This document shows positions 1-38,674 of a DNA stretch of 38,674 nt, piece by piece. Source of the stretch: Flavobacteriales bacterium (GTDB taxonomy: Bacteria; Bacteroidota; Bacteroidia; Flavobacteriales_D; Sanyastnellaceae); NCBI GenBank assembly GCA_029245065.1, contig JAQWQB010000048.1, forward strand, positions 1 through 38,674. The letters run 5' to 3'. Each line of letters begins with the position of its first letter. Position 1 is the stretch's first letter. The notes below the pieces were generated by a model. The model searched no databases. It was not told where the DNA came from and worked only from the letters and a program-made list of their open reading frames with translations. The position numbers were made by a program, and so were the translations under genes.

Positions 1-1
1 G

Positions 2-535
2 GGGATTGCCTTGCGTGACAAAGAATGGGAGGAAAAACACCACAACCAACCGCATTATGTGTACCTGTCTAAAACAAGTGGCATTAAAGTTGGAGTTACC
101 CGAACAACGAATGTTCCTTTTAGATGGATTGATCAAGGGGCAAGTGAAGCAATTATTCTTGCTGAAACGCCTTACAGGCAGCTCGCCGGATTGATTGAAG
201 TGGCGTTGAAGGAACACATGGCCGATAAAACCAATTGGCGATGGATGTTGCAAAATAGATTGGATGATGAGACGGATTTGTTGGATAAGAAAGACGAAAC
301 ATTGGAACTTCTTCCGATGGAGTATGAAGAGTTTTTTTCTGACAACGATGAAATTACCACCATCAATTATCCGGTGTTGGAATACCCAATCAAGTTGGTG
401 AGCGTTAAGCTAGACAAGGTGAACACGTTCGAAGGAATTTTGAAAGGGATTAAAGGTCAATACCTGATTTTCGACAATGGCAGAGTCATGAATGTACGAA
501 GCCATGCAGGTTACCACATTGAACTCGAATACTGA
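2..535 (+). CDS. DUF2797 family protein, 5'-truncated by window edge
   Basis: The reading frame is open to the left edge, so this is the C-terminal part (about 178 codons) of a longer protein. The TTG at position 11 is not a convincing start, because the residues before it (Gly-Ile-Ala) continue the family pattern. The visible stretch, with QPHYVYLSKTSGIKVGVTR followed by RWIDQGAS and then AGLIEVALKEHMADKTNW, matches what I know of DUF2797 proteins of Bacteroidota. The N-terminal cysteine pairs usually found in this family would lie outside the window. No biochemical function is established to my knowledge. The gene is followed after 37 bp by the DUF1800/DUF1501 pair on the same strand, with no terminator seen between them. 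Confidence 0.85.
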   Translation, partial: GIALRDKEWEEKHHNQPHYVYLSKTSGIKVGVTRTTNVPFRWIDQGASEAIILAETPYRQLAGLIEVALKEHMADKTNWRWMLQNRLDDETDLLDKKDETLELLPMEYEEFFSDNDEITTINYPVLEYPIKLVSVKLDKVNTFEGILKGIKGQYLIFDNGRVMNVRSHAGYHIELEY

Positions 536-572
536 GTGTTAACAGATTCGGGTTCAGCTAAAGTTAAATTAG

Positions 573-1952
573 ATGGACAAGAATCAACAGATACAACACT
601 TTCTAAACAGAGCTTGTTTTGGCGCCCGTCCATGGGATGCACAACGCTACAAGTCCATTGAAGACTGCATAGGCAAAGAGTTCGGTAAAGCCCGAAAATT
701 CAAAAAACTCACGCCACTTGTAGACATTCGTTCTAACAAGCGGGTAGGGGTGTTGCGTGCTGTATTGCAACTCCTCAAATCACGAAGCGATATTCTTGAA
801 TTGAACGCCGCATGGCTTCAGCGAATGACATCCAATGCTGCTCCGTTACGGGAACGAATGACACTATTTTGGCATGATCATTTTGCCACAGCGTCGCCCT
901 TTGCCGTGTTGATGCAGGCGCAGAATAACACCTTGAGAAAGCATGCGCTTGGAAATTTCAGGGAGCTTCTTCATGCCGTGGCGAAAGATCCTGCGATGAT
1001 TATGTACCTCAACAATCAACAAAATACCAAGCGTGCGCCGAATGAGAATTTCGCCCGTGAAGTTATGGAGTTGTTCACCTTGGGCGAAGGCAATGGATAC
1101 ACGGAAAAAGATATCAAAGAAGCCGCGAGAGCCTTCACGGGTTGGCGTTTAAATGACAATGCCTTCTTCGAATTTGATGAAAAGAAACACGATAACAGGG
1201 AGAAGACCATTTTTGGAAGAACAGGAAGTTTTAAGGGCGAAGAAGTGCTGGACATGCTGCTGGACAATCCGCAGACGGCCAACTATATAGCGGGGAAAGT
1301 ATACCGCTACTTTGTGAATGAAACCCCAGATGAAACCATTGCGAAAGCACTTGGTGACCGGTTCTTCGCCAGTAATTACGATATAGAAGACCTCATGCTC
1401 ACCCTGTTCTCTAGTTCGTGGTTCTACGAAGACAATCAACAAGGGGCGATTATTAAAAGTCCTGTTGATTTATTGGTCTTCTACAAGAAGCTTTTCAACG
1501 TTAGAAAGCCTTACAAAGAACTCTTCGGTAAGATGCAGAAGGTTTTGGGACAAGTGCTATTTCGTCCGCCCAATGTGGCCGGATGGAAAGGAGGACGTGC
1601 CTGGATAGACAGCACCAGTTTGGTACTTCGGATGAACATGCCACTCATGTTCTTTGGATCTCCGATAGACATTGAAACAGCCGGGGAATTCGACCTGGAA
1701 ATGACCATTGACAAAAAGCGAAGGCGCAAACTTGAATCGGTGCGGGTGGAAGCCGACTGGAAAAAACTAGAGCAACATTATAAGAAGGAAAAAGACCTCA
1801 TACCGGCGTTGCTGAACGATTTCATTTCGTGCAATCATGAAAGCATAGACCTTGACTATTTCAAGCAGCAGTTGTCTGAAACCGCCAGTGAGGAACAAAT
1901 TAAGTGGGGTATAACGCGCGTAATGTCGTACCCAGAATTTCAATTGAAGTAA
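573..1952 (+). CDS. DUF1800 domain-containing protein
   Basis: A 459-residue protein with the features of the DUF1800 family: an N-terminal HFLNRACFGARP segment, the LRERMTLFWHDHFAT motif around residue 90-105, and ENFAREVMELFTLGEGNGYTE followed by AARAFTGWR in the middle. The C-terminal part contains FRPPNVAGWKGGRAWI. I see no cleavable signal peptide. The function is unknown; the family is nearly always found next to DUF1501 genes, as here, where the next start codon lies one base after this stop. That spacing indicates one transcript and coupled translation, and suggests the two products act together. The family call is strong; no role is assigned. Confidence 0.92.
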   Translation: MDKNQQIQHFLNRACFGARPWDAQRYKSIEDCIGKEFGKARKFKKLTPLVDIRSNKRVGVLRAVLQLLKSRSDILELNAAWLQRMTSNAAPLRERMTLFWHDHFATASPFAVLMQAQNNTLRKHALGNFRELLHAVAKDPAMIMYLNNQQNTKRAPNENFAREVMELFTLGEGNGYTEKDIKEAARAFTGWRLNDNAFFEFDEKKHDNREKTIFGRTGSFKGEEVLDMLLDNPQTANYIAGKVYRYFVNETPDETIAKALGDRFFASNYDIEDLMLTLFSSSWFYEDNQQGAIIKSPVDLLVFYKKLFNVRKPYKELFGKMQKVLGQVLFRPPNVAGWKGGRAWIDSTSLVLRMNMPLMFFGSPIDIETAGEFDLEMTIDKKRRRKLESVRVEADWKKLEQHYKKEKDLIPALLNDFISCNHESIDLDYFKQQLSETASEEQIKWGITRVMSYPEFQLK

Positions 1953-1953
1953 G

Positions 1954-3150
1954 ATGGAAAGAAGAGATTTTTTAAAGCTATCAGCGCTTGCTAGCGCCAG
2001 TGCCTACATCCCCAATGTGATGTCCGCCTCGAACCCTTTCCTTCAACAAGCAGCATCTGCCGGAAAAGCGGTTGTTGTTATTCAATTGTCAGGAGGAAAC
2101 GACGGGCTAAATATGATTGTCCCGTATCGCAATGATATTTACTACAAGGTTCGTCCGCGGTTGGCCGTTGTTAAGAATGAAGTGATTCGCCTGACCGATG
2201 AAGTAGGGCTTAACCCTAAAATGACCCAGTTGCAATCGCTGTATGATCGTGGAATGGTCAGTATTATCAATGGGGTGGGCTACCCAGACCCTAACAAATC
2301 GCATTTTCGTTCGATGGAGATTTGGCATACGGCAAGTGATTCAAATCAGGTTTTACAAACAGGTTGGATAGGCCGGTTTCTGGACGAACAATGCAATACA
2401 TGCGCTTTTCCTTACACGGCCATCGAATTGGATGACGCCATGAGCATGGTGATGCGCGGGGAGGTAAAAAGTGGATTGGCATCGACGGACCCGAAGAAAT
2501 TGGTTGAGCTAACCAAGCACCCTTTCTTTCAGCACATTGTAAAAGCAAGCGATGAACATCACCATCATCACCCACAAGTTGAATTCCTGAGGGAAACACT
2601 GGTGCAAACCTCTAGCTCCATTGATTACTTGGCTGAAAAGCAGGCGAAAGGAACGAACAACGAGTTATATGATTCGAAGCTAGGGAAGCAACTAAAGACA
2701 GCGGCTAGATTGATCAATGGCGGCTCGGAAACGAAGCTCTATTACTTACGTCATGGTAGTTTTGACACACACGCCAACCAACGAGGCGGACATGACCGTT
2801 TGCTGGAACAATTGAGCAATGGCATTGGCACCTTTATGTCGGATATTCAAAAAGGAGGAAGGTCCGAAGACGTGATGGTCATGGTATTCTCTGAATTTGG
2901 ACGAAGAGTGAAGCAAAACGGTGCTGGAGGAACCGATCATGGCAAGGCGAATAATGTGTTACTTATTGGAAAAGGGGTGAAGAACGCTGGTATCTACAAC
3001 AAGATGTCGTCGTTAACTGATTTGGATGACGGCGACTTGAAGTACCACGTGGACTTCCGAAGTGTTTACAAAACAGTTCTTGAAAATTGGCTGCATGTGC
3101 CTTCTGAAGGCATTTTGAAGAAAGACTTCACAGACCTAGGAATACTGTAA
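1954..3150 (+). CDS. DUF1501 family protein with Tat-like signal
   Basis: A 398-residue protein that begins with a twin-arginine-like leader (R3-R4-D-F-L-K, then an Ala/Ser-rich hydrophobic stretch up to about residue 25), so export in folded form through Tat is likely. DUF1501 proteins belong to the alkaline phosphatase/sulfatase-like superfamily. The family signatures QLSGGNDGLNMIVP, DTHANQRGGHD and MVFSEFGRRVKQNGAGGTDHG are present, the last two probably supplying metal-binding residues. A natural run of five histidines occurs near residue 200. The start lies one base downstream of the DUF1800 stop. The substrate is unknown. Confidence 0.93.
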   Translation: MERRDFLKLSALASASAYIPNVMSASNPFLQQAASAGKAVVVIQLSGGNDGLNMIVPYRNDIYYKVRPRLAVVKNEVIRLTDEVGLNPKMTQLQSLYDRGMVSIINGVGYPDPNKSHFRSMEIWHTASDSNQVLQTGWIGRFLDEQCNTCAFPYTAIELDDAMSMVMRGEVKSGLASTDPKKLVELTKHPFFQHIVKASDEHHHHHPQVEFLRETLVQTSSSIDYLAEKQAKGTNNELYDSKLGKQLKTAARLINGGSETKLYYLRHGSFDTHANQRGGHDRLLEQLSNGIGTFMSDIQKGGRSEDVMVMVFSEFGRRVKQNGAGGTDHGKANNVLLIGKGVKNAGIYNKMSSLTDLDDGDLKYHVDFRSVYKTVLENWLHVPSEGILKKDFTDLGIL

Positions 3151-3164
3151 GTTAGGGCGAAGTC

Positions 3165-3740
3165 CTAGTTTAGATTAGGGTCTTGTGGATAGTTGGCCAG
3201 GTGTTCATACTCTTTGCCCAATGATGTTACAATGTCGGCCCACAAGTCATCATTGTGGGTGTTCATTAGTTCATTCGTGAACCCCTCTGCAACGAACCAT
3301 GATTTCGCGTCGAGCTCTTCTTGCAGTTGGTTTTCAGCCCAACCGGAATAGCCGACGAAAAAGCGAATTTGATTCTCTTTTAATTGGCCGCTCGTCATAA
3401 GGTCACGTAATTGATGAAAATTGCCCCCCATGAACAGTTTATCGGTAATAGGTAAAGAGTCTTCTAGCTGATTTCCAAGGGTGTGGATGTAATAGAGGTT
3501 GGAATTCTTGACAGGCCCACCGATACTCACTCTGGTTTCAAAAGCCGGCATTTCTTCAACCATGCTTTCGAGCGAAACTTCCACATAATTGTTCAATACG
3601 AAGCCAAAAGAGCCTTCTTCATTGTGTTCACAAAGCACAATAACTGTTCGCTTGAAATAAGGATCGTCCAAAAAGGGTTCTGCAAGTAATAAACTGCCTC
3701 TCTTTGGTTTAAGTTGATTATCTGGTGTGAATTTCAGCAT
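3165..3740 (-). CDS. YqgE/AlgH family protein (DUF179)
   Basis: A 191-residue cytoplasmic protein. The frame is open further upstream, but the ATG at 3740 is preferred: the protein then starts with a family-like N-terminus (LKPKRGSLLLAEPFLDDPYF), whereas the longer version would run into the M14 peptidase gene at 3808 and add unrelated sequence. Family motifs are visible: GSFGFVLNN, RVSIGGPVKNSNLYYIHTLG, FFVGYSGWAENQLQEEL and the C-terminal LWADIVTSLGKEYEHLANYP. The molecular role is not settled; the AlgH name comes from an effect on alginate regulation in Pseudomonas. It is divergent from the peptidase gene and converges on the DUF1501 gene with 14 bp between stops. Confidence 0.9.
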   Translation of the reverse strand: MLKFTPDNQLKPKRGSLLLAEPFLDDPYFKRTVIVLCEHNEEGSFGFVLNNYVEVSLESMVEEMPAFETRVSIGGPVKNSNLYYIHTLGNQLEDSLPITDKLFMGGNFHQLRDLMTSGQLKENQIRFFVGYSGWAENQLQEELDAKSWFVAEGFTNELMNTHNDDLWADIVTSLGKEYEHLANYPQDPNLN

Positions 3741-3807
3741 AAAGGTTGGGCAAAAGTTTTTGATTGTGGTTCTGTACGATTGAAAAAAAACACCATTCTT
3801 TGCCTCC

Positions 3808-5535
3808 ATGAAATTACATATTTTATTGACGACATCGCTTTTGTTTTGCGCTACTTTCTTATCAACAGCGCAGGAGGAGACTCCTTTCAAAGGCAATACC
3901 TCCGTAACGTACGATGAGGCAATAGCGCAGTATCAGCGCATGGCCCAAACCCATCAAGGCACGTTTTTGATGGAGTATGGCAAGACTGATGTAGGGCGAC
4001 CATTGCACCTTTTTGTGATCAACAAGGGCGGTGACCAGGATCCGAATGAGTTTGACAATAGCAAGTCGGTGTTGTTCATCAACAATGGCATTCATCCCGG
4101 CGAACCATGTGGTGTAGATGCCAGCTTGAAATTGGCTAGGAATCTCTTGAATGGTGGAGAACGGTACAATAAATTGCTCGATTCCACCATTGTTTGCATC
4201 GTTCCCATTTACAATGTTGGAGGTTCGTTGAACAGAGGGTGCTGTGTTAGAGCCAACCAAAATGGGCCTGAAGAATACGGGTTTCGAGGGAATGCGCGAA
4301 ACCTGGATTTGAACCGTGACTTCATCAAAGCAGACTCCCGAAATGCACAGTCGTTCTTCCGTATGTTTCAGGATATGCAGCCTGAAGTTTTTATTGATAC
4401 GCACACAAGTAATGGTGCAGACTATCAATATGTTATGACCATGATTTCGACGCAGCCAGATAAGGCAAGTGAAGAGATTGGTTCGTACATCCGAAACGAA
4501 ATGTCGCCGGCACTTTTTGCAACCATGAACGAACGCGGTTGGGGGATGACACCTTACGTTTTCACCTTAAATAAAATTCCAGACAATGGGATCAAAGACT
4601 TTCTGGAAACGCCACGTTTCAGCACCGGATATGCGGCCTTGTTTAACACCATTGGATTCACGAGTGAGACGCACATGCTTAAGCCATTTGCCCAGCGTGT
4701 AGAGAGTACCTATCAATTCTTGTTGGCATCGTTAGATTACATGTATGCGCACAATACCGAGTTGATTCAACAAAAGGAACGTGCAGACAAGGCAGTGGCA
4801 GATCAAAAAACCTTCGAGTTGAATTGGGAATTGGATACCACTTCATTCCGCAAGATTCCATTTAATGGCTTCGCTGCCACGTACGAGAAAAGCAAAGTGA
4901 CAAGTGCTGACCGATTGAAATACGACAGAAGCCAGCCACAGACCATTAACATCAAATACTACGATACGTATCAAGCTACTGAGACCGCTGCTGCTCCAGC
5001 GTTTTACGTGGTACCGCAAGCCTGGCGAGAAGTGGTAGATAGACTCAAGTGGAATGGGGTAGAACTCACTCAGCTCAAAAAAGACTCCATTGCCCAAATG
5101 CGGGTCTATTACATCGACGATTATGAAGCGGGACGGGTTTACGAAGGTCACCGGTATACCAAGGCGACTGTTGTTCGCGAAGTTGTTGAAGAGGTGCAGT
5201 TATTCAAGGGCGATTACCTGGTTGAGGTCAATCAAACAGCCAATAGATACATCGTGGAAACACTTGAGCCGAAGGGCGTTGATTCCTTCTTTAGTTGGAA
5301 TTTCTTCGACAGCGTGCTCCAGCAAAAAGAGTGGTACAGCGATTATGTATTCGAGGATTCAGCCGCCGAAATGTTGGAGAATGACCCAGCGTTGAAGAAA
5401 GAATTTGAACAGGCGAAGAAAGAAGACAAGGAACTAGCCGATTCACCGAGAGCGCAGCTGTATTGGCTGTACAAAAAATCTATCTTTTTTGAAGGAACGG
5501 TGAATAGGTATCCGATTTTTAAGTCGTTGAACTAA
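3808..5535 (+). CDS. M14 family zinc carboxypeptidase, secreted
   Basis: A 575-residue protein with a typical signal peptide (hydrophobic residues 4-20, cleavage near STA-QEE). The M14 metallocarboxypeptidase site is complete. HPGE gives zinc ligands H96 and E99, DTHTSNG gives the third zinc ligand H199, NLDLNR (165-170) supplies the Asn/Arg pair that binds the C-terminal carboxylate, and SETHML supplies the catalytic glutamate E287. The C-terminal 280 residues form an additional domain that I do not recognise; this architecture recurs in Bacteroidota M14 proteins. The likely role is removal of C-terminal amino acids from peptides outside the cytoplasm. No T9SS sorting domain is visible, so a periplasmic location is most likely. 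Confidence 0.92.
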   Translation: MKLHILLTTSLLFCATFLSTAQEETPFKGNTSVTYDEAIAQYQRMAQTHQGTFLMEYGKTDVGRPLHLFVINKGGDQDPNEFDNSKSVLFINNGIHPGEPCGVDASLKLARNLLNGGERYNKLLDSTIVCIVPIYNVGGSLNRGCCVRANQNGPEEYGFRGNARNLDLNRDFIKADSRNAQSFFRMFQDMQPEVFIDTHTSNGADYQYVMTMISTQPDKASEEIGSYIRNEMSPALFATMNERGWGMTPYVFTLNKIPDNGIKDFLETPRFSTGYAALFNTIGFTSETHMLKPFAQRVESTYQFLLASLDYMYAHNTELIQQKERADKAVADQKTFELNWELDTTSFRKIPFNGFAATYEKSKVTSADRLKYDRSQPQTINIKYYDTYQATETAAAPAFYVVPQAWREVVDRLKWNGVELTQLKKDSIAQMRVYYIDDYEAGRVYEGHRYTKATVVREVVEEVQLFKGDYLVEVNQTANRYIVETLEPKGVDSFFSWNFFDSVLQQKEWYSDYVFEDSAAEMLENDPALKKEFEQAKKEDKELADSPRAQLYWLYKKSIFFEGTVNRYPIFKSLN

Positions 5536-5611
5536 CATACTGGTGTTTTTTTCAGTTTGTGAGGCCCTTGAGTTATAGTCAAAAACAGCCAGAATTCAGC
5601 GGTTTTTGTAA

Positions 5612-5692
5612 CCACGAGCCGAGCTCGTGGAATTAGATCAACGCCTGGCTCTCAGAAATCATCCCTAGCCTAGCTTGTGGAATTCAACGAAC
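5612..5692. repeat. Short intergenic repeat, two copies, one a perfect hairpin
   Basis: Two related units containing AGCC(G/T)AGCT(C/T)GTGGAATT lie 51 bp apart. The first contains a perfect 8-bp inverted repeat (CCACGAGC, 3-base loop, GCTCGTGG, 5612-5630). The second (about 5663-5685) keeps the core but not the symmetry. A further degenerate pair lies after dapA at about 13282-13317. All are between genes. No T-run follows the hairpin, so it does not look like a standard terminator. Confidence 0.6.
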
Positions 5693-5694
5693 AG

Positions 5695-5725
5695 TTGGGC
5701 AACTAACGTTCCCGACTTATCTTTG
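5695..5725 (+). promoter_or_regulatory. Bacteroidota-type promoter, probably leaderless
   Basis: A -33 TTG (5695-5697) is separated by 20 bp from a perfect -7 element TATCTTTG (5718-5725). The ATG of the esterase gene begins 5 bases after the element, close to where transcription should start, so the mRNA would have little or no 5' leader. Confidence 0.65.
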
Positions 5726-5729
5726 CACC

Positions 5730-6638
5730 ATGGGAAAGGTCCATTACCATCTAGTTACCACGTATTACAAGCTCATGCGCAAATTGCGAAGCGCAGGGGT
5801 GGAGCCATCTCCCAAACAGCTCAGAGCCTCAGCAGATGGATTGGCCTTGCTCAATCCCATGCAGATGGGCACCAATTTGTCTATGACAGAATTCAATGGC
5901 GTTCCAACGGGTGAAGTCACGTACCGCAACACGACCAACAAAGGGATTGTTCTGTTTATTCACGGTGGAGGATTCGCGTTTGGTAGCGTAAAAACCCACC
6001 GTTCATCAGTTGCGTACCTTTGCAGAAGGACCGGAATGACAGGGTATATTCCTGAATACCGTTTAGCGCCGGAGCATCAATATCCAATTCCACTAGACGA
6101 CTGCATTGCTGCTTATAAGGGGGTTTTAGAACGCCATCCCGATCGTCCGATTCATTTGTTTGGAGATTCAGCAGGAGGAAGCCTGGCGGCGGGAATGATT
6201 CATCGCATGAAGCGCGAAGGAATCAAGATGCCAGATTCATTGGTCTTGATGTCGCCCTGGTTAGATTTGAGGCCAGATTCGGAAAGCATTGTGAAGAATA
6301 GAGATGAAGACAGTTTGTTTGACAAAGATGATTTGTTGCATTACGCCAAATTCTACTTGGATGAAAAAGACGCGAATGAAGTAGATGTATCGCCTTTATT
6401 GGGTGAGGTAGATTATTTCCCACAAACGCTTATTCAAGTAGCAGAGAACGAACTACTGTACTTCGATAGCCTTCGTTTTGCCGAAAAATTAAAAGCGGCA
6501 AAAGTGCCCTTTACGTTGCAAGTGGAAGAATTCCTATTCCACAGTTGGCAGTTGTTCCCAGACTATGTCCCAGAAGCTCGGGAGTCACTGAGAAAAGCAG
6601 AAGCGTTTATTGAGCACGGCCTTGTCCAAGCGCCCTAG
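5730..6638 (+). CDS. Alpha/beta hydrolase, HSL-like esterase/lipase
   Basis: A 302-residue protein of the hormone-sensitive-lipase group of alpha/beta hydrolases. The oxyanion-hole motif HGGG is at residues 78-81, the nucleophile elbow GDSAGG at 145-150 (Ser147), and the catalytic histidine in FLFHSW at His271. Where many relatives have DPL with the acidic triad residue, this protein has a Glu (E241 in AENELL), so the acid is probably Glu, as in part of the family. There is no signal peptide, so it is cytoplasmic. It presumably hydrolyses a small ester; the substrate cannot be told. The start is supported by the promoter 5 bases upstream. The last 32 bp overlap the end of the convergent lipoprotein gene. 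Confidence 0.9.
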   Translation: MGKVHYHLVTTYYKLMRKLRSAGVEPSPKQLRASADGLALLNPMQMGTNLSMTEFNGVPTGEVTYRNTTNKGIVLFIHGGGFAFGSVKTHRSSVAYLCRRTGMTGYIPEYRLAPEHQYPIPLDDCIAAYKGVLERHPDRPIHLFGDSAGGSLAAGMIHRMKREGIKMPDSLVLMSPWLDLRPDSESIVKNRDEDSLFDKDDLLHYAKFYLDEKDANEVDVSPLLGEVDYFPQTLIQVAENELLYFDSLRFAEKLKAAKVPFTLQVEEFLFHSWQLFPDYVPEARESLRKAEAFIEHGLVQAP

Positions 6639-7173
6639 CATAAGCTGCTAGTCTAGCGCTGTACATTTCAGCCACCGCATCCATATCCGGATAACTCAGT
6701 GCATATTCCAAATGATCCAACGATTGATTTTGTGGCTTGCCCGTTCGTGTTTCTACTTGTGAAATGACATCGTTGTTGTAGTAAAGTTTCTGTTGAATGG
6801 CGAACGCCCCTTCTTTGCCTGCGAAAGAGTCAAAGTGCTGGTAATGGGTGCTGTAGATCAATTTCTCGGCTTCGTACACGTACACGTCGAATTCCTTCCC
6901 CTGTTCTGTGATGAGTTCACCTTCAATTCGCTCAAGGTTCGTTCCATTGTAAAATCCTTGCACTTCTCCTGGGATATCGCCCATGCGTACACGGTGTCTT
7001 TTTGGCGGAGTGGATGCTTTCTTCGCTTCGTTTGCTTCCACTTTCTCATCAACTTGTTCTTGTTGATCTGTAGAGATATGAGGAGCATTTGACGCCAGAG
7101 CTCTTTCTTCATTGGTTGGTCCAGAAGAACAGCTCATGAGTGCAATAAAAGCAAGTGGAAAAAGGAATTTCAT
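6607..7173 (-). CDS. Hypothetical lipoprotein
   Basis: A 188-residue protein with a lipoprotein signal: a hydrophobic N-terminus ending in the lipobox L12-M-S-C15, so lipidation at C15 is expected. A Glu/Lys/Ala-rich linker follows (about residues 16-60), then a mixed domain with PGEVQGFYNGTNLERIEGELI and EFDVYVYEAEKLIYSTHYQHFD. I do not recognise the family. The start is the first ATG and gives a proper signal peptide; TACGTTTC upstream (on the minus strand) is a 7 of 8 match to the -7 element. The coding end runs 32 bp into the esterase gene on the other strand. Confidence 0.8.
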   Translation of the reverse strand: MKFLFPLAFIALMSCSSGPTNEERALASNAPHISTDQQEQVDEKVEANEAKKASTPPKRHRVRMGDIPGEVQGFYNGTNLERIEGELITEQGKEFDVYVYEAEKLIYSTHYQHFDSFAGKEGAFAIQQKLYYNNDVISQVETRTGKPQNQSLDHLEYALSYPDMDAVAEMYSARLAAYARALGQGRAQ

Positions 7174-7375
7174 AAAGGTGTTTTTGTAGTGAAACGTAAG
7201 ATGCGAAATTTGGTTCTATTCTTTTTCAGAGGAAAAGCGTTTTTATCATATAACTCTTCGAACTACTCTTACTCCTTGAAGAAAAGTGCAGAAAATAATG
7301 AAGTAAGAAATCCCGAAAACTCAGGAAAGTAAAGCGGTCTACTGTAAAGTTGATTAGCCCTTCACTGACAATCAT

Positions 7376-7413
7376 TATCTTTGAGGAGAGGAAGTGAAAA
7401 TCCTTCCTCAAAG
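7376..7413 (+). promoter_or_regulatory. Promoter -7 element with overlapping dyad
   Basis: A perfect -7 element TATCTTTG (7376-7383) has a possible -33 TTG 23 bp upstream. The element sits in the left arm of a 9-bp inverted repeat, CTTTGAGGA (7379-7387) and TCCTCAAAG (7405-7413), with 17 bp between arms. A second, overlapping dyad is GAGGAAG (7388-7394) with CTTCCTC (7403-7409). The left arm lies upstream of the expected transcript start, so the large dyad is more likely a protein-binding site than an RNA hairpin. It precedes the T9SS protein gene at 7435. Confidence 0.5.
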
Positions 7414-7434
7414 ACTTGAAATGAACTCGACACC

Positions 7435-8367
7435 ATGAAAAACAGCATTAAATCTCTCCTCTTTTTAGTTTTAGCATCTCCACTATTTATGAACTTTGTT
7501 CCAGCTGATGTGAATTCGATGATTTCCCTCCGTAGTGCTGATAATTCTAACTCTTCAGAACTACCTCCTTCACGAAGCATGGTCGAATGTGCAGATGAAT
7601 TTGCCTGCAACTACGATCCTGAAGCAACAGAGAATACCGAATGTGACTATATCTCTTGTGTTGAGATTGATGTAGAGATTACCATCGTAGAAGATTGTGA
7701 AATTGCCACAGTTGAGTTCGTGGTCAATAGCATCACTCCAGAGAACGCGGAGTTAACGTATGCCATTAATTCAGGACTTCAAACACCCATTATTCTTGGC
7801 GAACAATATGATCTCGAATTTTTGCAGGAAGGCACCAATGAACTTTCATTTAATGTGATCATATCGCCTGAACAGGAATTTAGCTTGCCTATTCAGGAAG
7901 AAATGGTCAATGTATATGAGATCCCACTTACCCCTGAAATTCAGTTGATTAGTAATGAGTTGTCATGTGTGGAATGCATCGGTGAATTTGAATACTTATG
8001 GTTTGTGGATGGAATAAATGGACCGGTTAGTACTGAAGAAACATTACCGATTGTGGATTGGGATCTCATCTATGAGCTCTGCATTTTTGACGGAATTGAA
8101 GATTGCATTGCGTGCAGCGGTGCCTTCAATCCCCTTTCAATTAAGGAGAACATAGAGGCGCAAGCAGTAGTTTTTGATAATGGAATCGCTCCATCGATTC
8201 TGTTTCCCTCGAACGGATTATATCAGTTCGTTGATGTTGCCGGAAGGGTACTAAAAAGTGGTCAAGTAGATCAAGGAGAATTCATTCCTACGCATGACCT
8301 GTCCGACGGAGTCTATTTCGTCATTTTTAATCAAAGCACTGTCAAGTTGATAAAGCGCTCCAACTAG
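7435..8367 (+). CDS. Secreted cysteine-rich protein with T9SS-type C-terminus
   Basis: A 310-residue protein with a signal peptide (hydrophobic residues 7-20). Near residue 50 it has one copy of a motif common in flavobacterial surface proteins (ECADEFACNYDPEATENTEC). The middle is acidic, rich in Glu, Ile and Cys, and suggests a beta-sandwich fold without a family I recognise. The last 60 residues (YQFVDVAGRVLKSGQVDQG, then LSDGVYFVIF and KLIKRSN) look like a T9SS type A sorting domain, although the usual opening NP motif is replaced by FPSNG. It is probably exported and attached to or released from the cell surface. The leader holds a dyad over the promoter. Confidence 0.8.
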   Translation: MKNSIKSLLFLVLASPLFMNFVPADVNSMISLRSADNSNSSELPPSRSMVECADEFACNYDPEATENTECDYISCVEIDVEITIVEDCEIATVEFVVNSITPENAELTYAINSGLQTPIILGEQYDLEFLQEGTNELSFNVIISPEQEFSLPIQEEMVNVYEIPLTPEIQLISNELSCVECIGEFEYLWFVDGINGPVSTEETLPIVDWDLIYELCIFDGIEDCIACSGAFNPLSIKENIEAQAVVFDNGIAPSILFPSNGLYQFVDVAGRVLKSGQVDQGEFIPTHDLSDGVYFVIFNQSTVKLIKRSN

Positions 8368-8391
8368 GTTGAAACTTCACGGGTTCGTTTT

Positions 8392-9099
8392 TCAAACAAC
8401 TTCTCGTAGCAGCAGGCGCTGACCCAATGGCAATAAGGTTTCCATTTCAGGGAATGGAAACTTCGAACGCAATACAAACGCAGCTGGATTAGGAAGGTCT
8501 TTATACCGCCGGGTCAACTCATGTTTGAATTGCGCCAAAGTGGTGAACCGACGTTTGTCCCGTTTGTCGATCAATTCCAATCTCAGCCTGTTCAAATGAT
8601 TGTCTAACAGTTCCACCATCGACAAGGTGAACCGATACGTGCTAATGGCAGTGGATTGTTCATTTTGAAGAAACAAGTATCCTTCATTCTTGTACAAAGG
8701 AAGAATGCCAATTGGCTCCAGTTGCAGTTGTGAAGAAACGTAGGCTTTCACTTCATTTCCCTCATTTATTTTCTTCTGAACAAGTGGTAATGCGAAAGCG
8801 GTTAACCGTACCAAGTGTTCTGAAAGTGCTGATGGCTGGTGGGTTTGTTCAAAAATCAATCGTTTTGTTTTGAAATCTAGGCCCTTGAGCGTTCTTTCGT
8901 CGTTTTGAACGAGTTCGTTGAACTTATTGAATACGGTTTCTAACGTTTGGTGATGCGCAACTAGCTTATCCAGGGCAGGGTAGAGCTTAACGGCGTTGAA
9001 TTCTTTGTCGAGTCGCTGAAGCCAAGCCATCAAATGGTATTGCTTGTACTCGTCGTCGAAAACGCCCTCGGTCATCCATGTGGTGGTCCATGATTTCAT
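8392..9099 (-). CDS. Conserved hypothetical protein (Bacteroidota)
   Basis: A 235-residue, probably cytoplasmic protein without signal peptide or membrane segments. It starts with TEGVFDDEYKQYHLMAWLQR; I recall similar beginnings in unannotated Bacteroidota proteins, but no function is known to me. The predicted structure is largely helical, with a Lys/Arg-rich region near residues 175-205 (LIDKRDKRRFTTLAQFKHEL). The ATG at 9099 is the first start after a stop in frame, and TTACGTTTTCAC on the minus strand upstream contains a 7 of 8 match to the -7 element. It is a lone gene, convergent with the T9SS protein (24 bp between stops) and divergent from the MBOAT gene. Confidence 0.75.
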   Translation of the reverse strand: MKSWTTTWMTEGVFDDEYKQYHLMAWLQRLDKEFNAVKLYPALDKLVAHHQTLETVFNKFNELVQNDERTLKGLDFKTKRLIFEQTHQPSALSEHLVRLTAFALPLVQKKINEGNEVKAYVSSQLQLEPIGILPLYKNEGYLFLQNEQSTAISTYRFTLSMVELLDNHLNRLRLELIDKRDKRRFTTLAQFKHELTRRYKDLPNPAAFVLRSKFPFPEMETLLPLGQRLLLREVV

Positions 9100-9217
9100 A
9101 TACTACCTAAACGTGAAAACGTAACTTTTGGTTTCTAATAGAGCAGGCCGTGTGCTTCATTGATTACCTCTAAATCCGTATTTTCGACCTCTTCAAATCA
9201 ACCATTCAAACGCTTCC

Positions 9218-10636
9218 ATGCTATTTAGCAGCCTAACGTTTCTGTTTTATTTCTTGCCGCTGGTGCTGTTGGTCTATTACTTAATTCCAGCGAAAGGGAG
9301 AACTGCGTGGTTGTTACTAAGCAGTCTGGTTTTCTATGCGTGGGGAGGTGTAAGTTATTCCATCATTTTGGTGGGTTCCATCCTTGTTAACTTCTTTCTT
9401 GCGAGGCTTTTAGCGAATCCTGAAAGAAAACGGAAACCCTGTTTAATCGTGGGGTTGTTATTCAATGTTTCCTTGCTCTTCACCTTCAAATACCTAGCGT
9501 TTTTCATCACCAATTTGAACCTGTTGAGTGACGTGCTCATGCAAAACCCGGAAGCGGTGTCGGCAGTTGAAATTGCACTGCCCATTGGTATTTCCTTCTT
9601 CACGTTTCAACAAGTATCGATGCTTTGGGACATCTATCGTTCGAAGGAAAAGCAACGCATTGGATTGTTGGAGACAGCCTTGTACATCGGATTCTTCCCG
9701 CAGTTAATTGCAGGTCCAATTGTCCGTTACAACCACATTATAAACCAGATTCGAACTAGGAAAGAAAGCATCGCACAGTTTTCTTCTGGAATAGAGCGGT
9801 TCATTATCGGCCTCTTCAAGAAAATGGTTTTGGCCAATGGATGTGCTGAAATAATAGATACCCTATTGATCAATGATGTAAGCGCAATAGGCACATCAGC
9901 TGCTTGGCTTGGCGCAATTGCGTATACCTTTCAGATCTACTTTGATTTTTCTGGCTATTCTGATATGGCCATTGGTTTGGGGCGAATGTTTGGGTTCTCT
10001 ATTTTGGAAAACTTCAATTTCCCATATGCCGCAACCAGTATCCAAGATTTTTGGCGAAGATGGCATATCTCATTGTCTTCCTGGTTCAGAGATTATGTTT
10101 ACATCCCGCTAGGCGGAAATCGGTTAGGCGGTGTGCGAACCTACGTCAATTTGATGATCGTCTTCTTGCTCACCGGCTTCTGGCATGGGGCAACATGGAG
10201 TTTTGTCTTTTGGGGAGTCTTTCACGGTGTGTTTTTAATCATTGAACGAGTGGGATTCAAAAACGTCTTGGCCAAATTACCAAAGCCCATTCGTTGGGTT
10301 TACACCATGTTTATCGTAGTAGTGGGGTGGGTGTTCTTCAGAGTTGAGGATTTCGGGGATGCAGCTATCTTTGCGGGTAAACTTGTTGGGATAGGCACAA
10401 CCGGTGACTTGGTAGCGATTAGCTTTTTGAACGCGGAACGTTATGTTATTCTGGCGCTTGCTTTCGTACTATCATTCCCTCTTATCGAACGTGTTAGTAC
10501 GGGGCAACTTAAAGCAGTGCTCAAGAACCCGGCTTTTGTATTCTCCAAACAATTGGTGCTCATCGGGTTGTTCTTTTACGCCATTGTACTTATTAACTCA
10601 GGGTCTTATAGTCCCTTTATCTATTTTCGATTCTGA
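9218..10636 (+). CDS. MBOAT family O-acyltransferase (AlgI-like)
   Basis: A 472-residue integral membrane protein with roughly ten or more hydrophobic segments. The MBOAT signatures are complete: IAGPIVRYNHI (165-175), YFDFSGYSDMAIGLGRMFG (241-259), FWRRWHISLSSWFRDYVYIP (278-297) and LLTGFWHGATWSFVFWG with the catalytic histidine H323. AlgI-type enzymes move acyl (usually acetyl) groups across the membrane onto extracytoplasmic polysaccharides. The next gene (AlgJ/AlgX-like) starts 8 bases after this stop and probably supplies the periplasmic acetyl-transfer step. No glycan synthesis genes are nearby, so the acceptor (cell wall or exopolysaccharide) is unknown. Confidence 0.93.
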   Translation: MLFSSLTFLFYFLPLVLLVYYLIPAKGRTAWLLLSSLVFYAWGGVSYSIILVGSILVNFFLARLLANPERKRKPCLIVGLLFNVSLLFTFKYLAFFITNLNLLSDVLMQNPEAVSAVEIALPIGISFFTFQQVSMLWDIYRSKEKQRIGLLETALYIGFFPQLIAGPIVRYNHIINQIRTRKESIAQFSSGIERFIIGLFKKMVLANGCAEIIDTLLINDVSAIGTSAAWLGAIAYTFQIYFDFSGYSDMAIGLGRMFGFSILENFNFPYAATSIQDFWRRWHISLSSWFRDYVYIPLGGNRLGGVRTYVNLMIVFLLTGFWHGATWSFVFWGVFHGVFLIIERVGFKNVLAKLPKPIRWVYTMFIVVVGWVFFRVEDFGDAAIFAGKLVGIGTTGDLVAISFLNAERYVILALAFVLSFPLIERVSTGQLKAVLKNPAFVFSKQLVLIGLFFYAIVLINSGSYSPFIYFRF

Positions 10637-10644
10637 AGAAGCTC

Positions 10645-11763
10645 TTGAAATATCAACTTGTTGTGCTCTTTGCAATCATGCTGGTGTTACCCGTGTTGAA
10701 TGACATTTTTCATGTTGTTGGATTTGGTAGGGTGGATGAAAACCGTTCGTTCAAGACAACACTTGAATTGAACTTGCAACGACTGGATGACTTTCCGGAA
10801 GATGCAGATGCCTATGTAAATGACAATTTTGCTTTTCGAGGGCCTTTTTTGGAGGTGTTTCACCGGACGAAATACACTGTTTTCGGCGTTTCACCATCGC
10901 CAGATAAGACAATTGTAGGGAAGGAAGGATATTTCTTCAACGCAGGGAAGGACTTGGACATCTATTTAGGGAAACTGGATCTTTCAGAAGAGCAGCTTTC
11001 TGCTTTTTCCAATGAATGGCAACAGCGAAGTGCCTACTTTGATTCACTTGGTATTACATGCTATTGGTTGGTTCCTCCATTGAAGCACAACGTGTATCCA
11101 GACTTTTTACCAAACAGTGTCGTAAGGCGTAAAACACCAACACGAGTTCAGGTGCTAAAAGACCATTTTTCAGATGAATTCCCTTCGTTAATTATCGATC
11201 CATCAGCGGCCTTTCAACACCAGCGTTCGAAAACCAAGTTGTATTATACACTGGACAATCACTGGACTTATATGGGAGGGGAAATTGCCTATGAACTTCT
11301 GCTGAATGAGATCAAAGATGATTTCCCGACCAAAAACATCCCCTTAAAAACCAACCCCAATTGGGAATCGAACGTGAACAGAAAAGGAATTCACCGAAGG
11401 GTAATGGGGGTGCCTGAATTGGAAGAGCTTGAATTCGTACCTGATTTCGAGAACGCTACGGCTGTTGAAGTTGAAAAGTATGGTTTTGAACCGCCGTTGG
11501 CATTCGCGTATCCTGAAAAGTTTGAATTTCGTTACATCAACCCAAGTATCGAAAAGGGAAGTGGATTAAGAGCGCTTATCGTGCGTGATTCCTTTGGTAA
11601 ACAAATGATTCCTTTTTTGAGTCAGTCGTTTGAAGAGAGCTTATTCATTTTTGACGGATGGCAATTCAAGGCCGACAGAGAAATCATCGAGACCATGCAA
11701 CCAGATATTATCATCTATGTCAGTGTGGAATCCTTACTTGAAGAATTCATCATCAAACGATAG
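10645..11763 (+). CDS. AlgJ/AlgX-like SGNH acetyltransferase partner (DHHW-like)
   Basis: A 372-residue protein with one N-terminal membrane anchor (about residues 3-25) and an extracytoplasmic domain. The motifs fit the AlgJ/AlgX/DHHW group of SGNH-hydrolase-like proteins: LDNHWTYMGG gives D204 and H206, and IVRDSFGKQMIPFLSQ gives the nucleophile S316. The predicted job is transfer of acetyl groups exported by the upstream MBOAT protein to a glycan. No ATG is available near the N-terminus, so the start is TTG at 10645. An in-frame ATT at 10630 would add five residues (encoding ILKKL before the TTG) and overlap the upstream stop. The gap to the MBOAT gene is 8 bp. Confidence 0.85.
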   Translation: MKYQLVVLFAIMLVLPVLNDIFHVVGFGRVDENRSFKTTLELNLQRLDDFPEDADAYVNDNFAFRGPFLEVFHRTKYTVFGVSPSPDKTIVGKEGYFFNAGKDLDIYLGKLDLSEEQLSAFSNEWQQRSAYFDSLGITCYWLVPPLKHNVYPDFLPNSVVRRKTPTRVQVLKDHFSDEFPSLIIDPSAAFQHQRSKTKLYYTLDNHWTYMGGEIAYELLLNEIKDDFPTKNIPLKTNPNWESNVNRKGIHRRVMGVPELEELEFVPDFENATAVEVEKYGFEPPLAFAYPEKFEFRYINPSIEKGSGLRALIVRDSFGKQMIPFLSQSFEESLFIFDGWQFKADREIIETMQPDIIIYVSVESLLEEFIIKR

Positions 11764-11792
11764 TGTGTTAACAAGAATAAACGCTATGCTGT

Positions 11793-11822
11793 TTGACAAG
11801 CACCTGTAGGAACGTATTTTTG
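11793..11822 (+). promoter_or_regulatory. Bacteroidota-type promoter, probably leaderless
   Basis: TTG (11793-11795, within TTTG), a 19-bp spacer and a perfect -7 element TATTTTTG (11815-11822). The GTG start codon of the DUF6913 gene lies 5 bases after the element, the same distance as in the esterase gene at 5730. It separates DUF6913-dapA from the acyltransferase pair. Confidence 0.65.
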
Positions 11823-11826
11823 CATC

Positions 11827-12381
11827 GTGGCATTTTTAGAGCAATTCAAATCGAAAGCAGGAAATTACTTTCTGCAAAAGCTTGATTCTTCAGATCGAAA
11901 CCGTAAAGGGTGTACACTGAACGAAGCGAAAAGTGTTGCGTTGTTGTACAGAGATCACGATGAAGCACATTATAAGCAGATTAAATCGCTTGTCAAGAGT
12001 TTACACGCGGATTTTGGAACTCAGCGCGTTTGTGCTCTTGGCTTCGTTAATTCGAATGCAAAGCAACTTCCAATTTACCAAGCGCAGAAGCTAGAGTACA
12101 TGTACTTTACAAAAGATGATTTGAATTGGCATATGAAACCAAAGGTCAACCTCATGAACTTTTTGCACGAAGAGTTCGATGTGCTGATTGACCTAACCTT
12201 GGCCCCTTCATTGCCTTTGCAATTCATTATTAAGTCATCCAAAGCTTCCATGAAAGTGGGCAATAGCTTGACTCAAAACGAAACCGATTTGGATTTCATC
12301 TTGGAAGTTGATGAAAATGTCTCCCTAGATGAGTACTGGAGACAAGTAGTTTTCTACCTCACAAACTTGAAGATCAAATGA
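11827..12381 (+). CDS. DUF6913 family protein
   Basis: A 184-residue soluble protein whose N-terminus (GNYFLQKLDSSDRNRKGCTLNEAKSVALLY) and later FDVLIDLTLAPSLPLQFIIKSSKASMKVG match the DUF6913 family as I remember it in Flavobacteriia. No function is known. It starts with GTG directly behind a promoter. Its stop codon overlaps the ATG of dapA (ATGA), so the two are translationally coupled; the same pairing is, to my knowledge, common in flavobacteria. The coupling hints at a link to lysine or peptidoglycan precursor synthesis, but this is inference. Confidence 0.8.
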   Translation: MAFLEQFKSKAGNYFLQKLDSSDRNRKGCTLNEAKSVALLYRDHDEAHYKQIKSLVKSLHADFGTQRVCALGFVNSNAKQLPIYQAQKLEYMYFTKDDLNWHMKPKVNLMNFLHEEFDVLIDLTLAPSLPLQFIIKSSKASMKVGNSLTQNETDLDFILEVDENVSLDEYWRQVVFYLTNLKIK

Positions 12382-13268
12382 ATTTATTCGACGGATTAGG
12401 TGTTGCCATGGTCACACCCTTCACAGCAGATCATAAAATTGATTACGCTGGACTAAAAAAACTCACTACTCATCTACTAGACGGCGGCGTAGATTACTTG
12501 GTCGTTCAAGGTACTACCGGTGAATCTCCAGTGCTTACGAAGGATGAAAAACGCTCTGTATTGGATTTTGTGATGGAAGTCAACCAAGGGCGGGTACCGA
12601 TCGTTTTTGGAATAGGAGGGAACAATACCCAAGTAGTATGTGATACGCTGGATGCCTTTGACGGAACAGGAGTGTCAGGCATTCTAAGTGCTTCACCGAG
12701 CTACAACAAGCCCACTCAGCAAGGGATTTATGAGCATTACAAAGCGTTGAGCCAATCATCTCAACTTCCAATCATCTTGTACAATGTTCCAGGGAGAACA
12801 GGGTCGAACATGACAGCTGAGACCACGTTGAAATTGGCTCATGATTTTGCCAACATAGTGGCGATCAAAGAGGCGAGCGGGGATTTGAATCAAGTGGAAG
12901 ACATTTTAGCCGGACGTCCGCAAGACTTCAAAGTCATTTCAGGGGACGATAACTTAACCCTTGCTATGATGGCGCTGGGTATTGACGGCTTGATATCTGT
13001 TGTTGGGAATGCCTTTCCAAAAGAATATGCCGAAATGGTGCACAAAGGAATGTTTGGTGCTTTTCACGACGCGAGACCAATTCACTTTCGCATGCGCAAG
13101 CTAGTAGATCTACTTTTTGTAGAAGGAAATCCGGGAGGAGTGAAAGAAGTACTGCAGCACTTGAGTATTTGTAGCAATGACGTTCGCCTACCGCTTATGC
13201 CAGTGAGCGAAGAAACCAGACAATTGCTTTACCGCGAAATGGCAGAGAAAGACCTCGTTAAAGTCTAA
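12378..13268 (+). CDS. dapA: 4-hydroxy-tetrahydrodipicolinate synthase
   Basis: A 296-residue enzyme that condenses pyruvate with aspartate semialdehyde, the first committed step to diaminopimelate and lysine. The Schiff-base lysine is K164 in VAIKEASG, the catalytic tyrosine Y135 and the binding Arg140 lie in LYNVPGRTG, and the pyruvate-binding TTGES motif is at residues 46-50. The length is normal for the family. The start overlaps the DUF6913 stop by 4 bp. A degenerate copy of the intergenic repeat and a terminator-like hairpin follow. Confidence 0.97.
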   Translation: MNLFDGLGVAMVTPFTADHKIDYAGLKKLTTHLLDGGVDYLVVQGTTGESPVLTKDEKRSVLDFVMEVNQGRVPIVFGIGGNNTQVVCDTLDAFDGTGVSGILSASPSYNKPTQQGIYEHYKALSQSSQLPIILYNVPGRTGSNMTAETTLKLAHDFANIVAIKEASGDLNQVEDILAGRPQDFKVISGDDNLTLAMMALGIDGLISVVGNAFPKEYAEMVHKGMFGAFHDARPIHFRMRKLVDLLFVEGNPGGVKEVLQHLSICSNDVRLPLMPVSEETRQLLYREMAEKDLVKV

Positions 13269-13281
13269 TCTTTCTTCACCA

Positions 13282-13317
13282 ACGAGCCTAGCTCTGGGGA
13301 AATCTCAGCCTAGTTCG
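13282..13317. repeat. Degenerate copies of the AGCC-TAGCT intergenic repeat
   Basis: ACGAGCCTAGCTCTGGGGAA (from 13282) and CAGCCTAGTTCGAAGAAC (ending 13323) resemble the units at 5612-5692, with the AGCCTAG cores 22 bp apart. They lie between dapA and its terminator. Confidence 0.45.
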
Positions 13318-13323
13318 AAGAAC

Positions 13324-13359
13324 AAAAAAGGGACGGCCGCTTAGCCATCCCTCATTTTT
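13324..13359. terminator. Bidirectional intrinsic terminator between dapA and transketolase
   Basis: A stem of GGGACGGC (13330-13337) with GCCATCCC (13344-13351), one internal mismatch and a 6-base loop. It is flanked by an A-run on the left (13324-13329) and a T-run on the right (13355-13359). The flanks allow termination of dapA on the plus strand and of the transketolase run on the minus strand. Confidence 0.75.
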
Positions 13360-13375
13360 GAATCTCGTTTATTCT

Positions 13376-14329
13376 TTACTTCTTGGAAATTGCCTTTTCA
13401 GCAGCCTCAACAATGTTGCTAGCTGATAAGCCATACTTCTCCATCAACTGAGCTGGGGTTCCACTTTCACCGAAGCTATCTTTCACACCAACAAACTCAA
13501 TAGGAGTAGGGCATTCTCTAGAAATGGTCTGAGAAATGGCAGAACCAAGACCGCCAAGAATTTGATGTTCTTCAGCAGTCACAACCGCTCCTGTTTTCTT
13601 TGCAGAAGCAATCACAGCTGCTTCATCAAGTGGCTTGATCGTATGGATGTTGATGATTTCGGCATCAATTCCTTTTTCAGCAAGTGCATGTCCGGCTTGA
13701 ATAGCTTCCCATACCAAGTGACCAGTTGCGAAAATGGTAACATCAGTTCCCTCATTCAGCATCAATGCTTTTCCAATTTCGAACTTCTGATTGTCTGGAG
13801 TGAAAATTGGCATTTTCGGACGACCAAATCTCAGGTAAACAGGGCCTTCGTGTTCAGCAATGGCCATGGTTGCTGCTTTTGTCTGATTGTAATCACACGG
13901 GTTGATTACAGTCATGTGAGGAAGCATCATCATCATTCCAATGTCTTCAAGAATTTGGTGTGTAGCACCATCTTCCCCTAGTGTTAAACCGGCGTGAGAA
14001 GCGCAGATCTTAACGTTCTTACCGCTGTAGGCAATTGATTGACGAATTTGATCATACACTCTCCCCGTTGAGAAGTTGGCGAAGGTTCCTGTGAATGGAA
14101 TTTTACCACCAATGGTCATTCCTGCTGCCAATCCCATCATGTTTGCTTCAGCAATTCCAACTTGGTAGAAACGATCAGGGAACGCATTTTGGAAAGCGTT
14201 CATTTTCAAAGAACCAGTAAGGTCAGCACATAGTGCTACTACGTTGGGGTTCGTCTTTCCTAGTTCGTGAAGTCCGTCTCCAAATCCAGAACGGGTGTCT
14301 TTATTTCCTGTTACTTCGAATTGTTTCAT
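13376..14329 (-). CDS. Transketolase C-terminal subunit
   Basis: A 317-residue protein corresponding to the pyrimidine-binding and C-terminal domains of transketolase. Visible motifs include [18 protein letters not shown] (with the Glu expected to activate thiamine diphosphate), [36 protein letters not shown] and [11 protein letters not shown]. It should form the active enzyme with the N-terminal half encoded at 15748-16590. The half-gene layout is known from many bacteria and archaea. Unusually, the two halves are separated here by a vWA gene. It moves two-carbon ketol units in the non-oxidative pentose phosphate pathway. Confidence 0.95.
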
Positions 14330-14347
14330 GTCGAGATTCTTTTAAGG

Positions 14348-15712
14348 TCAATTCAGGTTTATGGTGGTATTCGTACCACTTTTAATGGTAAACTCTTTTT
14401 CTATAGTGTAGAGGGTCTGTCGGGCATTTCGAGCTCGAAAAACCAACTTGTATTTTCCGGGTTGCAGCAAATAGCGGCCACTCGGGTCTCCTTCTGAAAA
14501 TTTCAATGCTGTAGTAAGCACATTGTTTTGCTCAATAAATACGCCGCCATAACCAGCTGTTCCGGTATTTAGCAATAAGGTACCTGGCCCCGGAATGGCA
14601 ATTGGTGTTTCTTCTCCTGGGGCAATAACTACATCTGAAATAATGGTTCTGGGAGTGGTAAGGATTTCCAGTTGGTAGGTGCCTGCTATGTAGCGTTCTG
14701 TTGAACCGAACTCTTGCGCGTGAACAATGTCGCAATTGTCGTTGCTAACAATGCATTGCAACGCACCATAATCTGATCTTCGCCCAGAAAAAGACAACAC
14801 CAAATCTCCTTGAGGCAAGGGCACGTCGAATACCGTATGCACTCCGGGAGTTACGGTTAACCCTTCTTGGATAACAGGTGGCAAGGTGTGTACCACTAAT
14901 TTGTAAGTAGGGAGCGGGTCGAAAGAGAGGGTGTCTGGGTTCCCCCATGAATTCAATGTATGAACGTAATTGTATCGTGTTTCGCCCGTTTCTTGGTCAT
15001 ACAGTGTGAAGGGAACATTCGTTTCAACCGGTTGGTCATCTTTGTCTAGCAAGTTGATTTGAACGGAAGTGTTGTTCAGCGCTTCAGAAATGACAATGTC
15101 CAATACCGTTTCGAAAACTTCAGCATTTGTAGCATCAAAGTAGTTTCCAACGCATTCAAATGTAGATTTGTAAAGTTCGTCTATACCGATGCCAATAATG
15201 AATGGTTTGACAATGATGTTTTTCTCTTGGAGCGCTTTGGAAACCGCACAAGGGTCTTCATCGCATGCTTCTATTCCATCAGTGATCAGGATAATAACAT
15301 TTCGACAATCTTCGCAATCTTCAAAATCACCAGCTGCTTTTTCCAACGACCGGGCAATAGGTGTAGTGCCTTTAGGTTGAAGTCGGGAAAGTTCTTTGTT
15401 GATAACGAGGTTAGTTCCTTTGCCTATTGGAACCACCAATTCAGTGTCATCACAATCCTGAGCTCCAGGAACGTGTTGCGTTTGGTGTCCATAAACTCGA
15501 AGCCCAATCTCCAGGTTTTCAATGCCGTAGAGTTCTTCAAGTGTTTGCGAAAGGAGTTTTGTTGACGTTTCAATCTTACGTTGACCTTCCCAAAAGCCGT
15601 TCATGCTATTGGAGGCGTCAAATACGAAGAGTATACGCGTAGTACCTTGACCCACGGCTGAAAAAGTAACCATGGAAAGAAGTACTATAAGGATGACCTG
15701 AAAGTGTTTCAT
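14348..15712 (-). CDS. Secreted von Willebrand factor A domain protein
   Basis: A 454-residue protein. The frame is open to 15751, but the ATG at 15712 is chosen because it gives a clean signal peptide (residues 1-22) and avoids overlap with the transketolase gene. The vWA domain (about 25-215) has a full metal site: D32-A-S34-N-S36, T117 in KGTTP, and D145 in LITDG. Five cysteines (C87, C133, C136, C150, C155) could form disulfides after export. The C-terminal half (about 220-454) looks like repeated beta-sandwich modules, each with patterns like PGVHTVFDVPLPQGDLVL or PGKYKLVFRARN. No T9SS domain, lipobox or membrane anchor is seen. It lies between the two transketolase genes with gaps of 35 and 18 bp. 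Its function is unknown. Confidence 0.88.
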   Translation of the reverse strand: MKHFQVILIVLLSMVTFSAVGQGTTRILFVFDASNSMNGFWEGQRKIETSTKLLSQTLEELYGIENLEIGLRVYGHQTQHVPGAQDCDDTELVVPIGKGTNLVINKELSRLQPKGTTPIARSLEKAAGDFEDCEDCRNVIILITDGIEACDEDPCAVSKALQEKNIIVKPFIIGIGIDELYKSTFECVGNYFDATNAEVFETVLDIVISEALNNTSVQINLLDKDDQPVETNVPFTLYDQETGETRYNYVHTLNSWGNPDTLSFDPLPTYKLVVHTLPPVIQEGLTVTPGVHTVFDVPLPQGDLVLSFSGRRSDYGALQCIVSNDNCDIVHAQEFGSTERYIAGTYQLEILTTPRTIISDVVIAPGEETPIAIPGPGTLLLNTGTAGYGGVFIEQNNVLTTALKFSEGDPSGRYLLQPGKYKLVFRARNARQTLYTIEKEFTIKSGTNTTINLN

Positions 15713-15747
15713 ACTCCGGTCAGTGCAAATCCAGTGCCAACAGGCAC

Positions 15748-16590
15748 TCAATAGTCACCAAGTGTTTCTTCTAATTGTGATAATGCATCGGCAAGCTGCT
15801 CATCATTTGGCGCTACACCGTGCCATTTGTGGGTTCCTTCCATGAAGTTAACACCTTTCCCCATAGATGTTTTCATGATGATCATGATCGGTTTACCATT
15901 GCCTGATAGCCCTTTCGCTTCGGCCATCGTTGCTTTAATTTCGTCAATATTGTGTCCGTCCATTTCCAGGACAGTCCAGCCAAATGCTTCCCACTTAGCG
16001 CGTAGATCGCCCATGTTCATTACGTCCTCCAACGATCCATCAATCTGCTGGCCGTTGTAATCAATGGTAGAGATAATGTTGTCTACTTTATGGTGAGCAG
16101 CATAAATAGCAGCTTCCCAAATTTGACCTTCTTGAAGTTCTCCATCGCCATGAAGCGTATACACTAAGCTATTATCTCCATTGAGCTTTTTGGTCTGCGC
16201 TGCACCTAGTGCAACTGACAGTCCTTGTCCCAAAGATCCTGAAGCAACGCGAATACCTTCTAATCCTTCTTCTGTGGCAGGGTGGCCCTGAAGTCGGGTG
16301 TTGAGTTTTCTAAATGTTGAAAGCTCATTCACTGCGAAATATCCTTTTCGTGCCAACGTGCTATACCATACCGGAGAGATATGCCCGTTCGAAAGGAAGA
16401 ACAAATCTTCCTCTTTTCCGTCCATATCAAAGTTAGGAGCATTGGTTTTCATGGTATCGAAATACAATGTTACGAGTAAGTCTGTGCAACCAAGAGAACC
16501 TCCTGGATGACCTGAGTTGACGGCGTGAACCATTCGTACGATGTCTCTTCTAACTTGAGAAGCTATGGATTGAAGTTCTGCGGTATTCAT
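15748..16590 (-). CDS. Transketolase N-terminal subunit
   Basis: A 280-residue protein with the thiamine-diphosphate binding half of transketolase: VNSGHPGGSLGCTDLL near the N-terminus, GSLGQGLSVALGAA, and the cofactor motif HGDGELQEGQIWEAA followed by DNIISTIDYNGQQIDG. It is the first gene of a three-gene minus-strand run (N half, vWA protein, C half). The ATG at 16590 follows a perfect -7 element read on the minus strand at 16617-16624, which predicts a leader of about 20 bases. Confidence 0.95.
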   Translation of the reverse strand: MNTAELQSIASQVRRDIVRMVHAVNSGHPGGSLGCTDLLVTLYFDTMKTNAPNFDMDGKEEDLFFLSNGHISPVWYSTLARKGYFAVNELSTFRKLNTRLQGHPATEEGLEGIRVASGSLGQGLSVALGAAQTKKLNGDNSLVYTLHGDGELQEGQIWEAAIYAAHHKVDNIISTIDYNGQQIDGSLEDVMNMGDLRAKWEAFGWTVLEMDGHNIDEIKATMAEAKGLSGNGKPIMIIMKTSMGKGVNFMEGTHKWHGVAPNDEQLADALSQLEETLGDY

Positions 16591-16616
16591 TGCGCTTGGG
16601 TTTCCTATTGATAATG

Positions 16617-16624
16617 CAAAAGTA
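16617..16624 (-). promoter_or_regulatory. -7 promoter element of the transketolase run
   Basis: Read on the minus strand this is TACTTTTG, a perfect TAnnTTTG, 27 bases before the ATG at 16590. I see no good TTG at the expected -33 distance. Confidence 0.5.
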
Positions 16625-16690
16625 AAACTTCACATTGGCCCATTTTTCGATGTTCAAAACTTTTGAAAAACACCACCCGAAAGGATTCAG

Positions 16691-16698
16691 TATCTTTG
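16691..16698 (+). promoter_or_regulatory. -7 promoter element of ychF
   Basis: TATCTTTG, a perfect -7 element, 21 bases before the ychF ATG. The nearest TTG upstream is 25 bp away, longer than usual. The element lies inside the longer open frame that begins at 16635, which supports starting the protein at 16719. Confidence 0.5.
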
Positions 16699-16718
16699 CG
16701 GCCACTTCAACGAATATT

Positions 16719-17816
16719 ATGGCACTGAAATGCGGAATTGTTGGCTTGCCCAACGTAGGAAAGTCTACCTTATTTAACTGTTTATCAAACGCTAAGGCAC
16801 AGAGCGCGAATTTTCCGTTCTGTACCATCGAGCCCAACATTGGTGTAATTACTGTTCCCGATGAGCGCTTAAATAAGCTGGCAGAAATAGTGAACCCTCA
16901 AAATTTACAGCCCACCACCGTAGAAATTGTTGATATCGCGGGATTGGTAAAAGGTGCGAGTAAAGGAGAAGGTCTTGGAAACAAATTCTTGGCGAACATT
17001 CGTGAAACAGATGCTATTCTTCACGTGCTTCGCTGCTTTGATGACGGCAACGTAGTTCACGTAGACGGGAGTGTTGATCCAATTCGCGACAAAGAAATTA
17101 TTGATACCGAGCTTCAGCTGAAAGACCTTGAGACCTTGGATACACGTATGCAAAAAGCGGGTAAAGCTGCGCGTACAGGAGATAAGGAAGCGAAAAAGGT
17201 AGTTGACTTTTACAACCGTATTAAAGACGCACTGGAGTCTGGACAGTCAGCTAGAACTGTTGAGTGCGAAGAAAGCGAAGAGCCTCTGATGAAGGAATTG
17301 CAGTTACTAACATCTAAGCCAATCATGTACGTGTGCAACGTAGACGAAGGGAGTGTTGTTGATGGTAACGCATATGTTGAACGCGTTCGCGAAATGGCGG
17401 CTCCAGAAAATGCAGAGGTAATTATCATCGGTGCAGGCATTGAAGCTGATATCGCTGAATTGGATGATTATGAAGAACGCCAGATGTTCTTGGCTGACAT
17501 TGGCTTGGAAGAGCCAGGTGTAGCAAAATTGATCAAGGCGGCTTACTCATTGCTCAACCTTCAGACGTACTTCACAGCAGGGGAGAAAGAAGTAAGAGCG
17601 TGGACAGTAAACGTTGGTGCAACAGCACCACAAGCGGCTGGAGTTATTCACTCTGACTTCGAAAAGGGCTTCATTCGAGCTGAAGTAATCAAGTATGCCG
17701 ATTACGTTGGTCTTGGTTCCGAACAAGCGGTAAAAGAAGCAGGAAAGCTTTCAGTAGAAGGGAAGGAGTACATTGTGCAAGACGGAGATATCATGCATTT
17801 CCGATTCAATGTATGA
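16719..17816 (+). CDS. ychF: YchF/Ola1 family ATPase
   Basis: A 365-residue P-loop protein of the Obg-related YchF group, which prefers ATP over GTP and binds ribosomes. G1 is GLPNVGKST near residue 9, DIAGLVKGASKGEGLGNKFL is the switch II region, and NVDEG replaces the usual NKxD motif as expected for YchF. The C-terminal TGS-like domain carries FTAGEKEVRAWTVNVGATAPQAAGVIHSDFEKGF. The start at 16719 gives the standard family N-terminus and length; 28 additional in-frame upstream codons are rejected because the promoter lies within them. The stop overlaps the ATG of the next gene by 4 bp. Confidence 0.96.
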   Translation: MALKCGIVGLPNVGKSTLFNCLSNAKAQSANFPFCTIEPNIGVITVPDERLNKLAEIVNPQNLQPTTVEIVDIAGLVKGASKGEGLGNKFLANIRETDAILHVLRCFDDGNVVHVDGSVDPIRDKEIIDTELQLKDLETLDTRMQKAGKAARTGDKEAKKVVDFYNRIKDALESGQSARTVECEESEEPLMKELQLLTSKPIMYVCNVDEGSVVDGNAYVERVREMAAPENAEVIIIGAGIEADIAELDDYEERQMFLADIGLEEPGVAKLIKAAYSLLNLQTYFTAGEKEVRAWTVNVGATAPQAAGVIHSDFEKGFIRAEVIKYADYVGLGSEQAVKEAGKLSVEGKEYIVQDGDIMHFRFNV

Positions 17817-18556
17817 TGACCAAAGCAGGTCTAACATATGCCTTACTATTGAGTATTCTGTGGTGGGGATGCAAGAACAAATCGGTTCAGGAACTTGAGA
17901 ACTCCTTCAAAGCTGACCGAGCGACGTTGTTTTCCAACAGCTTGAACTCGAATCAATCTGATTCCTTATTCTTCGATGACACCTCAAAACAAAGTGGACA
18001 ATCCAAACAAGCGTTAGCTGATATTGCTACGTTCTATCACGTAGACTCTGTTCTTGCGGAAATGGTAGAACTGCCGGCATCTTCAAGTTTGCTGCAGGGC
18101 CTCTCTACTTGGAGTGGTATTACGCCGTGGGAAAACAAAAAGACAGACGGGGTTGCCTTCAAGCATATCAACCCGTTGTTCATCGCGTGGTGTGTCCAAC
18201 ATGCCGTCCCTGACCCAACTTCCAAATTCAATGGAGTAAGTTGTAAAGCCCTCTATGATCAGCATTTTTCACGTACAGTGAGGATTTACCGTGAAACATA
18301 TAATCATTTAGAAAACAATGATTTATGGGGCGAGGAAGTCGTGTTGTACCGCGAGCTCATCAAGTCAGAATCGTTCCATCCAACGCGTTACTATAATGAC
18401 CGTTTCCGAGGCATTTTTGATGAGCTCGAGTTTCCACTTGAGACCGCCGTATTCAATCCGTCCAACGGAATTAGCTTTTGGATGAGAAGGGAAATGGATG
18501 GTTCACGCAAGGCTTGCTTCAAGGCATTGGAATTGATTGAAGAACGCTACAATTAG
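17813..18556 (+). CDS. Unknown, probable lipoprotein, coupled to ychF
   Basis: A 247-residue protein that I do not recognise. The N-terminus is a hydrophobic signal ending in LWWGC20; the lipobox is imperfect (Trp instead of Leu at -3), so lipidation is likely but not certain. The mature part starts with a Ser/Asn/Gln-rich stretch and contains WSGITPWENKKTDG, FIAWCVQHAVPDP and WGEEVVLYRELIKSE. Its ATG overlaps the ychF stop (ATGA), so it is probably translated by ribosomes that finish ychF. The encoded envelope protein has no obvious link to YchF. Confidence 0.78.
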   Translation: MMTKAGLTYALLLSILWWGCKNKSVQELENSFKADRATLFSNSLNSNQSDSLFFDDTSKQSGQSKQALADIATFYHVDSVLAEMVELPASSSLLQGLSTWSGITPWENKKTDGVAFKHINPLFIAWCVQHAVPDPTSKFNGVSCKALYDQHFSRTVRIYRETYNHLENNDLWGEEVVLYRELIKSESFHPTRYYNDRFRGIFDELEFPLETAVFNPSNGISFWMRREMDGSRKACFKALELIEERYN

Positions 18557-18605
18557 TAGGTTTTCATACTGTTTTTTAGTTGAATAAATCAATTAACTTC
18601 GTGGT

Positions 18606-19052
18606 ATGAATTACAAAACGATCGTGTTAACGTTGCTCGTTGCAGCGCTTAGCGGATGTGTTACGAATGAGGCGACTTTCAATTCAAAAGAAACAGTTGG
18701 AACACTGTCTGCTTTGATGGACGCACAGGAAAACGCTTGGAACAATGGGGACCTGGATGGCTTTATGTCGTCTTATTGGAAAAGCGACTCCCTTTCATTT
18801 ATCGGTTCAAGAGGGTTGTCCAAAGGATGGACAACAACCCTTGACAATTATAAAAAATCGTATCCTACTTCTGAAAAGATGGGCCGCCTGGCTTTCAATA
18901 ATTTAGAAATGGAACAAGTCAGTGAAAATGCGGCTTTTGTAATTGGCCAATGGACACTTTACAGAACGCAAGATACTTTATCAGGCCACTACAGTTTGCT
19001 TTGGAAAAAGGTAGCAGGCTCATGGGTAATAGTAGCAGATCATTCAAGTTAA
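18606..19052 (+). CDS. DUF4440/SnoaL-like lipoprotein
   Basis: A 148-residue protein with a canonical lipobox L15-S-G-C18, so it should be anchored in a membrane outside the cytoplasm. The rest fits the NTF2-like cone fold of DUF4440: an N-terminal helix LMDAQENAWNNGDLDGFMSSYW, then SLSFIGSRG, and the C-terminal strands GHYSLLWKKVAGSWVIVADHSS. Members of this fold bind small ligands or act as small enzymes; no specific activity can be assigned. The rhomboid protease gene starts one base after its stop, which indicates one transcript. Confidence 0.85.
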   Translation: MNYKTIVLTLLVAALSGCVTNEATFNSKETVGTLSALMDAQENAWNNGDLDGFMSSYWKSDSLSFIGSRGLSKGWTTTLDNYKKSYPTSEKMGRLAFNNLEMEQVSENAAFVIGQWTLYRTQDTLSGHYSLLWKKVAGSWVIVADHSS

Positions 19053-19053
19053 C

Positions 19054-19722
19054 ATGGCAATTGAATTCTCTATAACAATCGTCATCATTGCCATTACTGT
19101 AATAGCTTCTTTTTTCGCCTTCAATAACAGGGAGAAATTGGGGCAATGGATGATGAACCCGTACGCTGTTGTTCACTACAAAGATTACAAGCGATTATTG
19201 ACCCATGGACTCATCCATGGCGACATGATGCACCTGTTTTTCAATGTGTTTGTGTTGCACCAATTCGGAAGTTCCGTAGAAATGGTATTTACCAATGAAA
19301 GTGCGTTCAACGTTGTGTTTGGTATGCAAAACTGGTGGGGCTCTGGAATGGGAATTAGCATGTTCTTAATGCTTTACATTGGGGCGATATTCGCAGCTAC
19401 CATTCCTTCTATCATCAAACACAAAGACAATCCTGGCTACAATTCTCTTGGAGCTTCAGGGGCGGTGTCTGCCGTTTTGATAGTGTATATTCTTATTCAA
19501 CCTACGGCCTCTTTGACATTGCTCATTTTTCCTTTCTTCCCCATACCAGCATGGGTAATGGGAATACTGTTTTTTGTTTTCGAAGCTTATATGAATAAGC
19601 GTGGAGGAACGGGAATTGCCCATGACGCGCACATCTACGGCGCCATTTACGGCTTACTTTTTATGACCGTTGTGCAGCCAAGTGTTTGGACTTGGTTCTT
19701 CGGAACGTTGTTCGGCGGGTAG
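19054..19722 (+). CDS. Rhomboid family intramembrane serine protease
   Basis: A 222-residue membrane protein with about six hydrophobic segments. The rhomboid catalytic dyad is complete: Ser135 in LGASGAVSA (GxSG) and His193 in HDAHIYGAIYG. The supporting H60xxxN64 motif is in GDMMHLFFNVF. Rhomboids cut transmembrane helices of other proteins. The substrate is unknown; the DUF4440 lipoprotein encoded one base upstream is co-transcribed but is not an obvious substrate, as it lacks a membrane helix after processing. Confidence 0.93.
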   Translation: MAIEFSITIVIIAITVIASFFAFNNREKLGQWMMNPYAVVHYKDYKRLLTHGLIHGDMMHLFFNVFVLHQFGSSVEMVFTNESAFNVVFGMQNWWGSGMGISMFLMLYIGAIFAATIPSIIKHKDNPGYNSLGASGAVSAVLIVYILIQPTASLTLLIFPFFPIPAWVMGILFFVFEAYMNKRGGTGIAHDAHIYGAIYGLLFMTVVQPSVWTWFFGTLFGG

Positions 19723-19736
19723 GTTACTCCAATGGG

Positions 19737-20033
19737 TTAGTCTTCTAGCACCCGAACAACGAAAATATCTTCGTTTGGCTTCTTCATGAAATATTCTTCT
19801 CGTGCGAACTTTTCAAGCGTTGCGTCGTTCGTTGTAAGATCATAAAGCGCTTCTCGGGTAAGCTCGTTTTCACGTTCAAGATATTCCATTTCTCGTTTCA
19901 TGTCACGCAATTCGCCACGAGATTTCATGATGAAGAATAAATCTACATCATTGAAAAACAAGACCCATAGCAAGAAAACAATGGGAGTCAGGATGTACTT
20001 GTTCTTAAGAAATGCCGGTATTTTCCATTTCAT
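19737..20033 (-). CDS. Septum formation initiator family protein (FtsB/DivIC-like)
   Basis: A 98-residue bitopic membrane protein: a basic N-terminus, one membrane helix (about residues 13-29), a heptad-rich coiled coil (about 36-66, with MKREMEYLERENELTREAL), and the C-terminal motif KFAREEYFMKKPNEDIFVV typical of this family in Bacteroidota. It is expected to join the division complex with FtsL/FtsQ-like partners. The ATG at 20033 is chosen over an in-frame upstream ATG at 20093 because the extra 20 residues are polar and place the membrane helix too far from the N-terminus. It is the last gene of the run that starts with folP, but 103 bp separate it from the transporter gene. Confidence 0.88.
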   Translation of the reverse strand: MKWKIPAFLKNKYILTPIVFLLWVLFFNDVDLFFIMKSRGELRDMKREMEYLERENELTREALYDLTTNDATLEKFAREEYFMKKPNEDIFVVRVLED

Positions 20034-20136
20034 CCTACTAAATTCGGACGAAAACCTGCTTTCCCGAGGCCGATCAATTGAAGTTTTGAACATCGGGTTT
20101 TCGATAGCACGGCGTCATGGGGATTCAGCAAAAGAA

Positions 20137-21054
20137 TCAATGGATTTCGTTTGGTGCAACAGACTTCAGCAAGCCCTTTCCAAGGAGTGCATAACCATAG
20201 CCAGAGATCAAGTGCCATACACCCCACCAAGCAAGAATCATCGACATGGGGCCGTTTCCATCAAAGAAATTGAACACGATTACCAATCCCAAAGCAGTAT
20301 TCTGAATAGAGGTTTCCAGTCCAATTGTAATGCGGTCTTGCCAAGGGCGTTTGAATACACTCCCAAGGCCTATTCCCATTACAAATGCTAAAAAGTTATG
20401 AGCTAGCACTAAGAAGAATACCAACCCGACGAAGTTGATGAAGTGATCAATATTTGCCTTCAACGCCACCACAATGAAGCCGATGAGCAGCAAAAATGCA
20501 ATAACCTGCATTGGCTTTTTAATCCGTTCAGCGAGTTTCGAAAAACGGTGATTGAATAAAACCCCCAAGAATGCAGGCAAAACAATAATGAGTAGGATCA
20601 TCCCTAAGGCTGGTAAAAAGGGAAGGTGAAAGTCATGTACATCGTCGGCTGGCAGCAACGTTGTTGCCCAAAACACAAACAACAGTGGAGTGGTGAAAGC
20701 CGACACAAGTGAAGAGATAGAGGTCAGGGCAATGCTCAGCGCAATGTTTCCTTTTCCTATTAAGGAAAAGAAATTAGAGACATTCCCACCGGGACAAGCG
20801 GCTAGAAGTAACATTCCCATGGCTACAGAAGTTGGCGGTTCTAGTAGAAGAATAAGTCCAACGGTCAACAGGGGCAAAAGAACAAGCTGGCTAATCAAGC
20901 CTAACACAACAGATAATGGATTCTTCAGGATGTACTTGAGGTTGTCAAGTTTCAGGTGGAGTGCAACACTGAACATGATAATGGCCAAACATAAGTTCAG
21001 CAAATTCAAGCTTTCTGGACTAAAACGAAGGGTTATATCATTCAACTCCTCCAT
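20137..21054 (-). CDS. Bile acid:sodium symporter (BASS) family transporter
   Basis: A 305-residue protein with about nine to ten hydrophobic segments. Family hallmarks are LLLAACPGGNVSNFFSLIG with the following NIALSIALTSISS, and GLETSIQNTALGLVIVF, which resembles the sodium-site motif of BASS proteins (E-x-x-x-QN). The transported compound is probably an organic anion such as pyruvate, pantoate or a bile-acid-like sterol, but the sequence does not say which. The ATG lies inside the end of cdaA (17-bp overlap), which indicates co-transcription with folP-cdaA. Confidence 0.9.
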   Translation of the reverse strand: MEELNDITLRFSPESLNLLNLCLAIIMFSVALHLKLDNLKYILKNPLSVVLGLISQLVLLPLLTVGLILLLEPPTSVAMGMLLLAACPGGNVSNFFSLIGKGNIALSIALTSISSLVSAFTTPLLFVFWATTLLPADDVHDFHLPFLPALGMILLIIVLPAFLGVLFNHRFSKLAERIKKPMQVIAFLLLIGFIVVALKANIDHFINFVGLVFFLVLAHNFLAFVMGIGLGSVFKRPWQDRITIGLETSIQNTALGLVIVFNFFDGNGPMSMILAWWGVWHLISGYGYALLGKGLLKSVAPNEIH

Positions 21055-21826
21055 TCAATACGTTCCTTAGTTCGGTGGTAGTGCAGCGCATGTTTAGTTT
21101 ACCGGCCATGGCGTAAGATATTTTCCCGGTCTCCTCCGAAACCAATACCACAACGGCATCCGTTTGTTCGGCCATTCCTAGTGCAGCCCGATGACGCATT
21201 CCAACTCCTTTCAATAGGTCATCTGATTCCGAGGCAGGGAGCACGCCACCAGCACTTTGAATGCGGTCGTTTTGAATAAGAACCGCGCCATCATGCAGGG
21301 GGCTGTTTTTGAAGAAGATGCTCTCTAAAAGAACGGCTGTTAATACAGCGTCAATTTTACGTGATGACCGAATAAAAGGAGAGGGGTCCGAAGAACGCGA
21401 AACAACAATCAACGCACCTGTTTTGGAATCTGCCATGCGTTCGCAAGCACGAATAATGCTGTCTGCAAACTTATTATCTACCTGTTGATCTTTGTTCGAG
21501 AACCACTTTTGTAGGAAAGAAGGTTTGTTAGATAAGAATTCCCTGTTCCCAATAAACAGCAAAAATTGACGAAGCTCTTGTTGGAAAACGATCATCAAGG
21601 CGATGACACCAACACCAATAAACTGACCTAGAATTTCTCCAAGCATCTCCATTTGGAAAGCGGAAACCAACTTCCAAAGAAAGTAGATGGCCAAAATGCC
21701 AAAGAAGATTTTAATGGCAACGGTACCTCTGGTTAGCTTGTAAAGCTGATAAATAATGATGCCAACTAAGACGATGTCTATTCCGTCAATAGCGTTGAAA
21801 TCTAGAAATCCGAGTGTTCCAATCAT
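21038..21826 (-). CDS. cdaA: Diadenylate cyclase CdaA
   Basis: A 262-residue membrane-anchored enzyme that makes cyclic di-AMP from two ATP. Three N-terminal hydrophobic segments (about residues 14-30, 38-55, 65-82) precede the DAC domain, which has the catalytic motifs D179-G-A in PLHDGAVLIQ and R211-H-R in GMRHRAALGMAE. Upstream, SRSSDPSPFIRSSRKIDA also fits the family. Its start overlaps the folP stop by 4 bp; the folP-cdaA pair is conserved in Bacteroidota as far as I know. No phosphodiesterase or c-di-AMP receptor gene is visible nearby. Confidence 0.95.
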   Translation of the reverse strand: MIGTLGFLDFNAIDGIDIVLVGIIIYQLYKLTRGTVAIKIFFGILAIYFLWKLVSAFQMEMLGEILGQFIGVGVIALMIVFQQELRQFLLFIGNREFLSNKPSFLQKWFSNKDQQVDNKFADSIIRACERMADSKTGALIVVSRSSDPSPFIRSSRKIDAVLTAVLLESIFFKNSPLHDGAVLIQNDRIQSAGGVLPASESDDLLKGVGMRHRAALGMAEQTDAVVVLVSEETGKISYAMAGKLNMRCTTTELRNVLNGGVE

Positions 21827-22656
21827 GATGCGTTGGCTAAGCTAACAATTTTGATTGCTTCTACGGCGCTTTTGACATCATGAACCCGAAGAATAGCAGC
21901 CCCTTTTTGAAGTGCAATGGTATTGGCTACAGTGGTGGCATTTAAGGCATCCGTAGCCTCAATGTTCAATGGTTTGTAAAGCATGGACTTCCGTGAAAGA
22001 CCTGCCAGTATTGGGCGATTGAGGAAGTTGAATTCGTCCAAGTGCTGTAGTAACTTAAAATTGTGTGCTACCGTTTTACCAAATCCAAACCCTGGATCTA
22101 AGCACACATCAGCAATTCCTTTTTGAGCCAAAAGCGACAGTTTCTCGGTGAAAAAGGAATAGACTTCATTCACTACATTTTCATAACTAGGCGCGCTTTG
22201 CATGGTCTGCGGGGTTCCTTGCATGTGCATCAATACATAGCTCATTTGGTGCTCCGCTACTACCTCTATCAATGACGGATCAATTGACCATGCACTCACG
22301 TCGTTTACCATTCCTGCTCCCGCTTGAAAAGCAGCGTCGGCAACGGAACCATAAAATGTATCGATGCTCACAAAAGCGTTCGGATAACGCTCTTTGATTC
22401 CTTCAATGACTGGAACAATGCGTTTCAATTCTTCCTTCTCAGTAATCCTTTCTGCCCCAGGACGTGTGCTTTGTCCGCCAACATCAATAATGTCAACACC
22501 ATCAGCCACCATGCTGTCAATCCGTTTAAATCCAGTTGAATCAGCGGTGAATCTACTTCCTTCGAAAAAAGAATCAGGAGTGGCATTCACAATACCCATG
22601 ACAAGTGGAGTTGAACTGGTGATAAGTTGACCTTGGTTACGCAGTGTGAAATTCAT
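21823..22656 (-). CDS. folP: Dihydropteroate synthase
   Basis: A 277-residue TIM-barrel enzyme that joins p-aminobenzoate to the pterin pyrophosphate in folate synthesis and is the target of sulfonamides. Diagnostic motifs in order: VMGIVNATPDSFFEGSRF, DIIDVGGQSTRPGAERI, VSIDTFYGSVADAAFQAGAG with VNDVSAW, YVLMHMQGTPQTMQ, CLDPGFGFGKTVAHNFKLL, and RPILAGLSRKSML. The length is normal. It is first in a run with cdaA and the BASS transporter. The ATG at 22656 is divergent from the DUF1599 gene, with 48 bp between start codons. Confidence 0.96.
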   Translation of the reverse strand: MNFTLRNQGQLITSSTPLVMGIVNATPDSFFEGSRFTADSTGFKRIDSMVADGVDIIDVGGQSTRPGAERITEKEELKRIVPVIEGIKERYPNAFVSIDTFYGSVADAAFQAGAGMVNDVSAWSIDPSLIEVVAEHQMSYVLMHMQGTPQTMQSAPSYENVVNEVYSFFTEKLSLLAQKGIADVCLDPGFGFGKTVAHNFKLLQHLDEFNFLNRPILAGLSRKSMLYKPLNIEATDALNATTVANTIALQKGAAILRVHDVKSAVEAIKIVSLANAS

Positions 22657-22675
22657 GATTTCGAATCAATGGTTG

Positions 22676-22696
22676 TATCTTTCGGCGGGAAAGTTA
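22676..22696. promoter_or_regulatory. Dyad of two facing -7-like elements between folP and DUF1599
   Basis: TATCTTTC (22676-22683), 5 bp, GAAAGTTA (22689-22696): an imperfect inverted repeat with 7 of 8 pairs. On each strand the arm reads as a -7 element with C in the last place (TATCTTTC on plus, TAACTTTC on minus). Transcription of both genes may start over the same 20 bp. Confidence 0.4.
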
Positions 22697-22704
22697 ATGA
22701 ACGA

Positions 22705-23253
22705 ATGACGGATACCAACAACCAATACGATGCAGTTATCAATCGCTGCGAAGATATTTTTCAGAAGAAGACAAAAGATTACGGCACTGCATGGCGTATT
22801 CTTCGCACTTCTTCGCTGACCGATCAGATTTTCATCAAAGCAAATCGAATTCGAACACTTCAAGAAACGGGAGTAAGCAAAGTTGGTGAAGGTATTGAAG
22901 ATGAATTTGTTGGGATCATTAACTACTGCGTTATGGCCATGATTCAATTGGAGTTGAATGAAGATGCACCATTGGAACTTCCGGTGAACGAAGGAATGGA
23001 GCTCTATCACAAACATGTGAATCAAACGAAAGCATTGATGCAGAAGAAGAACCATGATTACGGTGAAGCATGGCGAGATATGCGGGTAAGTTCTCTCACG
23101 GATCTAATTTTAATGAAGCTCCTTCGCGTTAAGCAAATTGAAGATAACAAAGGGGAAACGCTTATTTCTGAAGGAATTGACGCTAACTACCAAGACATGC
23201 TAAACTACGCTGTCTTCGCCCTAATTCTCATTTCAGAAGGAGCGAATGCATAG
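22705..23253 (+). CDS. DUF1599 protein, two tandem repeats of the domain
   Basis: A 182-residue soluble protein made of two copies of one domain (about residues 13-83 and 106-178). Each copy has KK, then DYG, then AWRxxRxSSLTD, then IxxK, and ends with EGI followed by a hydrophobic helix. DYG is at 25-27 and 118-120. The ATG at 22705 is chosen over in-frame codons back to 22627, which would overlap folP and the likely promoter. From memory, this domain has been linked to nucleotide or base modification systems, but I cannot verify that and no reaction is established. It is divergent from folP and upstream of the DoxX fusion. Confidence 0.88.
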   Translation: MTDTNNQYDAVINRCEDIFQKKTKDYGTAWRILRTSSLTDQIFIKANRIRTLQETGVSKVGEGIEDEFVGIINYCVMAMIQLELNEDAPLELPVNEGMELYHKHVNQTKALMQKKNHDYGEAWRDMRVSSLTDLILMKLLRVKQIEDNKGETLISEGIDANYQDMLNYAVFALILISEGANA

Positions 23254-23343
23254 GTGTTAAGACCTTGTTAAATAGAAAACCCCCACGAGTTACAGACGTA
23301 AATTGTAAGCAAATTTCAACGTGAACGCACAAAATCTTGCCGC

Positions 23344-24741
23344 ATGAAAGTTATTCTCATCATTTGCCGAATCTTAGTTGGATCCCTGTTCATTGTGTCA
23401 GGATTGATCAAGTCAAACGACGTTCTTGGATTTGTATACAAACTAGAAGAGTACTTCGAGCCAGGTGCCCTAAACTTGGAGTGGCTTGTCCCTTACGCAC
23501 TTCCGCTGGCAATCTTCATTGTCATTGGAGAGGTGTTGCTAGGTGTAGCCTTATTAGTAGGTGCGCTTCCCAAACTCACTAGTGTCTTAACGTTGGTTAT
23601 CATGTTGTTCTTCACGTGGTTAACGTTCTATACCGACAACTGTGATCCAAACGGTGTGGTAATGGTAGAGAACGCTGCAGGGGTAATGGAAGAAATCCCC
23701 AATCAATGTGTACTTGAATGTGGTTGCTTCGGAAATGCCATTCCACTGACCCCAAAAGAGAGTTTCTACAAAGATGTAATCCTCTTGATATTTGTGATAC
23801 CTATTGTGCTTGGGGCTTTATTCGGACGAATTACACTCAACACAAGCAAGGAAGCGATGTTCATCTACACCTTCTCCATCTTAATTACAGCCTTGTTCTC
23901 CATGATGATGCTTGACTGGATGTTCCCTACATTATTTACGGCACTTTGTCTCTTGATTGCATCGTTCATTCAGCGACGCGTTGAAGGGAAGAAGAAAGAG
24001 TACCTCATGGCACTTGGTGTGTTGGTTGTGGCTGGAATTTTCCAGTATTCTACTTTGTATCACCTGCCAATGAAAGATTACCGCCCATATGCAGTTGGAG
24101 AAAGCGTGCGTCAGAACATGAAGGACGCAGATGCACTCAATGACGAGTTAGAGCCAGGACAAGAACCATATACAGCACCTCAGTACGCTACTGAGTATAC
24201 GTTTGTGAATATCAAGACGAAGCAAGATACAGTTGTATTGTCTTCTGATTGGCTGCAGATTTACAATGAAGATTGGTTCAAGAACAACTACGAAATCAAA
24301 GAAGGTGGTTACGATGGGGCCGAAGTTAAAGTTGCTGACGGTTATGACCCAAGGATCAAGGATTTCGAGGTGATGAGCTACGATGGCGATGACTACACGT
24401 ATGAAATCGTAGATTATCCTGGTTACACCTTCTTGCACATTTCCAATACATTGGGCAAAGCACATACTTGTCCGCAAGAGTCCCTTACCGCTTTGGCTAA
24501 AGAAGCAGAAGCCAATGGACATCAGTTCTTTGCACTTACCAATGCTTCTTATGACGAAGCGGAAGACTACCGTCGTAAACACGAAGCGGCATATCCATTC
24601 TTGGTGTGTGATCAGACAGAATTGAAAATTGTAGTAAGAAGCAATCCAGGGCTAGTGCTTTTGCATGATGGAGTAGTGGTTGAAAAATGGGCTGCCTCTG
24701 ACATTCCGGCATTTTCTGATTTGAATGAATTGATGAAGTAA
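23344..24741 (+). CDS. BT_3928-type DoxX/MauE membrane protein with thioredoxin-like C-terminus
   Basis: A 465-residue protein. Residues 1-165 form a DoxX/MauE-like four-helix membrane unit (RILVGSLFIVSGLIKSNDV, then GEVLLGVALLVGALPK), with a cysteine pair in the extracytoplasmic loop ending in ECGCFGNAIPLTPKES. Further membrane segments run to about residue 245. The C-terminal 200 residues are soluble and end in a thioredoxin-like pattern (YTFLHISNTLGKAHTCPQES, then FFALTNASYDEAEDY and PGLVLLHDGVVVEKWA), but there is no CxxC active site; a single Cys sits in the HTCPQ segment. The family is conserved in Bacteroidota; a role in envelope redox chemistry is inference. Confidence 0.85.
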   Translation: MKVILIICRILVGSLFIVSGLIKSNDVLGFVYKLEEYFEPGALNLEWLVPYALPLAIFIVIGEVLLGVALLVGALPKLTSVLTLVIMLFFTWLTFYTDNCDPNGVVMVENAAGVMEEIPNQCVLECGCFGNAIPLTPKESFYKDVILLIFVIPIVLGALFGRITLNTSKEAMFIYTFSILITALFSMMMLDWMFPTLFTALCLLIASFIQRRVEGKKKEYLMALGVLVVAGIFQYSTLYHLPMKDYRPYAVGESVRQNMKDADALNDELEPGQEPYTAPQYATEYTFVNIKTKQDTVVLSSDWLQIYNEDWFKNNYEIKEGGYDGAEVKVADGYDPRIKDFEVMSYDGDDYTYEIVDYPGYTFLHISNTLGKAHTCPQESLTALAKEAEANGHQFFALTNASYDEAEDYRRKHEAAYPFLVCDQTELKIVVRSNPGLVLLHDGVVVEKWAASDIPAFSDLNELMK

Positions 24742-24743
24742 GG

Positions 24744-25985
24744 GTGATAAGCTTTCTCCTCCGACGAAGTATTTATGGTATTACCGTGCTTTTTGGCGTG
24801 GTTACACTGGTGTTCTTCCTTTTTGGTCTGGTGCCAGATCCAGCAAGGGAGTTGGCCGGACAAACAGAGTCAGAAGAAGTTATTCAAGCCATTCGTGTCA
24901 AGTACAATTTAGATTTATCACTCGGACACAGGTACTTGCTCTTCATCAATGATGTTTCTCCATTGTCGCTTTATGCCAACAACACCGAATCCCGACGATA
25001 CAGATCGAAAGAAGAAGTAGGTGGGTTTGAAGTGTTTTCTGGAGACGATAACAAACTAGTACTTAAAGCGCCTTACTTAGGAAGGTCATATTTAACAGAC
25101 CGTTCGGTGAGTGCTATTCTCAAAGATGCGTTCCCAGGAACCTTGGTGTTGGCATTGGTGGCCATGCTGTTTGCAATGATCATTGGTATTTTGTTGGGAC
25201 TTTGGTCTGCACTAAACGAAGGGACGTGGATAGACCGAATGATTCTCCTTACGGCTTCGGTAGGCATGAGCGGGCCTTCATTTTTCATGGCAATTCTAAT
25301 TGCATGGATTGGTGGTTTTTTACTTTACGATAGCGTGTCTATTTCGCTGTGGATCATTGTTTTACCGTTATTAGCAATACTTGTTCAGCGCATGGTATTG
25401 AAGCGAAAAATCCCTGGGTTATTCACCGGCTCCATTGTGCTCGGTACAGTGATGTGGATCGGTGGTTCTAAAGTGGGAATCCCTGCTTTTGGGATGATTT
25501 TACCAGGAACGGGATTGCCTATGAACGGGAGTCTTTATACTGTCGATGTTTGGAAAGGAGAGCAATTGGCTTTGAAGAATTTAATCCTTCCCGCGTTGAC
25601 GTTAGGCATTCGTCCATTAGCAGTTGTCGCCCAATTAATGCGTAACAGTGTACTGGAAGTAAAACGGCAAGATTTTGTGCGAACCGCCAGAGCAAAAGGC
25701 CTCAGTGAAGTACGCATCATGTCGAAACACATCCTTCGAAATGCCTTGAACCCAGTTCTTACAGCCGCGTCAGGTTGGTTGGCCTCCATGTTAGCAGGAG
25801 CCGTATTTGTAGAGTTTGTCTTTGGTTGGAAAGGAATGGGGCTGGAAGTATTCCGCTCCTTGGAAAAGAACGACTTGCCCGTTGTGATGGGCGCAGTGAT
25901 GGTGATCGCGGTGTTGTTTGTGATCATTAATACCCTAGTGGATTTGGTTTACGGATGGATTGACCCGCGTGTGAGGCTTAATTAA
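24744..25985 (+). CDS. DppB/OppB-type ABC transporter permease, orphan
   Basis: A 413-residue membrane protein of the peptide/nickel permease type. The N-terminus (LLRRSIYGITVLFGVVTLVFFLF) and the cytoplasmic coupling loop RTARAKGLSEVRIMSKHILR followed by NALNPVL are diagnostic. A periplasmic region (about 50-120) carries an unusual Tyr/Arg/Lys-rich segment. It starts with GTG, 2 bases after the DoxX stop. No partner permease (DppC), ATPase or substrate-binding protein is present in the window, so a complete transporter would need genes elsewhere. The last 8 bp overlap the convergent aminotransferase gene. Confidence 0.88.
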   Translation: MISFLLRRSIYGITVLFGVVTLVFFLFGLVPDPARELAGQTESEEVIQAIRVKYNLDLSLGHRYLLFINDVSPLSLYANNTESRRYRSKEEVGGFEVFSGDDNKLVLKAPYLGRSYLTDRSVSAILKDAFPGTLVLALVAMLFAMIIGILLGLWSALNEGTWIDRMILLTASVGMSGPSFFMAILIAWIGGFLLYDSVSISLWIIVLPLLAILVQRMVLKRKIPGLFTGSIVLGTVMWIGGSKVGIPAFGMILPGTGLPMNGSLYTVDVWKGEQLALKNLILPALTLGIRPLAVVAQLMRNSVLEVKRQDFVRTARAKGLSEVRIMSKHILRNALNPVLTAASGWLASMLAGAVFVEFVFGWKGMGLEVFRSLEKNDLPVVMGAVMVIAVLFVIINTLVDLVYGWIDPRVRLN

Positions 25986-26817
25986 CCTTCGCGTTAAGCA
26001 GTGAAATAAGCTTCTGAGATGTGTGGTTGAAATAACGTTTTGTTCGGTAAGAACTTACCCATTGAATGCCTGAGACCGCGTTCGTCAAGAACAGCTCATC
26101 TGCCGCCAATAAGTTCTGAGGATTCAACGTGCACTCATACACCTTAATCTGATTCTCCAACGCAATGTTGATCAATTGCATTCGCATGATTCCTCCAACC
26201 GGGCCGTCCTGAAGGGTAGAGGTATACAAAACGCCGTTGCTGACCAGAAATAAGTTCGAAGAAGTGGCTTCAATAATTCCGCCTTTGTAATTCTGGATTA
26301 AGGCATCGTCCAACATGTTCTCTTTCGCGAAAAGACTTGCCATCACATATAGCCTACAATCGATGTTTTTGAAGATGGCGAGCTTATTGACATCCTTCTT
26401 CATATCAACGAAAAGGTCTACTTTCTTCCCTTTTTCGTTCAGTGAAAACTTATTGATTTCCAATGGGTACGCCTCAATCACGTATTCCATTTCATTGCTG
26501 GTAGGAAGATAGAACCCTTCCGACTTACGGGTGAACGTAATGCGAATACGGCCTCCAGCGCCAATGTTATTGCGCTCCAAAAGCCCCATGATTTCTTTTT
26601 CAAGTTTTTGCAATGTGAATTGAATCTCACGCTCAAACTTATAAGCCTTCATGGTATCGAGAATGCGGGAAAAATGATGGTCTAGGAATAAAGGCTTGCC
26701 ATTCATAACACGGATGGTTTCGAAAAATCCATCAGCAAAATGAAAGCCGCGATTTGTGACAGCTATGGAAGGTGATTCCGTAGATCGGTATTCGTTTTGA
26801 CTGTATACGTAAGACAT
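25978..26817 (-). CDS. Aminotransferase class IV (PLP-dependent)
   Basis: A 279-residue enzyme of fold type IV, the group that contains branched-chain aminotransferase, D-amino acid aminotransferase and 4-amino-4-deoxychorismate lyase (PabC). Landmarks are RGFHFADGFFETIRVMNG at 23-40, the likely PLP-lysine K150 in AIFKNIDCRLYVMAS, and IIEATSSNLFLV with E183. The short length favours PabC or a D-amino acid type over a typical 340-residue or longer branched-chain enzyme. FolP is encoded nearby and PabC would feed it p-aminobenzoate, but they are in different transcripts, so this stays a guess. Three bases separate it from the phosphatase gene upstream. Confidence 0.87.
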   Translation of the reverse strand: MSYVYSQNEYRSTESPSIAVTNRGFHFADGFFETIRVMNGKPLFLDHHFSRILDTMKAYKFEREIQFTLQKLEKEIMGLLERNNIGAGGRIRITFTRKSEGFYLPTSNEMEYVIEAYPLEINKFSLNEKGKKVDLFVDMKKDVNKLAIFKNIDCRLYVMASLFAKENMLDDALIQNYKGGIIEATSSNLFLVSNGVLYTSTLQDGPVGGIMRMQLINIALENQIKVYECTLNPQNLLAADELFLTNAVSGIQWVSSYRTKRYFNHTSQKLISLLNAKVN

Positions 26818-26820
26818 CAG

Positions 26821-27306
26821 TTACGAAACTAGTGAATCGATGTATTCAATCAAAGGAGCATTGGTCGGAATCAAGATTCCGTTGACACCTGCTTTTGCAC
26901 CAGAATCAAGGTCGCGCTGCTTATCACCAATAATAACAGACTGTTTTGGATCAATGTCGTAACGCGCTAACGCCCGCTCTACCATTAAACTACCTGGTTT
27001 TCGAGTGAGCGATTTGCCGTAAGCATCGTGGTGCGGTGAGTAGAAAATGTTGGTAATAGCAATACCATTTTCTTCACATTTATTGAGAAAAAATGAGTGA
27101 ATTTCAGCAACGTCATCGTGCGAGTACAGCCCTTTTGCAATACCACCTTGATTGGTTATCAGAACCAGCAGGTAACCAGCGTCATGAAGTTTCTTCATCG
27201 ATTCCAAGGCTGTTGGCAGAAGCGTAAACTCGCTGATGTGCTTTGTGTAATCTCCAGGATCGTGATTTATGACCCCATCTCGATCTAAAAAAATCGCTTT
27301 GTTCAT
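26821..27306 (-). CDS. HAD-IIIA family phosphatase (GmhB/HisB-N-like)
   Basis: A 161-residue HAD phosphatase with all four HAD motifs: DRDG with nucleophile D8 and D10, LLVLITNQGGIAKG (motif II), TRKPGSLM with the motif III lysine, and VIIGDKQRDLDSG (motif IV). GmhB removes the 7-phosphate of D-glycero-D-manno-heptose 1,7-bisphosphate in lipopolysaccharide core synthesis. The zinc-binding cysteines of classical GmhB are missing: the loop reads YSPHHDAYGKSLTRKP, keeping the histidines but no Cys. So the subfamily, and perhaps the substrate, differs. It is in a run with the thioesterase and the aminotransferase (gaps of 3 bp). Confidence 0.88.
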   Translation of the reverse strand: MNKAIFLDRDGVINHDPGDYTKHISEFTLLPTALESMKKLHDAGYLLVLITNQGGIAKGLYSHDDVAEIHSFFLNKCEENGIAITNIFYSPHHDAYGKSLTRKPGSLMVERALARYDIDPKQSVIIGDKQRDLDSGAKAGVNGILIPTNAPLIEYIDSLVS

Positions 27307-27309
27307 GTG

Positions 27310-27759
27310 CTAGTAGGTTGCTATTTCAACTAATTTTTTCGGTCCTCTTCTAAATTCACCGCTGCCTTCTGCTACCAGTTTTCCATCGGCATAAAGTCTG
27401 CTGATGGCTTTAATCCCCCCATCGAAATTTCCGTTTTCGTCAATGTCAGGACGAAGGGTGACGAGGCCTTCTGCATGAAGAATCTCTGTTGTAACTGGAC
27501 GTTTCAGTCTTGTTTCGAACCGAACAGTGTACAAAAAGTAGTCCCTGTCCAATGAAGCTGCAGCGAAATAGGCCGCGTCATCTAACATCTTGAAATACAT
27601 CGCCCCATGTAAAGACCCGGCGGCATGGAAGTAATTCTCATCGAAACGGCTATCAATTTCACATACGCCGTCGCCAATCTTAATTGCTGGCTTTGGCAGG
27701 GTGTGGTTCACGGGCGCAGATAAATACATTGCCTTTAGTCGTTCAAAATGATTTTCCAT
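27310..27759 (-). CDS. PaaI/hotdog-fold acyl-CoA thioesterase
   Basis: A 149-residue hotdog-fold protein. The motif FHAAGSLHGAMYFKMLDDAAYFAA (two parts: H45 region and H51-G52-A, then D60-D61) is that of PaaI-type thioesterases, with the helix that carries the acidic catalytic residue. The enzyme probably hydrolyses a small acyl-CoA. The ATG at 27759 is chosen over an in-frame ATG at 27852 because a promoter lies between them and the extra 31 residues have no family character. It is the first gene of a three-gene run. Confidence 0.86.
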   Translation of the reverse strand: MENHFERLKAMYLSAPVNHTLPKPAIKIGDGVCEIDSRFDENYFHAAGSLHGAMYFKMLDDAAYFAAASLDRDYFLYTVRFETRLKRPVTTEILHAEGLVTLRPDIDENGNFDGGIKAISRLYADGKLVAEGSGEFRRGPKKLVEIATY

Positions 27760-27763
27760 GGTG

Positions 27764-27794
27764 CAAAAGAACGAACACCGCAGCCGTATACCAA
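27764..27794 (-). promoter_or_regulatory. Bacteroidota-type promoter, probably leaderless
   Basis: Read on the minus strand: TTG (27792-27794), 20 bp, TTCTTTTG (27764-27771, 7 of 8 matches to TAnnTTTG). The ATG of the thioesterase gene begins 5 bases after the element, and the junction TTTGCACCATGG is identical to that at the esterase gene (5722-5733). Confidence 0.55.
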
Positions 27795-27807
27795 ATTCAT
27801 ACTGGCA

Positions 27808-27858
27808 GTTTTCAACATTGTGGAAAATAATTTGAAAACCAAGTGTTATCATCTTGGT
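27808..27858. promoter_or_regulatory. Two inverted repeats in a divergent intergenic region
   Basis: First dyad: GTTTTCAA (27808-27815), 16 bp, TTGAAAAC (27832-27839). Second dyad: ACCAAG (27838-27843), 9 bp, CTTGGT (27853-27858). They lie just upstream of the thioesterase promoter and in front of the histidine kinase gene. These are possible regulator sites; no regulator is identified. Confidence 0.4.
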
Positions 27859-27971
27859 ATGTCATGTAAAAAAGAACCATTTTTGTTTAGTCGCCTTTTA
27901 TTATCTCTTTATAAACTGGTCTTCTGAAAACGAATCTCACAGCCGAAAAGCATCTTGATGCATGGAAGTTA

Positions 27972-29771
27972 TTGCTTCAGAGTGTGTTACTCTGGGACAG
28001 CGACATGTGCTGTATATCTTATTCTAAGGAAAGCCCGATGAATTTCGCTGGGATTCTACCAGCAGCTATCGTGGGTAAACACTTAACTCAAATACCTGGT
28101 CTGGTAAGAGCAACAGAAGTGCTAAGGTCATTTGAAAAAGCCATGGTCACCGGCAAACCAGTGCCGTTTTCACGAGATATAACCGTGGATGGAAGAGAAG
28201 CCCAAATAGAAAGCTCCGTTTCCTACATCGCAGAAGATCAAGGACAAGGTTTTTTCCTTTCGGTATGTCACAAGGTATCTTCAGAAATTGAATCTGACAC
28301 TCCTTTTCAGGCTTGGGACTCACTTTTTGCAACAAGCTCTGAAATCTATGCTTGTGTAGATACCGCTGGCCGTGTACTGAGACTGAACAATAATTTTCTA
28401 GGCCTTCCTCCATCGCAATGGATCGGACAAGGTTTGGTGAACTTCATTGAAGAAGAAGATCAGCAAGTCTTTGAAATAGCACTCAAAAACACCTTCGTGA
28501 CTGCAGAACTCATGCGGTTAGAGCTCATGGTAAAGGGAAAGTGGTTTTCGCTTACCATTAATCCATGGGTAGAAAACAACCGTGTGGAATACGTGGTAGT
28601 GCTGTTTAGGGACATTACAGATGAACGTCGTCGCAATCAAAAGAACCAAGGCCGAATGGCACTTCTGAATGATGCATTGTCTAGGTCCGAAGAAGCTATT
28701 TTCCTGATTCGAATGGATGGAAAAGTGGCGTTCCACAACAAGTCGGCCGCAGAGATGGTTTCTCCGATTCCATTTCACATCGATAATTTGCGCCTACAGC
28801 TTCGGAATGGCTTGCTATCTGTAGATGGAAAAAATCCAATAACACCAGATGAACTTAGCATCTTTGAAGTGTTAGAAGGGATGGAGCCTCGAAAGGAGCG
28901 CTTCATTATTAAATCAATCAGGGGTTACTTACCTGTTGAAAGCACCGTTCAAACGCTAGACCCTGAAGGAACTCGCGTAGAATATGTGTTGTGGACCTTG
29001 AGAAACATATCCCAAGATCACGCAAGAATACGCGGATTGGAAAAGGTAAATGAACACCTGGATCACTTTGTGAAAGCCGCGGCGCATGATCTCAGATCGC
29101 CAATTGCCAATTTGCAAAATTTAGCGGTGCTCATGCGGAAAACGAAATCGATAGAGCAAAGCAAACTACTCGCCGATCAAGTTGGTCAAAGTGCAACTCA
29201 ACTTCAAGAAGTCATTGGTTCAATGATGGAACTGGCCGAAGCCAGGGCTTTTGAACACCTTCGCTCTGAAGACGTTTCATTCGAGAATTTGTTGGACGAT
29301 GTCAAAGGTTCATTGAGTGGGCCATTGCTTGATTATGGCACCACGTTGAACGCTCATTTTGACGCCGCGCCTGCGATTCAATACAACAAAGCCTTGCTTC
29401 GAAGCATCGTGTTCAACTTGTTATCGAATGCCATCAAGTACAAGCACCCTGATCGATTCCCAGTAGTTGAAATTGAAAGTTCAAAAGCTGAAGAATTCGA
29501 AGATGCCGTTTGGTTAACGGTAAGCGACAACGGAATCGGAATGGACTTGTATTCGGTAGGCAAGAACTTGTTTAAGCCCTTTTACAGAGTGAAAAAAGAA
29601 GGTGTCGGAAAAGGAATTGGCCTGAGTCTAGTAAAGAGTTTCGTAGAGCGAAATGGTGGTGAAATCAGAGTGGAAAGCACACCGAATGAAGGAACTAAGT
29701 TTAAGGTGTTGCTAAGAAGCTACGCTGAAAATTACGACACTCTCCAATACAATCTGTTCGAAGAAGATTAA
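27972..29771 (+). CDS. PAS domain sensor histidine kinase
   Basis: About 599 residues. Two clear PAS-like sensor domains (about 110-220 and 225-350) follow a weaker N-terminal one; there are no membrane segments, so a cytoplasmic sensor is likely. The HisKA box is FVKAAAHDLRSPIANLQNL with phospho-acceptor His372. The ATPase domain has the N box SIVFNLLSNAIKYKHPDR, the G1 box VSDNGIGMD, and GVGKGIGLSLVKSFVERNGG. No response regulator is adjacent. The TTG at 27972 is the only conventional start before residue 12, but the upstream frame is open to 27912 and looks coding (LTAEKHLDAWKLL); a CTG at 27924 would capture it. The end overlaps csaA by 4 bp. Confidence 0.88.
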   Translation: MLQSVLLWDSDMCCISYSKESPMNFAGILPAAIVGKHLTQIPGLVRATEVLRSFEKAMVTGKPVPFSRDITVDGREAQIESSVSYIAEDQGQGFFLSVCHKVSSEIESDTPFQAWDSLFATSSEIYACVDTAGRVLRLNNNFLGLPPSQWIGQGLVNFIEEEDQQVFEIALKNTFVTAELMRLELMVKGKWFSLTINPWVENNRVEYVVVLFRDITDERRRNQKNQGRMALLNDALSRSEEAIFLIRMDGKVAFHNKSAAEMVSPIPFHIDNLRLQLRNGLLSVDGKNPITPDELSIFEVLEGMEPRKERFIIKSIRGYLPVESTVQTLDPEGTRVEYVLWTLRNISQDHARIRGLEKVNEHLDHFVKAAAHDLRSPIANLQNLAVLMRKTKSIEQSKLLADQVGQSATQLQEVIGSMMELAEARAFEHLRSEDVSFENLLDDVKGSLSGPLLDYGTTLNAHFDAAPAIQYNKALLRSIVFNLLSNAIKYKHPDRFPVVEIESSKAEEFEDAVWLTVSDNGIGMDLYSVGKNLFKPFYRVKKEGVGKGIGLSLVKSFVERNGGEIRVESTPNEGTKFKVLLRSYAENYDTLQYNLFEED

Positions 29772-30100
29772 CCAATTCGAAGTCCATTGGACACCGCCGC
29801 TTCAGGTGCTAAAAGAATCACATCTCCATCTTCGCCTACTGCCCCTAAAATCAAGCATTCCGACATGAAATGAGCAATTTGCTTGGGAGGAAAGTTCACA
29901 ACAGCGACCACTTGTTTGCCTGCTAAATCTTCCTTTGAATAGCGTTTTGTAAGCTGAGCACTTGTTTTTTTCACACCTAGATCTTTCCCGAAATCAACCC
30001 ACAATTGGTACGATGGATTTCTCGCTTCAGGAAAATCTCTGACTTCTAGAATGGTGCCAATGCGCATGTCTACTTTTTGGAAATCGCTGAACTCTAGCAT
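29768..30100 (-). CDS. csaA: CsaA-type tRNA-binding domain protein
   Basis: A 110-residue protein consisting of one OB-fold tRNA-binding (EMAP/Trbp111-like) domain. Characteristic parts are FQKVDMRIGTILEVRDFPEARNP near the N-terminus, YQLWVDFGKDLGVKKTSAQLT, VVAVVNFPPKQIAHFMSECL in the middle, and DGDVILLAPEAAVSNGLRIG at the end. CsaA has been described as an export-related chaperone in Bacillus; homologues bind tRNA. It is a single gene, divergent from the methylmalonyl-CoA mutase genes (107 bp apart) and tail to tail with the kinase. Confidence 0.92.
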   Translation of the reverse strand: MLEFSDFQKVDMRIGTILEVRDFPEARNPSYQLWVDFGKDLGVKKTSAQLTKRYSKEDLAGKQVVAVVNFPPKQIAHFMSECLILGAVGEDGDVILLAPEAAVSNGLRIG

Positions 30101-30160
30101 AACAACATTTTTTTTTCAAAAGTACGTGGTTTCGATTGTTGAAGAATCACACGGCATAAA

Positions 30161-30192
30161 TTGCGCGCCTTGCCTCATCATACTTACCTTTA
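30161..30192 (+). promoter_or_regulatory. Probable promoter of the methylmalonyl-CoA mutase genes
   Basis: TTG (30161-30163), 21 bp, TACCTTTA (30185-30192, 7 of 8 matches to TAnnTTTG). The ATG follows 16 bases later. Confidence 0.45.
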
Positions 30193-30207
30193 ACCCAAAT
30201 TCTACTT

Positions 30208-31584
30208 ATGTCTTGGCCAACATTTAACGCATCAGATTTCCCTAAGACTTCACCTGAAGAATGGCGTGAAAAAGCCCTTCAGGATCTCAAAGGCAAGTCG
30301 TTGGAATCGCTCACATGGATGAGTGAACTAGGAGAAGTGCCTCCCATATTTCACCCTGAATCGGAAGTTCCAGCGAATGAGCTACCGCCTCGATCAGTAA
30401 GTAATTCAGACAACTCTTGGGAGATTGCTCAGACTTTTTCAGCCAAGAACACCAATAAAGAGGTTGTGGACTCCCTTATGCAGGGGTTGTCATACCTCAC
30501 ATTGGAAATAAATACTGGAGAAGAATCATCGATTCATGAATTGCTCAAAGGAGTGCATGTTGAAATGGTTTACTTGAAGTTTAAAGGTGATTATAGCATC
30601 AATCAATTGGTCAAAGAGCTGCTGCAGTTTTGTGAAAACACATCTCAGAAGGCAACAAGCATGAAAGGGTGCTTCGGTGTAGATCATTTCACCAAAGCAC
30701 TTCAGTCAGGAACTATTGATGCCGATAAGATTAAAGAGAGCATCGGCTTGCAGTTGAACTTAGTAACTGAGAATTTTCCTGCTATGAGGTGTTTGCCCGT
30801 AGCGGCAGCCACGTATTTTGAAGCGGGAGCGAATGATGTGACTGAATTGGCGTTGGCCTTAAAAATCGGACAATTGGCCTTGGAGGCTGGCTTGGCCAAT
30901 GGCTTGTCGGTTGATGATGTTGGAGCTCTTCTGGAGTTCGAAATGGCATCTAGCCCAAGCTACTTCAATTCAATTGCGAAATTCCGCGCCTTGCGAAGCA
31001 TGTGGGCGTCTGTGATTGAAAGTTATTCGCCAGATCACGCTTGTTCCGCTGTTATTTGGATAGAAGGGGTGACCAGTGAGCGTTATTTCGCTACCAATGA
31101 CCACAGAAACAATTTGCTTCGAACTACCACTGAAGCAATGTCTGCAATCATCGGTTCTTGTGACAGTGTGAACGTTTCCTCATGTTCAAAAGGAGCTTTT
31201 GATGCAGATGAAGCACGTTGGGCAAGAAATATTCAGCATTTGCTTCGCGAAGAAGGATGGCTTGACGCCGTCATTGACCCCGGAAATGGGAGCTATTACA
31301 TCGAACAGCTTACTGCACTATTCATGGTTGAAGCATCAAAGCAACTTCAACAGTGGGAGGCAAAAGGAGCGTTTCACTCATTGGAAGTATTGCAAGATAT
31401 ACGCGATCACATTACTTCAAATAGGGCCAAGCTGATTGAAGCGGCACAAAATGGAAGCCATGTAATTGTTGGTGTAACCAAGTTCAAACCCAAGGAGCCA
31501 CTTCCTGAAAAAGGAAACATCGCATCTAGTCTGTTTTCACCTTTCAATGTGCCATTGGCGCTTGATCAAACCGTTGCGCAATGA
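30208..31584 (+). CDS. mutA: Methylmalonyl-CoA mutase small subunit
   Basis: A 458-residue protein, the catalytically inactive partner of the heterodimeric mutase. It follows the TIM-barrel part of the large subunit in outline ([20 protein letters not shown] at the N-terminus; [42 protein letters not shown] and [16 protein letters not shown] later) but lacks a cobalamin-binding DxHxxG domain. Its stop overlaps the start of the large-subunit gene (ATGA), giving equal synthesis of the two subunits. The enzyme interconverts methylmalonyl-CoA and succinyl-CoA in propionate metabolism. Confidence 0.94.
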
Positions 31585-33716
31585 AAAAGATAGGAAATTT
31601 GCCATATGCCCAGCGTTCTAAGCAGGCGACCAAGGACACCAAGACGTATGATGAGCGATTAACGGCGGATCAATTGCCGCTAAAAGGAAAATACACGGCG
31701 TTCAATACTACACCACCGGAACATTTGAAGTTTTCTTCAGGTCTCCCTCCGTTTCTAAGAGGTCCCTATACCAGCATGTATGCTTCAAGACCTTGGACAA
31801 TCCGTCAGTATGCAGGTTTCTCAACGGCTGAAGCGTCCAATGAGTTTTATAGAGCGAATTTGAAAGCCGGACAAAAAGGCTTGTCTGTAGCATTCGATTT
31901 AGCCACCCACAGAGGCTATGACAGCGATCACCCACGCGTAGAAGGAGATGTTGGAAAAGCTGGAGTAGCAATTGACTCAGTGCTTGATATGAAAGTGCTG
32001 TTCGACCAAATCCCGTTGGACAAGATGTCTGTTTCAATGACGATGAACGGGGCTGTGATTCCGATCATGGCGTTTTACATCGTTGCGGCAGAAGAGCAAG
32101 GAGTGAGTAAGGATAAGCTGGCCGGAACCATCCAAAATGATATCCTCAAGGAGTTTATGGTGCGGAATACCTACATCTATCCGCCTAAACCGTCTATGCG
32201 CATTATATCTGATATTTTCGAGTACACGTCGAAGAACATGCCGAAGTTTAACTCTATCAGTATCAGTGGATACCACATGCAAGAGGCAGGAGCTACTCCT
32301 GACATTGAATTGGCGTATACCTTGGCAGATGGTTTGGAATATGTTCGTGCTGGAATAGCCGCAGGGATGGATATTGATTCGTTTGCACCAAGACTCTCTT
32401 TCTTCTGGGGGATTGGAATGCAGCACTTCACTGAAATTGCAAAAATGCGCGCGGCAAGATGGCTTTGGGCTAAAATCATCAAGCAATTCGATCCGAAGAA
32501 CAACAAATCAATGGCGTTGCGTACGCATTGTCAAACCAGCGGTTGGAGTTTAACAGAGCAAGATCCTTACAACAATGTAACCCGGACGTGTATTGAAGCA
32601 TTGTCTGCCGCACTCGGTGGAACACAGTCGTTGCATACCAACGCATTGGATGAAGCAATTGCCTTGCCTACGAAGTCGTCTGCTAGGATTGCGCGAAACA
32701 CCCAGCTTTTCTTGCAACACGAGACAGATATTTGCAAGGCAATTGATCCGTGGGCGGGAAGCAAGTATGTGGAGTCACTCACCAAAGAAATTGCCGAGAA
32801 AGCATGGACACTTATTGAAGAAATTGAAGAACTTGGAGGTATGGCTGCTGCCATTGAAACAGGGCTTCCTAAAATGCGCATTGAAGAAGCTGCAGCGCGA
32901 AAGCAGGCGAGAATTGATAGTGGTAAAGACGCTATTATTGGAGTTAACTTGTTCAAGCCTGAGACCGAAACCGAGATTGATATTCTTGAAGTGGACAACA
33001 ACGCAGTGAGGTTGGGTCAGATTGAACGATTGACGGAAATGAAACGCACCCGGAATTCGGAAGCGGTAGCGGAAAGCTTAAGAGCCATCGAAGAATGTGC
33101 GGCATCTGGTAAAGGGAACTTGCTGGAGTTAGCAGTAGAAGCCGCTAGAAATCGAGCCAGTCTGGGTGAGATTTCGGATGCTATGGAAACTACTTTTGGT
33201 AGGTATAAAGCTACACAACAGAGCATCTCAGGCGTATATTCAGCAGAAGCAATGGAACAAGATGATTTTAAGAAAGCCAGAGAAATGGCTGATCAATTCG
33301 CCACAGTCAGCGGAAGACGTCCGCGTATTATGATTGCGAAAATGGGGCAAGACGGACATGATAGAGGAGCGAAAGTCATTGCTACTTCTTTCGCAGACAT
33401 AGGCTTTGATGTTGATATTGGCCCGCTATTCCAGACGCCGGCAGAAGCTGCCAAGCAGGCAGTTGAGAACGACGTGCACATATTGGGTGTGTCATCGTTA
33501 GCGGCCGGACATAAAACGCTCGTTCCACGGGTTATTGAAGCGCTGGAAGGAGAGGGGAGAGAAGATATTCTTACTGTTGTTGGTGGTGTTATTCCTAAAC
33601 AAGACTACGAATATTTGTACAATGAAGGGGTTGTAGGCATCTACGGACCTGGTACAAACATATCGATTGCTGCACAGCATATCCTTGAAATCCTAATTAA
33701 AGCTTACTCGAACTAA
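31581..33716 (+). CDS. scpA: Methylmalonyl-CoA mutase large subunit
   Basis: A 711-residue cobalamin enzyme. The barrel domain carries [60 protein letters not shown] and [19 protein letters not shown]. The C-terminal B12 domain (about 575-711) has DGHDRG with the cobalt-ligand histidine H593, then [14 protein letters not shown] and [14 protein letters not shown]. The length and order match the family. The start overlaps mutA by 4 bp. The stop faces that of the XRE gene with only 2 bp between them and no terminator. No epimerase or MeaB-type chaperone gene is in the window. Confidence 0.97.
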
Positions 33717-33718
33717 CT

Positions 33719-34162
33719 TCAGTGTTCGTAAGTAGAAAAGGTGCCATCTGAATAACATACAATGACACGCTCTATGGTTTTGGCGCTGTTGGGCTCCAGT
33801 TCTTTTTGAGTGCGAGCCGGAAGTGGTGTCGTCTTAGGAATCTGGGTGTTGCTTGTTACAGATGTATCATTCTCAGATTTCGTGACTTCCTCATGAATCG
33901 TTGCTTCCAAGGTATCTTCAGTGCTGATTGAAGAAGGTGTTACATTTGTAAACATCTTTCCTTTGCCGTGTAATAGCCATCTGGTATCCAACTCTGGATA
34001 AACATCGCTTAAAGTGGAGAGGAATGAGACGCTAGGCCTGTTTCTACCATTGATTAGATGTGATATTGCAGATCGTTGAACACCACACTTCTCTGCTAAC
34101 TCTTTGGGTTGAAGCGTATAATGTTTAAGTATTTGTGCTATTCGTTCACTGAAACTTTCCAT
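33719..34162 (-). CDS. XRE-family helix-turn-helix regulator
   Basis: A 147-residue DNA-binding protein. Residues 4-62 form a Cro/CI-type HTH (ERIAQILKHYTLQPKELAEK, then VQRSAISHLINGRNRPSVSFL), with ISHLINGRNRPS as the recognition helix region. Next comes DTRWLLHGKGKMF, common in Bacteroidota XRE proteins, then a Ser/Thr/Glu-rich linker (about 75-130) and a short C-terminal piece (ERVIVCYSDGTFSTYEH). The gene carries six matches to a 14-bp palindrome: three directly upstream, one at the end of fmt, two within this coding sequence. Autoregulation is therefore likely. It is last in the hup-to-fmt direction but has its own promoter region. Confidence 0.9.
   Translation of the reverse strand: MESFSERIAQILKHYTLQPKELAEKCGVQRSAISHLINGRNRPSVSFLSTLSDVYPELDTRWLLHGKGKMFTNVTPSSISTEDTLEATIHEEVTKSENDTSVTSNTQIPKTTPLPARTQKELEPNSAKTIERVIVCYSDGTFSTYEH
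33855..33868. promoter_or_regulatory. Intragenic operator-like site (copy of GTTACAnnTGTAAC)
   Basis: GTTACAGATGTATC, 11 of 12 specified positions, inside the XRE coding sequence (encoding D-T-S-V-T). Confidence 0.5.
33939..33952. promoter_or_regulatory. Intragenic operator-like site (copy of GTTACAnnTGTAAC)
   Basis: GTTACATTTGTAAA, 11 of 12 specified positions, inside the XRE coding sequence (encoding F-T-N-V-T), 84 bp from the other intragenic copy. Confidence 0.55.
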
Positions 34163-34163
34163 G

Positions 34164-34233
34164 GATACAAATGTAACAAAACATCGTTACAAATGTAACT
34201 ACAGGATGGTTTATTAGCAGTTACAGTTGTAAA
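34164..34233 (-). promoter_or_regulatory. Promoter and three operator-like palindromes of the XRE gene
   Basis: Three copies of GTTACAnnTGTAAC lie just before the start codon: GATACAAATGTAAC (34164-34177), GTTACAAATGTAAC (34186-34199, perfect) and GTTACAGTTGTAAA (34220-34233). Read on the minus strand, the first two contain TACATTTG, a perfect -7 element. The one nearest the gene lies 6 bases before the ATG and has TTA 20 bp upstream as a possible -33, inside the second palindrome. A protein bound here would cover the promoter. Confidence 0.7.
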
Positions 34234-34345
34234 CTAAGAAATCGAAACGAAAACCATATCTAGGAGAAATTGCTGTGTTTCCAGTTCAGTTCATTTATCC
34301 TAAAGTGCTGGAAAACAAACGGGTAAAGTGTTTTTTTCATCCGAA

Positions 34346-34359
34346 ATTACAAATGTATC
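34346..34359. promoter_or_regulatory. Distal operator-like site at the fmt 3' end
   Basis: ATTACAAATGTATC, 10 of 12 specified positions of GTTACAnnTGTAAC. It touches the fmt stop codon and lies 126 bp from the nearest promoter-proximal copy. Confidence 0.45.
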
Positions 34360-35332
34360 AGGAGAATGCCTCGTTGTTCAAATCGTGCCCAAGAATGAAA
34401 TCAGCAACTTCAAGCCTTCTTTTCCCTTGTGGTTGAAGCACTAGAATGGAATAAAGTTTATGGTCGCCGCAAACAACATACATCCCTTCTTTATCTTGAA
34501 TGATGCTCCCAGGGTTAGCGTTGGATGTTCTTTCAGTTGGAATCCCAAAATGGATTTTATAAGTGGATTCGCCCAAGAAAGTCCATGCTGAAGGAAAAGG
34601 GTTTAGCCCTCTAATGAAGTTGTGAATTTGAGAAGCTGGCTTAGACCAATCTAGTTGACAATCTTCTTTGAACAGCTTTGGAGCTGGTCGAAAATTTAAA
34701 AGATCAAACTGATTCTGAGGAACGGCTTCAATTGTGCCGGAGAATACGTTGGTACACGTTTCCACGAGAAGCGCTGCACCCATTTCTTTCATCGTATCAT
34801 GAACATCTCCAGTTGTATCGTTCACGCCAATTGCAAATTCAGCTTGTTTCAGAATGTTACCGGTGTCTATTTCCTTCTCAATGAAGAATGTTGAGCATCC
34901 AGTACGCTCGTCGCCATTCATAACCGCCCAATGAATGGGGGCTGCACCTCTATAATCAGGAAGAAGTGATCCATGCAGGTTGATCGTGCCGTATTTCGGC
35001 ATTTGCCACACCACCTCAGGCAACATACGAAAAGCGACAACCGCAAACAGATCCGCATTCCATGCTTTCAGCGCATCGGTAAATTCAGGGTCTTTCAATT
35101 TAAGAGGCTGTAACAGCGGTATATCGTGAGCTACTGCATACTCCTTCACTGCGGATGCCTTCAGCTTTCGCCCTCTTCCTGCTGGTTTATCAGCAACAGT
35201 TACTACACCTACAACGTGGTGTTCAGACTCATGCAGGGCTTTCAAAGAAGCCACTGCAAAGTCAGGAGTGCCCATAAATACGATTCGTTTCAATTGTGTC
35301 AAATTTGGTGGTACCTCCAATTCGATTTCCAT
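34358..35332 (-). CDS. fmt: Methionyl-tRNA formyltransferase
   Basis: A 324-residue enzyme that formylates the initiator Met-tRNA using 10-formyl-THF. The N-terminal domain shows RIVFMGTPDFAVASLKAL, ADKPAGRGRKLKASAVKEYA, and the catalytic region INLHGSLLPDYRGAAPIHWA with EIDTGNIL. The C-terminal domain has RGLNPFPSAWT. The ATG at 35332 puts 13 residues in front of the usual family start and overlaps the MATE gene by 34 bp. A TTG at 35293 would give the canonical beginning (M-K-R-I-V-F-M-G) with a 5-bp gap. Either may be used; the ATG is kept here. Confidence 0.95.
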   Translation of the reverse strand: MEIELEVPPNLTQLKRIVFMGTPDFAVASLKALHESEHHVVGVVTVADKPAGRGRKLKASAVKEYAVAHDIPLLQPLKLKDPEFTDALKAWNADLFAVVAFRMLPEVVWQMPKYGTINLHGSLLPDYRGAAPIHWAVMNGDERTGCSTFFIEKEIDTGNILKQAEFAIGVNDTTGDVHDTMKEMGAALLVETCTNVFSGTIEAVPQNQFDLLNFRPAPKLFKEDCQLDWSKPASQIHNFIRGLNPFPSAWTFLGESTYKIHFGIPTERTSNANPGSIIQDKEGMYVVCGDHKLYSILVLQPQGKRRLEVADFILGHDLNNEAFS

Positions 35333-36639
35333 AAGTAAACCCCACTGAAAATACCGATAAGTGCAAAATACAAGTAGTCAGTCATCCAAATAATATGGAT
35401 TGGCTGAGGAGAGCGTATGGTCAAATGGTACACCAAGATGATATACGCCGTTACACATGCAAACTCAATGAGCATGCCAACCTTTGTTTTTCCTGCTCCT
35501 TCAAGCGTGTTGAATAAAATACTTGAGAATGAAAAGATCATCATGGCTACAAACACTACGCGAAGTGAGTCAGCCATGGCTTCTAGTCCCGCTTGATCAA
35601 CAAAGAAGTAGGACGAAATGGCTTCTGGATAGAGTACCAATCCGTGGCACAAGATCGCGATTCCAGCGACATTGATAAACACAAGTCGTTTCATGGCTAA
35701 GCCAAGTTCCGACTGGCGCATTTCAGCTATCAAGGTTGAAATAACTGTTCGGGTAGTATAACTTACCCCCATAACGGCGACAAAAGCCAACATATAGGTG
35801 TTTCTGACAATGTTTGAGACCTTTAGTTCCATGCCGCCAACCTTTTCTACAAAGAAGAAGAAGGTGGTCCAGGTACTCAGCGCTACAATTTGTTGAATGA
35901 TCAATGGGGTAGAGAGCTTCATGAGCTTTGCACCAACGCCATTCCCAATGGAAAAGACGCCCTTCCAAAGTCCGTAAATGTCGTCGCGGAATTTCCAAAT
36001 AGTGAAGAGTATCATGAACGAAGCGCCAGCAATTTCAGCGATTAGAGTGGCCAAAGCTGCCCCTTCGTGCTTCATCTCAGGGAAAATCCCAACACCAAAA
36101 ATCAGCAACCAATCGAGCAAAATATTGAGTCCGGCTGTGATGATCATGGAAATGGACAACACACCTGTTTTTCCTGTTCCTATGTAAACGCTATTCAGGA
36201 CCAAAACTGGTAAGTAAATCAAGAGTCCTAAGCTTCGTATGGAGAGAAACTCCTTCATGATGCGCAAGACCCCTTCGGATGCTATAATATGCTGATAAAC
36301 GAACACGTCTAGCACTAGGAACACGAGGTAGAGCATTAGCGCAATCAGGGTGGCTATTCGAAATCCACTTCCAAACCAAACACCTACTTCGTGCGGTTTC
36401 CCTTCACCAATGCGCCTTGCAATGAATATTTGGGTGCCTGAAGACAAGCCAATACCAAACATGATGGCGGTAATGTAGAGCATGCTAGCAATGCCTGCTC
36501 CATTCAGATAGTCTTCTCCAACTTCTGTGAGGAAGATGTTATCTGTTAGAACAACTAGAAATTGAACGAACGCACCCAACGAAAGCGGGAGAGCAATCGA
36601 AAGTAGCGACTTGTAGCTTATATCTAGTTTTTCAGCCAT
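35299..36639 (-). CDS. MATE family efflux transporter
   Basis: A 446-residue membrane protein with about twelve hydrophobic segments in two similar halves, as in the MATE/DinF superfamily. Typical parts are SIALPLSLGAFVQFLVVLTDNIFLTEVG, ISSGTQIFIARRIGEGKP-like sequence (here SSGTQIFIARRIGEGK), and the second-half counterpart around VGGMELKVSNIVRNTYMLAF. It exports cationic or hydrophobic compounds in exchange for sodium or protons; the substrate is not known. The start overlaps trmH by 8 bp and the end overlaps fmt by 34 bp, so all three belong to one transcript. Confidence 0.9.
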   Translation of the reverse strand: MAEKLDISYKSLLSIALPLSLGAFVQFLVVLTDNIFLTEVGEDYLNGAGIASMLYITAIMFGIGLSSGTQIFIARRIGEGKPHEVGVWFGSGFRIATLIALMLYLVFLVLDVFVYQHIIASEGVLRIMKEFLSIRSLGLLIYLPVLVLNSVYIGTGKTGVLSISMIITAGLNILLDWLLIFGVGIFPEMKHEGAALATLIAEIAGASFMILFTIWKFRDDIYGLWKGVFSIGNGVGAKLMKLSTPLIIQQIVALSTWTTFFFFVEKVGGMELKVSNIVRNTYMLAFVAVMGVSYTTRTVISTLIAEMRQSELGLAMKRLVFINVAGIAILCHGLVLYPEAISSYFFVDQAGLEAMADSLRVVFVAMMIFSFSSILFNTLEGAGKTKVGMLIEFACVTAYIILVYHLTIRSPQPIHIIWMTDYLYFALIGIFSGVYLWKSNWRYHQI

Positions 36640-37291
36640 TGAAACGTGCGATGATTTTTTCGCTTTCTCGGATACTCTGTTTCGCCCAAGAGAGCTTTAA
36701 TTCATTCTGAGCATCAACAGAAAGAGGCCAGTCGATGTTTTCCTCTCTTAATCTTTTCGTGAGTTCGTAAAGGCTCAAGGCAGCCGCTACGCTAATGTTA
36801 AAGCTTTCGGTAAAACCATACATCGGAATCCGAACAAATAAATCAGCTTCATCCATTACATCTTGTGTAATCCCACTTACTTCGGTTCCAAAGACCAATG
36901 CTACTGGTTCATCTAGTGGTAAATCACTTATGGTGTAATCATCTTTATGCGGGGTGGTGGCGGCTATTTTATACCCTTTCTTTTTAAGCGCTTGTAAGCA
37001 AGATTTGGTGTTGGAAGTGCCTTCGTTGTACCTATTGATAGAAAGCCATTTACTTGCGCCTAAGGAAACTCCTTTGTTCACTTCCCAATCGTTGTCGTTT
37101 TCAATAATATGTACATCCTGCACCCCGAAACAATCACAACTACGTAAAACAGCGCTAGCATTGTGAGGTTGATAAATGTTCTCTACAACACACGTCACAT
37201 GTCGAGTGCGGTCGCTAGCCATTTTGTCAAACAATGCAGCACGTTCCTCGGTCATGTATTCCTTGATGTAATTGTATAAAGCTTCGGTCAT
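36632..37291 (-). CDS. trmH: tRNA (guanosine-2'-O-)-methyltransferase, TrmH-type
   Basis: A 219-residue SPOUT methyltransferase. Motif 1 is NIYQPHNASAVLRSCDCFG (with the Asn and Arg50 needed for activity), motif 2 VALVFGTEVSGI, and motif 3 IPMYGFTESFNISVAAALSLYE, which form the knotted SAM site. TrmH methylates G18 in the D-loop of tRNA; related enzymes act on other sites, so the position is inferred. The ATG at 37291 is preferred: the longer frame starts with a TTG that lies in the T-run of the HU terminator (read on the minus strand). Confidence 0.92.
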   Translation of the reverse strand: MTEALYNYIKEYMTEERAALFDKMASDRTRHVTCVVENIYQPHNASAVLRSCDCFGVQDVHIIENDNDWEVNKGVSLGASKWLSINRYNEGTSNTKSCLQALKKKGYKIAATTPHKDDYTISDLPLDEPVALVFGTEVSGITQDVMDEADLFVRIPMYGFTESFNISVAAALSLYELTKRLREENIDWPLSVDAQNELKLSWAKQSIRESEKIIARFNG

Positions 37292-37301
37292 AGCATTGGG
37301 C

Positions 37302-37328
37302 AAAAAAAAAGCCTCCCGTAAAGGAGAC
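37302..37328 (-). terminator. Intrinsic terminator of the HU gene
   Basis: On the minus strand: GTCTCC, a 6-base loop, GGAGGC, then nine T residues (37302-37310). The stem has one G-T pair. It lies 23 bases after the HU stop and ends just before the trmH start, so trmH needs read-through or its own promoter. Confidence 0.8.
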
Positions 37329-37351
37329 TTTTCAATGTGTTCAGAGGTGAA

Positions 37352-37624
37352 TTACTTCACTTTAGTAGAAAGCTCAGCTCCTGGCTTGAACTTAACAACT
37401 TTTTTCGCTTTGATTGTAATTTCTTTTCCTGTTTGTGGGTTACGCCCTTTACGTGCAGAACGCTCAGAAACAGAGAAAGAACCAAATCCAACAAGTGCAA
37501 CACGGTCACCTTTCTTAAGTGCAGATGATGTTGTGTCGATAAATGCATCTAGTGCACGCTTTGCGTCAGCTTTAGAGATTCCTGCTCCTTCTGCCATTGA
37601 CTCTACTAATTCAGCTTTGTTCAT
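37352..37624 (-). CDS. hup: HU family DNA-binding protein
   Basis: A 90-residue histone-like protein of normal length. The N-terminus [20 protein letters not shown] and the beta-arm signature [20 protein letters not shown] (47-66), followed by [21 protein letters not shown], are typical of HU. It binds and bends DNA as a dimer. The gene has its own promoter (37663-37694) and terminator (37302-37328), so it is mainly an independent, probably highly expressed unit. Confidence 0.97.
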
Positions 37625-37662
37625 TTTTTCAAATTTTTAGTTAGACATTCGATGAATCGTGA

Positions 37663-37694
37663 CAAATATATAGGCTAAAACGCGCGACTGGCAA
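37663..37694 (-). promoter_or_regulatory. Promoter of the HU gene
   Basis: On the minus strand: TTG (37692-37694), 21 bp, TATATTTG (37663-37670, a perfect TAnnTTTG). The predicted leader before the ATG at 37624 is about 33 bases and A/T-rich. Confidence 0.7.
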
Positions 37695-37720
37695 GGATTG
37701 CCGTAAAAAAAGGTCCATTT

Positions 37721-37751
37721 TGTTGAAAAGTGCAGTTAATTGTTGAAAAGT
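37721..37751 (+). repeat. Direct repeat TGTTGAAAAGT, 20-bp period
   Basis: TGTTGAAAAGT occurs at 37721-37731 and again at 37741-37751, between the divergent HU and cupredoxin genes. The 261-bp intergenic region holds this, the HU promoter and the upstream region of the cupredoxin gene; I see no small gene in it. Confidence 0.5.
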
Positions 37752-37885
37752 ACGAGGTATTTCACTGCTTTTCCGCTTCAATTAAGGGTTTCAGAAGGTA
37801 GGAAGCCAATTTTGCTCGAACAATTCACTTCCAGATTCGTTATGTATATAAGATAAAATCCATTTTTGCTTAAAACCTCAGAAGA

Positions 37886-38491
37886 ATGAAACAAATCTAC
37901 TTTTTAGCCTGCGCACTTGTGGTGTCGTTAGGGATCAATGCACAAACAACTCATAACGTAGAAGCTGGAGGAACACCTCAAGGAGATGTCCTGCCATACT
38001 TCGAACCTCAGTTCATTACCATTGAAGTTGGAGATGAAGTTGTATGGACCAATGTTGAAGGTTTTCACGGGATAGCTACCACTTCCGGTCCTGAGACGTT
38101 TGGAACAGGTAATGGAAATGCACCTTGGGAATACTCGTTCACATTTACAATGGAAGGAACCTATGATTACGAATGTCCAGTTGGAAGTCATGCAGACACT
38201 CAGTTTGGAACCATTACCGTAGTTGCTCCTAAATCAGTAGGAGAGATCACACCTAAAATTAACTGGAACGTTTTTCCTAATCCAGCAGCAGAATTCACAA
38301 CTATTGAAATCGGTGGTTTTGGACATCAAGGAACCGTTACCTTATTTGACTTAACAGGTGCGCTGATTTTAACCGAGAATATTCAATCTGGATCGAATAG
38401 AATCGATATCTCAGAATTCAGTACCGGCCTATATATCGTTGAAGTAAGATTCAATGAAGCGGTCGAACGAAGAAGACTAACGATTAAATAA
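37886..38491 (+). CDS. Secreted cupredoxin (plastocyanin-like) with T9SS sorting domain
   Basis: A 201-residue protein: signal peptide (1-20, cleavage after NAQ), a type-1 copper domain (about 22-114) and a T9SS type A sorting domain (about 127-201, opening with WNVFPNPAAEF and ending with GLYIVEVRF and RRLTIK). Copper ligands are H61 in GFHGIA, C97 and H102 in YECPVGSHADTQFG. The usual axial Met position is taken by Q106, with one residue fewer in the loop. It should be exported to the outside or cell surface and serve in electron transfer or copper binding. It is a single gene, with a strong terminator behind it. Confidence 0.9.
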   Translation: MKQIYFLACALVVSLGINAQTTHNVEAGGTPQGDVLPYFEPQFITIEVGDEVVWTNVEGFHGIATTSGPETFGTGNGNAPWEYSFTFTMEGTYDYECPVGSHADTQFGTITVVAPKSVGEITPKINWNVFPNPAAEFTTIEIGGFGHQGTVTLFDLTGALILTENIQSGSNRIDISEFSTGLYIVEVRFNEAVERRRLTIK

Positions 38492-38497
38492 TTTTTG

Positions 38498-38521
38498 AAA
38501 AGGGCTTCGGCCCTTTTTTTT
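38498..38521. terminator. Strong, probably bidirectional terminator
   Basis: AAAAGGGC (38498-38505), TTCG tetraloop, GCCCTTTT (38510-38517), then further T residues to 38521: a perfect stem with a very stable loop. It serves the cupredoxin gene; its A-rich left side would also act on the minus strand for the gene ending at 38520, whose stop codon overlaps the T-run. Confidence 0.88.
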
Positions 38522-38674
38522 ATGCCTTGTTTAGATAACGTAAGAAGTATTCGGCAGAAGGGCGTTTTCTGTAATCGTCTGTTTTGTGGATAGCCATCAC
38601 CTTGTTCTGCTCATCAAGAAGCAGGGCATAGGGCTGATGTAATTTACTTTTATAGCCAAACAACGTGAGCCCAA
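38520..38674 (-). CDS. Redoxin-like protein, C-terminal fragment (cut by window edge)
   Basis: The minus-strand frame from the right edge to the TAA at 38520-38522 is open and gives about 50 residues: GLTLFGYKSKLHQPYALLLD, then EQNKVMAIHKTDDYRKRPSA and EYFLRYLNKA. The pattern (a proline followed by a hydrophobic strand, then D-E-x-N-K, then a terminal helix) is like the end of thioredoxin-fold or peroxiredoxin proteins. The active site would lie outside the window, so the family call is tentative. The coding nature is well supported by the conserved look and the terminator. Confidence 0.6.
   Translation of the reverse strand, partial: GLTLFGYKSKLHQPYALLLDEQNKVMAIHKTDDYRKRPSAEYFLRYLNKA

Follow-up and report, generated by a model that had tools for sequence, protein, structure and literature searches.

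Predicted operators of a Bacteroidota XRE-family regulator extend from its promoter into the codons of its own linker

One palindromic word occurs six times in and around the gene of a small XRE-family regulator in a Flavobacteriales genome, and two of the copies lie inside the coding sequence of the regulator itself. Which protein is likely to read these sites, and are the intragenic copies regulatory DNA or merely the codons of a recurring peptide? The window considered here is the whole stretch of DNA that was analysed (38,674 nucleotides, contig JAQWQB010000048.1). All six sites reported in the initial annotation are present at its coordinates and with the placement described there, that is, three in the interval that separates the regulator from fmt, one across the stop codon of fmt and two in the regulator's coding sequence (CDS). 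They have 0 to 2 mismatches to GTTACAnnTGTAAC, five of them at most one and the sixth, at 34346, two.

33855–33868, no strand: intragenic operator 2 (predicted), encoding DTSVT from residue 99, codon phase 0, inside the linker
33939–33952, no strand: intragenic operator 1 (predicted), encoding FTNVT from residue 71, codon phase 0, at the border of HTH domain and linker
34164–34177, no strand: predicted operator at -15, with a -7 box toward the gene; a near-leaderless transcript is expected
34186–34199, no strand: predicted operator at -37, a perfect palindrome, with a -7 box toward the gene
34220–34233, no strand: predicted operator at -71, whose centre reads AC on the gene strand, without a -7 box; its end lies about 22 bp before the box at -35
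34346–34359, no strand: predicted operator over the fmt stop codon, with a -7 box toward the regulator
34358–35332, minus strand: fmt, methionyl-tRNA formyltransferase, the upstream neighbour of the regulator; stop codon at 34358–34360

The clustering of the six sites is far beyond chance. Every one of the five matches to GTTACAnnTGTAAC with zero or one mismatch in the window belongs to the array, and exactly two mismatches occur at three places, namely at 34346 and at two positions outside the array (23289 and 35450). Allowing up to three mismatches gives 14 matches in the window, close to what chance would produce (mean 15.4). The core pattern [AT]TACAnnTGTA[AT] is found seven times in the window, six times in the array and once at 24227, against an expectation of 0.147 per window in 300 shuffles, none of which placed more than one core site within 505 bp.

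The regulator gene encodes the following parts.

33719–34162, minus strand: CDS of the XRE-family regulator, 147 aa, with a match to PF01381 (HTH_3, E 2.6e-10) at residues 8–63
33953–34156, minus strand: codons of the HTH domain, approximately residues 3–70, with the fold of the P22 c2 and 434 repressors (pLDDT blocks 93–97; best Z 10.4, 3jxb)
33779–33940, minus strand: codons of a low-confidence linker, approximately residues 75–128 (pLDDT blocks 73, 53, 52, 52, 58 and 70 over residues 71–130)
33725–33769, minus strand: codons of a conserved C-terminal beta hairpin, residues 132–146 (pLDDT 91–92)

Membership in the XRE/HTH_3 family is clear (PF01381, 40.6 bits versus a curated cutoff of 23). 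The structure predicted from a 49-row alignment (mean pLDDT 80, pTM 0.51) consists of a five-helix HTH domain up to about residue 70, a linker, and a confidently modeled C-terminal beta hairpin whose residues Y137 and F142 are nearly invariant in alignment A2. With pLDDT values of 52–58 across residues 81–120, flanked by blocks of 73 and 70, the linker after the HTH domain is probably disordered. The hairpin is the candidate for sensing or oligomerisation. The HTH part alone was used for fold comparison, in which Z values within 1 of each other count as tied; it resembles the P22 c2-operator complex (3jxb; Z 10.4, 66 residues, 1.5 Å), SinR with DNA (3zkc; Z 9.3), the 434 repressor with its operator (2or1; Z 9.1) and C.Kpn2I (4yba; Z 8.7, 70 residues aligned). 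The family search at E ≤ 0.001 returned HTH families alone and no S24 peptidase domain, and scans of the regulator against NCBIfam and PHROGs gave generic regulator or HTH matches, none of them above the NCBIfam cutoff. The neighbours identified in the window are housekeeping genes.

Homologues of the regulator were detected at E ≤ 0.001 in 18 of 60 relatives, in 77 of 299 genomes of the order and in 93 of 395 genomes of the phylum. From the phylum set, 30 loci and then 20 further ones were fetched, and 30 loci came from the order set; the weaker matches in both sets include longer HTH proteins that are perhaps not orthologues. A search of named genomes gave at least 587 homologous stretches, the best 80 of which were used; among these 80 are many from Flavobacterium, Algibacter and other Flavobacteriaceae, and some from Bacteroidales. 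Altogether, 164 loci were examined, and 152 were left after the removal of duplicates over the first 70 residues and of one protein of the S24 type (L018, recognized by eye). Loci with distinct first 70 residues are called non-redundant (126/137 in the counts of centre bases, 152 in the later upstream counts). Nine of 146 loci had no automatically assigned start and were omitted from the earlier counts; eight of them were added again later, L018 being excluded. Within the family of the source organism, the regulator is present in 10 of 114 genomes (10 of the 50 near-complete ones) and follows fmt in all ten; this patchy presence would reflect retention or loss.

The interpretation of the array in the initial annotation, as operators of the XRE regulator, is supported by this sample, since the sites accompany the gene in many Bacteroidota. 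A core site lies within 330 bp upstream in 126 of 148 non-redundant homologues (22 have none), and 96 of the 148 have two or more. The upstream core sites total 294, whereas 0.94 would be expected from mononucleotide shuffles. Recurrent positions in Flavobacterium loci are near -40, -76 and -273 and, along with others, near -297.

The position of the sites relative to the promoter elements suggests how they might act. The -7 and -33 elements of Bacteroidota have been described as TAnnTTTG and TTTG, respectively, the latter not being essential (PMC2483708). The -7 box is reported to span -12 to -5 from the transcript start, and among the mRNAs mapped in F. psychrophilum only 5.5% are leaderless (PMC9723704). 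The word TACATTTG, which agrees with the sigma-A -7 element TAnnTTTG, points toward the regulator in three of the upstream array sites (34346, 34186, and 34164).

34168–34175, minus strand: -7 box TACATTTG at -13, without a TTG 18–22 bp upstream; predicted transcript start near 34163
34190–34197, minus strand: -7 box TACATTTG at -35, without a TTG 18–22 bp upstream; predicted transcript start near 34185
34350–34357, minus strand: -7 box TACATTTG at -195; predicted transcript start near 34345
34379–34382, minus strand: TTTG as -33 element within the coding sequence of fmt, 21 bp away from the -195 box

As a TTTG at 21 bp accompanies the box at -195 but neither of those at -35 and -13, the best-formed predicted promoter is that of the site farthest upstream. 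This predicted -33/-7 promoter (34345–34382) begins inside the fmt coding sequence and overlaps the fmt stop codon.

That a -7 element is built into the operator, as had been proposed from the window, holds well beyond this locus. In 84 of 91 non-redundant genes, the core site nearest the start codon, at most 60 bp away, has a TT centre and hence TACATTTG toward the gene; the same is true of 56 of 204 other upstream sites and of none of the 20 intragenic ones. A TTG-like element is weakly enriched 19–20 bp upstream of the box (83 genes; T 0.66/0.61, G 0.54/0.41). Among nine genes of the clade formed by the ten family orthologues, only 2 of 15 TAnnTTTG boxes have a TTG at 18–22 bp, namely the -195 box of the source genome and one box in L009. 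Where a box lies within 60 bp of the start codon (110 genes), two positions predominate. It begins at -38/-39 in 54 cases, which predicts a leader of some 26 nt, while a start at -12/-13 in 15 cases predicts a leaderless transcript or a one-base leader. Seven of the ten clade genes have a box start between -10 and -13, and in five loci (L002, L004, L005, L008, and L171) the box begins exactly 12 bases before the ATG, from which leaderless transcripts are predicted.

Judging from these sequence features, we consider it probable that the six palindromes are the operators of an XRE autorepressor, the proximal copies being placed over the -7 box and the intragenic ones serving as a roadblock or loop anchor. 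The protein would bind the palindrome as a dimer. Since the proximal operator overlaps the -7 box, autorepression at initiation would follow from the layout: a dimer bound there should cover the box and exclude RNA polymerase, and neighbouring dimers 22–36 bp apart might assist each other. Dimers on the intragenic sites would most likely stall the elongating polymerase or, less likely, loop the gene to its promoter; the roadblock is favoured by analogy, because this mode has been demonstrated for an XRE protein, C.Kpn2I (PMC6237814). The expected outcome is a tight negative feedback loop that, in the source genome, apparently controls no second locus. Against this reading, -33 elements are scarce among the clade boxes, 22 homologues have no upstream core site, and the presence of the gene in the family of the source organism is patchy.

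The strongest competitor of a roadblock is a loop switch, in which the intragenic sites would be distant anchors that an oligomeric repressor bridges to the promoter sites. Such distant operators tied to promoter sites are known from lac O2 and gal OI. Two spacings in the array, 84 and 126 bp, had also been noted as compatible with looping, being whole helical turns of 10.5 bp. Both distances are correct, but each occurs once, and the phasing does not extend to the homologues: 69 of 110 adjacent spacings below 150 bp are no multiples of 10.5 bp but measure 24 bp (23 cases) or 34–36 bp (46 cases). Between intragenic sites of relatives, the spacings are 36, 39, and 45 bp, none of them a whole number of turns, and in one case 138 bp, which comes close to 13 turns. 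Looping governed by helical phase was rejected on account of the dominant spacings of 24 and 34–36 bp. In favour of a loop, it speaks that intragenic site 1 is accompanied by a proximal TACATTTG box in 10 of 10 clade genes, the nearest pair being 221–256 bp apart (221–225 bp in seven), that many Flavobacterium loci instead have an upstream auxiliary site at a similar distance of about 233 bp (-273 and -40), and that the conserved C-terminal hairpin of the model could oligomerise. The distance from the box to site 1 is, however, mostly set by the codons of the HTH domain, as the linker is the first place where a site fits, and most site spacings do not follow helical turns. We regard the loop switch as rather unlikely.

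In the 3.19 Mb draft genome the core pattern occurs 18 times, six times in the array, versus ten occurrences of the reversed control; with zero or one mismatch to GTTACAnnTGTAAC there are nine places, five of them in the array, and the control is higher (23). None of the 12 core sites outside the array has a TT or AA centre. Eleven of these were checked; eight lie inside open reading frames (ORFs) and three are intergenic, the one nearest to a gene 96 bp before a 468-aa ORF. A wider regulon in the source genome was rejected on these grounds, and the earlier statement that there is no second cluster is borne out genome-wide, core sites clustering at the regulator locus only. Core totals exceed the reversed control in six of eight genomes with the regulator and in three of six genomes without it (by one match in G018, roughly twofold in G010 and G030), so genome-wide totals do not discriminate between the two groups.

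The description of the regulator as stand-alone, in turn, fits the source genome but not the homologues at large. In 102 of the 164 loci (redundant set) a homologue of M14 zinc carboxypeptidases, a family assigned from the Pfam match of one member, lies divergently upstream, and the site at -273 is about 38 bp from the estimated M14 start in most of 25 loci listed. For this gene the -7 rule is not established, as TACATTTG faces it in only 32 of 94 non-redundant loci. One of the ten clade genomes has an M14 homologue; the source genome has none at E ≤ 0.001, for which reason the peptidase was rejected as a target of the regulator there. L078, L083, L097, L086, and other loci combine a divergent M14 gene with array sites near its start, and in several loci the M14 gene is followed by a 159-aa ORF, which in L078 resembles an Lrp/AsnC regulator by eye.

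Could another protein bind the sites, the XRE regulator being merely one of its target genes? Half-sites of the type TTAC/GTAA are also used by the SOS regulator of Elizabethkingia anophelis (TTAC-AAATT-GTAA; PMC8565304), whose spacer is, however, one base longer than that of the array. Against a foreign binding protein, core sites cluster nowhere else in the source genome, and the array accompanies the regulator across loci whose neighbours differ (fmt for all ten family orthologues, the M14 peptidase and others in further loci). This explanation appears improbable to us.

The intragenic copies are a feature of the clade. All ten family orthologues contain at least one intragenic core site, compared to four of the 142 other homologues (L010, L011, L016, and L049), and since 138 of these 142 have none, the regulator family as such can do without the intragenic layer. 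Site 1 is found just after the HTH domain, at codons 70–78, in ten of ten orthologues; in L004 one outer position is lost, and hence it is not a core site there. L010 and L011 each have a single intragenic core site at codon 91 in phase 0; both come from a different family within the order, have another gene upstream, and possibly gained the site independently. The intragenic sites might also be antisense promoters under control of the regulator, because 10 of 20 non-redundant intragenic core sites have an AA centre, which reads TACATTTG on the antisense strand. Within the ten-gene clade 11 of 19 intragenic sites have this antisense box, but only two of the 11 are preceded by a TTG at 18–22 bp and the other eight sites have no box at all, making antisense transcription a very improbable purpose.

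Every core site within a CDS is in codon phase 0, in which the palindrome encodes x-T-x-V-[TS]. By itself, this agreement in phase says little, as phase 2 would give an in-frame stop codon and phase 1 a cysteine. More telling is a comparison in which the protein was fixed and codons were drawn from local usage for nine genes: 16 sites are observed, while 0.19 are expected and none of 5000 draws reaches 16. The intragenic copies are thus conserved at synonymous positions in relatives, as the operator interpretation of the initial annotation would have it. In the linkers of the nine genes, 17 of 19 T-x-V tripeptides use ACA and GTA (background fractions 0.22 and 0.24), and the palindrome persists although the middle residue varies (N, S, D, P, T, or Y). 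In the clade alignment, an invariant valine near site 1 is encoded by GTA in eight of ten genes and by GTT in two, while other invariant residues show diverse codons (five for Arg30, five for Leu51, and four for Gly66). Variation is low at some silent positions, nine of ten genes sharing one Asp codon and eight of ten one Phe codon. Still, silent positions have largely been turned over, so that common descent by itself does not account for the fixed ACA and GTA codons. Nine fmt coding sequences used as a control (with their last 17 bases left out) contain no core sites, and the tenth orthologue L171, a hold-out found after the pattern had been described, has the same layout as the other nine. 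By this codon-level evidence, the intragenic copies in the ten-orthologue clade are kept as DNA and not as peptide. The converse, that the repeats were retained for the peptide x-T-x-V-[TS], is scarcely credible and was rejected on the codon redraw and the codon diversity at invariant residues: the 19 tripeptides do recur in the nine linkers, but their middle residue varies, the same word stands in non-coding upstream DNA, and only three of the 19 are not core sites, one of these three (L004, FTNVA) still having TACA..TGTA.

Returning to the autorepressor, additional intragenic sites occur at varied linker positions across the clade, which, at the sequence level, suggests gain and movement of sites. 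It is conceivable that the disordered linker has become a landing strip for the operators of its own gene, a tolerant stretch whose codons were recruited and in which one to three sites were gained and shifted, so that one piece of DNA would be both spacer peptide and cis-regulatory array. Combined with a proximal -7 box from which a leaderless or near-leaderless transcript is expected, initiation and elongation could then be controlled with almost no non-coding DNA, and the intragenic sites may have replaced the upstream auxiliary sites of Flavobacteriaceae. We consider the arguments for and against this scenario evenly balanced. In any case, a widespread Bacteroidota repressor family gains a predicted operator, promoter logic, and target. 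The locus also offers a natural case of codons shared by regulatory DNA and protein code, and ten diverged genomes in which it can be measured how operators originate and change place within a linker.

No description of this regulator family, its operator, or this system was found in the open-access literature searched, including that on intragenic operators and autoregulation. Comparable elements are nevertheless known from several regulators. PurR of E. coli, a member of the LacI family with a large regulon, is autoregulated and has one operator in the purR coding region. The combination of an operator in the promoter region with an intragenic one in the own gene is shared with the predicted array, but family, operator, and regulon differ. 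The P22 c2 and 434 repressors and SinR share the HTH fold of their operator-bound structures with the regulator; unlike them, it has its own C-terminal hairpin after a long linker, and its identified neighbours in the window are housekeeping genes. LexA-like SOS regulators of Bacteroidetes likewise bind palindromes in their own promoter, one of them TTAC-N5-GTAA, and carry an S24 peptidase domain (PMC8565304). The regulator studied here instead consists of HTH domain, linker, and hairpin, and the spacer between TTAC and GTAA in its array is four bases rather than the five of the SOS regulator site (PMC8565304).

C.Kpn2I, finally, is the closest parallel for the intragenic sites, being a small XRE protein for which a site inside its own ORF limits its own expression (PMC6237814). 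The sites predicted here from sequence and codon constraint lie inside the ORF of the regulator as well. In C.Kpn2I, the site is located at the beginning of the ORF, and the protein, which belongs to a restriction-modification system, cannot repress initiation of its own gene (PMC6237814). In contrast, the regulator has its intragenic sites at codons 71 and 99, its identified neighbours are housekeeping genes, and the 75 bp before the ATG hold three further sites, two of which cover -7 boxes, so that the arrangement of a site at or just before the ORF beginning without any initiation-repressing site is not the one found here. The authors of the C.Kpn2I study suggest that the roadblock mode may be widespread (PMC6237814).
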